A stretch of 64,000 bases of DNA from Nitrospira sp. (GCA_016873495.1 VGXC01000015.1:1-64000), one strand, 5' to 3'. Counted from the stretch's first letter, positions 1 through 64,000 are shown. Notes: a model not told the origin generated them from the letters alone. Translations and numbers: made by a program.

Positions 1-45
1 GATCACATAGACGATCTGCTCCTCGGAGAATTTCGACCGCTTCAT
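1..45 (-). CDS. IS3-family transposase OrfA, N-terminal fragment (cut by window edge)
   Basis: Fifteen codons read MKRSKFSEEQIVYVI, the characteristic N-terminus of IS3-family OrfA proteins, whose helix-turn-helix domain binds the element ends. A strong ribosome binding site (AAAGGAGG on the minus strand) lies 5 to 12 nt before the ATG. In complete elements OrfA is followed by OrfB (DDE catalytic domain) made by programmed frameshifting; both continue beyond position 1. Confidence 0.75.
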   Translation of the reverse strand, partial: MKRSKFSEEQIVYVI

Positions 46-127
46 GGGTCCCTCCTTTCGCACAGGACCGTCGAAGCCGTCAGTCTACTCTAGTTTTGAG
101 TTGCCGTCGTTTTCCGGGGAGACGTCA
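1..127 (-). mobile_element. IS3-family insertion sequence, one end only
   Basis: The window opens inside an insertion sequence. The start of a transposase OrfA reads leftward from 45, and the element appears to end at 127, where the minus strand begins TGACGTCTCCCCGGAAAA. IS3-family ends begin with TG and often carry a CCCCGGAAA-like stretch. The 82 nt between this end and the orfA start codon is a normal IS3 leader length. The other end lies outside the window, so target duplication cannot be checked. Confidence 0.7.
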
Positions 128-553
128 CTCCTCCACGTACAGGGCCCCTGAAGTAACCTCCTCCCCCTGACCGGCCGGACGCGCCATGTAAAACGTCACC
201 CATTCGTGCGGCTTGGCCAGACGAAACGCTTCTCTGACCACCGGCGTCAATTGGCCGATGTCCTCCGGCGAAAAGACGGGCCTGGGCTGCGGTTGTTTGT
301 CGAGCATGCCGACCCGTTCGATCAGATAGAGCCGCGACAGGACGGCGCTTAGGTCCTGCTCGCTCCACTGGGCCGGATGGTCATAGCGGACCTCGCCGGC
401 CTTGTCTGCCTGGGCATAGGTTTGCAGCCGGACGAGCCAGGAGTCCTCCTCGCGGACCGGCCGCGAGACGAACGAGATTCCGGTGCAACCGAAGCTCAGG
501 GCCAACAAGGTGGCGGTCACAATGAGGGTCCGCATCAAGGCAAACCGTAGCAT
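125..553 (-). CDS. Putative lipoprotein, 3' end truncated by the IS element
   Basis: About 142 residues from ATG 553 (an alternative start is 535). The N-terminus is a lipoprotein signal peptide: a basic start, a hydrophobic stretch, then LSFGC as lipobox, so the protein is probably anchored to the envelope. The rest is soluble and I do not recognise a named domain. Its stop codon TGA (125-127) is the last three bases of the adjacent IS end, so the reading frame stops exactly where the element begins. The natural C-terminus was therefore probably removed. It is divergent from the HEAT-repeat gene, whose start is only 58 nt away. Confidence 0.6.
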   Translation of the reverse strand: MLRFALMRTLIVTATLLALSFGCTGISFVSRPVREEDSWLVRLQTYAQADKAGEVRYDHPAQWSEQDLSAVLSRLYLIERVGMLDKQPQPRPVFSPEDIGQLTPVVREAFRLAKPHEWVTFYMARPAGQGEEVTSGALYVEE

Positions 554-611
554 GGGGTTGAGACTCGTGTTATACACGGATGCGAATCCTACGGCAACGA
601 GAGGAGCGCGC

Positions 612-1598
612 ATGACCCAGCGGCAGATCTGGCTGAACGTTGCGGGCCTGCTGGCTTTGATCGGCCTCTGCGCCGGCTGGTACTGGCAATCCACCGGCGT
701 CCGAGCCATTCCGGCCTTGACCCATTCCCTCAAGGACGAACAGACCCAAACGCGCGTCTTCGCCGCGCAGGGTTTAGCCGAGACCGGGGTCGCCGCCAAA
801 GCGTCGGTGCCGGACCTGCTCGAGGTCGCCCTCCACGATCCCGTGCAGTATGCCGCCGCCGAAGCAGCCAAGGCCCTGACGAGGATCGACCTCGCCGCCG
901 CCAGGCAGGTGATGGCCGCCTACCTGCCCCTGTTGCAGAACCAGGATGTGCAAATTCGCCGAAAGGCCTGTGCCGTCCTCGCAAGTCTGGGGCCGGTCGC
1001 CAAGCCTGCCGTCCCCTCGCTCCTCGGTGCCCTGGACGATGAGGACGACCTGGCCCGAGACCGGGCCGTGGACGCATTGGCAATGATCGGCGTTCCGGCC
1101 ACAACCGTGCTCCCCGCCTTGACCAGGGCCCTGGAGGACAAGACCGCCTTTGTCCGCTACACGGCGACCAGACACTTTGCCTTCACCCTGACGCCGCCGC
1201 CGGACAGTTGGCCGATATTGAGGCGGCGGATGCATGACCAGGACAAGGGCGTCGCGTCTCTTGCCGGGGTTGCGTTAGATCGAGCCATGCGCGAATCGGC
1301 CCCCAAGGCGTCGGTCTATGCCCAGATGATCGGCATGAACACCAGCACCGGGTATGCGCTCCAACAACTGGCGATGCAGGGGCCCGGGGCGGCCGAGGCA
1401 GTGCCGGAAATAATGCGTGCCCTACAGGATGACCAGGCGCTGCATCGGTACCTGGCCGTCGAAGCCTTGGGGGCGATCGGCCCACAGGCTGCCTCGGCGG
1501 TCCCGGTCCTGACCCGGATGCTGACGGATGACGATGCGGTGGTGCGCGCAAGCGCCGCGGAGGCGTTGGCAGTCATCGGCGGCGCGGGGCCACCATGA
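612..1598 (+). CDS. Membrane-anchored HEAT-repeat protein
   Basis: 328 residues. A single N-terminal membrane segment (about residues 6-24) is followed by six to eight HEAT/PBS-lyase-type repeats of about 35 residues, with recurring patterns such as AVPSLLGALDDEDDLARDRAVDALAMIG. HEAT solenoids are protein-protein interaction scaffolds; the partner is unknown. I chose ATG 612 because GAGAGGAG lies just upstream and the anchor follows directly; a start at 483 would put a non-conserved tail before it. Its stop overlaps the next start (ATGA), so the two are translationally coupled and probably function together at the membrane. Confidence 0.75.
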   Translation: MTQRQIWLNVAGLLALIGLCAGWYWQSTGVRAIPALTHSLKDEQTQTRVFAAQGLAETGVAAKASVPDLLEVALHDPVQYAAAEAAKALTRIDLAAARQVMAAYLPLLQNQDVQIRRKACAVLASLGPVAKPAVPSLLGALDDEDDLARDRAVDALAMIGVPATTVLPALTRALEDKTAFVRYTATRHFAFTLTPPPDSWPILRRRMHDQDKGVASLAGVALDRAMRESAPKASVYAQMIGMNTSTGYALQQLAMQGPGAAEAVPEIMRALQDDQALHRYLAVEALGAIGPQAASAVPVLTRMLTDDDAVVRASAAEALAVIGGAGPP

Positions 1599-2098
1599 CC
1601 GAGCAGGAGCGCAGGCCGGTCCTGACCAAGCTCACGCTGACCCTCTATTGGGGGAGCATCTTCCTGGGATTGACGCTGCCCTGGGTCGTCCGGATCGCCC
1701 ATGAGGTCTATGCGAGCCATGTGCCCTGGATAGAGGCGATGCGGAGCCTCAACCGGCAACTCTTTGCGCCCGGCTACAACCTCTTTCTGGTGGGCGCCAT
1801 GAATGCGGCGCCGTTCGCGATCTTCGCGCTGTTCATTCTGTTTCATCTCGGCCGGGCGCACTTGTGCGAGCCGGCGACCGTCACGCGCCGCATCGGCGGA
1901 GCGCTGGGCGGCACAGCGGTGCTACTGGGCGTCAGCCTCTGGGCCCATATCGGCACGGTGGTCTACCCGGACGCCCAAGGCGCGCTCCTCTATTTCTTTC
2001 TGCCCTTCTACTTGCTGCTTCTGACTCCATTGGGCTACGTGATGGGCCACATTGTCGGACGCTGGCTGGGCGGACGCGCGGGCGACCGAATGCCCTGA
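1595..2098 (+). CDS. Integral membrane protein, unknown function
   Basis: 167 residues with four predicted membrane helices (roughly 15-36, 60-85, 100-120, 128-150) and short basic loops. There are no cofactor or catalytic motifs that I recognise. The start codon overlaps the stop of the HEAT-repeat gene by four bases, so the pair is probably made in fixed ratio and may form a complex. A promoter and stem-loop for thiD begin directly after its stop, marking the end of this two-gene unit. Confidence 0.65.
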   Translation: MTEQERRPVLTKLTLTLYWGSIFLGLTLPWVVRIAHEVYASHVPWIEAMRSLNRQLFAPGYNLFLVGAMNAAPFAIFALFILFHLGRAHLCEPATVTRRIGGALGGTAVLLGVSLWAHIGTVVYPDAQGALLYFFLPFYLLLLTPLGYVMGHIVGRWLGGRAGDRMP

Positions 2099-2111
2099 CC
2101 GGCCGCGACTG

Positions 2112-2140
2112 TTGGTGAACGGGCGGCTCTTGTGTATGAT
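2112..2140 (+). promoter_or_regulatory. Probable sigma-70 promoter of thiD
   Basis: TTGGTG (2112-2117), a 17-nt spacer and TATGAT (2135-2140). Transcription would start near 2147, which is the first base of a perfect stem-loop. Confidence 0.5.
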
Positions 2141-2146
2141 ACGGGT

Positions 2147-2169
2147 GCGGGCCGAATCCTTCGGCCCGC
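2147..2169 (+). promoter_or_regulatory. Perfect hairpin at the 5' end of the thiD transcript
   Basis: GCGGGCCGAA, loop TCC, then TTCGGCCCGC: a 10-bp GC-rich stem with a 3-nt loop, 27 nt before the thiD ATG and not followed by a T-run. It is too small and lacks the conserved parts of a TPP riboswitch. A role in mRNA stability or translation control is inference. Confidence 0.5.
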
Positions 2170-2196
2170 GGCGCTTCGCACGCAAATCGGTAAACG

Positions 2197-2991
2197 ATGA
2201 CCATGCAACAAGTCTTGACGATCGCCGGGTCGGACTCAGGCGGGGGCGCAGGCATCCAGGCGGACATCAAGACCCTGTCCGCCAACGGGGTCTACGCCAT
2301 GTCGGCGATCACCTCCATCACCGCGCAGAACACCCAGGGCGTGGTGTCGGTCCACGACCTGCCGGTCAAGGTCATCGAGGCGCAGATCGACGCCGTCTTC
2401 GAAGACTTCGACGTGGCGGCGGTGAAGACCGGCATGCTCTCCTCCGCGCAAATCGTGGATGCGGTCAGCCGCAGGCTGAAGCACTACCGCGCGGCCAACC
2501 TGGTGGTGGACCCGGTCATGGTGGCCAAGAGCGGCCACCCCCTCTTGCAGCAGGACGCGGTGGACCACCTGAAAGCGACCTTGGTCCCGCTGGCCTTCCT
2601 GGTGACGCCCAACATCCACGAGGCGGAGCAGCTCTCGGGCCTCTCTATCAAGTCCCTGGCCGACGCGCGGCAGGCCGCCAAGGCGATTCACAAGCTGGGC
2701 TGCAAGCACGTGCTGATCAAGGGCGGCCATCTGCTCGCCGAGCGGGGCACAGACCTGCTCTACGACGGCAAGTTCTTCAACGTCTACAAGGGCGAGTTCA
2801 TCGAAACGCCCCACACGCACGGCACCGGCTGCACTTATGCCTCGGCCATCGCCGCGCAACTGGCCAGGGGCAAGGCCCTGCCCGATGCGGTGCAGCAGGC
2901 AAAGAGTTACGTGACGGAAGCGATCCGCCACCACCTGGCCATCGGCCACGGCAAGGGGCCCACGAACCACTTTTATTTTCTCCCGCAGTGA
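2197..2991 (+). CDS. thiD: Hydroxymethylpyrimidine/phosphomethylpyrimidine kinase ThiD
   Basis: 264 residues, normal for ThiD. It phosphorylates HMP and then HMP-P with ATP to give HMP-PP, the pyrimidine half of thiamine, in the cytoplasm. Ribokinase-fold signatures are clear: N-terminal IAGSDSGGGAGIQADIKT, NLVVDPVMVAKSGHPLL in the middle, LVTPNIHEAE for the nucleotide side, and a C-terminal anion hole DxxxTxGTGC-like stretch TPHTHGTGCTYASAIAA. No other thiamine gene is nearby, so it stands alone from its pathway. It has its own promoter and hairpin leader; the next gene follows after 10 nt. Confidence 0.93.
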   Translation: MTMQQVLTIAGSDSGGGAGIQADIKTLSANGVYAMSAITSITAQNTQGVVSVHDLPVKVIEAQIDAVFEDFDVAAVKTGMLSSAQIVDAVSRRLKHYRAANLVVDPVMVAKSGHPLLQQDAVDHLKATLVPLAFLVTPNIHEAEQLSGLSIKSLADARQAAKAIHKLGCKHVLIKGGHLLAERGTDLLYDGKFFNVYKGEFIETPHTHGTGCTYASAIAAQLARGKALPDAVQQAKSYVTEAIRHHLAIGHGKGPTNHFYFLPQ

Positions 2992-3001
2992 GGGTACGCC
3001 C

Positions 3002-4288
3002 ATGCACGTCCGTCCTCCGCTGTTCCTGCTGACCGGCTTCTTCTGGCTGCTCCTGTCGGGGCTGCTCGGTGTCGCGCTGTTCATCGGCATCATGATCGGC
3101 AATCCCTTGCCGCCGCAGACCCGTCTCGTGCACGTACACGCCGCGCTGGTCGGGGGCGTGGCGCAGATGATCCTCGGCGCGATTCTGGCCTTCGTGCCGG
3201 CCCTGCTGATGACCGGCAAGGATCGGCCGGAATCCCATCCGGTCCTCTATGGCCTGATCAACGGAGGCGCCGTCGGCATGTTGATCGGCTTCGCCGCCGG
3301 TCAGCCGACCCTCGTCGCGGCCTCCGGCCTGCTGGTCGTCCTGGCTTTCCTTTCCGTGTTGAAAGACGGGCTCGGCCAGACCCAAAGCAGCCTGGTGTCC
3401 CCGCCGTTGAACCTCTGGTTTTACGGCGTGGCGCTGGTCGCCCTGCTGGCGGGACTGGGCATCGGCGAAGCCATGGCCATGCGGCTGTTCCCCGTCACAC
3501 TGCACGGCCAGGCCCGGCTGGCCCACATCCATCTGAACCTGCTGGGGTTCGCGACCCTCGCCATCGTCGGCACGATGCACAACCTATTTCCGACGGTCAT
3601 GAACGTGCCCCTCTACAGCCAAAAGCTCGCCCGCTGGACCTTTGCCCTGCTGCCGGCCGGCATGGCCCTGCTGATCGCGGGGTTTCTGCTGGGCGACCTG
3701 CGGGTCGAGATCGCCGCCGGTGCGGTGATCATCGCCGGCGCCCTCCTCTACGGGTACAACATCGTGCGGACCTGGATCGCGGCCGGCCGGCCAAGCCGCA
3801 TCGCCTCGGACCATTTCGTGCTGGCCACCTTCTTCCTGCTGCTGACGACGATCGGCGGCCTGTTCGTCGCCGTCAACAGCCTCTGGGAGCCGGCCTACGT
3901 TCCCATCGGAAAACTCCATCTGGTGGCCTATACCCACCTGGCGCTGATCGGATTCATCCTGCAGACCGTCATCGGGGCCCTGTCGCACCTGCTGCCGATC
4001 ATGCTCGCGGTCAAGCGTGTCAAGAGCCACAAAAAACGCGGGCCCTATCTGGAATCCCTCACCGGCATCGTCGAGCAATGGCGGCCCCTGCAGGTCGGGA
4101 CGCTCAACATGGGGACGGTCGCGCTCCTGTTCACCGCCGGCCTCGTCTGGCAGTACAGCCTGCGCGTGCCGGCCGTGCAAACGGCCGCCTGGATCAGCGC
4201 CGGTCTCCTGACCGTCGGTTTGCTCACCTTCGGCGTCAAAGTCATCCGGCTCCTGCGGTATCAGCCGCCGGAGAAATCGGACGAGTAG
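3002..4288 (+). CDS. Haem-copper-oxidase subunit I-like membrane protein
   Basis: 428 residues with about twelve membrane helices, matching the architecture of the COX1/NorB superfamily but lacking a long C-terminal part. Several helix-borne histidine patterns fit haem ligation: VHVHAALVGG near 40, LAHIHLNLLGF near 180, GTMHNLFPTV near 198, and LHLVAYTHLALIGF plus GALSHLLPIM near 310-345. Relatives are usually annotated as cbb3-type oxidase subunit I-like proteins. No subunit II or cytochrome c subunit is adjacent, so it is unlikely to be a complete terminal oxidase. It may be a quinol or nitric oxide-linked haem protein (inference). It begins 10 nt after thiD. Confidence 0.7.
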   Translation: MHVRPPLFLLTGFFWLLLSGLLGVALFIGIMIGNPLPPQTRLVHVHAALVGGVAQMILGAILAFVPALLMTGKDRPESHPVLYGLINGGAVGMLIGFAAGQPTLVAASGLLVVLAFLSVLKDGLGQTQSSLVSPPLNLWFYGVALVALLAGLGIGEAMAMRLFPVTLHGQARLAHIHLNLLGFATLAIVGTMHNLFPTVMNVPLYSQKLARWTFALLPAGMALLIAGFLLGDLRVEIAAGAVIIAGALLYGYNIVRTWIAAGRPSRIASDHFVLATFFLLLTTIGGLFVAVNSLWEPAYVPIGKLHLVAYTHLALIGFILQTVIGALSHLLPIMLAVKRVKSHKKRGPYLESLTGIVEQWRPLQVGTLNMGTVALLFTAGLVWQYSLRVPAVQTAAWISAGLLTVGLLTFGVKVIRLLRYQPPEKSDE

Positions 4289-4313
4289 CAGGCTCGGCTC
4301 TCTCCGGCATTTC

Positions 4314-4322
4314 TGCTACAAT
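4314..4322 (+). promoter_or_regulatory. Extended -10 promoter, probably leaderless start
   Basis: TGCTACAAT is an extended -10 element with no good -35. The predicted transcription start, seven bases after it, falls on the ATG at 4330. Confidence 0.45.
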
Positions 4323-4329
4323 GCGGCGC

Positions 4330-5115
4330 ATGGAGCAAGCGCTGACGTTCCAGGACGGGGCCGGCCACAAGGTTTCCGCCGTCCTGGCCACACCGGCCCA
4401 GCCGACCGACCGGATCGTCGTCCTGCTGCACGGCTTCCTGTCGAACAAAAACAGCACGACGAATAAAACCCTGACCCGCGCCTTTCTGGAACGGAATATC
4501 GCCACCTTCCGGTTCGACTTTTTCGGACAGGGGGAGAGCGAAGGGCCCTTCGAGCGCATCACCATCACGACGGCCTTGGACCAGGCGACAGCCGCCCTCG
4601 CCCTGGTATCGGCCAAAGGCTATCGCCGGATCGGCCTGATCGGCTCCAGCTTCGGGGGACTCATCGCCCTCATGGCCGCCGCCGGGGAGGCAGGGAAGGG
4701 ACGCCTCGCCAGCCTCGCCCTCAAGTGTCCCGTGCCGGATTTCGAAGAGATGCTTCGATTGGAATTTGGGCCGGATGGCATCGTCGCCTGGAAACGGACG
4801 GGAACGATTCCCGACATCACCGGCGGGAACGAACGCGTTCCGCTCCACTATGCGTTTTACGAAGACTGCGCGCGCTACCGCGGCTACGATGCCGCCACGT
4901 CCGTCACCGTGCCGACCTTGATCGTCCAGGGCGATCAGGACGAATATGTCCCGCTCCATCAAAGCCGCCGTCTGCTGGAGGCCCTGCGGCCCCCCAAACG
5001 CCTGGATATTCTCCCCGGCGCCGACCATGGATTCTCGAAGGCCGAGGACTTTCGCTCAATGACCGGCAAGCTGATCGAGTGGACCGCCGCGCACCTGTCG
5101 GCTCAATCGACGTAG
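4330..5115 (+). CDS. Alpha/beta hydrolase (serine hydrolase)
   Basis: 261 residues. The alpha/beta-hydrolase fold is shown by the oxyanion motif VLLHGFLSNK, the DFFGQGESEG loop, the nucleophile elbow GSSFGG (Ser near 110), the acid QGDQDEYVPLH and the catalytic His in GADHGFS. It resembles the cytoplasmic dienelactone-hydrolase/acylpeptidase-like esterases; the substrate is unknown. There is no signal peptide. The ATG at 4321 is possible, but no ribosome binding site precedes either codon. The -10 box placement favours 4330 as a leaderless start. The next gene follows after 9 nt. Confidence 0.8.
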   Translation: MEQALTFQDGAGHKVSAVLATPAQPTDRIVVLLHGFLSNKNSTTNKTLTRAFLERNIATFRFDFFGQGESEGPFERITITTALDQATAALALVSAKGYRRIGLIGSSFGGLIALMAAAGEAGKGRLASLALKCPVPDFEEMLRLEFGPDGIVAWKRTGTIPDITGGNERVPLHYAFYEDCARYRGYDAATSVTVPTLIVQGDQDEYVPLHQSRRLLEALRPPKRLDILPGADHGFSKAEDFRSMTGKLIEWTAAHLSAQST

Positions 5116-5124
5116 AGGCGCCCG

Positions 5125-5592
5125 ATGCAGGAACTCCATAGTTTAGGCGAGGAACGGCTGGAGGTCTTGAAGATCCTCTACCCCTGGTACAAGGAGGAGG
5201 TCTTTCGCCGACGGGAGCAGATGATGCGGCTGACGGCCTTCGCCAGCGCGTTTCTCGTGTTGTTGCTGGTCACGATGCTGGCCGTCCCCTCGGCGGCCCA
5301 TTCGGGCGTGACCGGCGCGCTCTTCGCCATCACCGGCGTGGCCCTCTACACCGCCATCTTCGCCTATTTGATCCTGCAGCAGCGCGACCGCCACCGGATG
5401 GCCAAACAGGCGCTGATCGAGATCGAGCGGGCCATGGGGCTCTACGAGGAAGGACTCTATGCGACCGGAAAAAGCTTGTACCCGGAAGAGTGGCAATCCG
5501 CCTGGCACGCGGACCGCAGCGTAATCGTCTACCTCACCGTCCTCACCGCCCTCACGGTCCTCGTCGTCGCCGCCGTGCTGCTGCGCCCTTAA
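5125..5592 (+). CDS. Small integral membrane protein, unknown function
   Basis: 155 residues. A charged N-terminal helix (about 1-35) is followed by two adjacent membrane helices (about 38-58 and 63-85), a soluble stretch with LYEEGLYATGKSLYPEEWQ, and a third helix at the C-terminus (about 132-153). No family is recognised. It lies 9 nt after the hydrolase gene and is probably cotranscribed with it. It converges with the histidine kinase gene ending at 5648. Confidence 0.65.
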   Translation: MQELHSLGEERLEVLKILYPWYKEEVFRRREQMMRLTAFASAFLVLLLVTMLAVPSAAHSGVTGALFAITGVALYTAIFAYLILQQRDRHRMAKQALIEIERAMGLYEEGLYATGKSLYPEEWQSAWHADRSVIVYLTVLTALTVLVVAAVLLRP

Positions 5593-5647
5593 CGGCTGCT
5601 GACTCAATCGGTTGGGGGGCCATTTTCAGCATCCTGCGGCGGCCCGG

Positions 5648-8182
5648 TCAGCCCCGCGGCGTATCCAGCAGCGCCCGCACCTGGCGCTCCAGCGACTCGG
5701 CATTGAAGGGCTTCTGGATGAACTCGGCCCCCATTTCCTGAAGCCCGTAACGAATGACGATGTCTCCCGTATAGCCGGACATGAATAAGACTTTTGTGTC
5801 CGGCCGCATGGCCCCGATCCGCTCCGCGAGCTGGCGTCCGCTCAGGCCCGGCATGATCACGTCGGTCAACAGCAGATGGATCGGGCCCTGATGCCGTTCC
5901 GCCCATCGCAACGCCTCTTCCGCGCCGGCCGCCTCCACCACGTCATAGCCGCACTCCACGAGCAAGTCGCGGACGAATGTCCGCACGACCTGATCATCTT
6001 CCACCAAGAGGATCGTTTCCGATCCGGACACCGTTCCGGCTTGTCGCTCCGGCTCGCCGGCTGTTTCCACCGTTCCGGAAGCCCGGGGCAGATAAATCGT
6101 GAAGGCCGCGCCTTGCCCGGGCGCGCTGTCCACCGCGACGGTCCCGCCGTGCTGCGCAATGATGCCATAGACCATCGCCAGCCCCAGCCCCGTGCCCTTC
6201 AATCGATCCTTCGTCGTGAAGAACGGCTCGAAGATATGGGTCTTGGTGTCGGCATCCATGCCGCAACCGGTATCGCGGACCGTCAGCTTCACGTAGGGCC
6301 CGGATGCCAGGCCGGCCCGGCCCGAATGCTGCGCGGTTTCACCCTCTACGGACAGGGTTTCAAGCGTCAGCGTGCCGCCTTCGGGCATGGCATCGCGGGC
6401 GTTGACCGCCAGATTCATCAGGACTTGCGCAAGCTGGTCCGGATCGGCCTTGACCGGGCAGGGGTCCGCCGGCAAATCGGTCACGAGCCGCACGTTCTCC
6501 CCGATGAGGCGCCGGAGCAACTCGGTCGTCTCGGTCACGAGACCGTTCAGATCCAGCACCTTCGGCTGCGTCACCTGCCGCCGGCCGAAGGCCAGGAGCT
6601 GGCCCGTCAAATTCGCCGCGTGGCGCCCGGCCTTCTTGATCTCGTCGGCATGCTTGCTCGACGGGTCGTCGTCGTCCAACCGCCGCAAGAGCAGGTCGCT
6701 GTGCCCCATGATCACGGTCAACAGATTGTTGAAATCGTGGGCGATGCCCCCGGCGAGACGGCCCACCGCCTCCATCTTCGCCGCCTGCCTGAGCTGGTCT
6801 TCCAGGTGCTTCCGCTCCTCCTCCGCGCGCTTGCGCTCGGTCACATCCGTGGTGATGCCGCCGATCGCAAAAATGGCCCCCTCCGCGTCATACAGGGGAA
6901 ACTTCACGACGATGCTGGTGTGCGGCCCGTCGTCGTGCATCGCCACCTCTTCAAACTCCAGCGGCATCCCGCTCCGGAGAACCTGGCGGTCGTTGGCGAT
7001 GAACGCCTCAGCCTGCGCCGGCGGAAAGAGTTGAGCGTCCGTCTTGCCGATCACGGCCTCGCGCGTCCAATGAAAGGCCTGTTCGAAGCGACGGTTCGTC
7101 AGGAGATAGCGTCCTTCCGTATCCTTGAGAAAGACCATGGCGGGACTGTGGTCCAGAATCGCCTGGAGTTTTTCCGCGCTCTCCCGCAGCCGGTCCTCCG
7201 CCTGCTTGCGTTCGGTGATATCGCGCAGCACGCCGCACATCACCGTCCGGCCCTTCCAGGTAAACGGACCGCAGGAGATTTCGACCGGAAAGACTGTGCC
7301 GTCTTTTTTCTTGTTCCACCGAAGCGGCACATAGGCGCCCCCGGCATCGGCGGCCCGCTGGATCGCCGCGTCGCTCGCATCCGGCTCAGCGCTCAGGTCG
7401 AGGATCTTGAGGCGCAAGAACTCCTGCCGGCTATAGCCATACATGCTGACGGCTTCGTCGTTGACGTCGAGAAGCTGATGCGTATGGACGTCGAACAGCA
7501 CGACCGCGTCCATCGCATGCGAGAACAGCAACCGATATTTTCCCTCGCTCTCCTGGAGCGACTCGAGCAAGCGCAGACGCCGCAATTCCGCTCCCACGCG
7601 GGCCACATAGGCCTCCAGCAGCGAGAGTGCCTGGGAATCTGCCGCCATCGGCGCATCGTGGATGACCCCTACGAGACCTATCACGTCACCGGCCTCGTTA
7701 AATAGTGGGAGGCCTAGATAGCTTTCCATTCCAGCCTCCACCAGCCACCGATCGTCGGGAAATTGTTGTCGAATCCCGCGCGGAAACACCAGCATCCGCC
7801 GGCCCTTCACGATTTGCTCGCAAGGCGTCCCGGCCAGCGCATACTCGAAATTCTCGCGCAGCCCTCCGTCCAAGCACAGGGCCAGCGTGCGCATATACCC
7901 CGGGCGATCGCCGACGACCTCGCCCACAAAGGCACAACGCACGCCAAGCGTCGAAACCAGACTGGTCACCAACGCGCGGAAGTACTCGTCGCCCGTGAGG
8001 GACGCGGTGTTCACCATCAGGGTCCGCAGCATGGCGGTCTGGTCGTGAACCGGTGGCAGGACCTCATCGGGCCGGCCGGCCGGCGAAGCCGCTTCCGGCT
8101 GCTGCGCCTTCAGCAGACGCTCCAGTTCGGCCACGCGCGCCTTCAGTCTGCTAACTTCCGTGCCGTCGCCTTTGCCACCCAT
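5648..8182 (-). CDS. Hybrid sensor histidine kinase with GAF, two PAS and receiver domains
   Basis: 844 residues, no membrane segments. In order: short coiled coil (8-28), GAF (about 55-200), PAS1 (about 212-325), PAS2 (about 335-450), a linker coil, HisKA with the phospho-acceptor in GGIAHDFNNLL (His 482), HATPase_c with N-box NLAVNARDA and G-boxes DTGCGMD and GTGLGLAMVYG, and a C-terminal receiver with phospho-acceptor Asp 774 in LLTDVIMPG and the conserved Lys in FIQKPF. The HDFNN-type H-box is typical of PAS kinases that pass phosphate to their own receiver. It is cytoplasmic, and the GAF/PAS ligands are unknown. The methyltransferase gene lies 12 nt upstream. Confidence 0.9.
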   Translation of the reverse strand: MGGKGDGTEVSRLKARVAELERLLKAQQPEAASPAGRPDEVLPPVHDQTAMLRTLMVNTASLTGDEYFRALVTSLVSTLGVRCAFVGEVVGDRPGYMRTLALCLDGGLRENFEYALAGTPCEQIVKGRRMLVFPRGIRQQFPDDRWLVEAGMESYLGLPLFNEAGDVIGLVGVIHDAPMAADSQALSLLEAYVARVGAELRRLRLLESLQESEGKYRLLFSHAMDAVVLFDVHTHQLLDVNDEAVSMYGYSRQEFLRLKILDLSAEPDASDAAIQRAADAGGAYVPLRWNKKKDGTVFPVEISCGPFTWKGRTVMCGVLRDITERKQAEDRLRESAEKLQAILDHSPAMVFLKDTEGRYLLTNRRFEQAFHWTREAVIGKTDAQLFPPAQAEAFIANDRQVLRSGMPLEFEEVAMHDDGPHTSIVVKFPLYDAEGAIFAIGGITTDVTERKRAEEERKHLEDQLRQAAKMEAVGRLAGGIAHDFNNLLTVIMGHSDLLLRRLDDDDPSSKHADEIKKAGRHAANLTGQLLAFGRRQVTQPKVLDLNGLVTETTELLRRLIGENVRLVTDLPADPCPVKADPDQLAQVLMNLAVNARDAMPEGGTLTLETLSVEGETAQHSGRAGLASGPYVKLTVRDTGCGMDADTKTHIFEPFFTTKDRLKGTGLGLAMVYGIIAQHGGTVAVDSAPGQGAAFTIYLPRASGTVETAGEPERQAGTVSGSETILLVEDDQVVRTFVRDLLVECGYDVVEAAGAEEALRWAERHQGPIHLLLTDVIMPGLSGRQLAERIGAMRPDTKVLFMSGYTGDIVIRYGLQEMGAEFIQKPFNAESLERQVRALLDTPRG

Positions 8183-8194
8183 TGCCGTCTTCCT

Positions 8195-8854
8195 TCAGTA
8201 AATGCGCCCGCCCACGACCCAGTGACGGTCGTCCGGCACGTCGATCAAGAGGCGGCTGAGGTTCAGTTCGGCGAGCTGCGATGCCACTTCGTCCTCGGTA
8301 AACGCCGCCAATAGGCTATTGTAGAAATCGCGCCGCAGCACCGCCGGCTCATCGGCTGCGTACCGCTCCACGATGGCCTGGACCTCCTCCTGCGTCTCGG
8401 GGCGGAGCAGGTCCATCACCAACACGACCGAGCCTGGTTTCACCAGCCGTTTGAGCTCGTACCAGAAGGTCAGGGGATTGGGCAGATGATGGAGCAGGCT
8501 GTTGGAAATGACCCCGTCCGACGGCTCGTCAAGCCGCAGCCCCTGCACCCGTTCGCAGCGCAGGACGATGCGATCGCTCAGCCCGGCCGCACGGACTGCG
8601 TCGCCCGCCAGACGGATCATCGCCGCCGAGGCGTCCACGCACGTCACTCGGCATCCGGGCAGCGCCTGCACAAACCGGATCGGAATATCGGCTGGACCGC
8701 AGCCCAGGTCCAGAACATGGCCCTCGGTCCATTCCGGATAGTAATTCCGAAACAGGTCTACGAAGCCCTGGTTTTCCTGTTCGAAATCCGCCTTGGCATA
8801 GGCCACACACTGGGCCTCGTCGTCCATCAATTCCGGTTCTAGGGTTCGGTTCAT
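8195..8854 (-). CDS. Class I SAM-dependent methyltransferase
   Basis: 219 residues. Motif I of the Rossmann-like SAM fold is visible as VLDLGCGPADIPI, followed by the acidic end of strand 2 (VTCVDAS), NSLLHHLP as motif IV region and VVLVMDLLRP. The substrate cannot be told from sequence. It sits immediately upstream of the hybrid kinase, 12 nt apart on the same strand, so the two are probably cotranscribed and its product may be linked to that signalling system. Upstream is a heptameric repeat tract separating it from the MOSC gene. Confidence 0.82.
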   Translation of the reverse strand: MNRTLEPELMDDEAQCVAYAKADFEQENQGFVDLFRNYYPEWTEGHVLDLGCGPADIPIRFVQALPGCRVTCVDASAAMIRLAGDAVRAAGLSDRIVLRCERVQGLRLDEPSDGVISNSLLHHLPNPLTFWYELKRLVKPGSVVLVMDLLRPETQEEVQAIVERYAADEPAVLRRDFYNSLLAAFTEDEVASQLAELNLSRLLIDVPDDRHWVVGGRIY

Positions 8855-8886
8855 TTACGTCGCTCGTATCTGGTGTTTCCGGGAAA

Positions 8887-8976
8887 TGTTCAGTGCTCAA
8901 TTCTGAATGCTCAATTGAACATTGCACATTGAACATTGTTCATTTCGTTGCTCACGCTTCACGCTTCACGCTTCTT
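8887..8976. repeat. Degenerate 7-nt tandem repeats (two different units)
   Basis: The first part repeats CATTGAA/CATTGCA with a 7-nt period, and the second part repeats CACGCTT three times. The tract fills the spacer between two minus-strand genes, and its last unit runs into the stop codon of the MOSC gene. Confidence 0.85.
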
Positions 8977-9448
8977 CCACCGCCACCGCGTCCCCGACGC
9001 GCACTGTCCCCCCGGCCAGAACCCTGGCATAGAGCCGGCTCCACCCTGGATGGAGGTCCTGTGAGATGCGTTTGAAGTCGCCCGCATCGAAGTAGCAGGT
9101 GTTCAGCGAACAGGGCGCGGTATAGCTCATGATCTCCAACCGGACCTGGTCTCCCACCGCGATCCGACTGCCCGGCACGAGGCCGGCCCAATCCACGCCG
9201 GCCAGTGTGAGATTTTCTCCAGTCGCGCCAGGCTGGATGGGATGGCCCTCGGCCTGCAGGGCGTCGATCAACTCCAACGAAAACAGGCAGACGGCCCGAT
9301 CCGGCCCCCCGTGCAGCAGGGTGTTGCGATGGCGATCGCCTTCGACACCCTCCGTTGTGATCCGGGCCTTGGGCACCGGCAGCTTGGGCAGCCCTCCGTT
9401 GGACACACTGATCTGATGCAGGTATGGCTGCCCTTTCTTGCTCGTCAT
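8966..9448 (-). CDS. MOSC-domain protein
   Basis: 160 residues covering a single MOSC domain (the C-terminal domain of molybdenum cofactor sulfurase). Features include the N-terminal SNGGLPKLPV segment, GVEGDRHRN, HGGPDRAVCLFSLELIDALQAEG, PGATGENLT, LVPGSRIAVG and a conserved cysteine region YTAPCSLNT. Stand-alone MOSC proteins bind sulfur through the conserved Cys and are thought to deliver it or to detoxify oxidised substrates; the target here is unknown. The ATG overlaps the stop of prmA by four bases. The last codons lie within a heptameric repeat. Confidence 0.85.
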   Translation of the reverse strand: MTSKKGQPYLHQISVSNGGLPKLPVPKARITTEGVEGDRHRNTLLHGGPDRAVCLFSLELIDALQAEGHPIQPGATGENLTLAGVDWAGLVPGSRIAVGDQVRLEIMSYTAPCSLNTCYFDAGDFKRISQDLHPGWSRLYARVLAGGTVRVGDAVAVEEA

Positions 9449-10323
9449 GCTCCTCCTTCGCAGGAATCGGGCACCAGTACTTCCAGCGCCAGCCAGCCCT
9501 CTGCTTCACGGGAGCCATGCGCCGCGCCCCCCACCGCCGCAAAGGCCGCGACGATCTCGGCCCGATCCTCAACCAGCAGCCCGGACAGCAGCAGTCGTGC
9601 GCCTCGCTCAAGATAGGGAGCCAGAAGAGGGACCGAGGCCAAGAGCGTCCGTCGGTCCAAATTCGCCACGACCAGGGTGACGTGTCGGGATTCCTCCTCG
9701 GATAGCTCGCGCATCGTCGCGGTGCGCAGCTCCAACTCCGGGCCGAACCCATTCTGCTCGGCATAGCCCAGGGCGCAGTCGATGGCCACCGGATCGTGGT
9801 CGATCCCGATGGCGGATTCGGCGCCGAGCCGCACGGCCGCCATCGCTAAAATTCCGCTGCCCGTGCCCACGTCCAGGATGCGCTCGCCGCCGCGGATCAG
9901 TTCCTCCAGCCACTCCAAGAGCAGCCGCGTGGTGGCATGGTGGCCGGTCCCGAAGGCCTGCTTGGGGTCCAGGATCAATTCGATCTCCCCGGCCCGCACC
10001 GCCACCGACTCCCAACTGGGCCGGATCACGATCCGTCGCCCGATACGGAGCGGCTTCACCGACTTGGCCCACTCCTCGTTCCAATCCCGCTCCGGGACCG
10101 TTCGCACGGACACGATGTCCTGCGGTATGCCCTGTCCCGTTCGTTGCAGGACGAGGGCCAGGGCGTCACGCGACGCGTCGGTCCAGCCATCGCTTGGCCA
10201 GTACAGGTGCACAATCCCGCTCTCTTCCCAGGCGCCGGTCACGGCCGGATCGTCCAGCATGCCGAGCAATTCGCCCGCGTCCAAAGACGACGCGACCCGC
10301 ACTTCGACCCATTCACGTGCCAT
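9445..10323 (-). CDS. prmA: Ribosomal protein L11 methyltransferase
   Basis: 292 residues, standard PrmA size. It trimethylates ribosomal protein L11 using SAM. Signatures: N-terminal substrate domain with WNEEWAKSVKPLRIG, then KQAFGTGHHATTRLLLEWLE, motif I ILDVGTGSGILAMAAVRLGA, GIDHDPVAIDCA and VVANLDRRTLL (in place of the usual NILA). The start at 10323 places the family's usual N-terminus MAREWVEV first; upstream in-frame codons belong to the divergent gene's region. A promoter -10 box ends 7 nt before the ATG, so the mRNA may be leaderless. It is coupled to the MOSC gene by ATGA overlap. Confidence 0.9.
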   Translation of the reverse strand: MAREWVEVRVASSLDAGELLGMLDDPAVTGAWEESGIVHLYWPSDGWTDASRDALALVLQRTGQGIPQDIVSVRTVPERDWNEEWAKSVKPLRIGRRIVIRPSWESVAVRAGEIELILDPKQAFGTGHHATTRLLLEWLEELIRGGERILDVGTGSGILAMAAVRLGAESAIGIDHDPVAIDCALGYAEQNGFGPELELRTATMRELSEEESRHVTLVVANLDRRTLLASVPLLAPYLERGARLLLSGLLVEDRAEIVAAFAAVGGAAHGSREAEGWLALEVLVPDSCEGGA

Positions 10324-10330
10324 AGGGGTT

Positions 10331-10360
10331 GTTATGCCCGGTTGACGGGGCTTCTGGCAA
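10331..10360 (-). promoter_or_regulatory. Candidate promoter of prmA
   Basis: Minus strand: TTGCCA (10360-10355), 18-nt spacer, CATAAC (10336-10331). Seven bases separate the -10 from the ATG at 10323, which would make the message leaderless. Confidence 0.35.
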
Positions 10361-10371
10361 GCAGGTAAGGT
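10342..10371 (+). promoter_or_regulatory. Candidate promoter of the MutS-like gene
   Basis: TTGACG (10342-10347), 18-nt spacer, TAAGGT (10366-10371), six bases before the ATG at 10378. It overlaps the divergent prmA promoter. Confidence 0.35.
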
Positions 10372-10377
10372 CGCGCC

Positions 10378-12264
10378 ATGTCCGACGCTACCGCTTCTTC
10401 GCCGAAGCAGACCAGGGAACGGTCCCTCCACCGATTGCTCCGGCGCGCGGATCGGCTCATCGCTCGCGCCGAGCGAACCAGCGCCTCCTTCAGCCGATGG
10501 CGTCTGGCCATTTTCCTCGTCGGCGCCGCCGCCTCGGTGTCGGCGTATAAACAGGCCTGGTTTCATCTCGGCAACGGGGTCCTGGGGCTGTCCGTGCTCA
10601 CGTTTCTGATCGTGGCCCGGTATCATAACAGGCTGGAAGACCGTTTTCATCAACTACTTAGCTGGCGCGGCATCAAGCGGGCGCACCTGGCCCGGCTCGG
10701 CCTGGACTGGCCGGCAATCCCCGCGCGGCTCGCCCCGACCCCCGAGGGCCACCCCTACGCCAGGGACCTCGATATCACCGGCCCCCATTCGTTGCTCCAT
10801 CTGCTCAACACAACGGTCCTGTCGGCGGGGCGCGACCGGCTGGTCGGCTGGTTCCTGAACCAAGCCGAGCAGGTCCCTGATCCGGAGGCCTGGCACAGGC
10901 GGCAGACACTCGTGAAAGAACTGGCGCGCCTCCCGCTCATGCGGGATCGGCTGGCACTGGCCGCCACACCGGTCGGCAGGGGGGCTGACTCGGAAATCGA
11001 TTGCGCCAGAATTCAGGCCATTCTCGGCACCCAAGCCGGATTTCCAGGCCTCGTGCCCCTCCTGTGGGTCATGAGCGGCCTCGCGGCCAGCACACTGGCA
11101 CTGGCCCTGGCTTCGGCCCTGGCGCAGGCACCCAACTACTGGCTCCTGTCCTTCGTTCTTTATGCCGCCATCCAATTACTCACATCGGGCCGGACGGCTC
11201 CGGTCTTCGGCCGCGCCCTCTCCCTGCAGCATGAACTGGACCGACTTGGGATGCTGCTCCGGTACCTGGAACACCGGACCTTCACTTCGACGCCAGCACT
11301 GCGCCGCCTCTGCGAACCGATTCTTCACGGGGCCGACAGACCGTCTTTATCCATCGCGCGATTGGCCAGGACCAGTCAGGCACTGAGCCTGCGTGCCCAT
11401 CCTCTCGTGCACCTGGCCGCCAACGCGATTCTTCCCTGGGATCTCTGGTTTACCTGCCGGCTGGAGACGATCCGGCGGCACCTGTCGCAGAGCCTGCCGG
11501 CTTGGGTGGATCGGCTGGCCGAATTGGACGCCGCTTCGGCGCTCGGCACCTTTGCCTACTTACATCCGGACTACCAGTGGCCCAATCCTTTGGAACCGGC
11601 AACCGGAAACGGACGCCCCGCCGCCATCCTGGCCCGCTCGCTCGGCCATCCCCTGCTCCACCCGGAAAAACGAGTGCCGAACGATCTGGAGCTGGCCGGC
11701 CTGGGACGGATTCTGCTGATTACCGGCTCGAACATGTCCGGCAAAAGCACATTCCTGCGCACGATCGGCATCAATACCTGCCTGGCGCAAGCCGGCGCGC
11801 CGGTCTGCGCCGCCTCGTTCGATTGGACCTGGGTCCGGCTGGTCTGTTGCATCCGGGTGGACGATTCGCTCGAAGCCGGGCTCTCGTTTTTTTACGCCGA
11901 GGTGAAGCGGCTGAAACGGTTGCTGGATGCGGCCCACGACCGGTCGGCCAAGCCGGTTTTGTTCCTGATCGATGAAATCTTCAAGGGCACCAACAACCGC
12001 GAGCGGCTCGCCGGCAGCAAGGCCTTCATCCAGACCCTGGCGTCCGGCAACGGGCTGGGCTTGATCACCACCCACGACTTGGAGTTGACCCCACTGGATC
12101 AAGAGCTGCCGGCCGTCACCAATGCCCATTTTCAGGAGACGGTCGAGGCCAAAACACTTCTATTCGACTATCGCTTGCGGCCCGGCCCCTGTCCCACAAC
12201 CAACGCGTTGCGGATCATGGAGCTGGAAGGTTTGCCTGTACCGAGCAGGCCACCGGACGCTTGA
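10378..12264 (+). CDS. MutS-family ATPase with membrane segments
   Basis: 628 residues. The C-terminal third is a MutS domain V ATPase: Walker A GSNMSGKSTFLRT (about 449-461), the signature DDSLEAGLSFFYAEV, Walker B FLIDEIFKGTNNRERL (about 525-540) and the switch TTHDLEL. The usual MutS mismatch-recognition domain I is absent. Two hydrophobic stretches near 45-80 and another pair near 215-255 are probable membrane helices. It therefore belongs to the short membrane-associated MutS-like group rather than to MutS1. Its role is unknown and direct mismatch repair is unlikely. It is divergent from prmA. Confidence 0.8.
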   Translation: MSDATASSPKQTRERSLHRLLRRADRLIARAERTSASFSRWRLAIFLVGAAASVSAYKQAWFHLGNGVLGLSVLTFLIVARYHNRLEDRFHQLLSWRGIKRAHLARLGLDWPAIPARLAPTPEGHPYARDLDITGPHSLLHLLNTTVLSAGRDRLVGWFLNQAEQVPDPEAWHRRQTLVKELARLPLMRDRLALAATPVGRGADSEIDCARIQAILGTQAGFPGLVPLLWVMSGLAASTLALALASALAQAPNYWLLSFVLYAAIQLLTSGRTAPVFGRALSLQHELDRLGMLLRYLEHRTFTSTPALRRLCEPILHGADRPSLSIARLARTSQALSLRAHPLVHLAANAILPWDLWFTCRLETIRRHLSQSLPAWVDRLAELDAASALGTFAYLHPDYQWPNPLEPATGNGRPAAILARSLGHPLLHPEKRVPNDLELAGLGRILLITGSNMSGKSTFLRTIGINTCLAQAGAPVCAASFDWTWVRLVCCIRVDDSLEAGLSFFYAEVKRLKRLLDAAHDRSAKPVLFLIDEIFKGTNNRERLAGSKAFIQTLASGNGLGLITTHDLELTPLDQELPAVTNAHFQETVEAKTLLFDYRLRPGPCPTTNALRIMELEGLPVPSRPPDA

Positions 12265-12289
12265 CAGCGCGCAAAGCGGCTGCTAGCTT
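12261..12289 (+). promoter_or_regulatory. Probable sigma-70 promoter of the DUF3015-type lipoprotein
   Basis: Perfect -35 TTGACA (12261-12266), 17-nt spacer and TAGCTT (12284-12289). The -35 overlaps the stop codon of the upstream gene. A GGGAGG ribosome binding site follows before ATG 12341. Confidence 0.55.
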
Positions 12290-12340
12290 GCTGATGCGAT
12301 CAGGCTCCGGCCTGACGATAAGACGATGGGAGGTCACCCG

Positions 12341-12778
12341 ATGAGATCATCCAATGCATTGTCCGCACTCTTGTACTCGGCCTTCGTACTCGCGCTGACC
12401 CTGCCCGCTTGCACGACCAAGGGCACCATCAAGGCCACGACCGACCCCACCACGGACATCCTGTCCAGCACGTCCGGAAGGGCTTGGTTTACCGAAGACG
12501 GACTCGTCAAAGACGAATTTAAGGTGGAGGCCTTTACGACTCTGAATTTCGACAACCTCAAGCAGGATATGGCCCAGGGGCAAGGGGAATACCTCACCTC
12601 GTTGGGATCGCTGCTGGGAGTGCCCGAGAACCGGCGGGCGACTTTCTTCCAGTTGGCGCGTGAGAAATACCCGCAGCTCGTGCCGACCGACCGGACCACG
12701 CCGGCCGAACTGGTGGCCGCCCTGCGCGGCGAGCTGACTGCCGCCCCCCGGCTGACCGAAAACCAGGCACGCAACTAG
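12341..12778 (+). CDS. DUF3015-type lipoprotein
   Basis: 145 residues. The signal peptide ends in a lipobox (LTLPAC), so it is a lipoprotein. The mature part has the pattern TTDPTTDILSSTSGRAWFTEDG and DMAQGQGEYLTSLGSLLGV, which resembles DUF3015 proteins, a family of unknown function in which a conserved region surrounds GEYL. I chose ATG 12341 over 12326 because GGGAGG sits 8 nt upstream. Its stop TAG and the stop of the convergent lhr gene share the four bases CTAG, so the two genes end on each other. Confidence 0.65.
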   Translation: MRSSNALSALLYSAFVLALTLPACTTKGTIKATTDPTTDILSSTSGRAWFTEDGLVKDEFKVEAFTTLNFDNLKQDMAQGQGEYLTSLGSLLGVPENRRATFFQLAREKYPQLVPTDRTTPAELVAALRGELTAAPRLTENQARN

Positions 12779-15700
12779 TCGCGTCGCGGCAGAGCGATCA
12801 CGTCTCCCAGGAATTGGTCGCTCTGCCCCTCCCTGTGCTCACCCGCCCGCTGATACGAACCGGACCGGATCGGCACCCCGTCGCGGAACACGACGAAGTT
12901 GGACGGCAGGGCCGGCACGCGCGGGCCGGGCAGGATGATGCCGGCCAGATTTAACGGGTCCGCGCCGGAGAGTTTGACCTCCGTGCCTCCCTGAACGGCC
13001 CCCGCTCTCCGCAAGGCTCGGAGGGACTCCACCGCCTCCGGCAGCGCAAATTGTTCTCCGACAAAGCCGGCCACAAAGCGCCCACCCCTGAGTTCTCCAC
13101 GGGACTCCAGCCGGCGATATTGCACGAGCAGATCGCGCCAAGGCGGGCTGAGCGATTCGCGCCCCAGCAAGTCCCGAAAGACGACCCCATAGCGCCGCAA
13201 CAGCTGCCGGGCCACCGACTCTTCCGGGCTGATCGCTGAGGGCTGAGCGCTGCCCGCTTGCCTGAGCAAGGACCAGCGGCCGGCGCTGCGGCTCGGACGT
13301 CTGGCTTTGTCCCGTCCCTCGGCCCGCCGCCGTTTGGGATCGAGCAGCGCCCGCAAATTGTCGAATCCATCGGCGGTGACGAGGCCGGCGGCCGCCAGTT
13401 CCCACAGGCCTCGCTCCACTTCCGTCTGCAGATGGCCCGTGCCCTTGACCAGATCGGCAAAGAAACTGGCCCCTCGCTCCCGCAAATACCGCTGGAGGTC
13501 CTGCGCCGCCGGTCCCAGGTTTACCTCCGCCGCAGGGCCGATTTTCTCTCCACCGACACGAAGCAGCCACCAGGCCTCCTCCCGTGGGAAGAGACCGATC
13601 GGCGCGACGCTGGTGGGCATAATCCGTTTGCCACGAGACGCGTCTCCAAGGCCGAGCGTCGGCTCTTCGAGACGAGGATGGGCACTGAGCCGTCCCCAGG
13701 CCGCCATCCCGCCGAGACACAGGCGGTCGAGCCAATCGGGATCGTACTTGGACATCCGGCAAGGCAGGAGAAACCGCTCCCACGCCGAGGCTGCCGCTTC
13801 GAACCCGGCCAGCTGGCGAATCACTTCCTGCAAGCCTGCCTCACCGTGCAAGCGCGAACCGGGGGTCACATGCTGCCACTGGAACAAAAACTTCATGAAC
13901 TCCGACGCCGTGACCGGCTCGATTTCCTTTCGAAGGATGCCGATCGTGAGGCGGTGGATACGCGCCAGCAGCCGCCGGTCGCACCACTCCGGCGCTGCCG
14001 CGCCGGAATTTTTTATTTTGAATTCTAAATTTTGAATTGGCTCTGGGCGGAATTGTCCGCGGAGGACTTGCCCTGCCGCTTCCAAATGGAGCAGCGCTCT
14101 GTCCACCGCCTCCGGCGCAAGGCAGAGCTTCGCCGCCAGCTCCCGCGCGGTCGTCGGGCCGGTGCTCTCCATCCAGCCTTGAACGATCCGGCCGACGGCC
14201 TCCTCCGGCTCAGAGGCCGGGGACTGGGCCTCGGGCGAACGTTGCGGGTCGCTCAGCGCATCGGGGAACGCCGCCCGGACGAGTTCCCGCCGTTCCGTCG
14301 CGACCCATCCTCGCGCCTCGCCCCCAGCGCTCCGAACCGGAACGACGGCGGCTCGCCCGCTTTCGAGCAGCGGGGGCAGCCATGCCCCCCAAGAGGCAGT
14401 CTGCGCCTCCGGCACCCAATAGAGCGTCAGCAGCGCATCGTGCAATTCGTCCGGACTTCGCACGACCGGCCAGGCCTCCTCCTCCACCTCGGCGATCGCG
14501 TCCGCCGAGAGGGCGCCCAGGTCGCCAGCCAAATCCGGGGACAGGCTGCGGCGCATCTCCACGGCCCTGGCCCTTCGCTCTTCCAAGGGCGCATCGTCCA
14601 AAAAGGCATAGGGGTTGGCGTTGAGGATTTCATGGCAGAAGGGTGAGGGAGCGGACGTATCCACGGCCAGGCATTGGATCGCTCCCGATTCGATGTTGCG
14701 CAAGAGGGCTTCGAGCCCGTCGATATCCATGGCTTCGGTCAGGCAATCGCGGATCGTCTCCCGGACCAGCGGATGGTCCGGCACGTCGCGCGGGCCCTGG
14801 ATGTTCTCCTGGCAGGCGGTGGCGGCGGGAAACACGGATGCGAGCAAATCCTCCGCTCTCATCCGTTGAATCTGTGGCGGGACTTTTTTGCCGTTGGCGA
14901 AACGCAGCAATGCCAGGGACCGTTGCGCGTTCCAGCGCCAGCGGGTCATGAACATCGGCGCCTGGAGGACGGCCTGGATCAAGACCTCGCGGACTGTGTC
15001 GGAACGCAGGAACCCGAAGACCGACTCGAGCGGGAAACTGTGCCGTTCGCCCAGCGAGAGCACGATGCCCTCGTCCGTGGCCGCCGCCTGCAGCTCGAAG
15101 TCGAAGGTGGCGCAGAACCGTTTTCTGAGGGCAAGGCCCCAGGCGCGGTTCAGCCGACCGCCGAAGGGCGCATGCAGGACCAGCTGCATCCCACCGCCTT
15201 CGTCGAAAAACCGTTCGGCGATGATCCGCTGCTGGGTCGGCACGGCGCCGAGGGCCGCCCTGCCCGCCAGAACGTAGACGACCGCCTGCTCCGCGCCGCG
15301 CCGGTCGAGGCCACAGTCTTCTTGGAGCCTTTGAAGCGCTGATGGCTGAATGCTGACGGCTTCCCTGACCGCCGCGACTTCCGCCGACAGTTCCGCCGTG
15401 CGGGCCGGCGCCTCGCCGCGCCAGAAGGGAATGGTCGGCGGTGCCCCATGCGCATCCTCGACCCTCATTTTTCCGGTTTCGACTCCACGGATGCGCCAGG
15501 AGGTATTGCCCAGCAGGATGATGTCGCCGGCCAGACTCTCCACCGCAAAGTCTTCGTCTACCGAACCGACGACGGTGCCCTCCGGCTCCGCCACTACCGC
15601 ATAATTGGCCGTATCCGCGATCGCCCCGCCGGAGGTGATGGCCGCCAGGCGCGCGCCGCGTCTGGCGCGAATCCGGCGATTAATCCGGTCGTGGTGGAGA

Positions 15701-17106
15701 TAGGCATGGCCCCTGCCTCTGCTCGTGGCAATGCCATCGGCCAACATATGCAGGACCGAATCGAAGTCCTGCCGCGACAGATCCCGATAGGGGGCGGCCT
15801 GCCGACAGAGGTCATAGAGGGCCTCCTCCGTCCACTCCTGGGCGGCCACCGATGCCACCATCTGCTGGGCCAGGATGTCGAGGGGTCCCGGCGGCACGAT
15901 CAAACCATCCAATATGCCGGCCCGGATGGCCCGAATGAGCGAGGCGCACTCGATCAGTTCGTCCCTGGTGGTCGCAAAGAGCCGTCCCTTGGGGATGGCG
16001 CCGATCCAGTGGCCGGACCGGCCGACCCGTTGCAGGCCGATGGCGATCGAGCGGGGCGAACCGATCTGACAGACCAGATCCACCGTACCGATGTCGATAC
16101 CCAGTTCCAGCGAGGCGGTCGCGACCACCACGCGGGTCTGGCCGGTCTTGAGCCGCTCCTCCGCCGAGAGGCGGATTTGCCGCGACAAGCTTCCATGGTG
16201 AGCCGCCACCGCCTGCTCGCCCAGATCACCGCGCAGCCGTTCCTCCAGATGGTGCGACACCCGCTCGACCAGCCGCCTGGTATTGACGAAGACGAGCGTG
16301 GATTTGTGCGCCCGGACGAGCTCGGCCACGCGGTCGTAGACGTCGCTCCAGACCGCGTTCGTCGCCACCGCGCCCAACTCGTCCTTGGGCACTTCCACCG
16401 TCAGATCCATTCGCCGTCGATGGCCGATGTCGACGACGACCGGAGGGGGCCCGTCCCCCGCCAGGAACCCGGCGACGGTTTCGATAGGCCGCTGCGTGGC
16501 CGAAAGTCCGATGCGCACCGGCTTGACCGCCGCCAGGGCATCCAGCCTGGCCAACGACAAGGCCAGGTGCGCCCCGCGTTTGTTCGGCGCGACGGCGTGA
16601 ATTTCGTCCACGATCACGGTGCGGACATCCCGCAAGATCCGGCGGCTCTTCTGGGCCGTCAGGAGCAGATAGAGAGACTCGGGCGTCGTGATCAGAATGT
16701 GCGGCGGCCGGCGGAGCATCTGCTGCCGGTCCCAGGCCGGCGTGTCGCCGGTCCGGACCAGGACCCTGAGTTCCGGCACCAGCAGGCCAGCGGCCAGCGC
16801 CGCATCGGCGATCTCGGCCAGCGGCTCTTGTAGATTTTTTTGAATGTCGTTGCCGAGCGCCTTGAGGGGCGAGACGTAGAGCACCTGGGTGCAGTCGGTC
16901 AGTTCTCCGGCCAGCGCCTGTTGAAAAAGCGCGTTGATGCAGGACAGGAAGGCGGCGAGAGTCTTGCCCGATCCGGTGGGCGCCGCAATCAGGACCGGCG
17001 AACCGGCGGCGATGGCCGGCCAGCTCTTGGCCTGGACCTCCGTCGGCGCGCCGAACCGGCCTCGGAACCAGCCGGCGATCACGGGATGAAAGGGGGCCAG
17101 CGGCAT
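12775..17106 (-). CDS. lhr: Lhr-type ATP-dependent DNA helicase
   Basis: 1443 residues, full length for the long Lhr form. It is a superfamily 2 3'-5' helicase linked to DNA repair and stress survival. RecA1 has Walker A APTGSGKTLAAFL (about 41-53), motif Ia-like SPLKALGNDI, TPESLYLLLT, DEIH and SATQ. RecA2 has VFVNTRRLVERV and QRVGRSGHW. The winged-helix and large Lhr C-terminal region follow, including LNANPYAFLDDAPLEERRA. Three short segments derive from degenerate repeats: about 582-590, 1022-1033 (AT-rich, NLEFKIKNSG) and 1284-1294 (SAQPSAIS). All keep the frame and fall in the C-terminal half, away from the helicase motifs. It may have a leaderless start. Confidence 0.9.
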   Translation of the reverse strand: MPLAPFHPVIAGWFRGRFGAPTEVQAKSWPAIAAGSPVLIAAPTGSGKTLAAFLSCINALFQQALAGELTDCTQVLYVSPLKALGNDIQKNLQEPLAEIADAALAAGLLVPELRVLVRTGDTPAWDRQQMLRRPPHILITTPESLYLLLTAQKSRRILRDVRTVIVDEIHAVAPNKRGAHLALSLARLDALAAVKPVRIGLSATQRPIETVAGFLAGDGPPPVVVDIGHRRRMDLTVEVPKDELGAVATNAVWSDVYDRVAELVRAHKSTLVFVNTRRLVERVSHHLEERLRGDLGEQAVAAHHGSLSRQIRLSAEERLKTGQTRVVVATASLELGIDIGTVDLVCQIGSPRSIAIGLQRVGRSGHWIGAIPKGRLFATTRDELIECASLIRAIRAGILDGLIVPPGPLDILAQQMVASVAAQEWTEEALYDLCRQAAPYRDLSRQDFDSVLHMLADGIATSRGRGHAYLHHDRINRRIRARRGARLAAITSGGAIADTANYAVVAEPEGTVVGSVDEDFAVESLAGDIILLGNTSWRIRGVETGKMRVEDAHGAPPTIPFWRGEAPARTAELSAEVAAVREAVSIQPSALQRLQEDCGLDRRGAEQAVVYVLAGRAALGAVPTQQRIIAERFFDEGGGMQLVLHAPFGGRLNRAWGLALRKRFCATFDFELQAAATDEGIVLSLGERHSFPLESVFGFLRSDTVREVLIQAVLQAPMFMTRWRWNAQRSLALLRFANGKKVPPQIQRMRAEDLLASVFPAATACQENIQGPRDVPDHPLVRETIRDCLTEAMDIDGLEALLRNIESGAIQCLAVDTSAPSPFCHEILNANPYAFLDDAPLEERRARAVEMRRSLSPDLAGDLGALSADAIAEVEEEAWPVVRSPDELHDALLTLYWVPEAQTASWGAWLPPLLESGRAAVVPVRSAGGEARGWVATERRELVRAAFPDALSDPQRSPEAQSPASEPEEAVGRIVQGWMESTGPTTARELAAKLCLAPEAVDRALLHLEAAGQVLRGQFRPEPIQNLEFKIKNSGAAAPEWCDRRLLARIHRLTIGILRKEIEPVTASEFMKFLFQWQHVTPGSRLHGEAGLQEVIRQLAGFEAAASAWERFLLPCRMSKYDPDWLDRLCLGGMAAWGRLSAHPRLEEPTLGLGDASRGKRIMPTSVAPIGLFPREEAWWLLRVGGEKIGPAAEVNLGPAAQDLQRYLRERGASFFADLVKGTGHLQTEVERGLWELAAAGLVTADGFDNLRALLDPKRRRAEGRDKARRPSRSAGRWSLLRQAGSAQPSAISPEESVARQLLRRYGVVFRDLLGRESLSPPWRDLLVQYRRLESRGELRGGRFVAGFVGEQFALPEAVESLRALRRAGAVQGGTEVKLSGADPLNLAGIILPGPRVPALPSNFVVFRDGVPIRSGSYQRAGEHREGQSDQFLGDVIALPRRD
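13226..13256. repeat. 7-nt repeat inside lhr
   Basis: On the minus strand the units GCGCTCA, GCCCTCA and GCGATCA follow each other with a 7-nt period. They encode AQPSAIS without breaking the frame. Confidence 0.7.
14007..14040. repeat. AT-rich 7-nt repeat inside lhr
   Basis: On the minus strand AATTCAA, AATTTAG, AATTCAA, AATAAAA: 7-nt period and almost no G or C, in a gene that is otherwise GC-rich. It is translated as NLEFKIKNSG, in frame, between two conserved Lhr segments. Confidence 0.8.
15335..15360. repeat. 7-nt repeat inside lhr
   Basis: On the minus strand GCATTCA, GCCATCA, GCGCTTC; related in sequence to the tract at 13226-13256 and to the end of the tract at 28131-28196. Encodes SIQPSAL. 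Confidence 0.6.
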
Positions 17107-17193
17107 AGGGGTGGAATTTTACCACGGGCGGCGCCATGGCAACAGCCGGCCGATCGGGTACAATGGCGTCGCTCAGTAGGCGAGGCCCAGCGC

Positions 17194-18024
17194 ATGGAGC
17201 ATCCATCACCGGTCGTAATTCTCGGCACCGGCTATACCGGCCTGGTCATCCATGCCCTCGGCCAGGCCAGGGGGCTGAGGGTCCTGGCCGGCAGCCGATC
17301 GCCGGACGAACACTTGGCTTCGATTCCCCCCTCGCAGCGCTTGCGCTTCGATCTGGCCCGGCCGCAGACCTGGGCCGATATTCCGGAGCGGGCTCGGCTC
17401 ATCTGGTGTTTCCCGGCGATCCCCGAGACGCTCGTGCAGGGCTTTGCCGAGCGAGTCGCCCCCAGGATCAGCCGGCTGGTGGTGCTGGGCAGCACGTCGG
17501 CGTACGAGCCGGCGGCCCCGCAGAAGGAAGGGGCCGCCGCGTCGCTGATCGACGAAGACTCCCCCCTCAACCTGGCCCTCCCCCGCGTGCGCGGCGAGGA
17601 ATGGCTTCGGGCTCATTGCGGGGCGATCATTCTCCGCAGTGCCGGCATCTACGGACCCGGACGTCATGTGTTGGATTGGATCAGACAAGGGCGGGTGACG
17701 GCGTCCCCCCGCTACGTCAACCTCGTGCATGTCGAAGACCTGGCCGGGATCTGCCTGGCGGCGCTGGAACAGGGCAGAGCGGGAGAGGTCTACAATGTCA
17801 GCGACAGCCAGCCCAGACCATGGGCCGAGATCTGCCGGATCGCTCAGCAACGTTGGGGCGTGGAGTCATCGAAGAAGAATCGGAAGCCGGAGGGAGGGCC
17901 GGGGAAGCGCCTGTCCATCGCCAAGTTGCGGCGGGACCTCGGCTACACCTTCCGCCATCCGGACTTGTACGAGGCGCTGGACGCCATCGAAAACGCGGCG
18001 CATCACAAATCGGAACGTCTATAA
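17194..18024 (+). CDS. NAD-dependent epimerase/dehydratase-like protein
   Basis: 276 residues, a short SDR-superfamily protein. The nucleotide motif is ILGTGYTGLVIHAL (a GxGxxG variant); LVVLGSTSAYEP gives the Ser/Thr and Tyr region, although the usual YxxxK appears replaced by PRVRGEEWLR. RSAGIYGPGRHVLDWIRQG and VNLVHVEDLAGICLAAL are typical of UDP-sugar epimerase-like proteins such as the YeeZ/SDR_a5 group. The substrate is unknown. The start at 17194 follows AGGCGAGG, and a TACAAT -10 box lies at 17159-17164. It is divergent from lhr. Confidence 0.75.
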   Translation: MEHPSPVVILGTGYTGLVIHALGQARGLRVLAGSRSPDEHLASIPPSQRLRFDLARPQTWADIPERARLIWCFPAIPETLVQGFAERVAPRISRLVVLGSTSAYEPAAPQKEGAAASLIDEDSPLNLALPRVRGEEWLRAHCGAIILRSAGIYGPGRHVLDWIRQGRVTASPRYVNLVHVEDLAGICLAALEQGRAGEVYNVSDSQPRPWAEICRIAQQRWGVESSKKNRKPEGGPGKRLSIAKLRRDLGYTFRHPDLYEALDAIENAAHHKSERL

Positions 18025-18051
18025 CGTCGCAACGTCACACATCCGAGCAGG

Positions 18052-18113
18052 AGACTTTCGAACGTTCTCGACTTTCTGACTTTGCGACTTGCCGACTTTC
18101 AGACTTTTCAGCT
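18052..18113. repeat. Degenerate 8-nt tandem repeat
   Basis: CGACTTTC, TGACTTTG, CGACTTGC, CGACTTTC, AGACTTTT in succession, an 8-nt period, preceded by similar TTCGAACG/TTCTCGAC units. It fills the gap between convergent genes, where a terminator would be expected. Confidence 0.8.
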
Positions 18114-18125
18114 TGTGCCCATCGC

Positions 18126-19628
18126 TCACCGAAGCAGCGCCATGACCGCCGCGCAGACCAGCAGGTTGTTGAGCATGTGGGCCGCCATGCCAGGCAAGAG
18201 GCTGCCGGTTTTCTCATAGGCCCAAGCCCAGAGTATCCCGCTCCAGAAGACGCTGACCGTGCCCAAGATTCCATACCCGTGCGCTAAGGCAAAAATGCCC
18301 GCGCTGATCGCCGCCGCCACCCTCCATCCATACTTGCGCCGCAGGGTGGCAAAGAGCAGCCCCCGAAACACCAGTTCCTCGAACAGCGGAGCGAACAGCA
18401 CGTACTCCAGCAGGCTGATCGCCAGCACGGGCCAGGAGCCCCAGACCAAATCTCCGTCGAACCATTCGGTCCAGTGGCTGGCCAGATCCCAGGCCTCCGC
18501 GACCCGGCCCAAGCCCCATTCTCCCAGCAAGGCCGCCGCCAGCAAGGCCGCCAGCATCAGTCCCAGGCGGCCCCAGGCCTCGGACAGCGGCCGGAGCCCC
18601 AGGCCTTGCATGAATCCGACCCCCGTGGGGCCGAATAAATGTCGTTGGGCCAGAAACAGGATCGGCAGGTTGGTGAGCGGAATGGCCAGGGCTCGCACCA
18701 ACAGGCTATCGGTCTCGAACGAGAGCAGGCCCAGGGTCATGAGCGAACTGATGGCTCCGCCGCGGATCAGAACCACGGAACCGAGGCGACCTGGCCAGAG
18801 AGGCGGGACCGGCGCCTCCCCCACTTGCAACACCCGGCGCGCGCTCTGCGACCCGACGATCAGGGCCAGCGCCATCAGACCGGCCACCATACAGAACAAC
18901 TGCAAGCCGGCCAGGAGGCGGGCCCGCTGCACCAGGGGTTCAGTCCTGTCGATCTGGGCTGCCTTGATGGCCGAGAGCAGCGGCTGATCGCCGGCCTTGG
19001 TCGCGATCTGGACGGCCAACCGATCGTAGAACCAGCCGGCCGGCACTCGTTCCGCCAGTTCCGCCTGGAGCGCCAGTTCATCCGCCCGCGCAATCCTTGG
19101 CTCCAGATAGGCGGCGCTCAGCAACCGGGCGAACAGAGGGAACGGGTCCTCGGCATGCGCCCAGGCTAGGATTTCGGCGCGCACTCGGTCGAGCTTGCCG
19201 GCCTCGCCGTCCAGAATCGCCGACTGAAGCCGTACGTGCGGGTCCGGGAACGAGTCGGCCAGTTCCTCATACCAGACGGAAGCCAGCGCCAACGTCTCTC
19301 CGCTCTCGCTCATCGTCAGGTCGAAGAGCAGCCGTTCCCAGGGAGGCGCATCGGCGAAAACCTCCTCCAGGTCCATCGAGCGGCCGACCATCAGCGCCAG
19401 CGCGCGCGCCGGTTCGTCCACCCGGCTGAGGCGGGGGACGGTGGCTTGCAACCAGGCAAACAAGAGAACCGAGCCTAGTAGAATGAGAGCCGAGAGGCCG
19501 GTCAGAAACGGGGAGAGTCGAGGACCAGGCGGGGGAACACACGGCGGCGGCTCAGACGGCTCTGGCGATGCGGAGACCGCCGGCTCGGCGCCGCCCTGAC
19601 CGGCGGAGATCGGCTCATCCTGCCCCAT
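18126..19628 (-). CDS. CPBP-family intramembrane metalloprotease
   Basis: 500 residues. A proline-rich N-terminal tail precedes one membrane helix (about 38-58). A soluble region of about 220 residues follows, then a C-terminal bundle of about seven helices. The CPBP/Abi (Rce1-like) motifs are present near the C-terminus: EELVFRGLLF supplies the catalytic EExxxR and ALAHGYG the zinc-binding His. These proteases cleave within the membrane; bacterial substrates are mostly unknown. The long soluble domain between anchor and protease is unusual for the family. I chose ATG 19628 because upstream in-frame codons look non-coding. Confidence 0.82.
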   Translation of the reverse strand: MGQDEPISAGQGGAEPAVSASPEPSEPPPCVPPPGPRLSPFLTGLSALILLGSVLLFAWLQATVPRLSRVDEPARALALMVGRSMDLEEVFADAPPWERLLFDLTMSESGETLALASVWYEELADSFPDPHVRLQSAILDGEAGKLDRVRAEILAWAHAEDPFPLFARLLSAAYLEPRIARADELALQAELAERVPAGWFYDRLAVQIATKAGDQPLLSAIKAAQIDRTEPLVQRARLLAGLQLFCMVAGLMALALIVGSQSARRVLQVGEAPVPPLWPGRLGSVVLIRGGAISSLMTLGLLSFETDSLLVRALAIPLTNLPILFLAQRHLFGPTGVGFMQGLGLRPLSEAWGRLGLMLAALLAAALLGEWGLGRVAEAWDLASHWTEWFDGDLVWGSWPVLAISLLEYVLFAPLFEELVFRGLLFATLRRKYGWRVAAAISAGIFALAHGYGILGTVSVFWSGILWAWAYEKTGSLLPGMAAHMLNNLLVCAAVMALLR

Positions 19629-19814
19629 ATTCGTAAGATCGCTCACCCAGGCTCCCGATGGCGCAGTATAACATTTTGGCGGCTTGGAACAGGCGCGTCC
19701 GATCGGCCGGACGGAAGACCGGCCAGTCGGTGGCGGAACCAAGGGGCTTTCGTTATACTAGCCGCGCAGTGATGCCGGCGGCGGACGGTCCGGAACCAAT
19801 ATCGGAGAGCCTCT

Positions 19815-21080
19815 ATGACACTCGCGACCTCTTCTGCTTGCGGCGAGTTCAGTCCTCCGCCGAGGCTGCTGCTCGGTCCCGGGCCCAGCCTGGTGCATCC
19901 GCGTGTGCTGCAGGCCATGGGCAGACCGCTGCTGGGGCATCTTGACCCGGAGTTCTTGCAGCTTATGAACGAGATTCAAGCGATGCTCCGGCATGTCTTT
20001 CGCACCGAGAACCGGTTTACCATCGCGCTCTCCGGCACCGGTTCCGCCGGCATGGAGGCGCTCCTGGTCAATCTGGTGGAGCCGGGAGAGACGGTGCTCG
20101 TCGGCGTCAACGGTGTCTTCGGCGCCCGAATGGCCGCCGTCGTGGAACGGTGCGGCGGCCGGCCGATCACAATCGAGGCGCCCTGGGGCCGGATCGTCGA
20201 GCCGGACGCCATCCGGCTGGCACTCGCCCGCTCCGGCCCGGTCAAAGCCGTGGCCCTGGTCCACGCAGAAACCTCCACGGGAGCCCGGCAACCCCTGGAA
20301 GCCATCGGCGCCCTCTGCCGGGAAGCCGGCGCCCTGTTCATCGTGGACGCCGTGACCTCGCTGGCCGGCCTGCCCCTGGAGGTGGACGCCTGGGGCATCG
20401 ACGCCTGCTACAGCGGCACGCAGAAATGCCTGAGCTGCCCGCCGGGCTTGTCTCCGCTCACGCTCAACGATCACGCGCTGACCGCCATTCGTCGCCGCAA
20501 AACGGCATGCCGAAGTTGGTACCTCGACCTCTCCCTGGTGGCGGACTATTGGGAAGAGGGGAAACGGGCCTATCACCATACGGCGCCGATCTCCATGCTC
20601 TACGCCCTGCGGGAAGCCTTGCGGCTCGTGGAAGAAGAAGGGTTAGAGTCGCGTTTCGCGAGGCACCGGTTGCAGAGCGAGGCCCTGGGAGCCGGACTCG
20701 AGGCGCTGGGGTTGAGCCCGTTCGCCCAGGAGGGGTATCGCCTGCCCAGCCTCGCCTGCGTGACCCTGCCGGCTCGAATCGACGACGCCGCCGTGCGGGC
20801 CTCGCTCCTGCGGCGCTTTCAGATCGAAATCGGCGGGGGCTTGGGACCGCTCCGGGGACAGGTCTGGCGCATCGGGCTAATGGGCGAATCCGCCAGACGA
20901 TGCCACGTCCTGACTCTGCTCAGTGCCTTGGAAGAATTGGGCCTCGACCAGGGCTGGCTCGCACAACCAGGTGCGGCCTTGACTGCCGCCGCAGGCGTCT
21001 ATGCCCGACCCGGCGAGCCGGGCGCAATGCCGCAGAAATCCGCTCGGATGTCCAGCGAAAGGGAGAAGGCTTGCTCATGA
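19815..21080 (+). CDS. Class V aminotransferase (alanine-glyoxylate/serine-pyruvate type)
   Basis: 421 residues, slightly long through a C-terminal tail. It is a PLP enzyme of fold type I: GPGPSLVHPRVLQAM at the start, GTGSAGMEALLVNLV for the phosphate-binding turn, VHAETSTGARQPL, IVDAVTSLAG with the Asp that contacts the PLP ring, and SGTQKCLSCPPG with the Schiff-base Lys near 204. Relatives transaminate glyoxylate with alanine or serine. A TATACT box lies at 19753-19758. The stop overlaps the next gene's ATG by four bases, an unexpected coupling of an aminotransferase to a haem protein. Confidence 0.87.
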   Translation: MTLATSSACGEFSPPPRLLLGPGPSLVHPRVLQAMGRPLLGHLDPEFLQLMNEIQAMLRHVFRTENRFTIALSGTGSAGMEALLVNLVEPGETVLVGVNGVFGARMAAVVERCGGRPITIEAPWGRIVEPDAIRLALARSGPVKAVALVHAETSTGARQPLEAIGALCREAGALFIVDAVTSLAGLPLEVDAWGIDACYSGTQKCLSCPPGLSPLTLNDHALTAIRRRKTACRSWYLDLSLVADYWEEGKRAYHHTAPISMLYALREALRLVEEEGLESRFARHRLQSEALGAGLEALGLSPFAQEGYRLPSLACVTLPARIDDAAVRASLLRRFQIEIGGGLGPLRGQVWRIGLMGESARRCHVLTLLSALEELGLDQGWLAQPGAALTAAAGVYARPGEPGAMPQKSARMSSEREKACS

Positions 21081-21673
21081 AACCACCGATGATTTGGGGA
21101 ACGGTCCTGGTGCTGCTGGTGCTCGTCGGCTTCGGCGGCTACTGGGGGCTGTCTAGTTTGCTCAACGATGCCGAGGAGCCGGTCACGATCGCGCCGGAAC
21201 TCGTGGCCGATTACCTCCATGCCGTGATCCAGGCGAACCGCACCGTCTACACCAAGAACATCGTGGACAAAATGCAAGAGAGCGGCATCGTGGAAGCAGC
21301 CGAACACTGGAAGGGCGAAAACGCCCTGCCGCTGCCGGCGCAATTCCTGATCGAAACCGGCCGACTGGTGGCCGACAGCGGCAAGGGCATCAAGTACAAA
21401 CTGGTCAGCCTCTGGCCGATCTACGTCTGGAACAAGCCGGAAACGGAATTCGAGCGGAAGGGGTTGGAGGCCGTGGCGAAGAGTCCGGATCAGCCGTTTA
21501 CCGGGTTCGTGCGGATCGGGCGGGAACGGTACTTCCAAGCCGTCTACGCGGACGTGGCCGTCTCACAGGCTTGCGTCACCTGCCACAACCAGCACGTCAA
21601 CAGCTCCCGCCACGACTTCAAGCTCAACGACGTCATGGGGGGCATCGTCATTACGATTCCGGTCACTCCTTAG
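21077..21673 (+). CDS. Tll0287-like (DUF3365) monohaem c-type protein
   Basis: 198 residues. An N-terminal membrane anchor (about 5-28) is followed by a periplasmic PAS-like domain, ending with a single haem motif CVTCH near residue 170 and a short C-terminal strand VMGGIVITIPV. Tll0287 and its relatives carry one covalently bound haem in a sensor-type fold and are thought to report redox state or small ligands. The neighbouring minus-strand gene is a soluble GAF histidine kinase, ending 13 nt away, but convergent. The start overlaps the aminotransferase stop (ATGA). Confidence 0.8.
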   Translation: MKPPMIWGTVLVLLVLVGFGGYWGLSSLLNDAEEPVTIAPELVADYLHAVIQANRTVYTKNIVDKMQESGIVEAAEHWKGENALPLPAQFLIETGRLVADSGKGIKYKLVSLWPIYVWNKPETEFERKGLEAVAKSPDQPFTGFVRIGRERYFQAVYADVAVSQACVTCHNQHVNSSRHDFKLNDVMGGIVITIPVTP

Positions 21674-21686
21674 CTTCTTCCGCGAT

Positions 21687-23015
21687 TCAGCCGGCCAGGC
21701 CTCGGGCCGGCTTGGGCCTTTTCCCATCGGACGACGCCGGAGGCTTCAACGGCAGGCGAAGGTGAAAGGAAGTACCCACCCCCTCACGGCTCTCCACCGT
21801 AATCTGGCCGCCGTGGGCCTCGATCACGTCCTTGACGATTTTGGTCCCCAGACCCGTGCCCCCCGCCTTGCGGCTGATCGCGCGGGGCGAAAAGAGACTC
21901 GCCTGGACGTCGGACGACATCCCTCGCCCCGTGTCGATGACCGACACCAGCACCTGGCGGCTCTTCGGCTCCCACCCCCCCCGAACCGTGATGGACCCGC
22001 CGGGCGGCACTTCCGGAATCGCATTGTTGATCAGGTTGTAAAAGGCCAGATAGAGCCGCCGCTCGTCCGCCAGGATCGGCGGGAGCCCCTCCAACCCATC
22101 CCGGCGCAGCTCGATGTGGCTATCCTTGGCCAAGAGGCTCAAGGTGTGCTGGGCCTGTTCCACGAGGGCTTCGACCCGGCACGGACGGAACTGCGGTTCC
22201 GTGCTCAGGCCCTTGACGCAGTCGGCCATCTGTTTGACCTGGTCCTGGATTCGGCGCGCGCTGGTCTTCAACAGCCCCAGGACATCCCGGCTCAACCCCC
22301 GCATTTGCCTGGTCTCGTCCGCCTCCGGCTCTCCCAAGCCGTCCAGAAACTTCTCCAATTGGGGCCCCAGCAGATCCACGCCGCAGAGCACGGGTGTCAG
22401 AAGGTTGCCGACGTCGTGCCCGATGTCGCCCAGCAATCGCCCGACCTCCGCAAACTTCACTTCCTCGTAGAGCCGCGCCTGCACGATCGCCGCCGACATC
22501 AAGGCGGAGATGATCATCAGGATGGACACGTCCTTCTGGCCCAGCCGTCCGCGGCGCTTGTTGAGCACCTCCAGCACCCCGATCGGCTTGCCTTCCCAGG
22601 GCTTCAGCGGCAGCGTGATCATGTCCTTCGTGTGATACCCGATGCTGGCATCCACGCGGGCCAGGTGGCGGCGATCCCGCGACACGTCCTGTGAAATGTG
22701 CGGCTTGCCGGACTTGAACACGGCGCTGGCGATCCCCTGGTCCCAGGGAATGGCCATGCCGCGCAGCCGTTTGGCCTTCTGCCCGATCACATGGCGAAAC
22801 ACCAGCTGCTTGGAGGCCGGATCGGCCAACAGCACCGAGGCGGCGTCGGCCCCCACCACCTCCAATGCCGTGCGGAGGGCATGGCCGATCAGCGAGTCGA
22901 CGTCCGTCTGTCGCGAGAGGGACTGACTGATCCGTCGCGCCGCTTCCAGCTCCTTCGCGAGCTGAACCGCACGGTTCCGGCTCGGCACTCTGTTCGACTT
23001 GGGTCGGGCAGGCAT
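21687..23015 (-). CDS. GAF-domain sensor histidine kinase
   Basis: 442 residues, soluble. A coiled lead (about 10-35), a GAF domain (about 35-185) with GVLEVLNKRRG typical of cyclic-nucleotide-type GAFs, then an unusual dimerisation region where the H-box reads LLGDIGHDVGNLLTPV (His near 217). The ATPase domain has N-box FYNLINNAIPEV, G1 DTGRGMSSD and G2 GGTGLGTKIVKDVIEAHGG. There is no receiver on the protein and no response regulator gene beside it, so it is an orphan kinase. An intact ATPase core suggests it is active. Confidence 0.85.
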   Translation of the reverse strand: MPARPKSNRVPSRNRAVQLAKELEAARRISQSLSRQTDVDSLIGHALRTALEVVGADAASVLLADPASKQLVFRHVIGQKAKRLRGMAIPWDQGIASAVFKSGKPHISQDVSRDRRHLARVDASIGYHTKDMITLPLKPWEGKPIGVLEVLNKRRGRLGQKDVSILMIISALMSAAIVQARLYEEVKFAEVGRLLGDIGHDVGNLLTPVLCGVDLLGPQLEKFLDGLGEPEADETRQMRGLSRDVLGLLKTSARRIQDQVKQMADCVKGLSTEPQFRPCRVEALVEQAQHTLSLLAKDSHIELRRDGLEGLPPILADERRLYLAFYNLINNAIPEVPPGGSITVRGGWEPKSRQVLVSVIDTGRGMSSDVQASLFSPRAISRKAGGTGLGTKIVKDVIEAHGGQITVESREGVGTSFHLRLPLKPPASSDGKRPKPARGLAG

Positions 23016-23175
23016 GGAGGCCTATGGTAGCGCATTCGCAAAGACACGACAAGTCAAGGGGCCGGGACGCCTCCGGCCCACGCCGATACGGCCGGCGGCA
23101 CGTTTTCTGATGCATGACTCAGCGCCGATGTGCTACTTGAATAGGAGCAAGTCGCGCAGGATGGAGGTTCAGGAC

Positions 23176-24408
23176 ATGTCCATGGCCATTCGCAACGTGC
23201 GGATCATCGACGGGCTCGGACAGACGATCGAGCGCGGCACGCTGCTCGTCAACGGAGACCGTTTCGTCGCGGTGGGAGGGGAACGGGATGTCCGCGTGCG
23301 GCGCGGGACTCCCACCGTGGACGGGCGCGGCCTCACGGCCTTGCCGGGCCTGATCGACTGCCACGTCCACCTCTGCCTCGGCGGAGACGCCGATGTGGTC
23401 GGAACGATCCGCGACGAAGAGCCGGCCCTCACCCTGTTGAAAGCCTCCCGCTTCGCCCGCCTGACGTTAACGGCGGGCGTCACGACCGTCCGCGACGTCG
23501 GGGCCAGGGACCATCAGATCTTCGCCCTCAAACAAGCCCAGTCAGCGGGCCTGGTCCCGGGTCCGCGCATCCTCGCGGCCGGCCTGGCTATCTGCATGAC
23601 CGGCGGTCACGCCCGTTTCATCGGACGCGAGGCCGACGGGCCGGAGGAAATCCTGCGGGCCGTCCGGGAGCAGCTGGCGGCCGGCGCGGACGTGATCAAA
23701 TTTATCGCCTCCGGCGGCGTGCTGACGCCCGGCACCTCCCCCGATCGCCCCCAGCTGACCCAGGACGAGCTGGCTGCCGGGATGGACGAGGCGCGCCGTG
23801 CCGGCCGGCGCGTGGCCGCGCATGCGCACGGGGCCGAAGGTATGAAGAACGCCATTCGCGCTGGGGCCCACTCCATCGAACATGCGACCTTGCTGGACGA
23901 CGAAGCCGGCGAGTTGATGCGCGCCCACGGCGTGTTCATGGTCCCGACCCTGTCGGCGCTGGCCACGACCGCTGCCTGCGGCCCGACCTGCGGCGTGCCG
24001 GAATCGGCCGTGACCAAAGCCCGCTCCATGAAGGCCCGGCACGAAGCCAGTTTCAAGCAGGCTCTTCGATCCGGCATTCCCATCGCCATGGGCACCGACG
24101 CGGGTACGCCCTTCAACTATCACGGGGACAACGCCCAGGAGTTGACGCGGATGGTGGCGCTGGGGATGAGCCAGATGGAGGCCATCCTGTCCGCCACGGC
24201 CTCCGCCGCCGAACTGTTGGGCATCCGCGAGCTGGTGGGGACCCTCGAACCGGGCAAGCTTGCGGACCTGGTGCTGGTGGATGGAAACCCGTTGAAGCGG
24301 ATCGAGATCCTGCAGGATCGGAGCCGGATCGCCGGCGTGATGCAGGCGGGCCGGTTCGTCAGCGGCCCTCTGGCCGACTCACAGCAGGCAGCCGGCAGTA
24401 AGCAGTAG
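23176..24408 (+). CDS. Metal-dependent amidohydrolase (prolidase/imidazolonepropionase-like)
   Basis: 410 residues, of the cytoplasmic amidohydrolase superfamily with a TIM barrel and a composite beta-sandwich from both ends. Metal ligands: DCHVHL (HxH, near 63), a carbamylated-Lys candidate in VIKFIASGG, HAHGAEG, SIEHATLLD and the Asp in MGTDAGTPF. It matches the Xaa-Pro dipeptidase/aryldialkylphosphatase-like branch, which hydrolyses C-terminal amino acids from dipeptides or related amides. ATG 23176 is preceded by GGAGG at the right distance; the ATG at 23161 is not. The last nine residues are encoded by a heptameric repeat. Confidence 0.85.
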   Translation: MSMAIRNVRIIDGLGQTIERGTLLVNGDRFVAVGGERDVRVRRGTPTVDGRGLTALPGLIDCHVHLCLGGDADVVGTIRDEEPALTLLKASRFARLTLTAGVTTVRDVGARDHQIFALKQAQSAGLVPGPRILAAGLAICMTGGHARFIGREADGPEEILRAVREQLAAGADVIKFIASGGVLTPGTSPDRPQLTQDELAAGMDEARRAGRRVAAHAHGAEGMKNAIRAGAHSIEHATLLDDEAGELMRAHGVFMVPTLSALATTAACGPTCGVPESAVTKARSMKARHEASFKQALRSGIPIAMGTDAGTPFNYHGDNAQELTRMVALGMSQMEAILSATASAAELLGIRELVGTLEPGKLADLVLVDGNPLKRIEILQDRSRIAGVMQAGRFVSGPLADSQQAAGSKQ

Positions 24409-24456
24409 GCGGCCTGCCTTTGGCCTTCTGCGTTCTGCCGACCGCCTTCGTTCTTG
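24382..24456. repeat. Degenerate 7-nt tandem repeats at a gene end
   Basis: First CAGCAGG, CAGCCGG, CAGTAAG, CAGTAGG, then units such as CTGCCTT, TGGCCTT, CTGCGTT, CTGCCGA, all with 7-nt spacing. It begins within the amidohydrolase reading frame (encoding SQQAAGSKQ) and runs up to the end of the convergent DnaJ-domain gene. Confidence 0.8.
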
Positions 24457-24460
24457 CCCC

Positions 24461-25102
24461 TCACCGCCGCGTATAAAACAGCTCCAAAGCGTTCCGGAAC
24501 CCGCTGAGCCGGCCTCGATGGAATGTCGTCTCGAACCGGTTCCTGACATCGGCAACCCCTCGGTCGTCTCCCTTCCGAATCGCCCCCTGCGACACCATCA
24601 TTTGCAGGGCAACGTCCAGTAATCGTTTCCGCCTGGCTTCCATCTCAGGCGTGACCAATTCCTCCATGGCCTCGGCGGCCCGGTCGAAAATCAGCGGTTC
24701 CTTGAAACTGTCATAGCCCTGCGCCTCCACCGTCCGTTCGCGGATCAACGCCAGCTCGCGCTTGATCCGATCGACGTCCTTCACGAGCGCGGCGAAGATT
24801 TCCTTTTGCCCCTCGTCGTGGAGCTTGTGTTCCATCGCCTCCAGGACGATCGCCGGATCGGGCGCCTTTTCCGCGACGTCCTCGGGCCCGAACCGCAGCC
24901 GCTCGTAGGAGCGGCGGTTTTCCGGATCGCCGATGACTTCATAGGCGGCGTTGATCTCGCGGATCTTGGCCTCCGCCTCTTTGTCGTCGGGGTTCCGGTC
25001 CGGGTGATACTCGAAGACGCGCTTCCGGTAGGCCTTCTTGATCTCTTCGTCCGAGGCGCTCCGGGCGACTCCCAGGACGGCATAGTAATCCAGTGGCGGC
25101 AT
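24461..25102 (-). CDS. DnaJ-domain protein
   Basis: 213 residues. A J-domain covers about 3-68, with the invariant HPD in [12 protein letters not shown], so it should stimulate the ATPase of a DnaK-type Hsp70. There is no Gly/Phe linker, zinc finger or client-binding CTD, so it is not DnaJ itself. The remaining 140 residues are helical and charged, with no named domain, and probably direct the chaperone to a particular client. A promoter lies only 9 nt from the ATG, giving a probable leaderless mRNA. Confidence 0.85.
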
Positions 25103-25111
25103 CGTGGGCCG

Positions 25112-25140
25112 ATGATAGCATCCGGGCCGGCCCCCTGCAA
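25112..25140 (-). promoter_or_regulatory. Promoter of the DnaJ-domain gene
   Basis: Minus strand: TTGCAG (25140-25135), 17-nt spacer, TATCAT (25117-25112). Only nine bases separate the -10 box from the ATG, so the 5' leader is at most 2-3 nt. Confidence 0.55.
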
Positions 25141-25164
25141 CGAGGCATCTCCGCCATTCGCCGC

Positions 25165-25193
25165 TTGACAGCTGGGTCAAACCCCCGTAGCCT
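25165..25193 (+). promoter_or_regulatory. Promoter of the MFS transporter gene
   Basis: TTGACA (25165-25170), 17-nt spacer, TAGCCT (25188-25193). The ATG follows after eight bases, again a probable leaderless start with no ribosome binding site. Confidence 0.55.
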
Positions 25194-25201
25194 GCCCCCC
25201 C

Positions 25202-26512
25202 ATGTCGACGACCGAGCGCGGCACATCCCCCCCATCCTGGCGCGAAGGCGTCACGCCCTACCAGTGGCTCGTCCTGTTCGTCGCCTGGCTGGGATGGGTC
25301 TTCGATTCCATGGACGCGACGATCTACGCGATCGTCCTCCACCCGGCCCTCGAAGAGCTGCTGAGCCATTCCACCGCAGGCGGGCCGGTCACCGACGACA
25401 TGATCGGCTGGTACGGCGGCCTCATCCTCTCTATCTTTCTGATCGGCTGGGCCATCGGCGGGGTCCTGTTCGGCGTGCTGGCGGACTATTTCGGACGGAC
25501 CAAAACCCTCGTGGCCACGATTCTCATCTACGCCCTCTTCACCGGACTGGCCGCCCTGTCACAAGACTGGTGGCACCTGGCTATCTATCGCTTCCTGACG
25601 GCGCTGGGCATCGGAGGGGAATGGGCCGCCGGTGCCGCCATTGTCGCGGAGGTCTGGCCGGAGGACAAGCGGACCAGGGCGGCGGGGCTCCTGCAATCGG
25701 CCTGGGCCGCCGGGTTTTTTCTGGCCGCCGCCATAAATTTGCTGCTGAAAGGGTACGGGTGGCGGGCGCTGTTCCTGGTCGGCATCGTCCCCGCCTTCGT
25801 CGCGATGCTGGTGCGCCTCTGGGTCAAGGAACCGGAACGGTGGGTGCAAGCCCAGGAGCGCGAGAAAGCCTTGGGCCTCGAACACAAGGTCCTGCTCCCC
25901 GAACTCTTCCACGCGCCGCTTCGACGCGCCACGCTCGCGGGCTCGACGCTGGCCTTCGTCGCGGTGTTCGGTCTCTGGGGCGCGGGCAACTGGACCCCCA
26001 CGCTCATCGGCGCCCTGCCGGACATGCAGGGGCTCAGCCGGACCGACATCGCCGGGAAGGTGAGCTACGCGATCATGCTGTTCAACCTCGGCGCCCTGCC
26101 GGGCTACCTCAGTTTCGGCCCCCTGGCCGACCGGTTCGGACGGCGCCCGGTCTTCGCGTTGATGTGCGTGGGCAGTCTGATCATGGTGCCGGTCACGTTC
26201 TTCGCGCCGCACGCCTATGCGCATGTCCTACTGCTGCTGCCTATCCTGGGATTTTTCAGCAGCGGCATCTTCAGCGGGTTTCCGATCTACCTGCCCGAGC
26301 TCTACCCGACCCGCCTGCGCGCCACCGGCTCCGGCTTCTGTTTCAACGCCGGCCGCGTGCTGGCGTCCGCCGGACCGTTCCTGACCGGCGCGCTGGTCAC
26401 CGCGCTCGGCAGTTTCGGCCGTGCCGCCAGCGCCGTCGCGCTCGTCTACCTGCTGGGGCTGGCCATCCTGCCGTTTGCCCCGGAGACCAGGGGCCGTCCT
26501 TTGCCGGAGTAG
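25202..26512 (+). CDS. MFS transporter, metabolite:H+ symporter type
   Basis: 436 residues with twelve membrane helices. The family loop motif between helices 2 and 3 is [12 protein letters not shown] and its repeat in the second half is [25 protein letters not shown] in helix 1 and [15 protein letters not shown] in helix 5 resemble the sialate/metabolite:proton symporter groups, which carry organic acids such as lactate, sialate or benzoate-like compounds. The substrate cannot be set from sequence. It is divergent from the DnaJ gene and 245 nt upstream of an outer-membrane barrel gene on the same strand. Confidence 0.82.
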
Positions 26513-26757
26513 TCGCGCCGCTCAACCGGCTACCCCCGCCGCGGCTCAACCAACCGGGCACGTGACTTGACGCCGACACAAACTCTATGGTTTTCTCTCT
26601 CTCATCAGTCCTTCCCTTGACGGTATTCCACGAAAGACAATGGTCGGCTAGCAGATAGAAGCGGAACCCCCTTGCATACAACCGGCCCTCATGCTACCCA
26701 GTCACTAGCTCCGTTTTCGTTGCCCGACTTCCGTTCAAGTTTCAATCGGACCATCAC
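26513..26757. other. Intergenic region before the barrel gene
   Basis: 245 bases, more AT-rich than the surroundings. I see no tRNA, terminator or convincing promoter pair in it; it presumably carries the promoter of the downstream gene. Confidence 0.4.
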
Positions 26758-28122
26758 ATGAATTGGATTAATGGGATGCTCCTGGCCTGCGCCTCCGTGC
26801 TATTGCCCGGCCTTGCCCCCGGCCTCGCGCAAGCGGAGATGGGGCCGGACAAGCCAAGCGCAGCCCTCCCGATCGGGCCCTTGACTCCTACGGTCGGCGA
26901 ACAGACACCGCTCTCGGAGGAACGGCAGGGGCGAATCGCGTCGCCGCAAGAGCCGGATCTGGCCTCCATGTTCACGAGCGGGGACTACACCTATTTTCCC
27001 CTCCCCGCCTTCGGCTACTCCCGGAACGAGAGCTTCTACATCGGAAGTCTCATGCCGATTCTCAAGGCGAATTCCAAGGGAGAGATCGACGATATTCTCG
27101 CGCCCCAGTACCTCTACAATGAGTTCGTCGGCAACAGCCTCACCCTGAACTACTACGGCTACCGGTCGGACACGGTCCAGTACCGGGCCATCGTCAATTA
27201 TGCCGATCGGGTCCAGAAGAATTTCGATTTCAGCTATAAGGACCTGGGGGCCGGAGGCGGGCGGTACATCCTGGGCGGGCAGGTGAACTTCTTCAAGAAT
27301 CCCTTTGCCCGATTCTTCGGCTTCGGGAACGGGTCCAGCCTGAACGCGGAAACCGATTTTACGGCGCGGGAGACAAACATCAACGCCTACATCGGCATCA
27401 ACCTCAGCCCCGACTTCTCCGTCATCCTGACCGGCCGGTACCGGGATGTGCGGGTGGAAAACGGGATCATTCCCACCCTGCCCCAAACCAGCGCGAACTT
27501 CAGGAACACGCCGGGCGTCGATGGGGCGCAGATGACCGGCGGCAAGCTGTCCCTGCTCTACGACACGAGAGATTCCCAGCTCACGCCGGTCAAGGGCGTC
27601 TATATGCTGCTCTCGGCCGAGTTGGTGTCCAACGTCCAGCACGACGAACCTAACCGCTGGCTCCGGTTCACGCTGGATGCCCGCCGTTTGATTCCCCACG
27701 ACGGGGGCTCCAAAGTCTTCGTCGCTCGTGTCGTGGCCGACGGGATCGTGCGGACCGACAACACCCGCGGCCGCGACATCCCCTTCTATGAACGGCCCAT
27801 GCTGGGCGGCGAAACGACGCTGCGCGCCTTCGGTTTGAACCGCTTCATCAGCGACCAGATGTGGCTGATCAACCTGGAGGAGCGGATTCGGATGAAAGAC
27901 ATCGTGGTCATGGATCACCACCTCGAGTTCGAACTGGCGCCGAACCTCGACATGGGGCGGGTCTTCCAACTGGCCGACGAACCCTTCGCGTTTCGCCAGA
28001 CGCAGATCAATCCCGGCCTGGGGTTTCGCGTCATGGCCAAGCCGCACGTGGTCGGCCGCCTGGACATTTCCTACGGGCGGGACGGGAGCAATGCGTTCGT
28101 GGGGGTGGACTATCCGTTCTGA
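26758..28122 (+). CDS. Omp85-type outer-membrane barrel protein without POTRA domains
   Basis: 454 residues. A signal peptide (about 1-27, ending AQA) and a disordered stretch to about 75 are followed directly by a surface-antigen (D15/BamA-type) beta-barrel. The barrel end shows RVMAKPHVVGRLDISYGRDG and a terminal Phe (GVDYPF), which is the usual sorting signal read by the BAM machinery. FYERPMLGGETTLRAFGLNRF matches the conserved RGF-loop region of Omp85 barrels. BamA and TamA carry N-terminal POTRA domains; none fits here, so this is one of the short Omp85-like proteins of unknown function. Confidence 0.8.
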   Translation: MNWINGMLLACASVLLPGLAPGLAQAEMGPDKPSAALPIGPLTPTVGEQTPLSEERQGRIASPQEPDLASMFTSGDYTYFPLPAFGYSRNESFYIGSLMPILKANSKGEIDDILAPQYLYNEFVGNSLTLNYYGYRSDTVQYRAIVNYADRVQKNFDFSYKDLGAGGGRYILGGQVNFFKNPFARFFGFGNGSSLNAETDFTARETNINAYIGINLSPDFSVILTGRYRDVRVENGIIPTLPQTSANFRNTPGVDGAQMTGGKLSLLYDTRDSQLTPVKGVYMLLSAELVSNVQHDEPNRWLRFTLDARRLIPHDGGSKVFVARVVADGIVRTDNTRGRDIPFYERPMLGGETTLRAFGLNRFISDQMWLINLEERIRMKDIVVMDHHLEFELAPNLDMGRVFQLADEPFAFRQTQINPGLGFRVMAKPHVVGRLDISYGRDGSNAFVGVDYPF

Positions 28123-28130
28123 AATTCAGG

Positions 28131-28196
28131 GCAGCTGTCAGCAGTCAGTTCTCAGTTCTCACTTCTCAGCTTCCGGAGCTGACGGCTGAACGCTTC
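28131..28196. repeat. Degenerate 7-nt tandem repeat between convergent genes
   Basis: Units GTTCTCA, GTTCTCA, CTTCTCA, then GAGCTGA, CGGCTGA, ACGCTTC, in a 7-nt period. The last units match tracts inside lhr. It fills the space between the barrel gene and the stop of a kinase gene. Confidence 0.8.
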
Positions 28197-30641
28197 TTAC
28201 GCCCTTGTGCCGCTGAAGTCCAAAGCTTCCCGCACTTTCAGGGCCAGCTCTTCCGGCGTAAAGGGTTTTTGAAGCAGCAACGTGTCCCGGCCATCTGGGG
28301 TTCGACTCGCGGTGGCGGCTTCGGCATAGCCGGTGAGATAGAGGACCTTTAGACTTGGCCTGACGGCCGTCAACTGGGCCACGAGGTCCGGGCCGCTCAT
28401 CTCCGGCATCACCACATCCGTGACCAAGAGGTCGATTACACCTGGCTCCTGCTCGGCGAGCGCCAACGCGGCAGGACCGGACACCGCATCCAGCACGGTA
28501 TAGCCGTGCTGCTCGATCACCTTCCGGATCAACGTGCGGACGACCGCATCGTCCTCCACCACCAGCACGGTTTCGGTGCCGCGTGGAATGCTGCCAACAT
28601 CGACCACCGCCGTCGTGGCTCCGGCCTGGGCATCCCACCGGCGAAGATAGATCGTCATGGTCGTGCCCTGCCCCACCTTGCTCTGGATATCGATCGCTCC
28701 CTCGCTCTGTTTCACAATGCCGTAGACCGTCGCCAGCCCGAGCCCGGTGCCCTGCCCGCTCGGCTTGGTGGTAAAGAACGGCTCGAAACAGCGGGCGCGG
28801 GTCTTGGCGTCCATGCCGGTGCCGGTGTCCTTGACCGAGAGCCGGATGTAGGGTCCCGGTTTCGTGCCCGGATGCTGTCGGCTGAACGCTTGATCCAAAT
28901 CCACGTGGGCCGTCTCCAACGTCAAGGTCCCTCCCCGCGGCATGGCATCCCGGGCATTGACCGCCAGGTTCACGATAATCTGCTCGAGCTGGGTCGGGTC
29001 CTCCTGGACCACCACCGGTTCCGGCGCCTGGTGGGTGACCAGACAAATATGTTCCCCCAGCAACCGCCGCAACATCCGGGTCAAGTCGGTCACCACATCG
29101 TTAAGGTCCAGCGCCGTCGGCTGACGGGACTGCTTCCGGCTGAAGGCCAGCAGTTGCTGCGTGAGGGCGGTGGCGCGCTTCGTCGCCTTGCGGATCTCCT
29201 CCACATCGTGGTAGGCGGCGTCCTGTGGCGTCAGCGAACTCAACAGGAACTGACTGTATCCTCCGATGATCGTCAGCAGGTTGTTGAAGTCGTGCGCCAC
29301 GCCGCCGGCCAGCTGTCCGATCGCTTCCAGCTTCTGCGACTGCCGCAACTGCTCCTCGCTCTCCTTGAGGGCCTTCTCCAGGGCCTCTTCCCCCCACTTG
29401 CGTTCCGTGATATCGCGGAAACTCCACACCCGCCCCAGGACCTCGCCGCCGATCCGATGCGGCTGAGAATAGCGCTCGAAGAGCCGTCCATCCCTGAATT
29501 CCACCACGTCGTAGCTCTCCGCATCCGGCTGCCCGTACAGAGTCCGGACCTTGGCCAGAAACTTCGCCGGATCTTTCACTTGATCCAGCGCGAAGGTCAG
29601 GAGATGGTTGTCGTTCCTGGTTGCCATGACGGAGTCCGGGATCTTCCACATCTCGATGAATTTCTGGTTGCAGCACACGATTTGCCGGTCGCCGTCCACC
29701 ACGCACATGCCGTCGCTGGTGGATTCCAGGGTCGCCGTCAGGAGAGCCTGGCTGTGCCGGAGATTTTCTTCGGCGCGCTTCTGCGACGTCACCTCCACCA
29801 GCCCCCAGAGCAATGCCGGAGTCCCCTCGAACAGCAGCGGCTGAATGGAGACGCGCGCCGAGAACGGCTTCTGATCCGCGGTCGTGAAACTCGCCTCATA
29901 GTTCTGCACCTGCCCCTGCTTGCGGAGCGCCGCCAGCAGGGCCTGCCGCTGCGCCGGCGGCTGAACGCACTCCGCCAGTTTCCGGCGGAGCATCGTGTCC
30001 GTCGCGCACCCGAACAAGGCGCCGAGACGCTCATTGCCGAAGAGGATGGCCGTGTCGGCGGCCCGACACAGGGCCATGGGAATCGGACTGGCTCCGGCCA
30101 GGACGCGGAAGAGCTCGTCGTTGTCGCGCACCACATCCTCTCCGCGCCGCCGTTCGGTGGCGATAAACGCCGCAAGGGTGTTGGTATTCTCCATCAAGGC
30201 GGCGGTCTGCTCCCGCGCCGTTCGCAGCTGCGTGGCCAGCTCGCCCACTTCTTCCGTCTTGTGTCCTTCCAAGCCCTTGATCAGATTGGCGATGCCGGCC
30301 AACTCCGTGGACAGCACCTGAAACTGCCGGTCGAGCAGATTTTTCTTGGCGTCCAATTCTTTGGCGGCAGCCTCGCGCTCGGATTCCAGCTTGGACTTGG
30401 CCAGCTTGACGACTTCATCGGTGGATTTGGAAAGGAGGTGCGAGGTCAGGTTGCCCACACTGGCCTCGATGGTATCGACGACGGCGGCCAACTGAGCCTT
30501 CTGTTCCGCGTGATGCTCGCGGAACAGCCGCTCGGTCAGGTCCTTGGCGACCGCAGCCTGCTGGCGCCGTATCAGCAAGGCCGCCCCGAGCCCCAGGGCC
30601 AAGCCGACGAGCAACGCCACCGAGACGGATATCCACAACAT
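28197..30641 (-). CDS. Hybrid histidine kinase with RmuC-like N-terminus
   Basis: 814 residues. A membrane helix (about 3-24) is followed by a coiled-coil region (to about 160) that closely resembles the N-terminal half of RmuC proteins, with KELDAKKNLLDRQFQVLS and TAREQTAALMENTNTL. PAS1 (about 175-285), PAS2 (about 295-410), HisKA with GGVAHDFNNLL (His 450), HATPase_c with NLAVNARDA and GQGTGLGLATVYGIV, and a receiver with Asp 742 in LVTDVVMPE follow. The RmuC nuclease-like domain itself is missing. The sensor half may therefore have been built from an rmuC gene. It is the last gene of a long minus-strand run. Confidence 0.85.
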   Translation of the reverse strand: MLWISVSVALLVGLALGLGAALLIRRQQAAVAKDLTERLFREHHAEQKAQLAAVVDTIEASVGNLTSHLLSKSTDEVVKLAKSKLESEREAAAKELDAKKNLLDRQFQVLSTELAGIANLIKGLEGHKTEEVGELATQLRTAREQTAALMENTNTLAAFIATERRRGEDVVRDNDELFRVLAGASPIPMALCRAADTAILFGNERLGALFGCATDTMLRRKLAECVQPPAQRQALLAALRKQGQVQNYEASFTTADQKPFSARVSIQPLLFEGTPALLWGLVEVTSQKRAEENLRHSQALLTATLESTSDGMCVVDGDRQIVCCNQKFIEMWKIPDSVMATRNDNHLLTFALDQVKDPAKFLAKVRTLYGQPDAESYDVVEFRDGRLFERYSQPHRIGGEVLGRVWSFRDITERKWGEEALEKALKESEEQLRQSQKLEAIGQLAGGVAHDFNNLLTIIGGYSQFLLSSLTPQDAAYHDVEEIRKATKRATALTQQLLAFSRKQSRQPTALDLNDVVTDLTRMLRRLLGEHICLVTHQAPEPVVVQEDPTQLEQIIVNLAVNARDAMPRGGTLTLETAHVDLDQAFSRQHPGTKPGPYIRLSVKDTGTGMDAKTRARCFEPFFTTKPSGQGTGLGLATVYGIVKQSEGAIDIQSKVGQGTTMTIYLRRWDAQAGATTAVVDVGSIPRGTETVLVVEDDAVVRTLIRKVIEQHGYTVLDAVSGPAALALAEQEPGVIDLLVTDVVMPEMSGPDLVAQLTAVRPSLKVLYLTGYAEAATASRTPDGRDTLLLQKPFTPEELALKVREALDFSGTRA

Positions 30642-30709
30642 GGGCGGGATTGTATCACTTGGGCACGGGAGGGGCCAGTACGGAAGAAGTTTTTCCGGCC
30701 ACCGAAGGT

Positions 30710-33376
30710 CTACGCCGAGACCAGTCGCCTGGCCAGGGCCCGTTCCTCTTCAGCCGTGTGCACGTCACCGTTCAGCCTGGCATCCAGGAGCCGCTTCAGG
30801 ATCTGCCTGTACCGGGGACCGGGCTTCAAACCCAGGGCCTTGAGATCCGCGCCGGTCAAGGCCGGCTTGGTCCGTCGATCGACGGCAAGGTAGGAAACCA
30901 CGAGGCGTTTCACGGATTCCGTCTTGGCCTTCGCCAGCACCAGGAGCAGCGTCTCATCGGACAGGCCGACCAGGAGATGGTAGGCCTGCGCCGGGCCCGG
31001 CGCAGGCCGCACGGCCAACCTCCGGAGAATGCCATTGGCCGTAAGGCATCCGGCCCGCACGGCCTGCGCAACCGACGCCGGAACCGCGAGCCGCGTCAGG
31101 GTGTCTTCCACCGCCCGCGCGGGGAGCGGCTCCAGCAAGGCCATGAGATAGACCACCCAGGGCTTGGCCGCCGCGCCCTCCGGCCAATCCAGCGCGGCGA
31201 TCTTGTACCAGTCCAGCGTATCCTCCACCGCCTGCACAAGCGACGCCAGTCGAGCCGACCAAGTCAAGCGCGGGTGAATAAAGCGGAGCAAGTCCAAGTC
31301 CGCCAGACGCCGCAACGCCGGTTGCGGTTTCAGTTCGGACAGCAGAAGCCGCAGCTCCTCCGATAGGCGATGCCCGGACAGTCGATGAAACAAGTCCATC
31401 TTCACGGCGCCCTTGATCAGCGCCAGGGTTTCCTTCCCCAGACGGAACCCGAATCGATGTTCGAAGCGGATGGCCCGGAACACGCGGGTCGGGTCCTCCA
31501 CAAAACTCAGGCTATGGAGAACCCGGATCGCGCGCTCGTGCAGGTCTCGCTGTCCGCCGTAGAAGTCCACCAACTCCCCGAACGTCCGTTGGTTCAACCT
31601 GACGGCCAGGGTGTTGATCGTGAAGTCCCGCCGGTAGAGGTCCTTCTTGATCGAGCTTAGCTCCACGGTCGGAAGCGCGGTCGGATACTCGTAATATTCG
31701 GTCCTGGCCGTGGCCACATCCACCTTCCTGCCGTCCGGTAGAACCACGAACGCGGTCCCGAACCGGTCGTGGACTTTCACCCGCCCGGCGGTTTGTTTGG
31801 CCAAGGCGCGGGCAAAGGCAATCCCGTCCCCCTCGATCACCAGGTCGATATCGAGGTTCTCGATGCCCAAGAGGAGGTCCCGGACGAACCCGCCCACAAC
31901 ATAGGCCGACAGATCGAGCCGGTCCGCCAATCGGCCGGCTTCTTCCAACAACCGGTAGAGCCCTCCCTTCAACCGCTCTTTCAGCAACGATCGGACGTTC
32001 CGGCGGCGGGCGTACGGAGACGGGCCCGGCTCTTCCTTCCCCTTGGCCCTCGCGCGGGCCGCGGCCAGCACATCGTCGTGCAGGGCCCTGAGCAGATCGG
32101 TCCTCGTGATCACGCCTACGACTTTGGCGGAGGCCGCAGGCCCCGTCAGCACCGGCACAAACCGCTGGTTGCGCTCGATCATCTGCTGCTCGATCTCATG
32201 AAACGGCGTCTCCGGGCCGGCCCGATACTGCTCCATCTGGACGAACTCGCGGACCGGCGACGTGGCCAACCCGTGGAACAGGGCTTTCTGCACGATCTCC
32301 CGCGTCATCAGTCCCAGGAACCGCTCCCGCACATCCAGCACCGGCAAGACATTGACACCGTACTTGGTCATCATGCCCTCGACGTCCAGGACGGTCGCTT
32401 CCTCTCCGGCGGCTTTCACCGGCCTCGTCATCACGTCCCGCGCGAGCAAGGTGGGGCGAAACCGTTCGGCCAGCAACTGCGTCAGCCGCTCCCGCACCTC
32501 GACAAGCGTCCGCCCTTTCACGCTCGCCGCCGCCGCTTCGGCATGCCCGCCGCCGCCGAACTCTTCCAGGATCCGTCCGACATCGATCTCGGCCCGCCGG
32601 CTTCGCCCGATGATCTCGACCTTCTCCTCCATCGCCACGGCCGCCAACACCGCATCGAATCCCTCCATCTCGGCCAGCTTGTGCACCACTTCGGCCAAGT
32701 CGCCGCGATAGCGGTCGAATGTGCTCGTGGACAAGAACACCTTCCGAGCCTCCACGTAATGGGTCTCGCCGTGCTGCAGCAGATCGTTCAGGATGGCGAT
32801 CTGGTCCGGATCGAGGTGCCGACGCAGGCTGTCCGAGACGAGGTTCAGGTCCGCGCCGGCCCGCAACAGGCTTGATGCGGCGTCAAGATCGCGGGGAGTC
32901 GTGGACACATAGGCCAGAGAGCCGGTCTCCTCGTAGAGCCCGATCGCCAACACCGTGGCCTCGAAGGGACTGAGGGGGAGCCCCTGGGCCTGGAGCCGCT
33001 CGATCAGTATCGTGGTGGTCGCCCCGACGGGCTCCACCACCGACAGGTCGGTGCGAAGCGGCGGCGTCTCATCCGAGGAAGCAGCCGGGTGATGGTCGTA
33101 CACATGGATCGACACACCCGGCCTGCCGCAGAGGTCTTTGAACGGGCCAAGGCGCGACGGCTCATGCGTGTCCACAAGGATGAGGCGGGTGACTTGGTCG
33201 AAGTCCACGTCCTTCAGCCGGGCAAGCCCCAGGTCGTGGATGGCCAAGAAACTGCGGACCGTCTCCTGCGCGCCGGCCGGCAGAACCAGCGTCGCCCCCG
33301 GATAGAGTTTCCGCGCGGCCACCATCGAGGCCAGGCCGTCGAAATCCGCGTTGATATGAGTGGTGACGAGTTCCAT
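30710..33376 (-). CDS. DHH-CBS-nucleotidyltransferase fusion (tRNA/poly(A) polymerase type)
   Basis: 888 residues, three modules. The N-terminal DHH/DHHA1 phosphoesterase (about 1-300) shows NADFDGLAS, DTHEP, DHHP and FGGGGHAEAAAASVKG. Two CBS domains follow (about 315-440). The C-terminal class II nucleotidyltransferase (about 470-888) has VVGGFVRDLLLG, DIDLVIEG, RDFTINTLAV and DPTRVFRAIRFEHRFGF. This arrangement is known for bacterial A-adding enzymes that repair tRNA CCA ends; some species split CC- and A-adding activity between two genes. The DHH part may be a nanoRNase-like hydrolase, so synthesis and degradation may be joined in one protein. Confidence 0.87.
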   Translation of the reverse strand: MELVTTHINADFDGLASMVAARKLYPGATLVLPAGAQETVRSFLAIHDLGLARLKDVDFDQVTRLILVDTHEPSRLGPFKDLCGRPGVSIHVYDHHPAASSDETPPLRTDLSVVEPVGATTTILIERLQAQGLPLSPFEATVLAIGLYEETGSLAYVSTTPRDLDAASSLLRAGADLNLVSDSLRRHLDPDQIAILNDLLQHGETHYVEARKVFLSTSTFDRYRGDLAEVVHKLAEMEGFDAVLAAVAMEEKVEIIGRSRRAEIDVGRILEEFGGGGHAEAAAASVKGRTLVEVRERLTQLLAERFRPTLLARDVMTRPVKAAGEEATVLDVEGMMTKYGVNVLPVLDVRERFLGLMTREIVQKALFHGLATSPVREFVQMEQYRAGPETPFHEIEQQMIERNQRFVPVLTGPAASAKVVGVITRTDLLRALHDDVLAAARARAKGKEEPGPSPYARRRNVRSLLKERLKGGLYRLLEEAGRLADRLDLSAYVVGGFVRDLLLGIENLDIDLVIEGDGIAFARALAKQTAGRVKVHDRFGTAFVVLPDGRKVDVATARTEYYEYPTALPTVELSSIKKDLYRRDFTINTLAVRLNQRTFGELVDFYGGQRDLHERAIRVLHSLSFVEDPTRVFRAIRFEHRFGFRLGKETLALIKGAVKMDLFHRLSGHRLSEELRLLLSELKPQPALRRLADLDLLRFIHPRLTWSARLASLVQAVEDTLDWYKIAALDWPEGAAAKPWVVYLMALLEPLPARAVEDTLTRLAVPASVAQAVRAGCLTANGILRRLAVRPAPGPAQAYHLLVGLSDETLLLVLAKAKTESVKRLVVSYLAVDRRTKPALTGADLKALGLKPGPRYRQILKRLLDARLNGDVHTAEEERALARRLVSA

Positions 33377-33432
33377 CGGTTCATTCTAGCAGGATTGCCG
33401 GGAGCCGTTAAGAACGCTTGCTCGCGTCGGCC

Positions 33433-34200
33433 CTACCGGATGTCCTGAAAGAAGGCGCGTGGCAGGACCGGCAGGCGGAATTGCACGTAAAGGATAATCA
33501 GGAGCACGCGGGCGAAGGACCGCCAGATGCCCATCTGCACGAACTTACGCGGGTCGGTAAGCACCGGCGGATCGAGCAGGATCGGCTTCGTCACCCGCAG
33601 AAGCTTCTCGCAAAAGGCCACGTCTTCGAGAATCGGCTGATCGGGAAATCCGCCCACCTGCGCAAAGAGCGACCGCCGCACGAAGAGCCCCTGGTCTCCA
33701 TAGATGATCCGGGACCGGATGCAGCGGAAGTTGTCCAGGAAGGAAATCAGCGCCAGGCGCCAGTCCGAACCGGAAAACCGGTGCATGAAGCCGCCCGCCT
33801 GGACCGACTCGTCCGTCTCCATGCGATTGAGCCGCCGGATCGCGCCCTCCGGCAAGATCGTATCGGCGTGGAGAAAAAGCAGGAGTTCCCCCCTTGCATG
33901 GTTGGCGCCGGCATTCATCTGTGACGCGCGCCCTTTCGTCGCATGAAGTAGGCGCGAGGCACGAGGCACGAGGCTATCGGCAAGACTCGAAGGGCTTTCG
34001 GACAGCCTCATTCGCCCCTGCCTCTCGCCTCTTGCCCCTTGCCCCTTGCCGAGCATCTCCTCGACAATCCCCACCGTCCGGTCGGTGCTCTCTCCGTCTA
34101 CCACGATGACTTCATAGTCGCCGCGCTGTTGGAAGAGCCGGCGCAAGGTCTCCGGCAAGACTTTTTCTTCGTTGTAGGCGGGAATGATCACGGAAATCAT
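33433..34200 (-). CDS. Family 2 glycosyltransferase with a repeat-derived insertion
   Basis: 255 residues, with the pattern of the small TIGR04283-like glycosyltransferases. The GT-A core is clear: SVIIPAYNEEKVLPETL, VIVVDGESTDRTV, KGRASQMNAGA, LLFLHADT as the metal-binding region, and GDQGLFVRRSLFAQVGGFPD. Between VEEML and the LLHATKGRA segment lie about 35 residues (about 50-86) rich in G, R, S and Q that have no place in the family; they are encoded by a 7-nt repeat tract. The frame is kept, and the extra loop lies between the second strand and the substrate-binding helix. The start overlaps the previous stop by four bases. Confidence 0.8.
   Translation of the reverse strand: MISVIIPAYNEEKVLPETLRRLFQQRGDYEVIVVDGESTDRTVGIVEEMLGKGQGARGERQGRMRLSESPSSLADSLVPRASRLLHATKGRASQMNAGANHARGELLLFLHADTILPEGAIRRLNRMETDESVQAGGFMHRFSGSDWRLALISFLDNFRCIRSRIIYGDQGLFVRRSLFAQVGGFPDQPILEDVAFCEKLLRVTKPILLDPPVLTDPRKFVQMGIWRSFARVLLIILYVQFRLPVLPRAFFQDIR
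33950..34053. repeat. 7-nt tandem repeats inside the glycosyltransferase gene
   Basis: Two tracts: GAGGCAC, GAGGCAC, GAGGCTA near 33956-33976, and CTCTCGC, CTCTTGC, CCCTTGC, CCCTTGC near 34022-34050. Both have a 7-nt period. They bracket and encode most of a non-conserved loop of about 35 residues. Confidence 0.8.
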
Positions 34201-34838
34201 GTTTCAACCGTCAGCCAAGCGGGCAGGTAGCGTTTGGCATCCGCCGTCCAAGCGGTTGGGTCTTCGTCGATGGATACGAAGAGATCGTGCAATGTCGCCA
34301 CCATGGACTCGACCAAGGCGACATACTCATGGGCGCGGGCACGGAGGGCGCCGGTGTCCGTCTCCCCTGCCGCGATCGCTCGCTTCAAGGCGCGACAGCC
34401 GAAGGCATAGTGGGCCTCCTCTTGATGGATCAGAATGCGGCGCAAGCGGCCGAAGGGCGCTCCGCGCTTCGCCAGCCCCAGCTCGACTCGCTTCAAAATC
34501 GCCTCTCCCAGGCCTTCCAGGATAATCTGCTCCGCCAGCAACGTTTCGGCCCAGTCCCGCCTGGCGACTGCGGCTTCGAGCCTCCGGCGATATTCTTCCA
34601 GCGACGGCAGCAGCGGGCCGGTTCCCAGATGTTTGGGGGACAGCCAGGCAATCGCACCGTGAAACACGAGGGCATGGGTCGCCTCCTGGCGGGACTGGCT
34701 CAGCAGAAACGCCTTCGTCCCAGGATCAGGCGCCAACTCCGCCTGCCAGGCGGCGCAATCCCTTGCCAATAGCTCGCCATGTTCCAGAAACTGCAGCAAG
34801 CGGGCGATCGGCACCCGTTCATCAGGGCGTACCAGCAT
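34197..34838 (-). CDS. Ferritin-like (diiron) domain protein
   Basis: 213 residues, all helical. The iron-ligand pattern of ferritin-like four-helix bundles is present: ExxH in QEATHALVFH, a mid-protein Glu pair in AEQIILEGLGE, and ExxH in HQEEAHYAFG. A diiron centre is therefore probable. Such proteins serve as oxygenases, oxidases or iron stores; no substrate can be named. It lies within a tightly spaced run, coupled by ATGA overlap to the glycosyltransferase gene, so they probably share a pathway. The spacer upstream is filled with a 7-nt repeat. Confidence 0.72.
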   Translation of the reverse strand: MLVRPDERVPIARLLQFLEHGELLARDCAAWQAELAPDPGTKAFLLSQSRQEATHALVFHGAIAWLSPKHLGTGPLLPSLEEYRRRLEAAVARRDWAETLLAEQIILEGLGEAILKRVELGLAKRGAPFGRLRRILIHQEEAHYAFGCRALKRAIAAGETDTGALRARAHEYVALVESMVATLHDLFVSIDEDPTAWTADAKRYLPAWLTVET

Positions 34839-34843
34839 GGCTA

Positions 34844-34920
34844 CCTCATCAATGATGAACGATGAATGCGGAAGGATGAATGCACGGATCCGTGTAACTC
34901 ATCGTTCATCATTCATCGTT
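34844..34920. repeat. 7-nt repeats forming an inverted repeat
   Basis: GATGAAC, GATGAAT, GCGGAAG, GATGAAT on the left and CATCGTT, CATCATT, CATCGTT, CCGCATT on the right. The two halves are nearly reverse complements and could fold into a long hairpin in the mRNA between two genes of the same run. Confidence 0.8.
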
Positions 34921-35728
34921 CCGCATTGGTCATCGGGGGCGGACCGTTCAACCGCCAGTCATACTCGAGGAATTCCACGGTAAAGGGCGCCGACTTCAGG
35001 TCGCGCGCCAGGTCCTGGTCCGCCACGTATCGAGCCACGTAACCGAGGACCGAGCCGGCCTCCGCCGCAAAGTCATCCTCGAACCACTTGAAGATCATGG
35101 AAAGAGAGGCGACTCTTTTCTCCCGGTCGAATCGGTTTCGGGCCGGATCGTTGATGAATGCGCGGGCGCGCTCGTCCAACTGCGCATCCAGCCGGCCGGC
35201 CTGATAGGCTTCCTCCCGGAGTTTGGGGCAGGACCGCGAGGCGCAGACAATGGCAAAATGTATGCGCGGCTCGCGGAAATCCGGAATCAGCAGGTTTCGC
35301 TCCAAATCATAGAGCGTGATCCGCTCGCCGCCCACCCGATAGTCCCGCCCGAGAAAATAGCGGTACCGGCCGGCCAGGGTGCCCGGCGAATAGCCGTCCA
35401 GGATGCCCTGGATGGCGAAGGCGTTATAGGCATTGATCCAGAAGGCCAGCTGGTCCCGATCGGTCGGCAGGCCGGTCGGGTCCACTCGATTAAGCTGCGA
35501 CACATAGGCCCCGAACCGGCCGTCGGCCTGGATGGCCGGATAGTCTACCCGCCCGTCGAGCACCGAGGCCCGGAGCAGCTCGTCGAACAACTGATGGGTG
35601 AAGGCCTGCGGCGCCAGAGGCTCCAGAGGATGAAACTCGCGCGGGACGCCGGCACAGCCGGCCAGTAGCGCCAGGCAGCAGGCAAAGGTCGAGGATAAGG
35701 TTGAGTAAGGCACGTGCGCGCGCTTCAT
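34913..35728 (-). CDS. DUF547-domain lipoprotein
   Basis: 271 residues. The signal peptide ends with the lipobox LALLAGC. The domain of unknown function DUF547 is clear: FWINAYNAFAIQGILDGY, LYDLERNLLI, RIHFAIVCASRSCPKL, ARAFINDPARNRF and SMIFKWFEDDF. DUF547 shares the papain-like fold, and CASRSCP and the nearby His may form an active site, but no reaction is known. DUF547 proteins often occur near VTT membrane proteins and MerA-like flavoproteins, as here. The last codons overlap the repeat tract. Confidence 0.85.
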   Translation of the reverse strand: MKRAHVPYSTLSSTFACCLALLAGCAGVPREFHPLEPLAPQAFTHQLFDELLRASVLDGRVDYPAIQADGRFGAYVSQLNRVDPTGLPTDRDQLAFWINAYNAFAIQGILDGYSPGTLAGRYRYFLGRDYRVGGERITLYDLERNLLIPDFREPRIHFAIVCASRSCPKLREEAYQAGRLDAQLDERARAFINDPARNRFDREKRVASLSMIFKWFEDDFAAEAGSVLGYVARYVADQDLARDLKSAPFTVEFLEYDWRLNGPPPMTNAER

Positions 35729-35736
35729 CGTATCTC

Positions 35737-35765
35737 CCTTAACCTGAACCTAAACCTCAGCCTGC
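35737..35765. repeat. Degenerate 6-nt tandem repeat
   Basis: AACCTG, AACCTA, AACCTC, AGCCTG in a 6-nt period in the spacer between two genes, running into the stop region of the radical SAM gene. Similar units occur at 39498-39585. Confidence 0.7.
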
Positions 35766-36748
35766 TTCAGCGTCAACGGCGTTCTCGCCGCCGTCACCGG
35801 ATGGCGAAGGATCGAGCCGACCACGCGGCTGCACAGGAGGTTGCAAGAGGACCGGTCCGAACAGCCGGCGATGGTCTCCCGGTCGAACCGCGCCAGAATG
35901 TCCGAAAGGGACTGTCGTAGCAGATTTCCGGCGAACGGTTGCGCCAGACAGGAAGCCACGTTGCCGGAGGCGTCGATGGCGATGCTGTACCGGCCCGCGT
36001 CGCAGCGATCCAGAGCTCCACCGCTCAACCAGCGGACGTTGTCCCGCAGGTACTGTCGGAAATAGCCCCTCGGCACCAGGCCCGATTCCAACACCTGTTC
36101 GAAGACGTCGGCCAGCATCCGGCGGTCATACTGCAATCCCTTGTCGGCCTTCCCGTACCGCTCGATGCCCCAATGGTAGGCCCCCACCACGGGCATGAAT
36201 CCATGGGCCTTGGCGAACCGCACCATCGACTCGACCTCATCGCGATTCGCCTCGCTCACGATAGTCGTCAGGTACTTGGGATGGGGAAAATCCTTCAGCA
36301 GGTCGATGCCCGCCAGCACCTCGGCCAGTTGGTCCGCGCCCCTGATCGACCGGTACCGTTGCCGGTTCAACGTGTCCAGGCTGACCGACAGGTTCAGCGG
36401 CAGCGAGGTCAGCCGTCGGACCAGCGGAGGAGTGAACCGCGTGCCGTTGGTGATCAGCGTAAGGCCGAAGCCCAGCGCGTGCAGGTCCTCCAGAATCTCC
36501 GGCAGATCCCGGCGTAACAGCGGCTCCCCTCCTTGCACGAAGAGGAAACGCAGGCCGTCCCGATACAGTTCGGCGCCCACCCGCCGGATTTCCTCGCGCG
36601 TCATCTCGTACCGCCCCCGGTTCAACGGCAGATCGCAATAGCCGCAAGCGGAGTTGCAGCGGAGAGTGACTTCGAAGATGGCAAGGATCGGCCGCCCCCG
36701 GATGACGTTGAGCACCGGCCTGGCGAGGGATGCGAGCGCAGGGGCCAT
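35750..36748 (-). CDS. Radical SAM protein with C-terminal iron-sulfur-type region
   Basis: About 332 residues from ATG 36748 (36787 is an alternative that would overlap the gene upstream). The [4Fe-4S] cluster motif CNSACGYC lies near residue 30, followed by LRFLFVQGGEPLLR and LTLITNGT. A cysteine-rich C-terminal part (CDAGRYSIAIDASGNVASC, and later CSDRSSCNLLC) fits a SPASM/Twitch-type auxiliary-cluster domain, found in enzymes that modify peptides or act as heme d1/PQQ-type maturases. No precursor peptide is visible nearby. It follows the molybdenum oxidoreductase gene by four bases. Confidence 0.8.
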   Translation of the reverse strand: MAPALASLARPVLNVIRGRPILAIFEVTLRCNSACGYCDLPLNRGRYEMTREEIRRVGAELYRDGLRFLFVQGGEPLLRRDLPEILEDLHALGFGLTLITNGTRFTPPLVRRLTSLPLNLSVSLDTLNRQRYRSIRGADQLAEVLAGIDLLKDFPHPKYLTTIVSEANRDEVESMVRFAKAHGFMPVVGAYHWGIERYGKADKGLQYDRRMLADVFEQVLESGLVPRGYFRQYLRDNVRWLSGGALDRCDAGRYSIAIDASGNVASCLAQPFAGNLLRQSLSDILARFDRETIAGCSDRSSCNLLCSRVVGSILRHPVTAARTPLTLKQAEV

Positions 36749-36752
36749 GGGA

Positions 36753-37772
36753 TCAGGCCTGGTCTGAAACGGTGACGGTGATCTCATGGAGCCCCGTGGC
36801 CCCGTCTGGAAAGGGGGCTTGCTCCGTCGAGGCCTGAAGTCCCCCGGCCCCGTCTCTGGCCCGGACCATCAAGGTATACCGGCCGGACTGTGGGGGATGC
36901 CAGCGGCAGGTCCAGAAGCGCCAGGCCGAGGGCGAGAGTTCCGGCTCCAACTGCGCCGGCATCCACTGATGGCCCCCGTCTGGGCTCAGTTCCACCGAGA
37001 GGATGCCGCGACTGCCGGCGAAGGCCAGCCCTTTGATCACTTGCGCCCCGGCCCTGAGCCTGTCCCCGTGACCAGGCACATCGATGCGGGACATGGTCTT
37101 GATCAGCGCCTCCTCCGACCAGCCCTTTTGCTGGTAGTAGCCCTTGTAGTCCCGCTCTACCAACTCGATCTCCGTCAGCCACTGGACCTGCTTCATGCCA
37201 TAGACCCCGGGCACGATGATCCGCGCCGGGAAGCCATGGGCCTGCGGCAACGTGACTCCGTTCATCTTGATGGCCACCAAGACATCCCCGGCCATCGCCC
37301 GCTCGATCGGCAGACTGTCCGAGTACCCATCCGCCGCCAGAAAGACGACATCCTTGGCCTGCGCAATCACCCCTGTTTCCTCCAGCAGAGCCTTCAACGG
37401 CACCCCTTCCCACAGGGCCGTGCCGATGGCGTCGCCCGCGACGCTGTTGCCCACGCATTCCAGCGTCACGATCTCGGACCACATCGGCCGAGCCAGCAGT
37501 TGAGAATACTTGAGCGAGACCGGATGTTCCACCAGCCCCTTGATCGTCAGATCCCACTCGTCGATCCTGACGGTCGGTGGGCTGCGGTAGGACGTGACAT
37601 AGAAGTCCTCGTTCGGCGTCATCGCCGGCGTGGCCTGAGCTTCACCGCGGAAGAGCTGGCCCAGCACCGTGCCCATAGCGGGAGAGGGCCAAGGCAGGGC
37701 CGAGGCCAGAGCCAAGCCACCGGTCAGCATCGCCCCCCCACTCAACAATTGCCTGCGCGAGATCTTCCTCAA
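36753..37772 (-). CDS. Sulfite-oxidase-family molybdopterin oxidoreductase (MsrP/SorA-like)
   Basis: 339 residues. A Tat-type signal (SRRQLLSGG) exports the folded protein. The molybdopterin domain shows the Mo-ligand cysteine in TLECVGNSV, then GVPLKALLEETGV, AADGYSDSLP, GFPARIIVPGVYGMKQVQWL. A C-terminal dimerisation-type Ig domain (about 230-335) has FAGSRGILSVELSPDGGHQW. Relatives oxidise sulfite or reduce oxidised methionines in the periplasm. The gene is followed by a thioredoxin-like gene on its upstream side (31 nt) and the radical SAM gene downstream (4 nt). Confidence 0.85.
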   Translation of the reverse strand: MRKISRRQLLSGGAMLTGGLALASALPWPSPAMGTVLGQLFRGEAQATPAMTPNEDFYVTSYRSPPTVRIDEWDLTIKGLVEHPVSLKYSQLLARPMWSEIVTLECVGNSVAGDAIGTALWEGVPLKALLEETGVIAQAKDVVFLAADGYSDSLPIERAMAGDVLVAIKMNGVTLPQAHGFPARIIVPGVYGMKQVQWLTEIELVERDYKGYYQQKGWSEEALIKTMSRIDVPGHGDRLRAGAQVIKGLAFAGSRGILSVELSPDGGHQWMPAQLEPELSPSAWRFWTCRWHPPQSGRYTLMVRARDGAGGLQASTEQAPFPDGATGLHEITVTVSDQA

Positions 37773-37803
37773 GGCCTTTCACCCATTCCTCATCACCCGA
37801 CGC

Positions 37804-38316
37804 TCACGTATCCGATTCCGCCAACAGACTTTTAATCCACCGCTCGGTCTCGGCATAGCCGCCCTCGCCGATCCGCACGGTCCGGATGATGCCCCGCTTG
37901 TCGATCAGGTACATGGCCGGCCAGTAGCGATTGCCGTAGCGGTTCCAGGTCGCAAAATCGTTGTCGATCGGCACGGGATAGCGAATATCCTTGTCCTTGA
38001 GATAAGCCTTCACTTTCTCCACGTTTTTTTCATAATTGAACTCGGGCGAATGGACCCCGATCACGACAAAGCCTTGTTCTCTGAACCTCTCGTACCACTC
38101 CCGGACATAGGGCTCCACGTTCCGGCAGTTGTAGCAGCCGAAGGTCCAGAACTCGACCATCACCACCTTGCCCCGCAATTCGGCGAAGGAGACGGGCGTG
38201 CCGTTCAACCAGGTCTCGTTCTGGATATCCGGCGCCTTCATGCCGATCCCCGCCTCCGCCGCCGATCCGAGCAGCACCGCCGCCACGATTGCGGCTGCCA
38301 GCCGTCGCACGTTCAT
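37804..38316 (-). CDS. TlpA-like periplasmic thioredoxin
   Basis: 170 residues. A signal peptide (about 1-22) leads into a redoxin domain with EFWTFGCYNCRNVEPYVREW; the redox pair is CYNC. VVIGVHSPEFNYEKNVEKV and YPVPIDNDFATWNRYGNRYWPAMYLID (cis-Pro-like region) complete the fold. NRYWPAMY matches the DipZ/TlpA-like proteins with Trp-Pro before the cis-peptide. It probably donates electrons or isomerises disulfides in the periplasm, and may serve the adjacent molybdenum enzyme (inference). Confidence 0.82.
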   Translation of the reverse strand: MNVRRLAAAIVAAVLLGSAAEAGIGMKAPDIQNETWLNGTPVSFAELRGKVVMVEFWTFGCYNCRNVEPYVREWYERFREQGFVVIGVHSPEFNYEKNVEKVKAYLKDKDIRYPVPIDNDFATWNRYGNRYWPAMYLIDKRGIIRTVRIGEGGYAETERWIKSLLAESDT

Positions 38317-38320
38317 CGCG

Positions 38321-39547
38321 TTACCCCTTGGGAATGGAAATGATCGGCGTCTTGACGTTGGTCACGTCGGTCACCGTCATCTGAAATAGATTCGACAGCA
38401 CCGAAAAGGCCTCCTGGTTCCAGCTCGGCGTCATGCCGCCCGAAATCGGATATTTTCGGATCGAATAGTGCCGGCCTTCGAAGGGCACTGAAAACTCCGC
38501 GTCGGACGGCTCATCGGAGGATTCCTCGATGTCCAGAATGTGATCGGGATTGCGCGCCACCGGTCCTGACCGCGGATCCGGGTCCACGTGGAAGCCCGGC
38601 TCCTCGGCGATGCCGCGCGCGACAAAGCCGATAATCGCGTTGAAGCTCCGCAACTGGATCACGCCGCGCATCGGATAGTCTCCACCCGGGAAGCCGGGTC
38701 GGATATCTACGAAAATATGGTCGGCCGGGTACCGCTGCAGTTCCTCGTGCAGCCGGCGCCGCTCCTCGTTACCCAGCCAACGCAGCTCATAATTGGTGAT
38801 GGCGATCCGCCCGCCGGCCTTCCGGACCAGCGTCTGGGCGCGGTCCTTCGTCGGCATGGTCCAGCGATAGCCCTTGTCCAGCGCGGCCACCACTTCCACG
38901 GGCGCCAGTGCCCGGTCCAGCGCGACCGGAAAGGCCTCTTCGTAGGTGACCGATTCCACATAAAGCTGGCGCGCATGGTCGAGTCCCGCCAGGTGCAGCA
39001 GTCGGCGGCGAAACTCCATGAATTCCTGCTTGCGGCCCGGCTGGTTCAGATGCACGGTCCGGCCCTTCTCGGTTTCCAGGAGGACGCCTCGGCCCATCAG
39101 CCTCAACAGCATGCTGATGTCAAACCCCTGGTGATAGAGAAACTCGAAGTGGGACTCTTCGAGCGGCCGGAGCACGCGCTTGGTAAATTCTTCTCCCGAA
39201 ATGGGCACGATCGTGACCGTCGGGTTCTCCGCCACACTGGTCGAGTAACTCAGATTGAGCGGGCGCTCCGATGAATCAGTCGCGCGTCCAAACCCTCCGG
39301 CGATGCCGGCATCCACCCGGAAGTCGAAGGTGGCGGCCACGCTGGAAACCGCCGTGAAATGGACGGGGCGATAGTGGCGGGCGCGCGCGATGTTCAGCAG
39401 CAGCAGCTCCGCCTCGACCTGACTGGTCGTCCGGTCGTACTCCACCACCGCCCGATGCATGGCGATCGGCGACAGGCAGCCGGAGGCTGCGAGGACACAG
39501 ACTAAGGTCAAGGTTGAGGCCAAGCCTGATCCGAGCGCGCGTCTCAT
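38321..39547 (-). CDS. Conserved lipoprotein, unknown function
   Basis: 408 residues. The signal peptide and lipobox (VLAASGC) are clear. The mature protein starts SPIAMHRAVVEYDRTTSQVEAELLLLNIARARHYRPVHFTAVSSV-like and has no domain that I recognise, but the well-ordered motif style suggests a conserved family. Later segments such as HIFVDIRPGFPGGDYP and GMTPSWNQEAFSVLSNLFQM suggest a mixed alpha/beta fold. Position in the cluster, four bases from tlpA-like, implies a joint envelope role. Part of the signal peptide is encoded by a 6-nt repeat tract. Confidence 0.6.
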   Translation of the reverse strand: MRRALGSGLASTLTLVCVLAASGCLSPIAMHRAVVEYDRTTSQVEAELLLLNIARARHYRPVHFTAVSSVAATFDFRVDAGIAGGFGRATDSSERPLNLSYSTSVAENPTVTIVPISGEEFTKRVLRPLEESHFEFLYHQGFDISMLLRLMGRGVLLETEKGRTVHLNQPGRKQEFMEFRRRLLHLAGLDHARQLYVESVTYEEAFPVALDRALAPVEVVAALDKGYRWTMPTKDRAQTLVRKAGGRIAITNYELRWLGNEERRRLHEELQRYPADHIFVDIRPGFPGGDYPMRGVIQLRSFNAIIGFVARGIAEEPGFHVDPDPRSGPVARNPDHILDIEESSDEPSDAEFSVPFEGRHYSIRKYPISGGMTPSWNQEAFSVLSNLFQMTVTDVTNVKTPIISIPKG

Positions 39548-39585
39548 GGTGGGTTCACCTCAACCTCGACCTTAGCCTCAGCCTT
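39498..39585. repeat. Degenerate 6-nt repeats on both sides of a start codon
   Basis: AAGGTC, AAGGTT, GAGGCC, AAGCCT inside the signal-peptide coding region, and AACCTC, GACCTT, AGCCTC, AGCCTT just upstream of the start. The two parts are partly complementary, so the translation start could be enclosed in a stem. Confidence 0.7.
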
Positions 39586-39586
39586 C

Positions 39587-40345
39587 CTACTTCGCCTTTG
39601 AGAAAACGATGTCCCCGAAATAGGCCACCGCCGACTCCTTGGTATTGTCCGTATCGCTCATGATGGCCACGCCGTTGATCATCGGAGGCTCGCCGTCGAA
39701 GGCCTTTTTATAATCCTCGTACACGTTCCGTTCCTCCTCCTTCCACTCCCCGACACCCTGCGCCCCGCTTTCAATCACGATCATCTTGGCAAAGTCCGTA
39801 TAGGCATTGTCGATGAACAGCCCTTGCGGCGCCCTCGCGTCCCAGATGTAATTGATCGCCGCGATCGGGATATCCCCGAAGATCGCGCGGCCCGCCTTGT
39901 ACTTGGCCTTCCGGCCGAACCCGACCTTGTCCGGATCGTACTCGAAGGTGATGTAGAGCCGCGCCGGGTAATCGTCCCCCTGCTTCGTCGTCACATCGCT
40001 GGCCTTGAGCAGGTTGTCCACCTTCCACCTCCAGCGGACGATCGGATATTCCTTCGGATCGATCTTCACTTCCTTCGTCAGGCCGGAGGCCGAGGCCACG
40101 CTGGTCGCCTTGACCACGAGCCGGTCGCTGTCTTTCACCAGCGCGTAAACCGTGTGCTTCGGGACTTTCGGAAAGGTCAACGGCCTCCACCCGTCCGGCA
40201 ATTCTGTGCCTTCCTTCGCCGCCGAAAACTTCCCGACTTCGAGCATGGCACCCGATTGCGCCGACGCCCCACCGGGCAGCAGCAGGAGACCGAGGACGAA
40301 CCAGGCAGCCCGCCGGGTCGTCAGCGCATCTTTGAAAAGAGCCAT
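39587..40345 (-). CDS. DUF3047-domain protein
   Basis: 252 residues with a signal peptide (about 1-30, ending ASAQ). DUF3047 is recognised by PDGWRPLTFPKVPKHTVYALV, YPIVRWRWKVDNLL, GDDYPARLYITFEYD and NYIWDARAPQG. This is a periplasmic beta-sandwich-like family of unknown function that often accompanies DUF547-type clusters. The gene start overlaps the flavoprotein gene's end by 25 nt. Confidence 0.85.
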   Translation of the reverse strand: MALFKDALTTRRAAWFVLGLLLLPGGASAQSGAMLEVGKFSAAKEGTELPDGWRPLTFPKVPKHTVYALVKDSDRLVVKATSVASASGLTKEVKIDPKEYPIVRWRWKVDNLLKASDVTTKQGDDYPARLYITFEYDPDKVGFGRKAKYKAGRAIFGDIPIAAINYIWDARAPQGLFIDNAYTDFAKMIVIESGAQGVGEWKEEERNVYEDYKKAFDGEPPMINGVAIMSDTDNTKESAVAYFGDIVFSKAK

Positions 40346-41871
40346 GTCAGGATCTTCTTGGTCCGGTCGGTGAAATGGGCTTTGCGCCAGAGATGTACGA
40401 CCCGCTTGTTGACCTCGGCCTGCGTGGGATAGGGATGGATCGTCGCAGCCAGCGTCCCGGCGCCGGCGCCGGCCTTCATCAGCACTGAGAATTCACCGAT
40501 CATGTCGCCCGCACGGGCGGCCACGACCGTGGCGCCCAGCACCTTGTCCGTGCCCTTCTGAATGTGAATGCGTGCAAAGCCTTCGTCCTCGCCGTCCAGA
40601 ATCGCCCGGTCCACCTCGTCCAGCTTGAACGTGTAGGTTTCGACTTCGAGGCCCTTGGCTTTGGCATCCGCCTCGTACATCCCGACGTGCGCGACCTCCG
40701 GCTCCGTGAACGTGGCCCAGGGCATGATCAGGTTCTCCACATTGGCCTTCCCCAATCCGAACGGATGAGGAAACAGCGCGTTCTGGATCACGATTTGCGC
40801 CATCGCGTCCGCCGCATGTGTGAATTTGTACTTCGAGCAGATGTCGCCCGCCGCGTAGATGCGCGGATTGGTCGTCTGGAGATTGGCGTTCACCTTCACG
40901 CCCTGCTTGTCGTACTCCACACCGGCGCCTTCCAGGTTCAACCCCTCCACGTTCGGCGTACGGCCGACCCCCACGAGGATTTCATCCACCGTGATCTCGT
41001 ACTGCTGGCCATGCGAGTGCACCGTCATCCGCTTGCCGGCCTCCGTCTTCTGGATCTGCACATCCTTGCCGCAGCAGAGCAGTTTCACCCCGTCGCGCTG
41101 CATGGATTTCAGGACGATCTCGGCCGCATCCCGGTCCTCGTTGGGCATGATGCCATGCATCGCCTCGACGAGGTAGACCTCGCTGCCGAAGCGGGCGAAG
41201 GATTGCGCCAGCTCGCAGCCGATCGGCCCCGCGCCGATCACGCCAAGGCGGCGGGGCAATTCGACTAAGGAAAAGACGGTTTCGTTCGTCAGGTAGCCGG
41301 CTTCTTTCAAGCCAGGCGTGGACGGCGTGGCCGCGCGCGCACCCGTGCAAATGGCGGCTTTCGCGAACGTGAGCGTCCGGTTGACCGCATGGCCTTCCAC
41401 GGCGATGGTGTCCGGACTGGTGAATGTTGCGCTGCCGATGTAGACATCCACGCCCAGGCTCTTATAGCGATGAGCCGAATCCGCGTGGCTGATCCGCGCG
41501 CGCAGTTTGCGCATCCGTTCCATCGCCGCCGGGAAGTCGTACTTCACGCCGGGCGGCAGGTGGACGCCGAACTCCTCCGCGCGGCGCACATCGGACCAGG
41601 CGCGCGCGGCCCGGATCACGCCTTTCGACGGCACGCAGCCGACGTTCAGACAATCCCCGCCCATCAGATGTTTTTCGATCAGGGCCACCTTGGCCCCGAG
41701 GCTGGCCGACACGACGGCCGTGATGAGACCGGCCGTGCCGGCTCCGATTACCACCATGTTATACCGCCCGTCCGGCTCCGGATTGACCCATTGCGGAGGA
41801 TGGACGTTGTTGACCAGAACCCGATTGTGTTCGTCGTCCGGGAGCATGGTGCCAAGCTCATGTGCCATCAT
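40321..41871 (-). CDS. MerA-like FAD-dependent disulfide oxidoreductase
   Basis: 516 residues. FAD fold: VIGAGTAGLITAVVSASLGAKVALIEKHLMG; redox disulfide GGDCLNVGCVPSK near 74-79; NAD(P)-binding GVIGAGPIGCELAQSF; FAD second site IYAAGDICSKYKF; and the active-site His in TIHPYPTQAEVNKR. It resembles mercuric reductase and lipoamide dehydrogenase. It has no N-terminal HMA domain and no C-terminal vicinal cysteines, so mercury reduction is unlikely. Proteins of this group regularly lie next to VTT membrane proteins, as here (36 nt upstream). The electron acceptor is unknown. Confidence 0.85.
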   Translation of the reverse strand: MMAHELGTMLPDDEHNRVLVNNVHPPQWVNPEPDGRYNMVVIGAGTAGLITAVVSASLGAKVALIEKHLMGGDCLNVGCVPSKGVIRAARAWSDVRRAEEFGVHLPPGVKYDFPAAMERMRKLRARISHADSAHRYKSLGVDVYIGSATFTSPDTIAVEGHAVNRTLTFAKAAICTGARAATPSTPGLKEAGYLTNETVFSLVELPRRLGVIGAGPIGCELAQSFARFGSEVYLVEAMHGIMPNEDRDAAEIVLKSMQRDGVKLLCCGKDVQIQKTEAGKRMTVHSHGQQYEITVDEILVGVGRTPNVEGLNLEGAGVEYDKQGVKVNANLQTTNPRIYAAGDICSKYKFTHAADAMAQIVIQNALFPHPFGLGKANVENLIMPWATFTEPEVAHVGMYEADAKAKGLEVETYTFKLDEVDRAILDGEDEGFARIHIQKGTDKVLGATVVAARAGDMIGEFSVLMKAGAGAGTLAATIHPYPTQAEVNKRVVHLWRKAHFTDRTKKILTWLFSKMR

Positions 41872-41907
41872 GAGATCGCTCTCCTCGTCCGGATCAGGCG
41901 GCTGTGG

Positions 41908-42648
41908 TCAGGCGCCCTTCTTGGCTGCATACTTCTGATAGACCGTCGGCACCAGCGCCAGCAGGCCCAGCAGCGTGAAGGCCATCAGGACGTTGGGGGA
42001 CGCGATTTCCTTCAACGAGTTGATCGTTCCGAGCTGTCGCCCCGCGTAGGCATAGACGAAGCTGCCGGGGATGATGCCGATGGCCGTGGCCGTCACATAG
42101 GTGCCCAGGCTGACTTTGGTCAGGCCGGACAAGGCGTTCACGATAAAAAACGGGGCGACCGGAATAAGCCGGATCGTGATCAAATAACTGAAGGCGTTTT
42201 TCGCAAAGCCTTCCTGGAAGGGCGCAAGCCACCCGCCAAACTTGGCCTCCACCCAGTCCCGGAGCAGATAGCGAGACACCAGGAAGGCCAAGGTTGCGCC
42301 GCTGGTGGCCCCCAGATTGACATACACCGTTCCCACCAGGCTGCCGAAGAGGAGGCCACCGGCCAAGGTGAAGAATACAGCCCCCGGAAGGGACGCGGAG
42401 ACCAGCAGGCAGTAGGAGCCTATGAAGATGGCGACGGACGCGAAATAATGCTCTTCCGTAAACAGCAGCAGGTGATCGCGGTTGGCTTTGAGCGACTCGA
42501 GGGAAAGGTACCGGCCCAGGTCGAAATAAAAAAAGGCGCCGACGGCCGCGGCAACCAGCACGGCGATGGCGATCTTCCCTTTGATCGATGAGCCTACCGC
42601 CTCGGACTGGTCCATGGATGCCTGCATTATGATGTTTCTTTGTATCAT
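41908..42648 (-). CDS. VTT-domain (TVP38/TMEM64, DedA-like) membrane protein
   Basis: 246 residues. About six membrane segments enclose the VTT domain: SYCLLVSASLPGAVFFTLAGGLLFG, NLGATSGATLAFLVSRYLLRD, ITIRLIPVAPFFIVNALSGL and VTATAIGIIPGSFVYAYAGRQLG. DedA/VTT proteins move or scramble lipids such as undecaprenyl phosphate or phosphatidylethanolamine across membranes. The start at 42648 (MIQRN) follows a GGAG site; ATGs at 42627 and 42615 are possible. It heads the envelope/redox cluster. Confidence 0.85.
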   Translation of the reverse strand: MIQRNIIMQASMDQSEAVGSSIKGKIAIAVLVAAAVGAFFYFDLGRYLSLESLKANRDHLLLFTEEHYFASVAIFIGSYCLLVSASLPGAVFFTLAGGLLFGSLVGTVYVNLGATSGATLAFLVSRYLLRDWVEAKFGGWLAPFQEGFAKNAFSYLITIRLIPVAPFFIVNALSGLTKVSLGTYVTATAIGIIPGSFVYAYAGRQLGTINSLKEIASPNVLMAFTLLGLLALVPTVYQKYAAKKGA

Positions 42649-42704
42649 GACGCGCTCCGTAGAAGGTGTCAATTTGTGTGAGTGCCGGGACTGCAGGACG
42701 AGAC

Positions 42705-42824
42705 CTAGGATTGATTGCGCTCCTGGAGGACCCTGTCCCCGTCGTGACCCGCCACCAAGGCAAGGACCAGTACCACAAGAAAGGCCAACCCCGCGAGAAA
42801 GATCAGAGACTCCACGACAAACAT
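42705..42824 (-). CDS. Small single-pass membrane protein (39 residues)
   Basis: Begins MFVVESLIFLAGLAFLVVLV: a single hydrophobic helix (about 5-26) followed by a short charged tail ending HDGDRVLQERNQS. A strong ribosome binding site (AGGAGGGG) lies just before the ATG. No family is recognised. It sits between the VTT gene and the zinc-ribbon gene on the same strand and is probably cotranscribed. Confidence 0.55.
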   Translation of the reverse strand: MFVVESLIFLAGLAFLVVLVLALVAGHDGDRVLQERNQS

Positions 42825-42878
42825 CCCCTCCTCTACCGGTCAGTCGCCCAGACCGCCAAACCTTACGAAGAAAAAGGG

Positions 42879-43049
42879 TCATGCGGTACGACAGAGGGAC
42901 CGTTCCCGACGGTTCCTCAGGATCAGGCCATCGCGCGCGTTCCCGCAGCAAATACAGCGCCACGCCCGGAAGTTCAGATGGCCGCTGTCATCGAGCAGAT
43001 CGTAGTACTGGTCGTGCACCATCAATCCGCGACACCTCGCGCAACGCAT
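42879..43049 (-). CDS. Small zinc-ribbon protein (56 residues)
   Basis: Starts at ATG 43049, chosen because AAGGAGGG lies 5 nt before it. Two cysteine pairs, CARC near 3-6 and CICC near 34-37, form a zinc ribbon around a short body with LMVHDQYYDLLDD and RAWRC. Proteins of this layout are common in Nitrospira-like genomes and unassigned. It is upstream of the small membrane protein. Confidence 0.65.
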   Translation of the reverse strand: MRCARCRGLMVHDQYYDLLDDSGHLNFRAWRCICCGNARDGLILRNRRERSLCRTA

Positions 43050-43194
43050 GGAGCCCTCCTTGGTTGACGATGGCCCGGTCAAACCAGCGGGCCAGCAGAA
43101 TCCTGCAGGCCAGCATATCGACGCGCCGGCTGAGCCACCAGTAGCGCAAGGCCAGCACAGCCCTGGGGTATCGCTGTCTCAACCAAGCCGCCAC
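42988..43194 (-). CDS. Possible small protein with GTG start
   Basis: 68 codons from GTG 43194, with GGAGG 5 nt upstream. The sequence WLRQRYPRAVLALRYWWLSRRVDMLACR is a strongly amphipathic, basic helix. It overlaps the zinc-ribbon gene by 62 nt, which argues against it, but the ribosome binding site supports it. Confidence 0.3.
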   Translation of the reverse strand: MAAWLRQRYPRAVLALRYWWLSRRVDMLACRILLARWFDRAIVNQGGLHALREVSRIDGARPVLRSAR

Positions 43195-43229
43195 CTTCGC
43201 CTCCGGGTCAGATCCGTTCCATGTCCGTT

Positions 43230-43278
43230 GGTCGGACGAGGGACAGACTCCTTACAGCCCATACGAGACGAACAAGTA
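43230..43278 (-). repeat. Dispersed repeat element, copy A
   Basis: Minus strand contains TTCGTCTC, TGTAAGGAGTC, a run rich in C, then CCGACC. It matches 52531-52592 (copy B) and in part 60035-60061 (copy C), all in the same orientation. It lies downstream of the second anti-sigma gene. Confidence 0.55.
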
Positions 43279-43305
43279 GACGGTTTGCAGATGGCCCGAA
43301 GGAGG

Positions 43306-43653
43306 TTACTCAGACCGATCCTGGAGGGTGCGCTTGATGCGCTCGCGGGCGTCCGAGGAGAGGCCGGGACTGTCGGCGGGAGGCTCCGCACCTGCCAGCC
43401 GGTCGGGATGTCGGCGGAGGGCATTCCGCATGAAAAGCAGTTGGCGCCGGTACCGGTCGCACCATTTGCAGATCAGAAAGTGGACGCGAATCTTGAGGCG
43501 GGTGCCGAGAGGCAATGGATGATCCATGTCGTCGGAAATCAGGCGGACGATATCGCGACAGGTCGGCGTGATGCGGATCAGCCACCCGACCAGCGGGCCG
43601 ATGCGAAACTTCAATTGCGCGGGGTCTATTTTGGGTCCTATTTGCATGGACAT
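43306..43653 (-). CDS. Zinc-finger anti-sigma protein, copy 2
   Basis: 115 residues, paralogous to the protein at 44357-44626: CRDIVRLISDDMDHPLPLG, ICKWCDRYRRQL and a C-terminal SPGLSSDARERIKRTLQ. The HxxxCxxC-type set (HFLICKWC) fits a zf-HC2/ZAS anti-sigma domain, which binds an ECF sigma factor and releases it on a redox or zinc signal. No membrane helix is present, so it is a soluble type. It follows the sigma gene by three bases. Confidence 0.75.
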   Translation of the reverse strand: MSMQIGPKIDPAQLKFRIGPLVGWLIRITPTCRDIVRLISDDMDHPLPLGTRLKIRVHFLICKWCDRYRRQLLFMRNALRRHPDRLAGAEPPADSPGLSSDARERIKRTLQDRSE

Positions 43654-43656
43654 CGG

Positions 43657-44280
43657 TTACGCTGGCGACCGGCCAAACTGCTTCGCTTCCAGACATTGCC
43701 GCAAGTGCTTGCGGGCTCGGTGCAGCAGCACCCACAAGTTGGCGGAACTGATCTGCATCGCCTCGCAAATCTCCTCCGTGCTGAGTTCGTCCACTTCCCG
43801 CAGCGAGAAGACCTGCGCCATCTTAGGGGGCAGTTCCCCCAGGCAATGTTTCAGAATATCCCAAAACTGCTTGCGCTCCAGAATGCCGGCCGGGTTGTCC
43901 GGCCAGTCGAGCGGGGCCGTCTGGTCCAGCTTCCAGTGGCCTCCCTCGTCGAAGGTCCCGTCGTTATCCATCTCTCGGCCAAGCGCGTCGGGATCGTCGA
44001 CCGGCTGCTCGCGACAAGTCTTGCGGAATTGATCCACGATCTTGTGTTTCATGATACCGACCAGCCAGCTCCGCTCGGAGGACTGGCCGGCATACCGCCC
44101 TCGGGCTTGCAACGCGGCCAGGAACGTGTCCTGAACGACCTCCTCGGCCAGCTCCCTGTCCCGGACCCGGAGCATGGCGCAACGGAAGAGATAATCGCCG
44201 TGCTGGTCCGCCCAAGTTTGAGGATCGGAAAGACGTCGGGGCTCCACGTAAGCCTCACTGGGCCGAGGCCGGCCCGGCAT
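43657..44280 (-). CDS. ECF-family RNA polymerase sigma factor
   Basis: 207 residues from ATG 44280 (a GAGGT site lies 9 nt upstream). Region sigma2: HGDYLFRCAMLRVRDRELAEEVVQDTFLAALQARGRY and WLVGIMKHKIVDQFRK; region sigma4: LPPKMAQVFSLREVDELSTEEICEAMQISSANLWVLLHRARKHLRQCL with the helix-turn-helix. It directs core polymerase to a specific promoter set, probably an envelope stress regulon. It lies between two paralogous anti-sigma genes. Its C-terminal residues and anti-sigma 2 are almost contiguous. Confidence 0.9.
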   Translation of the reverse strand: MPGRPRPSEAYVEPRRLSDPQTWADQHGDYLFRCAMLRVRDRELAEEVVQDTFLAALQARGRYAGQSSERSWLVGIMKHKIVDQFRKTCREQPVDDPDALGREMDNDGTFDEGGHWKLDQTAPLDWPDNPAGILERKQFWDILKHCLGELPPKMAQVFSLREVDELSTEEICEAMQISSANLWVLLHRARKHLRQCLEAKQFGRSPA

Positions 44281-44356
44281 CACAGGAATACCTCGCCGCG
44301 GAGGCAGGGCTCCCCGTTCAAAGGTCGAGAATGTGCGCCGCGGGCGCACACAGACA

Positions 44357-44626
44357 CTACTCGCTGTGGGCCGAGAGCCGCCGCCTCAGCCGTTCTTTCG
44401 CTTCCGGAGACAAACCAGAGGGATCGGTCTGCGGCTCGACCAACCGAGAAATATCCCAGCGCACCGCGGCCCGCAGAAACTGCAGTTGCCGACGGTACCG
44501 GTCGCAGAATCGGCAGATGAACAGATGCGCGCGCAGCTTGATCCGTCCCCCCACCGGCAAGGACCGGTCCATGGCATCGGAGATTAATCTGGTCGCCTCG
44601 GCACAACTGTAGAACAGCTTGATCAT
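44357..44626 (-). CDS. Zinc-finger anti-sigma protein, copy 1
   Basis: 89 residues. Paralogue of the protein at 43306-43653: CAEATRLISDAMDRSLPVG, AHLFICRFCDRYRRQL and DPSGLSPEAKERLRRRLS correspond block by block. HLFICRFC offers the His and Cys zinc ligands, with a further Cys near 8. It probably sequesters the ECF sigma factor encoded 76 nt downstream. Its ATG overlaps the stop of the glucosidase gene (ATGA), so it is translationally coupled to a metabolic gene. Confidence 0.78.
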   Translation of the reverse strand: MIKLFYSCAEATRLISDAMDRSLPVGGRIKLRAHLFICRFCDRYRRQLQFLRAAVRWDISRLVEPQTDPSGLSPEAKERLRRRLSAHSE

Positions 44627-46656
44627 GACGCAGCCGGCCTCTTTCCTCGGCTTCCGGCTTGTGACCGCGCTGCAGGGCCGACTCCGTAAACGTCCTCCAT
44701 CAACGCCCGCAACGGCTCGGCCACCGACCAGGCTTGCGCGAAACAGCCGCGAGGCTGGTGCGGCGGATCGCCGTCGAAAATTTCCGAAACCTGACTCAGG
44801 CCCGCTTCTCCCAGATGCCGTTCGATCCCCTCAAAATACGCGCGCGCCTGCTTGCGGGCGCTTGGTTTCCCTTCGTGTGTCTTGATCCAGGCCGTGACAA
44901 AGGCACCCAAGAGGTAGGCCCAGACCGTACCCTGGTGATAGGCCCCGTCCCGATCGACGACGCCGCCCCCGTAGCGAGGCCGGTAATGGGGGTCGTTCGG
45001 CCGCAAGGTCCGCAACCCGACCGGCGTCAACAACTCGACCTCCACGGCCAGCACGGCGTGCCAGGCCTGATCCTCCTCGAGGAGCTGGTCATCCAGCGCC
45101 ACAGCAAACAGTTGGTTGGGGCGGAGGCTGGAGTCATCTCCCTGCTCGCCGTCCACCACATCATAGAGATACCCGCCCTCTGCGTACCAGAACCTGGCGC
45201 GGAACGACTCGATCGCGCGCGCGCGATCGTCCGCGCAGCGTTTGGCATAGGCCCTATCGCCGAACCGTGCCGCCAGTTCTTCCCCGACCGCCAGGGCATG
45301 AACCCAGAGGGCCTGGATTTCCACCGCCTTGCCGCGACGCGGTGTCACGACCCAATCCCCTACCTTGGCGTCCATCCAGGTGAGCTGCACGCCTGGCGCG
45401 CCGCCGGTCACCAAGCCGTCGCTGTCCACCCGAATCCCATAGCGGGTCCCCTGGCGATACCCGTCCAGCACGGCCTTGACGGCCGGCCAGCCGACTCGCT
45501 TGACCGCAGTTTCGTCCCCCGTATATTCCAGGTACCGGCCCACGGCCCGGATAAACCACAAAGATGCGTCGATCGTATTGTATTCCGGCACCTCTCCCGC
45601 GTCCGGGAACCGATTCGGGATCATCCCCTCCGAGATGTGCGCGGCAAAGGCGGCAATGATTCGTCTGGCCTCGTCATGCCGGCCAGTGACGAGACAGAGG
45701 CCCGGCAAACAGATGAACGTATCCCGCCCCCAGTCGGTGAACCAGGGGTAGCCGGCAATCACCGTCTTTTGCTGGCCCCGGTCGACAATATAGGCCTCGG
45801 AGGCCTGCCACAACGCACGGACGAGAGGGTCCTCGGTGGGAACGGGCTGCGTGGCGTTTTCGAATCGGCGCGACCGCGACCTCCGACGCTCCTCCACACG
45901 CATCGCATCATCCACAAAGGCCTGGGTCACCGGCTCGGTCGAGAAGACCACCTGCGCCGGCTTCTGACCCGCCAACGTAAAGGTCAGGTCGCCGGGCTTC
46001 CACCAGTCTTCCTCGAAATCCAAGCCCCGCTCTTGTTCGACCGGATACTGCACGCGACGATACCAGTCCGGCGCATGGCGATAGCTGCCGTTGTGTAGGG
46101 CATGGACGGCCGGGATTTCGTGGTACGGCTGCCATGTCACCGAGCCCTTCTTGACCAGGGCATCCGGTCGCACGGCTCCATTCTCGCGGTGAAGGCCGTG
46201 GTGGTCTCTCCCGGTAAGCATGGGTGAGACGCAGAGTTGGACCGGCTTCATTGCCCGACCAAGCAACGTCCAGCGGACAACCACCAGATCCCTCCCCTGC
46301 GGACAGAAGATTTCCCGGGTCAGTCGAACCCCGCCGACCTCATAGGTCCAGGTCGGCCAGGGATCGGTGGAGAAGCCGACACAGGTCTTATAGCCCTCCG
46401 GATGGACCGCGCCGGGATAGAGGTTGCAGGAGAAAGCATAGGCCTCTCCGCCGACCTCCAGGCTCTCTTCCAGGTGATTCACCAGGACCACCCGGTCGAC
46501 CGGCGGACGCCTGGCAATCAGCAGCAGCGCATGGTATCGGCGCGTATTCGGTCCGGCGACCGTGCCGGAGGCAAACCCGCCGCGGCCGTTCGGTTCGAGC
46601 CACTCGAAGCTCAACGCGCGCTCGAGGCTTTGACAGTCCGAGGTGGGCATGTTCAT
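44623..46656 (-). CDS. Amylo-alpha-1,6-glucosidase (glycogen-debranching type)
   Basis: 677 residues. The N-terminal GDE_N domain (about 12-225) starts ERALSFEWLEPNGRGGFASGTVAGPNTRRYHALL; the C-terminal (alpha/alpha)6 catalytic domain (about 290-660) has GYPWFTDWGRDTFICLPGL, with the acids of the GDE family, and VRPNQLFAVAL, YHQGTVWAYLLGAF. The enzyme hydrolyses alpha-1,6 branches of glycogen or related glucans. ATG 46656 (or 46650) lacks a strong ribosome binding site. The stop overlaps the start of anti-sigma copy 1 by four bases, so the sigma unit is translated with this enzyme. Confidence 0.87.
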   Translation of the reverse strand: MNMPTSDCQSLERALSFEWLEPNGRGGFASGTVAGPNTRRYHALLLIARRPPVDRVVLVNHLEESLEVGGEAYAFSCNLYPGAVHPEGYKTCVGFSTDPWPTWTYEVGGVRLTREIFCPQGRDLVVVRWTLLGRAMKPVQLCVSPMLTGRDHHGLHRENGAVRPDALVKKGSVTWQPYHEIPAVHALHNGSYRHAPDWYRRVQYPVEQERGLDFEEDWWKPGDLTFTLAGQKPAQVVFSTEPVTQAFVDDAMRVEERRRSRSRRFENATQPVPTEDPLVRALWQASEAYIVDRGQQKTVIAGYPWFTDWGRDTFICLPGLCLVTGRHDEARRIIAAFAAHISEGMIPNRFPDAGEVPEYNTIDASLWFIRAVGRYLEYTGDETAVKRVGWPAVKAVLDGYRQGTRYGIRVDSDGLVTGGAPGVQLTWMDAKVGDWVVTPRRGKAVEIQALWVHALAVGEELAARFGDRAYAKRCADDRARAIESFRARFWYAEGGYLYDVVDGEQGDDSSLRPNQLFAVALDDQLLEEDQAWHAVLAVEVELLTPVGLRTLRPNDPHYRPRYGGGVVDRDGAYHQGTVWAYLLGAFVTAWIKTHEGKPSARKQARAYFEGIERHLGEAGLSQVSEIFDGDPPHQPRGCFAQAWSVAEPLRALMEDVYGVGPAARSQAGSRGKRPAAS

Positions 46657-46899
46657 TGGTCGTTGTCCGTCCGGTTCAATGCACGTAACCCAGGCAGCGG
46701 CCGGTATCCTACCACAAAGAGGCCGGGCCTCAGCCACCAACTCTTGTTTATCCAGTAGCTTATCGTCTGGTCGGGGAAAAGACTGGAACCTGACAGACAG
46801 AGCGGGGCCGATGAGGACCATCCGCAAGGGAGCGGCATCCCCCGGTCTCGCTCAAGTTCACCAGACGACTGCCGATATTCATTTCAGGAGGGCATGCAT

Positions 46900-47088
46900 A
46901 TGACAGGTATCATGTTCAACTTCTTTTCGTTGATTGTCAGCCTAGTCATCGTTGGAATGGCCAGCGGCTCCTGGGTCCTCGCCGCCCCCTTCGTCGTCTT
47001 TTGGGGTCTCGGCTTGGCGATCAGCATCGCCCAGTGGTGGCAGTGGGAGCGCCGCCTGACGCCGACGCTCCGCTCCCGTCATTTCTGA
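46900..47088 (+). CDS. Small two-helix membrane protein
   Basis: 62 residues. Two membrane helices (about 5-24 and 26-46) with a WEWR-like basic end, QWWQWERRLTPTL. AGGAGG at 46887-46892 lies 7 nt before ATG 46900 and only 1 nt from ATG 46894, so 46900 is the start. No family recognised. It is divergent from the glucosidase gene and stands alone. Confidence 0.55.
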   Translation: MTGIMFNFFSLIVSLVIVGMASGSWVLAAPFVVFWGLGLAISIAQWWQWERRLTPTLRSRHF

Positions 47089-47182
47089 AGCGTCCGCCCC
47101 GCCGTTCTGCTTCCTGAAGCCGGCGCGGGGGGTCGGAGCCTTGACCGCTGCCGAAAACACGCCTGCTTGTGTGCGGACGCGA

Positions 47183-47623
47183 TCAATATTCCTCCGCCAG
47201 ACGCCGGCGTTCCTTCTTCCAGCACCGGTCCATGACGACCAACAGGCCCGCCTGCTGCGCGCGCTGCGCCGCAGTTTCATCGATCACCCCTTCCTGGAGC
47301 CACACCGCCTTGGCCCCGATCTTGATCGCTTCGTCCACGACCTTGCCTGCTTCTTCGGACTTGCGGAAGACGGACACGAGATCCACCTTCACGGGCACAG
47401 CGGTCAGCACGGCATAGGCCGTCTCACCAAGGACCGGCATTTCCAACGGATTGACCGGAATGATCCGGTACCCCTTCTGCTGCATGGAGGAGGCCACGGT
47501 ATAGGAAGGCCGCGTCGGGTTAGACGAGAGGCCGACGACCGCGATCGTGCGACATTCGTCGAAGATGCGCCGGATGGTCTCAGGACTGGATGTGATGTTG
47601 CTCGCGCCCGATACGTCCGTCAT
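47183..47623 (-). CDS. CoA-binding (YccU-like) protein
   Basis: 146 residues, a Rossmann-fold CoA_binding domain: ECRTIAVVGLSSNPTRPSYTV, KGYRIIPVNP, VDLVSVFRKSEEAGKVVDEAI, GAKAVWLQEGVIDETA and GLLVVMDRCWKKE. Family members bind CoA or acyl-CoA; their role is unknown. The start overlaps the end of the aldo/keto reductase gene by 44 nt, so they are cotranscribed. Weak ribosome binding site. Confidence 0.8.
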   Translation of the reverse strand: MTDVSGASNITSSPETIRRIFDECRTIAVVGLSSNPTRPSYTVASSMQQKGYRIIPVNPLEMPVLGETAYAVLTAVPVKVDLVSVFRKSEEAGKVVDEAIKIGAKAVWLQEGVIDETAAQRAQQAGLLVVMDRCWKKERRRLAEEY

Positions 47624-48614
47624 AAGACCGCGAAGATTTAAAGAGTTCAAAGCGCCCATCGGCTGCGTAGGCCGCCACGCGGGTTCGGAGGGCAGCCATC
47701 TCTTGCGCCGACATCGGCGCGAACCGCCTGGCGATTCCGACATTCTGCCGCAGCACCTCGCGCTTATCCACGCCAGTGACGACCGTGCAGACCGGCAGGC
47801 TTAAGACATAGCGCAAAGCCTCTTCCGGCGTAATGATGCCACGCTTGATCGGCTCGCCGTCGCCGCTCAGCGACTTCATCGCCAAGGGCGCGATGCCCCG
47901 CTTGGCCAGCACCGGCAACACTTCCCGCTCGAAGCTCCGATAGGTCCCATCGAAGACGTTCAACGGCAACTGGCAGGCATCGAAAGGAAAATCGTGCGCC
48001 AACATCTTCAAGTGAATGCTCGGGTCCTTGTGTCCGGTAAAGCCGATGAACCGGACCTTGCCCTGCTTTTTGGCCTCGACCAGGGCCTCGACCGCCCCGC
48101 CTGGCGCAAAATGCCGGTCCGGGTCGTCCTCATAGACGACTTCATGGATTTGCCAGAGGTCCAGATAGTCGGTCCTCAGCCGTCGCAGGGATTCTTCGAG
48201 CTGCTGCATGGCCACGCGTTTATCCCGCCCGTGGGAGCAGACCTTGGTCATGAGAAATACTTTGCTGCGCTTCCCGACGAGAGCCTTGCCCATCCATTCC
48301 TCGGCCCGCCCGGCTGCATATTCCCAGGCATTGTCCATGAAATCGATCCCCGCGTCGATGGCCTCATGGACGACCGAGGCTGCTTCCGCCTGGCTCTCCA
48401 GCCGCGACAGATGCGCCCCGCCGAGGCAGAGTGCCGAGACCTCAATGCCGGTCTTACCGAACGGCCGACGCGGGATCGGGCCGGACGCAGGCGGCGCACC
48501 GACCTCGCCGAGGGCCCTGGCCCAATCCAGCGGGCCGGTCAGGGCCGCAGCGGCGCCGGCAAGCCCCAGAGCTTTGAGGAGTTCTCTTCGATTGACCCGA
48601 CTGGAGAAGGCCAT
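47580..48614 (-). CDS. Aldo/keto reductase with Tat signal
   Basis: 344 residues. A twin-arginine-type leader (NRRELLKALGLAGAAAALTG) suggests export to the periplasm. The AKR barrel follows: IPRRPFGKTGIEVSALCLGG, DNAWEYAAGRAEEWMGKAL with the Asp/Tyr of the tetrad, FLMTKV with the Lys, LDLWQIHEV with the His, and the Ser/Gly and NADPH-binding regions KFIGFTGH and TVVTGV. Substrates are aldehydes or ketones. A decayed copy of the same gene lies at 49957-50096. Confidence 0.85.
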   Translation of the reverse strand: MAFSSRVNRRELLKALGLAGAAAALTGPLDWARALGEVGAPPASGPIPRRPFGKTGIEVSALCLGGAHLSRLESQAEAASVVHEAIDAGIDFMDNAWEYAAGRAEEWMGKALVGKRSKVFLMTKVCSHGRDKRVAMQQLEESLRRLRTDYLDLWQIHEVVYEDDPDRHFAPGGAVEALVEAKKQGKVRFIGFTGHKDPSIHLKMLAHDFPFDACQLPLNVFDGTYRSFEREVLPVLAKRGIAPLAMKSLSGDGEPIKRGIITPEEALRYVLSLPVCTVVTGVDKREVLRQNVGIARRFAPMSAQEMAALRTRVAAYAADGRFELFKSSRSYDGRIGREQHHIQS

Positions 48615-48809
48615 GACCGGTCCTCGCCGAGCAGGTAAGAAACCGCATCGGAGCTTATCAAAGATAGGTGAGGAAGGCCAGGCAGAACTGGCGGCACCCG
48701 TCCAAGCGGACCCGGCCTGCTGAGCACAGGCATGTAAGATTTTCGAGGCTCCTCCGACTCCTGCCTAGAACGTGGAATCACCCACGTCACTCAATCAAGG
48801 AGGTCAGTC

Positions 48810-49850
48810 ATGAAGGAGCAGGTTCGACACTTCGCTGCGTGGGGCCTGGCGGGCGCCCTGGGCTTCGCCGTGGCATCGGTTGCAGCGACGGCCCTTGCCG
48901 ACGATACGAAGAAGGGCCATCGGCTCTTGCTGAAAAGCGCCGTCGAGAACGCGGATTTCACCGAGGTCACGCTGCCGATTTTCGAAGGCCAGCGCAACGG
49001 CGAGACCGTCTGGTTCGTCGTCACCGAGTCATCGGATCGGGCCGACGCCGAAGCGCGCAAAGTCCACTTCAGCCCCAAGATGGCCAACGGCAAGGGCACG
49101 CTCGCGGTGCAGAAAGTCGGCATGGCAAACGGCAAGGTGCTGTTCCTCGGCAGCGTGGACTTCGCTCCGGAACGCGTGGTGGTGCCGAGCGCAACGGGCT
49201 TCCCCCCGAAGGAAGCGAAGCCCGGGGCCATCGGCGAGGCGCTCTATACTCCGCTGATCGAGCTGCCGAACGGCATCGTGTTGAACGCGCCGCAGATCAA
49301 GAACAACAGCGGTCAGCACGATCGCCTCGTCCGCATCGATGTCAAGAAGCGCGTGGCGACGTTCCGCATGACGGATGGATTCCATGAAGGCCGCCGCGTG
49401 CATTACACGTCATTCAACGCATCCGATCCGGGCGTGGCCGCGATCGAGGCCGCCAACTATACCCCGAACCTCAAAGCGTTGCCGAACAAGGGATCGAACT
49501 CCCCGAGTTCGGCCTTGACCGGGCTGGCTCCGATCGTGAACGGACCGACCGGCAAGATGAATCCCCAACGGCAGGGACTCAGCTCCGCGCTGCTCGGCGA
49601 AGGCGATCCCCTGAACATCGTGCAGGAGATCCCGGTCGGTGAGCGAGCCCTGGCCTACAGCCCGATGTGGGACGTCTACGCCTCCGTCTGGGCGCAGGTG
49701 GCGATGCCCGTCAAAAACTCCGTCGCCCAGACGGATTTCAACGAGGTCGCGAAACTGGCGCTGGCCGGTCAGATTTCCGGCCCGGAGGGGACCCCCTGGG
49801 GGCCGATCGGAGTCGTGGTGAATTGCCCGATCATCAGCATCGAAGAGTAG
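48810..49850 (+). CDS. Secreted protein with internal duplication, unknown function
   Basis: 346 residues, signal peptide about 1-31 (ending ALAD). An excellent ribosome binding site (AAGGAGGTCAGTC-ATG) precedes ATG 48810, suggesting high expression. Two blocks appear related: GETVWFVVTESSDRADAEARKVHFSP (about 55-80) and GRRVHYTSFNASDPGVAAIEAANYTP (about 193-218), so the protein may be a tandem duplication. I recognise no enzyme motif. It is flanked by a 36-bp palindrome 15 nt after its stop. Confidence 0.65.
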   Translation: MKEQVRHFAAWGLAGALGFAVASVAATALADDTKKGHRLLLKSAVENADFTEVTLPIFEGQRNGETVWFVVTESSDRADAEARKVHFSPKMANGKGTLAVQKVGMANGKVLFLGSVDFAPERVVVPSATGFPPKEAKPGAIGEALYTPLIELPNGIVLNAPQIKNNSGQHDRLVRIDVKKRVATFRMTDGFHEGRRVHYTSFNASDPGVAAIEAANYTPNLKALPNKGSNSPSSALTGLAPIVNGPTGKMNPQRQGLSSALLGEGDPLNIVQEIPVGERALAYSPMWDVYASVWAQVAMPVKNSVAQTDFNEVAKLALAGQISGPEGTPWGPIGVVVNCPIISIEE

Positions 49851-49865
49851 GCGTGGGCCCCTCTC

Positions 49866-49901
49866 CCCTGGAGGCATGGCCGTACGGCCATGCCTCCAGG
49901 G
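49866..49901. terminator. Perfect 36-bp palindrome after the secreted protein gene
   Basis: CCCTGGAGGCATGGCCGT and its exact reverse complement meet at 49883/49884. A 16-bp stem and a 4-nt loop (GTAC) are possible. No T-run follows, so this is a bidirectional terminator or a transcript-stabilising hairpin rather than a textbook intrinsic terminator. Confidence 0.5.
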
Positions 49902-49956
49902 CGTTGCGTCATGACGAACATCCCTTTTCCTCGAGAGACGGAACGGAAGCCTGATT

Positions 49957-50096
49957 TTAGAGAGCGCTGTTGTGCTGCTCCCGCCTGATACGGCCATCGT
50001 ACTCCCGCAAGGACTTGAACAGCTCATACCGCCCGGCCGCCACATATTCCCAGGCGTTGTCCATGAAGTCGATGTCATCCGATGGGAGAAAGTCAT
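49957..50096 (-). pseudogene. Deleted copy of the aldo/keto reductase gene
   Basis: Three pieces of the intact gene (47580-48614) remain: start codon region (CATGACCGGTC upstream and MTFS-like start, against MAFS), a middle part coding IDFMDNAWEY, and the C-terminus AAGRYELFKSLREYDGRIRREQH, against AADGRFELFKSSRSYDGRIGREQH. About 890 nt between them are missing, and the frame is shifted after the start. It is on the same strand as the intact copy, 1.3 kb away. Confidence 0.75.
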
Positions 50097-50211
50097 GACC
50101 GGTCTCCGCACAAGACGGCCAGAACGGCCCGACCGTGCGTGTCGTCCCGCGAGGGGACCATCGCCGGAGCCCCGTCTCTTGTTGCCCCTGCCTTTTTGTC
50201 ATCCCCTCCGC

Positions 50212-50239
50212 TTGAAACACGACATCATCATGCTAAAAT
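50212..50239 (+). promoter_or_regulatory. Promoter of the toxin-antitoxin operon
   Basis: TTGAAA (50212-50217), 16-nt spacer, TAAAAT (50234-50239) preceded by TGC, an extended -10. GGAGGAGG follows at 50261-50267, then ATG 50274. The antitoxin probably represses this promoter. Confidence 0.6.
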
Positions 50240-50273
50240 GGCAAAACATCAAAGCTCCAAGGAGGAGGCATGC

Positions 50274-50504
50274 ATGGCAGAAGGGACACGAACCACGGTC
50301 TATCTCAAACCACAGGTCTATCGAGCGCTGAAAGTGAAGTCGGCTGAGTCCGACCGCACCATCTCCGAACTGGTCAATCAAGCCGTGCTCGAACTGTTCA
50401 GGGAAGACGCACTCGACTTGGAGGCCTTCAGCAAGCGGCGCAAGGAACCGACTCGCCCCTTCGAGAAGGCACTCGAGGACTTGAAGCGTGACGGACTCCT
50501 ATAG
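50274..50504 (+). CDS. CopG/RHH-type antitoxin
   Basis: 76 residues. The N-terminus RTTVYLKPQVYRALKVKSAESDRTISELVNQAVLELF is a ribbon-helix-helix DNA-binding domain; the rest is a flexible acidic tail that should bind the toxin. ATG 50274 follows GGAGGAGG by 6 nt. It overlaps the RelE-like gene by 17 nt, the standard antitoxin-first arrangement. It neutralises the toxin and autoregulates the promoter. Confidence 0.87.
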   Translation: MAEGTRTTVYLKPQVYRALKVKSAESDRTISELVNQAVLELFREDALDLEAFSKRRKEPTRPFEKALEDLKRDGLL

Positions 50505-50751
50505 TCTGCTGATCAAAAAATCGGCGGAGAAGGAACTACGAGGCCTTCCGAAGGCCGACCTTGCCCGAATCGTCGAACGGATTCGCAGTCTCGCCCAACA
50601 ACCCCGTCCAGCCGGATGCGAGAAGCTGTCCGGCCAGGACCGCTACCGAGTGCGCCAAGGCGATTACCGAATCGTCTACTCGGTGGATGACGAGCAGAAG
50701 GTCCTCGAAGTGGTCAAGATCGGACATCGCCGGGAGGTCTACCGCAAATGA
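50488..50751 (+). CDS. RelE/ParE-superfamily toxin
   Basis: 87 residues. The fold is visible in SYSLLIKKSAEKELRGLPK, IVERIRSLAQQPRPAGCEKLSG, YRVRQGDYRIVYSVDDEQKVLEVVKIGHRREVYRK, which is the RelE-type beta-sheet with a C-terminal Arg/Tyr pair. RelE toxins cleave mRNA in the ribosome. It is paired with the CopG-type antitoxin upstream. Its TGA stop overlaps an ATG that opens the fragment at 50748. Confidence 0.87.
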   Translation: MTDSYSLLIKKSAEKELRGLPKADLARIVERIRSLAQQPRPAGCEKLSGQDRYRVRQGDYRIVYSVDDEQKVLEVVKIGHRREVYRK

Positions 50752-50819
50752 AGAGAGTCTCGGTTCACCGCATACTCCACGGCGCCCGCGACGTACCAAG
50801 ACTGCTAGAGGATGCGTAG
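50748..50819 (+). pseudogene. C-terminal fragment of a ParE-type toxin
   Basis: An ATG overlapping the RelE stop opens 23 codons: MKRVSVHRILHGARDVPRLL. ILHGARDVPRLL is a typical C-terminal end of ParE-family toxins, which have a beta-strand ending in HGARD. No body or antitoxin precedes it, so this is the tail of a second toxin gene lost by recombination. Confidence 0.6.
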
Positions 50820-50898
50820 CCCGCAAAGATTTTGCCTGAGGGTCGCGTATGCTGATATCATCTCAACAGCACCTTCCATTCTCTACTGAGAGCAATGT

Positions 50899-51656
50899 AT
50901 GGTTGAGACAATTCGAATTACAGACGTTGCAAGTTTGATCCGGGCAGCTCAAATCGCCAATGATTTCTTCAAAGAAGGCTTCTGTTGGTGGCGTGGTGAG
51001 GGCTGTATTCGCGACACTTGGGATCTAACACCAAAAATTTACCGACAATCATTCAACGAACAAAAACTAGCGCTCGCTTTTTTAAACAGAGCGCAGGTCC
51101 GTTACCCTAAATGTCCTGATCGTGAAAACTGGCCGTCATGGCTATTCTTGATGCAGCATTATGGCCTTGCAACACGCCTACTAGATTGGACCGAATCACC
51201 ATTGACGGCTCTTTATTTCTCCGTCAATGAGGAAACCGATCCCAACGACAACGGCAATTTATGGTGCCTTCAGCCTTGTAGGCTCAACCTTAAATCTGGG
51301 CTCAAAGAAGTTGCTTCGCCCCAAGAGGAAAATGTTTTTGAACTTTGCTGGGATGTTTTCGGTCAAGAGAGACCCAGTGCTCAACAAATATTGGCGGTCA
51401 TGGCTGATCATTTTGATATCAGGCATCTCGTCCAGTCTGCAGCGTTCACTATCCATGGGCTATCTCAACCATTGAACGAGTATGCCCAGGATCAAAATTG
51501 CCTCCTTCAATTTGAAGTGCTGCAGGCAAGAAACCTCACATACGCAACGAACTAAAATCTCTGGGTATTAAGGAATCTATTCTGTTTCCCGATCTTGACC
51601 ATCTTGGGCAGGATCTTACTAAAATCTCTGAGATGGGACCTGACAAGAGCCAATAA
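50899..51656 (+). pseudogene. FRG-domain gene with a frameshift
   Basis: The first frame (50899-51555, 218 residues) holds an FRG domain: EGFCWWRGEG near 27-36, then WLFLMQHYGLATRLLDWTESPLTALYFSVNEE and ISSLQ. It ends abruptly at TAA 51553. Another frame from about 51534 continues PHIRNELKSLGIKESILFPDLDHLGQDL and stops at 51654-51656; IKESILFPDLDHLGQDL is the normal FRG C-terminus. One base is missing near 51515-51534. The gene is clearly more AT-rich than its surroundings, a sign of transfer. FRG proteins are of unknown function and frequent on mobile DNA. Confidence 0.75.
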
Positions 51657-51690
51657 CAAAGTCTTGCAGGATGGTCAAAAAGGCTTTCCC

Positions 51691-51775
51691 GTATCTCGTG
51701 AAGCGTATCTCGTCGTTCGCAAGACAGTCCTCTTTCATGCGCTTCACGCTTCACGAACAACGCTTCACGGAAGGA
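51691..51775. repeat. Degenerate 7-8-nt tandem repeats
   Basis: CGTATCTC/GTGAAG/CGTATCTC units, then GCTTCAC, GCTTCAC, GAACAAC, GCTTCAC with 7-nt period. The tract separates the frameshifted FRG gene and msrA. GCTTCAC is also the unit of the tract at 8950-8976. Confidence 0.75.
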
Positions 51776-51801
51776 TTGGCGTCCTTTTTCAACATCCTGC
51801 C

Positions 51802-52431
51802 CTAGCCTTTGTCGCCCCAGAGCTGCGCCAGCCTCTTGGCCCGGCCGCAGTTGTGCTTGTAGAACTTGTACCGGATCGGATTCTTCTTGTAGAAGTCCTG
51901 GTGATACTCTTCCGCCGCGTAGAAAGTCGCGGCGGGAGCGATCTGGGTCACGACCGGTTCCTTGAACGGCTTGGTCGCCTCCACCTTCTTTTTGGACTCC
52001 TCCGCCAGCCGCTTCTGCTCCTCATTGTGGTAGAAAATGGCCGAGCGGTACTGGTTCCCATGGTCGCAGAACTGCTGGTCCGGCGTCGTCGGGTCGATGT
52101 TGCGCCAAAAGACCTCCAGCAGTTTGCCGTAGCTCACTTTCGCCGGGTCATAGAGGATTTCCACCGACTCCGCATGGCCCGTGCCGCCGGCCGACACCTC
52201 TTCATAGGTCGGGTTGGCCCTCTGCCCGCCCGTGTAGCCGGAAGTTGCCGAGACGACTCCCTCCACATCCTGAAAGGCTTCTTCCACGCACCAGAAGCAG
52301 CCGCCAGCGAAGGTGGCCTTTGCCGGTTGGCCGGCCCCAGTCCCAGGCTCAGCCCCTGTCGCAGTCGCACACAACGCTGCCAGCAAGACAGAGGCACGCA
52401 GCAGGTTGATGCCCATCCGGCTCCCGTTCAT
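51802..52431 (-). CDS. msrA: Peptide-methionine (S)-S-oxide reductase MsrA, exported
   Basis: 209 residues: a signal peptide (about 1-28, ending ATGAE) and the MsrA domain with FAGGCFWCVEEAF (reactive Cys), SGYTGG, GTGHAESVEILYDP, FWRNIDPTTPDQQFCDHGNQYRSAIFYHNEEQ and C-terminal HNCGRAKRLAQLWG with the recycling Cys. It repairs S-methionine sulfoxide in periplasmic proteins. ATG 52431 follows AGGAGGGG. The efflux operon ends upstream, so msrA is probably a separate unit. Confidence 0.92.
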   Translation of the reverse strand: MNGSRMGINLLRASVLLAALCATATGAEPGTGAGQPAKATFAGGCFWCVEEAFQDVEGVVSATSGYTGGQRANPTYEEVSAGGTGHAESVEILYDPAKVSYGKLLEVFWRNIDPTTPDQQFCDHGNQYRSAIFYHNEEQKRLAEESKKKVEATKPFKEPVVTQIAPAATFYAAEEYHQDFYKKNPIRYKFYKHNCGRAKRLAQLWGDKG

Positions 52432-52530
52432 ATCCCCCTCCTCTCGTACATCTCGTCCATCCAGCCTCCTGTATCCCTTCGAGCCTGACCGAGGTTTGGA
52501 TTCCATCACCCGGCGCAACCGGCGCCCTGC

Positions 52531-52592
52531 CCATAGGTCGGGGGGACCGGCGACTCCTTACACCCAAGAGGGACGAAGCTGTCCCAGGACAG
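52531..52592 (-). repeat. Dispersed repeat element, copy B, with terminator-like hairpin
   Basis: Minus strand has CTGTCCTGGGACAG (a 6-bp stem, 52579-52592), then CTTCGTCCCTCTT and TGTAAGGAGTC, and a CCCCCC tract. It matches copy A at 43230-43278. It lies 10 nt below the stop of the outer-membrane channel gene and may end the efflux operon. Confidence 0.55.
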
Positions 52593-52602
52593 GCGTGCCG
52601 GC

Positions 52603-54039
52603 TTATCCTTTCCCGCTTGCCGGCGCCGGCTCGGCCGGTTGGGTTCCCGTTGCATCGGTCGGAGGCCAGCCCCCGCCCAGGGCCTTGTAGAGCTGGACGA
52701 TGGACACCAGGTGAAGCCGATGGGTGCCCGTGAGGGCCAGTTCCGCGTCGAAGAGGTTCCGCTGGGCGATGAGCACGTCCAGATAGTTGGCGAGGCCGCC
52801 CTTGTAGCGCAGATTCGCCAGATGCAGGGCCGACCGCAGGGACGCGACTTGCTCGGCTTGCGCATCCCGCTGATCGCGGGCGGTTTTGACGGCCACCAGG
52901 GCGTCTTCGACTTCCTTGAAGGCCACGATGATCGTCTGTTCGTATTGGGCCACGGCCTGTTTGGCCTGGGCTTCGACCGCCTTTTGCTGGAAGCCCAGGA
53001 TTTGAGCATTGAGCAACGGGCCGGCCAGGCCCGGGCCCACCACCCCGAAGTCCCCGCCCGGCGAGAAGAGCTGCGACAGTTTCGGGTTGGCGATGCCGAG
53101 GATGCCCGTGATCGAGAGTTTCGGAAACCGATCCGCCTTCGCCATCCCGATTCTGGCGGTAGCCGCCGCCAATTCCTGTTCCGCCTGAATGATGTCCGGA
53201 CGGCGTTGGAGCAGAGCCGAGGGAAGGCCGGCGGGTACCTGCGGCGGCATCGCCTGCTCCGTGAGCTTACGGCCTCGCGGGATGGAGTCGGGATTGCGTC
53301 CCAGCAACACGCTGAGCTGGTTTTCCTTCTGGACCATCTGCCGCTCCAGCTCGGCGGCGCGGGCTGCGGCGTTGGCCCGTTCCGCCTCGAACTGATCCGC
53401 GTCCAGCTTGGCGATGATCCCCTGCCGCAGCCGCGCCCTGGCGATCCGCACCGATTCGTCCCAGGCCTGCAGCGTGCGCCTGGCGATGTCCAGCTGCATG
53501 TCGAACTGGAGCAGGTCGAAATAGGCCTGGGCTACGCCGCTCACGAGCTCCAGCACCACCGCCCGCCGGTTTTCCTCCTTCGCCAGCAGGTCCCCGCGCG
53601 CCGCCTCGTTGGAGCGGCGAATCCGGCCCCAGATGTCCAGCTCCCAGGCAAGGTTGCCCTGGATGTAATAGTTGAACGGCGTGGGGAAGCCGGGGAAGAG
53701 AAATCCGCCCCTCCGTCCGAACATGGGCGTCACGACGTTCTGGCTCAACTGGGGCGCGAAGTCCATCCGGGCGATGAGGAGCTTGGCCTCGTATTCTTCG
53801 ATGGTTGCGGCGGCCCGCTTCAGGTCTTTGTTTTCCTCTAGCGCGATGCGGATCAGTTTCTGGAGTTCCTCGTCCTGAAGCAGCTCCCACCAGGGCAGGT
53901 TGGCGATGGACTTCTCCTCCGCCTCGTGCTCGGCCATGCGGAAGGTTTCGGGCTTCGGCACGTCGGGACGGGTGTAGTCCGGCCCCATCGCACAGGAGAT
54001 CAGCAGCATCGACAGAGCAACAAGCACCAGGCCGCGCAT
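52603..54039 (-). CDS. RND efflux outer-membrane channel (NodT/OprM family)
   Basis: 478 residues. The signal peptide ends in a lipobox (LLISC) so the mature protein is lipidated. The family body starts MGPDYTRPDVPKPETFR and shows WWELLQDEELQKLIRIALEENKDL, the two internal repeats of the trimeric channel (RIARARLRQGIIAKLDADQFEAE and ARIGMAKADRFPKLSITG). It forms the exit duct of a tripartite pump. It begins 1 nt after the pump gene. Confidence 0.9.
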   Translation of the reverse strand: MRGLVLVALSMLLISCAMGPDYTRPDVPKPETFRMAEHEAEEKSIANLPWWELLQDEELQKLIRIALEENKDLKRAAATIEEYEAKLLIARMDFAPQLSQNVVTPMFGRRGGFLFPGFPTPFNYYIQGNLAWELDIWGRIRRSNEAARGDLLAKEENRRAVVLELVSGVAQAYFDLLQFDMQLDIARRTLQAWDESVRIARARLRQGIIAKLDADQFEAERANAAARAAELERQMVQKENQLSVLLGRNPDSIPRGRKLTEQAMPPQVPAGLPSALLQRRPDIIQAEQELAAATARIGMAKADRFPKLSITGILGIANPKLSQLFSPGGDFGVVGPGLAGPLLNAQILGFQQKAVEAQAKQAVAQYEQTIIVAFKEVEDALVAVKTARDQRDAQAEQVASLRSALHLANLRYKGGLANYLDVLIAQRNLFDAELALTGTHRLHLVSIVQLYKALGGGWPPTDATGTQPAEPAPASGKG

Positions 54040-54040
54040 G

Positions 54041-57000
54041 TCACGCTCCTTCTTCCGGATCGGCCGGCCCGGTCAATCCGGGCGAGGCCGGCGCTTCGCT
54101 CGGCGCCGCCGGCGGCCGGCCGAGCAGGCGCCGAGAGAGCCGTTGCATCAACACGAAAAAGAGCGGCACGAAAAAGATGGCCAAGAACGTGGCGGCGAGC
54201 ATCCCGCCGAAGACGCCGGTGCCGATGGAGTTCCGGCTGGCCGCGCCGGCGCCCGTGGCCGTCACCAGCGGAACCACGCCCATAATGAAGGCCATGGAGG
54301 TCATCACGATCGGCCGGAAGCGCAGCTGGGCCGCCTCCATCGCCGCCTCCGCCATCGGCAGGCCTGCGGCATGGCGCTTGTTGGCGAACTCGACGATCAG
54401 GATCGCGTTCTTGGCGGCAAGGCCGATCAGGGTCACCAGGCCGATCTGAAAATAAATGTCGTTGCTCAATCCCCGGAGCCACACGGCGGTCAAGGCGCCG
54501 AAGGCTCCGAAGGGCACGGCCAGAATCACGGCCAAGGGCACCGACCAGCTCTCGTACTGGGCCGCCAGCACCAGAAACACCATCACCAGCCCGAACGCGA
54601 AAGCCAGAGTCGATTCCGAGCCGACCTTGTGCTCTTGATAGGAAATGCCGCTCCAGTCGATCTCGTATCCCTGGGGCACCAGAATCTCTTGTGCCAGCCG
54701 GTCCAGGGCATCCAGCGCCTGGCCGGAACTGTAACCGGGCTTCGCCGCGCCCAGCACCAGGGCCGTATTGAACCCGTTGAAGTGCGTGACGGGATCGGGG
54801 CCGCTGGTAAATTCCGTCGTCACCACGCTATCCAGCGGGATCATGGACGCCCCCTCCCCGTTGACCGCACGCACGTAGATCTTGGCGATGTCCTCCGGAT
54901 CCGACCGGTACTGGGTCTCCGCCTCCGTCTGTACCCGGTACACGCGGCCGAACTTGAGGAAGTCGTTGACGTAGAGGTTGCCGAAATAGGCCTGGAGCGT
55001 GTCGAAGACCTCGGAGATGGGCACCCCCAGCGCTTTGGCCCGCTCCCGGTTCACGTTCGCATAGATGCGCGGAGCGCTCACGCGGAAGCTGGTGCCGATC
55101 GCGCCGATCGCCGGGTCCTGCCTGGCCTTGGCGAGAAAGGCCTGGGCCACGGACGCGAACTGCTTGAAGTCCCCGCCGCTGGGGTCCTGGAGCTGCACGG
55201 AGAAGCCTCCCGTGGCCCCGAGCCCTCTAATCGACGGGGCGTTGAAGGCCAGGATCAGGGCCTCGGGAATCTTCGCGAATTCCTGGTAGGCCGCGCCGAT
55301 CAAGGCCGTCACGCGCTGGCCTGGCTCCTTCCGTTCGTCCCAGTGCCGCAGCGGCAAGAACATGGTCGCCGCATTCGGCCCCCGCGTGTTGAAGACGAAG
55401 TTCTGGCCGGACAGGGCATCCGTCGAGTGAATGGACGGAACCGACAGAAAATAGCGTTCCACCTTGTCGAGGACCGCGTCGGTGCGCTGTTTGGACGCCC
55501 CGTCGGGCAACTGAACGATGGCGATGAAGTACCCCTGGTCCTCGTCCGGCAGGAAGCTCGGGGGGATCATCTTGAGCAGGCCGACGGAGCCGCCGATGAG
55601 GAGGCCGAAGACCGCCAGCGCCAACAGCGACCGCTTGAGGAGCAGCCCGACGGTCGTCGTATAGCGGGCCTGCGTCCAATCGAAGAACCGGTTGAAGAGC
55701 CCGAAGACGCCCCCGCGGGACTCGTGGCCCGGCTTGAGGACCAGGGCGCAGAGGGCCGGACTGAGCGTCAGCGCCACGAAGCCCGAGATGATCACGGACA
55801 TGGCGATGGTGATCGCGAATTGCTTGTAGAGCTGGCCGGTGATCCCGCCCAGGAACCCCACGGGCACGAACACGGAGCAGAGGACCAGCACGATCGCGAT
55901 CACGGGCCCCGCGACCTCCCCCAGGGCCTTCTTGGCTGCCTCCTTGGGCGGGAGCCCGCCCCGCGTCATATGGCGCTCGACGTTCTCGACGACCACGATC
56001 GCGTCGTCCACCACGATGCCGATGGCCAGCACCATCCCGAACAGGGTGAGGGTGTTGATCGAAAACCCCAGCGCGCTCATGCCGGCGAAGGTGCCGATCA
56101 GCGAGACCGGGACCGCCACGCCGGGAATGAGCGTGGCGCGCCAGCTCTGCAGGAACAGATAGACGACCAGGATGACCACCACCATGGCCTCCGCCAGCGT
56201 CTTGACCACTTCCTGGATGGAGACCTCGATGAACCGGGTCGTGTCGTAGGGCACGTCATAGGTGACGCCCTGGGGAAAACCCTTGGCCAGGATTTGCATT
56301 TCCTTCCGGACCCGCTTCACGGTATCGAGGGCGTTGGCGCCGGGGGACAGGAAGGTCAGGAGAAAGACGTTGGGCTTCCCGTTCCACCGGCCTTCGAGAT
56401 CGTAGGACTGGGCGCCCAGTTCGACCCGGGACACGTCTTTCAGGCGGATCATGGATCCGTCGGGCAGGGCCCTTACGATCAGTTCCTCGAAATCTTTCAC
56501 CTCCGTCAACCGGCCGCGCGTGATGACCGGGACGGTCAGCTCCGTCCCCTTGGCGGCCGGCTCCCGCCCGACCGTGCCGGCGGGAAAGTCCCGGTTCTGC
56601 TCGCGGACGACGGCGGCGATGTCGGTCGGCGTGAGGCTGAGCTGCGCCATCCGGACCGGGTCCAGGATCAGCCGCATGCTGTAGTTTTGCTGGCCGAACA
56701 CGACGGCATCGCCCACGCCGGGAAGCCGCTTGATGTTGTCGATCACGCGCAGGATCGCGTAGTTGGAGAGAAACACCGTGTCCTGCCGGGGATCGCTGGA
56801 GCTCAGCGCCACGACCGCGAGCAGGTCCGGCGACACTTTCTTCACGATCACGCCTTGCCGGATGACTTCGGGCGGCAACTGCGGCTCCGCCAGCTTCTCT
56901 CGATTCTGCGTTTGGACCTGGGCGATATCCACGTTCGTGCCGATCTCGAACGTGAGCTTGATGCTCATGTGCCCGTCGTTGGTGCTGGTGGAATCGTAGT

Positions 57001-57232
57001 AGAGCAGGTTGTCGATGCCGGGAAGCTGCACTTCGATGGGACGCGCCACCGCGTCCGCCACCACCTCCGCGCTCGCGCCCGGATAGTCGGCGTCGATCTG
57101 CACCACCGGGGGCGTGATCTCCGGAAACTGGGCGATGGGCAGGGATTGGAGGGATACCAGCCCCACCAGGACGATGACGATGGATAGGACGGCCGCGAAG
57201 ATCGGCCGGTCGATGAAAAAGCCGGCGCTCAT
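54041..57232 (-). CDS. RND efflux pump (AcrB/MexB-type inner-membrane permease)
   Basis: 1063 residues, the usual HAE1 size. Twelve membrane helices flank two large periplasmic loops. Features: MSAGFFIDRPIFAAVLSIVIVLVG at the start, FPEITPPVVQIDADYPGASAEVVADAVARPIE, the proton-relay acids in IGIVVDDAIVVVENVER, and GFFNRFFDWTQARY. It exports hydrophobic drugs or other amphiphiles with proton entry. ATG 57232 overlaps the adaptor gene's stop by four bases, so it is translationally coupled. Confidence 0.93.
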   Translation of the reverse strand: MSAGFFIDRPIFAAVLSIVIVLVGLVSLQSLPIAQFPEITPPVVQIDADYPGASAEVVADAVARPIEVQLPGIDNLLYYDSTSTNDGHMSIKLTFEIGTNVDIAQVQTQNREKLAEPQLPPEVIRQGVIVKKVSPDLLAVVALSSSDPRQDTVFLSNYAILRVIDNIKRLPGVGDAVVFGQQNYSMRLILDPVRMAQLSLTPTDIAAVVREQNRDFPAGTVGREPAAKGTELTVPVITRGRLTEVKDFEELIVRALPDGSMIRLKDVSRVELGAQSYDLEGRWNGKPNVFLLTFLSPGANALDTVKRVRKEMQILAKGFPQGVTYDVPYDTTRFIEVSIQEVVKTLAEAMVVVILVVYLFLQSWRATLIPGVAVPVSLIGTFAGMSALGFSINTLTLFGMVLAIGIVVDDAIVVVENVERHMTRGGLPPKEAAKKALGEVAGPVIAIVLVLCSVFVPVGFLGGITGQLYKQFAITIAMSVIISGFVALTLSPALCALVLKPGHESRGGVFGLFNRFFDWTQARYTTTVGLLLKRSLLALAVFGLLIGGSVGLLKMIPPSFLPDEDQGYFIAIVQLPDGASKQRTDAVLDKVERYFLSVPSIHSTDALSGQNFVFNTRGPNAATMFLPLRHWDERKEPGQRVTALIGAAYQEFAKIPEALILAFNAPSIRGLGATGGFSVQLQDPSGGDFKQFASVAQAFLAKARQDPAIGAIGTSFRVSAPRIYANVNRERAKALGVPISEVFDTLQAYFGNLYVNDFLKFGRVYRVQTEAETQYRSDPEDIAKIYVRAVNGEGASMIPLDSVVTTEFTSGPDPVTHFNGFNTALVLGAAKPGYSSGQALDALDRLAQEILVPQGYEIDWSGISYQEHKVGSESTLAFAFGLVMVFLVLAAQYESWSVPLAVILAVPFGAFGALTAVWLRGLSNDIYFQIGLVTLIGLAAKNAILIVEFANKRHAAGLPMAEAAMEAAQLRFRPIVMTSMAFIMGVVPLVTATGAGAASRNSIGTGVFGGMLAATFLAIFFVPLFFVLMQRLSRRLLGRPPAAPSEAPASPGLTGPADPEEGA

Positions 57233-58464
57233 TTGCCGGCCTCCGGCTTCGCCCCGGGATCCGTGTCGCCCTTCGCCTGTCGGGCTGGGCCGCCGGGCGA
57301 AGGAGCCGGACCGCGATAGGGCATCGGCTTGACGGGCGCGCCGGGCATGAGGCGATGCATCCCCTCCACCACGATCCGCTCTCCGGCCTTCAATCCCTCC
57401 TCCACAAGCCACTGGTTGCCGTGCCAGGCAGCGGCCAGGATATCGCGGACCTCCACCTTGTCGCCCTCACCCACGACAAAGACGACCGACCCCTTCGCCC
57501 CCTGCTGGACCGCCCGCTGCGGCACCAGGATCGCCCCGGTCCGCACCGCGCCCAGAAAGCGGACTTTCACAAACTGGCCCGGCAGCAGCGTCCGCTCCGG
57601 GTTGGGAAACACGACCCGCACGTCGAGGGTCCCCGTCGTGGTGCTCAGGCCCACGTCGACCAGGTCCAGGCGCCCCTCGTGCGGATAAACGCTGCCGTCC
57701 GCAAAGGTGATGATGCCGCGCAGGTCGTAGACCTCCGCGCCCTGCACCTTCTTCGACGCCCGCTCCCGTCGCCGCTTGAGCAGGAGATTCTCCGGGGCGT
57801 TGACGATGACGTACATGGGGTCCACCTGGTGAATGACGGTGAGCAGGTCCGTCTGCGCGGAGACGAGCCGCCCTTCGTAGACCTTGGTCCGTTCGATCAG
57901 GCCGTCGATGGGCGCGGTGATGAGCGTGTTGTTCATGTCGAAATCCGCCTTGGTCAACTCCGCCTTGGCCGACTCCAGCGCGGCCTTGGCCGAGAGGTCT
58001 TCCGCCACGGCGTCGTCCACGTCCTTCTGGCTCACGGCCTGTTCCGCCAGGAGCGGCTTGACGCGGGTCAGGTTCTGCCTCGCCTGCACGACGCGCGCCG
58101 CCGCCTGGGCCACCTTGGCCCTGGCGCTGGCCACGGCCGCCTGGAACGGCACGGGATCGATCTGATACAGCCGGTCGCCTTGCTTGACGTCCCGGCCCTC
58201 GGTGAAATAGCGCTCCTTGATGAGGCCCGTCACTTGCGGTCGAATTTCGACCGGGCGGGACGACTCGGCCTGCCCGATCAGTTCCGGTTCGTCGGGCACC
58301 TCTTGGGCCGTCACCGTCAGCACCTCGACCTCCGGAAGCGGTTGCGCCGGCTTGGACGCCGCCTCCTGTTTGCACCCGATCGTGCCGGCCATCGCCAGCC
58401 AGACGAGCAGGACGGTCGGCGCGCTCACCCTTCGACCGATGGAACTCGTTAGGATGGTCATCAT
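57229..58464 (-). CDS. RND efflux periplasmic adaptor (HlyD/AcrA family)
   Basis: 411 residues. Signal and lipobox (MAGTIGCKQ) anchor it. Lipoyl halves around LIGQAESSRPVEIRPQVTGLIKERYFTEGRDVKQGDRLYQIDPVPFQAAV and ITAPIDGLIERTKVYEG, a coiled-coil hairpin, then the beta-barrel and membrane-proximal domains with LRPGQ-like LLPGQFVKVRF and VPQRAVQQGAKGSVVFVV. ATG 58464 is preceded by GAGGAAGG. It overlaps both neighbours by four bases (ATGA), so STAS, adaptor and pump are one translational chain. Confidence 0.92.
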   Translation of the reverse strand: MMTILTSSIGRRVSAPTVLLVWLAMAGTIGCKQEAASKPAQPLPEVEVLTVTAQEVPDEPELIGQAESSRPVEIRPQVTGLIKERYFTEGRDVKQGDRLYQIDPVPFQAAVASARAKVAQAAARVVQARQNLTRVKPLLAEQAVSQKDVDDAVAEDLSAKAALESAKAELTKADFDMNNTLITAPIDGLIERTKVYEGRLVSAQTDLLTVIHQVDPMYVIVNAPENLLLKRRRERASKKVQGAEVYDLRGIITFADGSVYPHEGRLDLVDVGLSTTTGTLDVRVVFPNPERTLLPGQFVKVRFLGAVRTGAILVPQRAVQQGAKGSVVFVVGEGDKVEVRDILAAAWHGNQWLVEEGLKAGERIVVEGMHRLMPGAPVKPMPYRGPAPSPGGPARQAKGDTDPGAKPEAGK

Positions 58465-58769
58465 TGATCCTTCCTCGATGCCTGGCACGAATCGGCTGAG
58501 CCACCGGTCGTAATCTCGTCTACAATGCAGCGGGTCATGCAACCGGCAGCGCGCAGATGGGCGCCCTCCCTCCACAAACGGGCGAGAAGCGCCTTGCCCG
58601 CCCCGTCGATGAAGGTGACCCCGCACAGGTCCACCGTCGGATGCTTGTGCCGAGGATCGGGAATCGTGCGCCAGGCGCGATCCAATTCCTCCACCCAGGG
58701 GCCGGCCAGTCGGCCCTCCAACTCGATCCTCGCTCCCGATGGCTCCTCGTGAACCGTGATTTTCAGCAT
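58461..58769 (-). CDS. STAS-domain protein
   Basis: 102 residues, a single STAS domain (anti-sigma-factor antagonist fold): ITVHEEPSGARIELEGRLAGPWVEEL, VDLCGVTFIDGAGKALLARLWREGAHLRAAGC. The phosphorylatable Ser found in SpoIIAA (DxSG) is replaced by DGAG, so regulation by phosphorylation is unlikely. STAS genes are unusual in RND operons. Its stop overlaps the adaptor start by four bases, which strongly suggests co-expression. Confidence 0.75.
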   Translation of the reverse strand: MLKITVHEEPSGARIELEGRLAGPWVEELDRAWRTIPDPRHKHPTVDLCGVTFIDGAGKALLARLWREGAHLRAAGCMTRCIVDEITTGGSADSCQASRKDQ

Positions 58770-58799
58770 CAGGAATGCCCTTTCACCAGATGAACAGCG

Positions 58800-59897
58800 T
58801 CAGGCGGCTTCCACACTCGTGTGATCCGGGTAATCGGTGTAGCCCTTCGGCCCCGGCGTATAGAACGTGGCGGGGTCCGCCTGTGCCAGGGGGGCGCCGG
58901 TCCGGAACCGACGCACCAAATCGGGATTGGCGATGAAGAGGCTGGCGAAGCCGACCATGTCCGCCTCGCCCCGGCTTAGCAGCGCGTGCGCGCTGTCTCG
59001 ATCGAAGCCGCCGGTCGCGATAATTCGTCCTTCGAAATGACTTCGCATGAGGGCGATCGGATCGAACGATTTCTCCTGCTGCGGAAGCTTCTCCGATCGT
59101 TGCACGTGGAGATACGCTAGCCCGAAATGGTTGATGGCCTTTGCCAGATAGGGATAGAGGTCGAGCGGATCGCTTTCCTGGATATCGTTGAACGTGTTAC
59201 CCGGGCTGACGCGCAGGCCGATTCGACTCGCCGACCCGGCGCCGTCCGCCATCGCTTCCAGCGTCTCAATGATGAAGCGCGCCCGATTCTGAATGGGGCC
59301 GCCGTAGCGGTCCGTCCGCCGGTTGCTGCTGGAAGCCAGAAACTGCATCGGCAGGTAGCCGTTCGCCCCGTGCAACTCGACCCCGTCGAATCCGGCCACC
59401 AGGGCATTGATCGTCGCTTGGCGGTACTCGTCGATGACCGACGGAATTTCCTCCTCCGCCAGAGCGCGGGGCATGCTGTGGTCCTGCAAACCCAGGGCAT
59501 CGGTCCACATTGTGCCGGCGGCGCGGATCGCCGACGGGGCGACGGGCGGGCCATCCACCGTTCGATTCAGACGATGCGCAATACGTCCCGTGTGCATGAG
59601 CTGAAGAAAGATCCTGCCTCCCTTGGCATGAACCGCCTCCGTCACCTTCCGCCAGGCTGCAATCTGTTCGGGCGAGTGCATGCCGGGCGTCCGCGGGTAC
59701 CCCTGGCCGTTTGCGCTGGGCTGCGTCCCTTCTGTGACGATCAGGCCTGCATCCGCCCGCTGCGCGTAATAGGTCACGGCCAAATCGGACGGCACCCCCG
59801 TCGCGCTGGCGCGACTTCTCGTCATCGGGGCCATGACGATCCGGTTCTTCAATTCCAATTGGCCACTCATAATCGGCTCGAACAATTTTTCACTCAT
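58800..59897 (-). CDS. Old-yellow-enzyme family flavin reductase (NemA-like)
   Basis: 365 residues. FMN-binding TIM barrel: FEPIMSGQLELKNRIVMAPMTRSRA, the active-site region GRIFLQLMHTGRIAH, FDGVELHGANGYLPMQFLASSSNRRTDRYGG and GRIIATGGF. OYE proteins reduce activated alkenes (maleimides, enones, nitro compounds) with NADPH. ATG 59897 follows AAAAGGAG. The gene sits 30 nt before the STAS gene, so it appears to be the metabolic partner of the efflux pump. Confidence 0.9.
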   Translation of the reverse strand: MSEKLFEPIMSGQLELKNRIVMAPMTRSRASATGVPSDLAVTYYAQRADAGLIVTEGTQPSANGQGYPRTPGMHSPEQIAAWRKVTEAVHAKGGRIFLQLMHTGRIAHRLNRTVDGPPVAPSAIRAAGTMWTDALGLQDHSMPRALAEEEIPSVIDEYRQATINALVAGFDGVELHGANGYLPMQFLASSSNRRTDRYGGPIQNRARFIIETLEAMADGAGSASRIGLRVSPGNTFNDIQESDPLDLYPYLAKAINHFGLAYLHVQRSEKLPQQEKSFDPIALMRSHFEGRIIATGGFDRDSAHALLSRGEADMVGFASLFIANPDLVRRFRTGAPLAQADPATFYTPGPKGYTDYPDHTSVEAA

Positions 59898-59943
59898 GGG
59901 TGCTCCTTTTCAACCTTTGGGACTGCGTCCAAACCGCCGCTCT

Positions 59944-60141
59944 TTAGAACATGGAAAAGACCCGACGAATCTGCTGGTGTCGGCCCATATGAGTCGGCCT
60001 CCCGGCCCGACCGTTCGTCCCTGCCGATCGCGGCGTCGGGGGGACACGGACTAGCTGTAACTTGAGCCCTTCAACGGCGACCAAGAGAGCCGGAAGCAGA
60101 ACCGCCGATAGGATGGAGAGCGAAATGATGATCCATGACAT
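59944..60141 (-). CDS. Small single-pass membrane protein at operon head
   Basis: 65 residues. A hydrophobic N-terminal helix (MSWIIISLSILSAVLLPALL) is followed by a basic tail. AAGGAG lies 8 nt before the ATG. No family recognised. It is the first gene after the sigma-54-type promoter and precedes the flavin reductase by 46 nt. Its 3' part overlaps dispersed repeat copy C (60035-60061), so the C-terminal residues may be repeat-derived. Confidence 0.5.
   Translation of the reverse strand: MSWIIISLSILSAVLLPALLVAVEGLKLQLVRVPPTPRSAGTNGRAGRPTHMGRHQQIRRVFSMF
60035..60061 (-). repeat. Dispersed repeat element, copy C (partial)
   Basis: Minus strand: TTACAG, GTCCGTGTCCCCCCGAC, matching the GTCCCCCCGACC part of copy B and, more weakly, copy A. 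It lies inside a small open reading frame. Confidence 0.4.
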
Positions 60142-60185
60142 GGGCCACTCCTTTCTCTAACAATCCGCTGACTGTAGTTATATAC

Positions 60186-60201
60186 AGCAAGGGCCATTCC
60201 A
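60186..60201 (-). promoter_or_regulatory. Candidate sigma-54 (-24/-12) promoter
   Basis: Minus strand TGGAATGGCCCTTGCT fits TGG-N10-TTGCW: GG at -24 and GC at -12 with the correct distance between them. The middle bases differ from consensus TGGCACG. It lies 45 nt before the small membrane gene, downstream of a sigma-54 activator gene. Confidence 0.5.
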
Positions 60202-60297
60202 TGCCGCGTAACAAGCCTGCAATAGCAATATAAGACTATGATTAGTAATGATTTATTGCCTCGATCTATGCCAGATTGCGTATCGCCAATCGATCAA

Positions 60298-60347
60298 GTG
60301 CCGACTGGTAGTCGCCGAGATGACGGCACGATGCCGAAATATCGGCA
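60298..60347 (-). promoter_or_regulatory. Candidate activator-binding sites (inverted repeats)
   Basis: TGCCGAAATATCGGCA (60332-60347) is a near-perfect palindrome with 6-bp arms, and GTGCCG/CGGCAC (60298-60329) is a second inverted pair with the same half-site. They lie 100-150 nt upstream of the -24/-12 element, the usual distance for enhancer sites of sigma-54 activators. Confidence 0.45.
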
Positions 60348-60368
60348 CGTGAGCCCATTTGCAGGATC

Positions 60369-62444
60369 TTACCGATGGCGGGCGATGCGAAGCTTGTTCA
60401 TCCTGGATTGGAGCGTCGTCCGTTTCATGCCGAGCTTGGCTGCGGCGCCGTTCGGCCCTCCGATGATCCACTTGGCTGCCTGAAGCGCCTTTAAAATATG
60501 TTCGCGCTCCGCAGCTTCGAGCGTAGCGACCGGCTGCGGCTCGTCCCCGGCCGCTGCCTTCAATTCCGGGAGCGGCACACGGAGGTCGGCGCCCCGGGAG
60601 AGAATCACGGCCCGCTCGATCAGGTTCTCCAATTCGCGGACGTTGCCGGGCCAGTGATACCGGGACAAGGCAATCATGACGCCGCCCGGGATGGTTTCGA
60701 TCCGCTTGTTCATCCGTCTGGCGAACTTCTGCGCGAAGTGGCGGACCAGCGAGGGAATGTCCTCCCGGCGTTCGCGGAGCGGGGGCACGGTCAGCGGGAA
60801 CACGTTGAAGCGATAATAGAGATCGCTGCGGAACGATTTCTCGGCGACCATCCTGGCCAGGTCTCGATTGGTCGCGGCGATCAGGCGGACATTGACCCGC
60901 ATCGTCTTCGTGCTGCCGAGCCGTTCGAACTCCTGTTCCTGCAGCACCCGCAGCAATTTGGATTGCAGCTCGAGCGGGATGTCGCCCACTTCGTCGAGGA
61001 AGAGCGTCCCTCCGTCGGCCAGCTCGAAACGGCCGATTTTGGTGGCAATCGCCCCGGTGAAGGCGCCCTTTTCGTGACCGAACAATTCGCTTTCCAGCAG
61101 CCCGCTCGGGATGGCCGCGCAGTTCATCTTGACGAAGGTCCTGCCGCGCCGGCCGCTGCGATTGTGGAGGGCGCGGGCCAGCAGTTCCTTGCCGGTCCCG
61201 GTCTCGCCCAAGATCAGGACGGTGGAATCGGTCGGGGCGACGATCTCGACTTCTTGCAAGACCCGCCTGAGCGCAGGGCCGTCTCCGACGATCTCTTCGA
61301 AGTTGTACTCGTTCTGGATTTCCCCCTCAAGGTAGAGCTTTTCCTTGCTCAGCTTGTCCTTCAGCTCGGCGATCTCCCGATACGCCAACGCGTTCTCGAC
61401 CGCGATCGCGATCTGGCTCGCCACCTGGGTCAGCAAATCCACGTCCTCTTGGTCGAAGGCGTCGGGACGCAAGCTGGCGATGTTGAGGGTGCCCAGCGTC
61501 CGGTTATGCGATCGGAGCGGCACGCAGCAGATGGACTTGATCCCCTCGGCCAGCAGCAGCTTGACAAACTCCGCCGTGAACATCCGCAATTCGCTCTCGC
61601 CGAACCGTTGCGGTTTCTCCGACCGGAGCGCGACGCCCGCCGGAGTCCCCTCGACCGGATTCACCATGCCTTCATGAAGCAGGCCCTTGCCGATGGGAAA
61701 ATCCAGGGCGTAGAGGCGGAACCGGTCGCCCTCCGGCTCGTGCAAGGCCAGACTGGTGTAGTCGTTCGGCAGCACGCGGCGGAGGGAGGCGGCCGTGGCG
61801 GCGAACACGTCCCGAAAATCAAGGTGCGAGACCACGGCGTTGTTCACGTCCAGCAGGAGCCTGAGCCGATCGCGCTCCCGAGCCAGGTGCTGCTGCGCCG
61901 CCTGGGCGGCCTCGTCGTTCAGGACGTTGTCGATCGCCACCGCCATCTGCTTGGCGACCTGCTCGAGGAACGCCAGTTCCTCCTCCCCGAAGGCGCAGGG
62001 GTTGAGGCTGCCGAAGCCCATGGCGCCGAGGCGGCGGACCGCCGTGGTGAGCGGGAACATGCACAGGGAGGCCACGCCGATGTCCTTGAGGGTCGCGAGA
62101 CCTTTGGGGAAGCGCGTTTCGGCTTCCAGGCAGGGCACGATCAGCGGCTGCTGGTGCGTCCACACCCAGCCGCCCGCCGATTCGGCGACGGGCAATTCCA
62201 TACCGGAGGGCAGGGTCCTGGACTCGGAGGTCTCCAGCACGTGTACGCGCATGACGTCCCGCGACGGATCGTGCAAGAGAAAGCCGATGAATTCGAACCG
62301 GACGACCGAGGGCAGACGACGGGCCAGATCCCGGCACAAGGCCGCCAGATCGCGCTGCGCGGCGATCGCTTCCGTGACCGCCAGCAAGGCGCCGTACCGG
62401 TCGGCGCCGGGCTCCGCCGTCAGTGGCCCACGCTTCTCCGCCAT
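60369..62444 (-). CDS. Sigma-54-dependent activator with two GAF domains (FhlA-like)
   Basis: 691 residues. Two GAF sensory domains (about 20-180 and 190-350), a coiled linker, an AAA+ domain (about 385-620) with Walker [14 protein letters not shown], the sigma-54 contact loop [15 protein letters not shown], Walker [13 protein letters not shown], and [21 protein letters not shown], then a Fis-type DNA-binding helix-turn-helix ([24 protein letters not shown]). There is no receiver domain, so a ligand sensed by GAF controls it directly. The efflux/flavin operon lies right downstream with a matching promoter and palindromes. Start ATG 62444. Confidence 0.9.
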
Positions 62445-62491
62445 GGCCGCTAGTATGGCGTCGCCACATCCGTTATGCAACCGAGGGACGT

Positions 62492-63220
62492 TCAGGGGAG
62501 GACGATGGCTTGCTCGGGATACCCCAGGGACTTCAGAGTCCCTTCCACGGCCTCCACCATGGGCGGAGGGCCGCAGAGGAAGATCACCGTGTCGGGACCG
62601 GGAGGAGGCAGGTGCGCGCGGAGGATGTCCTGCGTCACCCGGCCGACGCCCATCGGCCACCCTGCCGGTGGCTGACCGAGGACGTGGTAGCAATGGAACT
62701 TGGGGTGCTCGCGGCCCGCTCGATCGAATTCATCCCGCAAGATAATATCGGCTTCGGTCTTGTTCGCGAACACGAGCCGCTGTTCGACCGGCAACCGCTT
62801 CGCCAGAATCCACCGGATGATGGAGAGCATCGGGGTGATGCCGCTGCCCCCGGCGACGAATCCGACCTTGGTCGCCATGCCGTCGACCCAGTGGCCTCCC
62901 GCGTGAGGGCCGCTGATCTCCACCGTCTCGCCGACCTTGCGTTCATGCAGATACTTGGAGACCAGCCCGGTTTCGTAGCGCTTGATCGTGAGCTCAAACC
63001 ACCCGGTCGTGCCGACCAGGGACGACGGGGTATAGGGCCGCTTCACGGTCTTGCCGTTCACCGTCGCGTGCACGGTCACGTAATCGCCGGGCAGCATATC
63101 CAGCGTGGCATCGGCCGGCAAGGTAAATCGGAAGGTCTTGGTGTCGTACGTTTCGGGACGAAGCTCGGAGAGGAGATAGGGGGTCGGGGGCTTCGGTTTG
63201 ATGCGGACGACCTCGGCCAT
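62492..63220 (-). CDS. FAD/NAD-binding ferredoxin-reductase-like protein
   Basis: 242 residues, the cytochrome-b5-reductase/FNR fold: FAD motif KRPYTPSS and GDYVTVH, linker [31 protein letters not shown] (NAD-binding), and the C-terminal [14 protein letters not shown]. It transfers electrons between NAD(P)H and a haem or flavin partner. ATG 63220 follows AAGGGGG by 6 nt; an alternative GTG is at 63238. It is 33 nt after the small protein gene and 47 nt before the activator gene. Confidence 0.85.
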
Positions 63221-63253
63221 CCGGCCCCCTTCGCGCACAACGGAATGCGGGAC

Positions 63254-63439
63254 TTAGTTCCAGATCACGCTGTCCTGGTTGACCAGGAAGTCGATCAACT
63301 CGATGCTGTCCCGAAGCTCGGCCTGGGCATGCTCGGACATCGGCAGCACGGCTCCCACCGGCCGCCCCACTTCGAGATCTTCCAGGGAGGGAAGCCCCTG
63401 GAGGCTGGGCTTTTCATATTCCGAACGGAAGGCGGCCAT
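63254..63439 (-). CDS. Small acidic protein, unknown function
   Basis: 61 residues: MAAFRSEYEKPSLQGLPSLE, then an acidic helix ending ELIDFLVNQDSVIWN. The ribosome binding site AAGGAG lies 6 nt before the ATG. No domain is recognised. It opens the unit small protein - FNR-like reductase - sigma-54 activator and may be the first gene of a short operon. Confidence 0.5.
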   Translation of the reverse strand: MAAFRSEYEKPSLQGLPSLEDLEVGRPVGAVLPMSEHAQAELRDSIELIDFLVNQDSVIWN

Positions 63440-63545
63440 CGGCTCTCCTTACTTTCACCGGTCTATTCGACCGGCGCCTTAAAAACATAAGCAAGGAATG
63501 CGCCACGTCAAGGGAACGAATTCATCATACCACAAGAAGTCTCCC

Positions 63546-63570
63546 AGAAAAGGCAGAAGGCAAAACACGC
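63546..63570. repeat. Weak 7-nt repeat
   Basis: AAAAGGC, AGAAGGC, AAAACAC, related to the reverse complement of the tract at 24420. Short and uncertain. Confidence 0.35.
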
Positions 63571-63602
63571 CGGGCAGAGGAAAAATCAGCCGGCCACGAA
63601 GA

Positions 63603-64000
63603 TCAGGGATGCGCGCTCATCGGAGGCAACGCCCCGAGGTAGGCAAACTCACCCCGGCGGAGCAGGGGCGTCTCGGGACGGAGCCGATAATCGTCCCGCT
63701 GCGGATCGACGAACAATGGATCCCCGACGATGTCCGACTCCCCTTTCAGCTCCGCTTGCCCGTCGATCGCATCGCTCCGACGGTACTGGGACTCGTTATT
63801 GTAGAGGGCATTGGTGGAGAGTGTAGCAAGGCTCGACGGGCCCACCAAAAACCCCACTTTATTCAGCCCGACGATATTTCCGGAAGCCACCGTGCTGGAC
63901 ACACCGAGAAATGCCGCCCCGCCGCCGTTCTTGACGATCGTATTGCTGATCAGCGTCAAGCGGGCCTTATCCGTGACCACCACGCCTTCGAACAGGCTGC
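63603..64000 (-). CDS. Right-handed beta-helix protein, C-terminal part (cut by window edge)
   Basis: The last 132 residues are visible, opening with SLFEGVVVTDKARLTLISNT and then KNGGGAAFLGVSST, VASGNIVGLNKVGFLVGPSSL. Short repeated units with Asn ladders and turns (ISNTIVKNGG, VASGNIVGLN, LSTNALYNNE) are characteristic of NosD/pectate-lyase-like parallel beta-helices. GDPLFVDPQRDDYRLRPETPL is the usual closing segment in which such proteins end. The frame is open at 64000, so the start lies outside. It is probably secreted. Confidence 0.75.
   Translation of the reverse strand, partial: SLFEGVVVTDKARLTLISNTIVKNGGGAAFLGVSSTVASGNIVGLNKVGFLVGPSSLATLSTNALYNNESQYRRSDAIDGQAELKGESDIVGDPLFVDPQRDDYRLRPETPLLRRGEFAYLGALPPMSAHP

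Follow-up and report, generated by a model that had tools for sequence, protein, structure and literature searches.

The window analyzed here is a stretch of 64,000 nucleotides on contig 15 of a 3.19 Mb, Nitrospiraceae-type genome (Nitrospira sp., GCA_016873495.1 VGXC01000015.1:1-64000). Based on open reading frames and on Pfam and NCBIfam profiles, ten genes are found at positions 33433-42648, all on the minus strand. Just upstream, on the same strand, lie an ECF sigma factor gene and a zf-HC2 gene, which an earlier note on this DNA had overlooked. In transcription order the features are as follows, with core and accessory referring to the conservation described further on:

43657..44349, minus strand: ECF sigma factor (Sigma70_r2/r4), candidate regulator
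43306..43653, minus strand: zf-HC2 protein, probable anti-sigma partner (PF13490, E 2e-5)
41908..42648, minus strand: VTT-domain (TVP38/TMEM64, DedA superfamily) membrane protein, first core gene (PF09335, E 5e-25)
40321..41871, minus strand: MerA-like FAD/NAD(P)H disulfide oxidoreductase of the PRK06370.1-3 subfamily, core (NF004991, 768.9 bits, cut-off 620)
39587..40345, minus strand: DUF3047 exported protein, core (PF11249, E 5e-77)
38321..39547, minus strand: lipoprotein, accessory (no Pfam or NCBIfam match)
37804..38316, minus strand: ResA/TlpA-like exported thioredoxin with a CYNC motif, accessory (AhpC-TSA, E 1e-18; ResA subfamily model)
36753..37772, minus strand: Tat-exported molybdopterin protein of the sulfite-oxidase fold, accessory (PF00174, E 5e-46)
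35750..36748, minus strand: radical SAM protein, core (PF04055, E 6e-25; SPASM 21 bits, just below cut-off)
34913..35728, minus strand: DUF547 lipoprotein with lipobox LAGC, core (PF04784, E 9e-27)
34197..34838, minus strand: ferritin-like diiron protein, core (six ligands and an ADO-like predicted fold)
33433..34200, minus strand: GT2 glycosyltransferase, core, last gene (TIGR04283, 213.4 bits, cut-off 182)

The earlier note had listed ten same-strand genes of these families, and each family call is borne out. Pfam and NCBIfam back the assignments; the ferritin-like protein lacks its own Pfam match and is called from its ligands and fold. Taken from the coordinates in transcription order, the VTT and MerA-like genes are 36 nt apart and the MerA-like and DUF3047 genes overlap by 25, followed by gaps of 39 nt (DUF3047-lipoprotein), 4 nt (lipoprotein-TlpA) and 31 nt (TlpA-molybdopterin). 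The radical SAM gene follows after 4 nt if it begins at the ATG at 36748, or with an overlap of 35 at the ORF-caller start of 36787; the former is most likely the start, because relatives start near that position. The remaining junctions are a gap of 21 nt to DUF547, one of 74 nt between DUF547 and the ferritin-like gene, and an overlap of 4 with the glycosyltransferase gene. The description of the gaps as mostly 0-40 nt thus holds with the 74-nt gap as its single exception, and a palindromic element is located inside that gap. The VTT gene starts at 42648 or at an ATG slightly downstream. Scans of the locus for sigma-70 promoters and terminators gave chance-level results, and two small upstream ORFs (43049-42879 and 42824-42705) are inconsistently conserved among relatives. 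The ECF and zf-HC2 genes again adjoin VTT in genomes G116, G027 and G072.

Features of the encoded proteins

The membrane protein can be placed only in the VTT domain family at large; the model of the undecaprenyl-phosphate transporter UptA gives 27.6 bits, against an equivalog cut-off of 250. In relatives from Acinetobacter and Burkholderia (34-36% identity), VTT is fused to a MerA-like domain. The MerA-like protein shares the FAD disulfide oxidoreductase fold and the redox-active cysteine pair (C74/C79, invariant) with mercuric reductase MerA, but it scores 375.7 bits against TIGR02053, under the cut-off of 454.45, carries no NmerA domain in its 516 amino acids, and has its final cysteine at residue 345, so that the C-terminal cysteine pair is absent. 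Mercury reduction was discarded on the score and the missing vicinal cysteines. The DUF3047 protein is predicted to be a carbohydrate-binding-module-like jelly roll: its AlphaFold2 model (pLDDT 83) adopts this fold, and Foldseek retrieves CBM4/CBM11 and unrelated jelly-roll domains from the PDB at TM scores of about 0.4-0.6.

Among the accessory proteins, the TlpA-like thioredoxin has C61 and C64 invariant in 12 relatives. The molybdopterin protein resembles SorA and the sulfite oxidase family in its Moco-binding domain, its dimerisation domain and its catalytic cysteine (the Moco ligand Cys106, invariant in 15 relatives). It differs from SorA (2blf) at three aligned positions, having Thr for R55, Tyr for H57 and Val for the Arg that follows the cysteine by five residues. 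Sulfite oxidation was dropped as a function, the replaced residues being those that bind sulfite in SorA.

The radical SAM protein has a CxxxCxxC motif (C44, C48, C51) and four C-terminal cysteines (C262, C280, C309, C315; the numbering takes 36787 as the start), each with a conservation of 98-100% among 58 relatives. The C-terminal ones look like auxiliary-cluster cysteines of the SPASM/twitch type. Its closest sequences, all weakly related, are tetraether synthase, cytosylglucuronate decarboxylase, SkfB, MoaA and PqqE. Both motifs, the latter with at least four cysteines, are shared with MoaA and the SPASM maturases (PqqE, MftC, SkfB), yet the protein falls far under all the NCBIfam cut-offs shown. 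The ten genes leave no room between them for a precursor peptide or RRE gene, and none is seen in the cluster, so that maturation of a RiPP seems unlikely. Neither is the protein ArsS, as TIGR04167 matches a different gene on another contig.

In the DUF547 lipoprotein, the lipobox cysteine C25, H157, C162, C167 and a CASxSCP motif are invariant in 82 relatives. The ferritin-like protein is modeled as a diiron protein with an ADO-like fold. Its six ligands (E22, E52, H55, E108, E140, H143) are invariant in 85 relatives, and a Foldseek search of the PDB with its AlphaFold2 model (pLDDT 87) returns ADO-type structures as the top 25, ahead of R2-like ones, the first 12 at TM scores of 0.77-0.83 and 15-19% identity. 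Permissive Pfam searches give weak hints of R2, phenol hydroxylase and COQ7, and 23 ferritin-like members have no match to the Pfam ADO family at E values up to 1. PDB sequence searches with diiron and DUF547 profiles returned nothing useful. The fold and the E/ExxH/E/ExxH ligand set are thus those of cyanobacterial ADO, whereas the low identity, the missing Pfam ADO match and a cluster without acyl-ACP reductase set the protein apart; a deformylase activity is putative. Long-chain hydrocarbon synthesis by an ADO-AAR pair was rejected given the absence of the reductase gene from the cluster.

The glycosyltransferase exceeds the TIGR04283 cut-off, yet it does not group with the members from arsenosugar loci in a tree. 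The cluster enzymes form one group apart from the canonical and plasmid-borne TIGR04283 proteins (support 92/93, stem 2.19). Because of this separate, long-stemmed clade, their substrate may differ from that of the canonical enzymes.

A seven-gene core within the Nitrospirales

The ten proteins were searched in 118 Nitrospirales genomes and the regions were read by tblastn; two of these searches used concatenated queries, so that their counts come from among the matches listed. In addition, an alignment of the ferritin-like protein was scanned over 84,980 species, which yielded at least 80 loci with patterns that are specific but may miss distant relatives. These loci are labeled Nitrospira or Nitrospirales, bar a few probably mislabeled contigs, and the gene appears to be Nitrospirales-specific as far as searched, among the matches listed. 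Across this survey the core neighborhood is conserved beyond chance.

Among the matches listed, 47 loci have full flanks, and their core genes all lie on the same strand. The glycosyltransferase, DUF547 and diiron genes are present in 47/47, followed by radical SAM (42/47), DUF3047 (38/47), MerA-like (36/47) and VTT (34/47). All seven occur together in 28 of these 47 loci. By contrast, TlpA (3/47), the molybdopterin protein (2/47) and the lipoprotein (0/47) are accessory. Only one of the loci read contains all ten genes (G064, L017), with nine in another (G116, L036), the closest relative of the window's genome in the survey. The ten genes were therefore rejected as one unit: the single set described in the earlier note consists of seven conserved genes and three accessory inserts. 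The note would have been refuted by genes rarely occurring together in other genomes, which, among the loci read, applies to the full ten and not to the core. The lipoprotein was also dismissed as a key gene; relatives are found in 80/118 Nitrospirales genomes, mostly at 40-68% identity and at other genomic sites, which suggests one member of a larger paralogue family that mostly resides away from the core. The molybdopterin gene adjoins DUF547 in other Nitrospirales too.

The halves of the core are distributed differently. The ferritin-like gene occurs in 52/118 genomes and the MerA-like orthologue in 109/118, and the VTT-MerA-DUF3047 set can stand alone with the second half absent (e.g., G027, G088, G024). 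Radical SAM is wholly absent from five genomes checked, with DUF547, diiron and glycosyltransferase genes retained; one of them is N. moscoviensis (L074), which carries the other six core genes, VTT, MerA-like and DUF3047 included. The locus is therefore modular: its front module is near-universal, the radical SAM gene is separable, the DUF547-diiron-glycosyltransferase trio is inseparable, and the redox inserts are optional.

Conserved order within one bacterial order could also bring together neighbors that are functionally unrelated. Indeed, the whole seven-gene order is seen only in one order, and an adjoining DHH-CBS-polyA polymerase gene is likewise conserved in place. Nonetheless, order, strand and short junctions are shared by two families whose proteins are about 47-65% identical. 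Even rearranged loci keep DUF547, the diiron gene and the glycosyltransferase together, and several of these gene families form clusters of independent origin in other phyla. We consider this explanation very unlikely.

Arsenosugar islands and bufferin genes

Annotated plasmids were searched with the MerA-like and DUF547 proteins, which led to arsenosugar islands. Various subsets of VTT/MerA-like (fused or adjacent), DUF547 and TIGR04283 are found beside arsS/arsM on plasmids of Gammaproteobacteria, Betaproteobacteria, Bacteroidota and Cyanobacteria, with VTT and MerA fused in the proteobacterial islands. For instance, an Acinetobacter portensis plasmid has the order arsS, VTT/FAD fusion, DUF547, TIGR04283, TIGR04282 and methyltransferase. 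A Burkholderia glumae plasmid combines arsS, a radical SAM gene adjoining DUF547, ECF and zf-HC2 genes, TIGR04283/04282, the VTT/FAD fusion, bufferin genes, TetR and CMD. Almost the same set occurs in Cupriavidus (ArsM, ArsS, VTT/FAD, TIGR04283, TIGR04282, radical SAM-DUF547). In Hymenobacter, DUF547, TIGR04283 and arsS lie inside 5 kb, and Pseudanabaena shows the order TVP38, mercuric reductase, arsM, TVP38, arsS. In Thiodictyon, arsS is accompanied by TIGR04282 and a TIGR04283-like glycosyltransferase, with no DUF547 or VTT/FAD nearby. MerA-like homologues also occur on plasmids without a nearby arsS (e.g., Variovorax). The plasmid records with arsS are mostly clonal B. glumae and reduce to about six independent lineages, of which four have MerA-like and four have DUF547.

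The proteins of these islands share about 30-55% identity with those of the window. The accessory set of VTT, FAD oxidoreductase, DUF547 and TIGR04283 is complete in the window and also stands beside arsS in Acinetobacter, Burkholderia and Cupriavidus. Further likenesses to the arsenosugar islands (ArsM, ArsS, TIGR04283, TIGR04282) of Proteobacteria, Bacteroidota and Cyanobacteria are the ECF and zf-HC2 genes, the TetR and CMD genes of some members and the radical SAM gene adjoining DUF547 in Burkholderiales. The window ECF factor is 38% identical to those of the Acinetobacter and Burkholderia islands, and the zf-HC2 protein is 38% identical over 66 amino acids to that of B. glumae. The island radical SAM, with 29.5% identity over 176 amino acids, may be an analogue of the window protein. 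The earlier statement that no such pathway is described for the full set missed these islands, in which four of the families lie beside arsS/arsM and to which the above-cut-off glycosyltransferase match already pointed. On the other hand, ArsM, ArsS and TIGR04282 are located elsewhere in the Nitrospira genome, and the glycosyltransferase is of the diverged clade.

The window's genome does contain arsS, arsM, TIGR04283 and TIGR04282. The arsS and arsM genes are absent from the cluster and lie on another contig, contig 3, where ArsM-like, ArsS (G000:C3:73407-74312) and PiT transporter genes are adjacent (L144); the canonical TIGR04283-TIGR04282 pair (L169) is about 35 kb from them. For the function and chemistry of ArsS, we refer to Cheng et al. 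2021, as cited in a passage of PMC12159101. ArsS (TIGR04167) is present in 109/118 Nitrospirales genomes, and because it is nearly universal, its presence/absence correlation with the core is uninformative. It is similarly common in genomes with (50/52) and without (59/66) the ferritin-like gene, so this comparison gives no link between arsenic and the four-gene half. Physical linkage is seen for second copies of VTT-MerA-DUF3047, which lie 13-24 kb from ArsM-ArsS in four genomes (G066, G062, G108, G042). These islands also hold bufferin genes and, in some cases, CMD or sterol-desaturase-like genes. The four linkages were recognized post hoc, and a single ancestor may account for them. In another genome (G092), DUF3047, a MerA remnant and VTT have TIGR04283 at a distance of 0.3 kb and ArsS at 1.2 kb.

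The bufferin genes suggest another explanation, a general envelope module for metal or oxidative stress of the copper/bufferin type under ECF control, in which arsenic genes are fellow travelers in metal-resistance islands. Bufferin operons (DUF2282-DUF692-DUF2063-DoxX) adjoin VTT-MerA-DUF3047 in seven Nitrospirales genomes, bufferin genes adjoin the VTT/FAD fusion in B. glumae, and bufferins chelate copper (PMC12452194). The upstream ECF and zf-HC2 genes and the redox character of the TlpA and sulfite-oxidase-fold proteins fit this explanation as well. However, neither the window nor almost any of the core loci examined contains bufferin genes, copper buffering requires no glycosyltransferase or radical SAM enzyme, and DUF547, TIGR04283 and arsS are linked in Hymenobacter without bufferin. 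Such a module appears unlikely.

It is also conceivable that the glycosyltransferase, DUF547, VTT and MerA-like genes were recruited from an arsenosugar island and now serve a different lipid-linked sugar. The product would then be an envelope glycolipid or glycan free of arsenic, with the radical SAM and ADO-like enzymes tailoring it. The diverged glycosyltransferases agree with this, as canonical TIGR04283 is still present in the same genomes. Also, a blast examination of the plasmid arsenosugar islands did not detect DUF3047, the ADO-like diiron protein or the window's radical SAM, bar the distant radical SAM noted above, and linkage to ArsS is missing in most genomes. Against it stand the persisting linkage, in several genomes, of Nitrospirales VTT-MerA-DUF3047 copies to ArsM-ArsS and the company that DUF547 and TIGR04283 keep with arsS across phyla. 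We regard an arsenic-free product as somewhat unlikely.

A candidate route to an organoarsenical glycolipid

The reading we tentatively prefer, with a probability of about 0.4, is that the cluster corresponds to the arsenosugar accessory island, in the form it takes in Nitrospirales, and would tailor or export an organoarsenical glycolipid. It draws on the core synteny in at least 80 loci, the plasmid islands, the linkages within Nitrospirales and the ArsM-ArsS genes of the same genome. Its main weaknesses are the unlinked ArsM/ArsS in the window, the bufferin genes that share the islands and the diverged glycosyltransferase. The proposal in the earlier note that the cluster makes and exports a modified lipid or glycan fits the gene parts as a general idea; the single ten-gene unit was wrong, the arsenosugar link was missed, and the product is putative.

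For the arsenosugar variant, we infer the following catalytic assignments. In the cytoplasm, ArsM and ArsS would make a dimethylarsinoyl-nucleoside as well as the arsenosugar core. Reducing equivalents could come from the MerA-like flavoprotein, whose thiol/disulfide or As(V)/As(III) reduction might, for example, maintain the arsenical in its trivalent state. The diverged glycosyltransferase might add a sugar or load the arsenosugar onto a carrier, and one oxidative or radical tailoring step each would fall to the radical SAM and ADO-like diiron proteins. VTT may then move the lipid-linked product across the inner membrane. In the periplasm, at the envelope, two exported proteins would handle or hold it, namely the lipoprotein DUF547 and DUF3047 with its jelly roll. 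Where present, TlpA and the molybdopterin protein could perform extra periplasmic redox steps. More specifically, but with a low probability, Nitrospira may make a new organoarsenical, such as a glycosylated arsenolipid or an arsenic-containing hydrocarbon, by means of a Nitrospirales-specific diiron oxygenase of the ADO-like type and, acting after ArsS, a second radical SAM enzyme, with VTT directing the product to the envelope.

Nitrospira are major nitrite oxidizers in soils, fresh water and treatment plants. In the literature searched, a link between Nitrospira and arsenosugars is a passing mention at most, searches on the cluster families together returned nothing on the cluster, and no enzymes were found assigned to the later arsenosugar steps (reduction, glycosylation, lipid transfer and export). 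If the preferred reading is true, nitrifiers would make complex organoarsenicals, and candidate genes for precisely these steps would be found in this locus. The cluster also provides a testable context for DUF547, DUF3047 and TVP38/TMEM64-flavoprotein pairs, and the ferritin-like protein points to a new diiron family with the ADO fold.

The lipoprotein family and a possible periplasmic redox unit

The lipoprotein of the cluster belongs to a large Nitrospirales family that has no Pfam model, is present in 80 of the 118 surveyed genomes, often in multiple copies, and is a candidate new family in itself. A second sulfite-oxidase-fold protein, approximately 30% similar, occurs in seven related loci. 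It directly precedes the lipoprotein homologue in six of these (L015, L016 and L018-L021) and DUF3047 in L036 (the G116 locus), and it is adjoined by a cytochrome b561-like membrane protein in L015, L018 and L036. Possibly, this arrangement represents a separate periplasmic redox unit.

Genes neighbouring the core families

Upstream of VTT lies a small ORF:
42879-43049, 56-aa zinc-ribbon ORF with two CxxC motifs, sequence MRCARCRGLMVHDQYYD...
Similar small proteins are found within the clusters of L017 (the G064 locus) and L048. Elsewhere in Nitrospirales, bufferin-type operons (DUF2282-DUF692-DUF2063-DoxX) adjoin the VTT-MerA-DUF3047 module (L040, L182, L184, L185, L187, L189, L190, L193 and L194), and a DUF692-like gene is located within or close to the core in L050 and L161. 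Nitrospira-like radical SAM-DUF547-diiron genes (57-64% identity) are also carried by L103, a KLAP45 contig labelled Verrucomicrobiota, which is probably a binning error.

Palindromic elements

Three imperfect palindromes are found in the window:
33965-34050, inserted in frame within the coding sequence of the GT, weaker (71%)
34850-34928, in the DUF547-diiron gap, 30-nt arms, 83%
39502-39575, spanning the lipoprotein gene's start and its signal-peptide region, 25-nt arms, 84%
Contigs C19, C29 and C32 of the same genome likewise contain inverted pairs of AAGGTTGAGG-type sequence.
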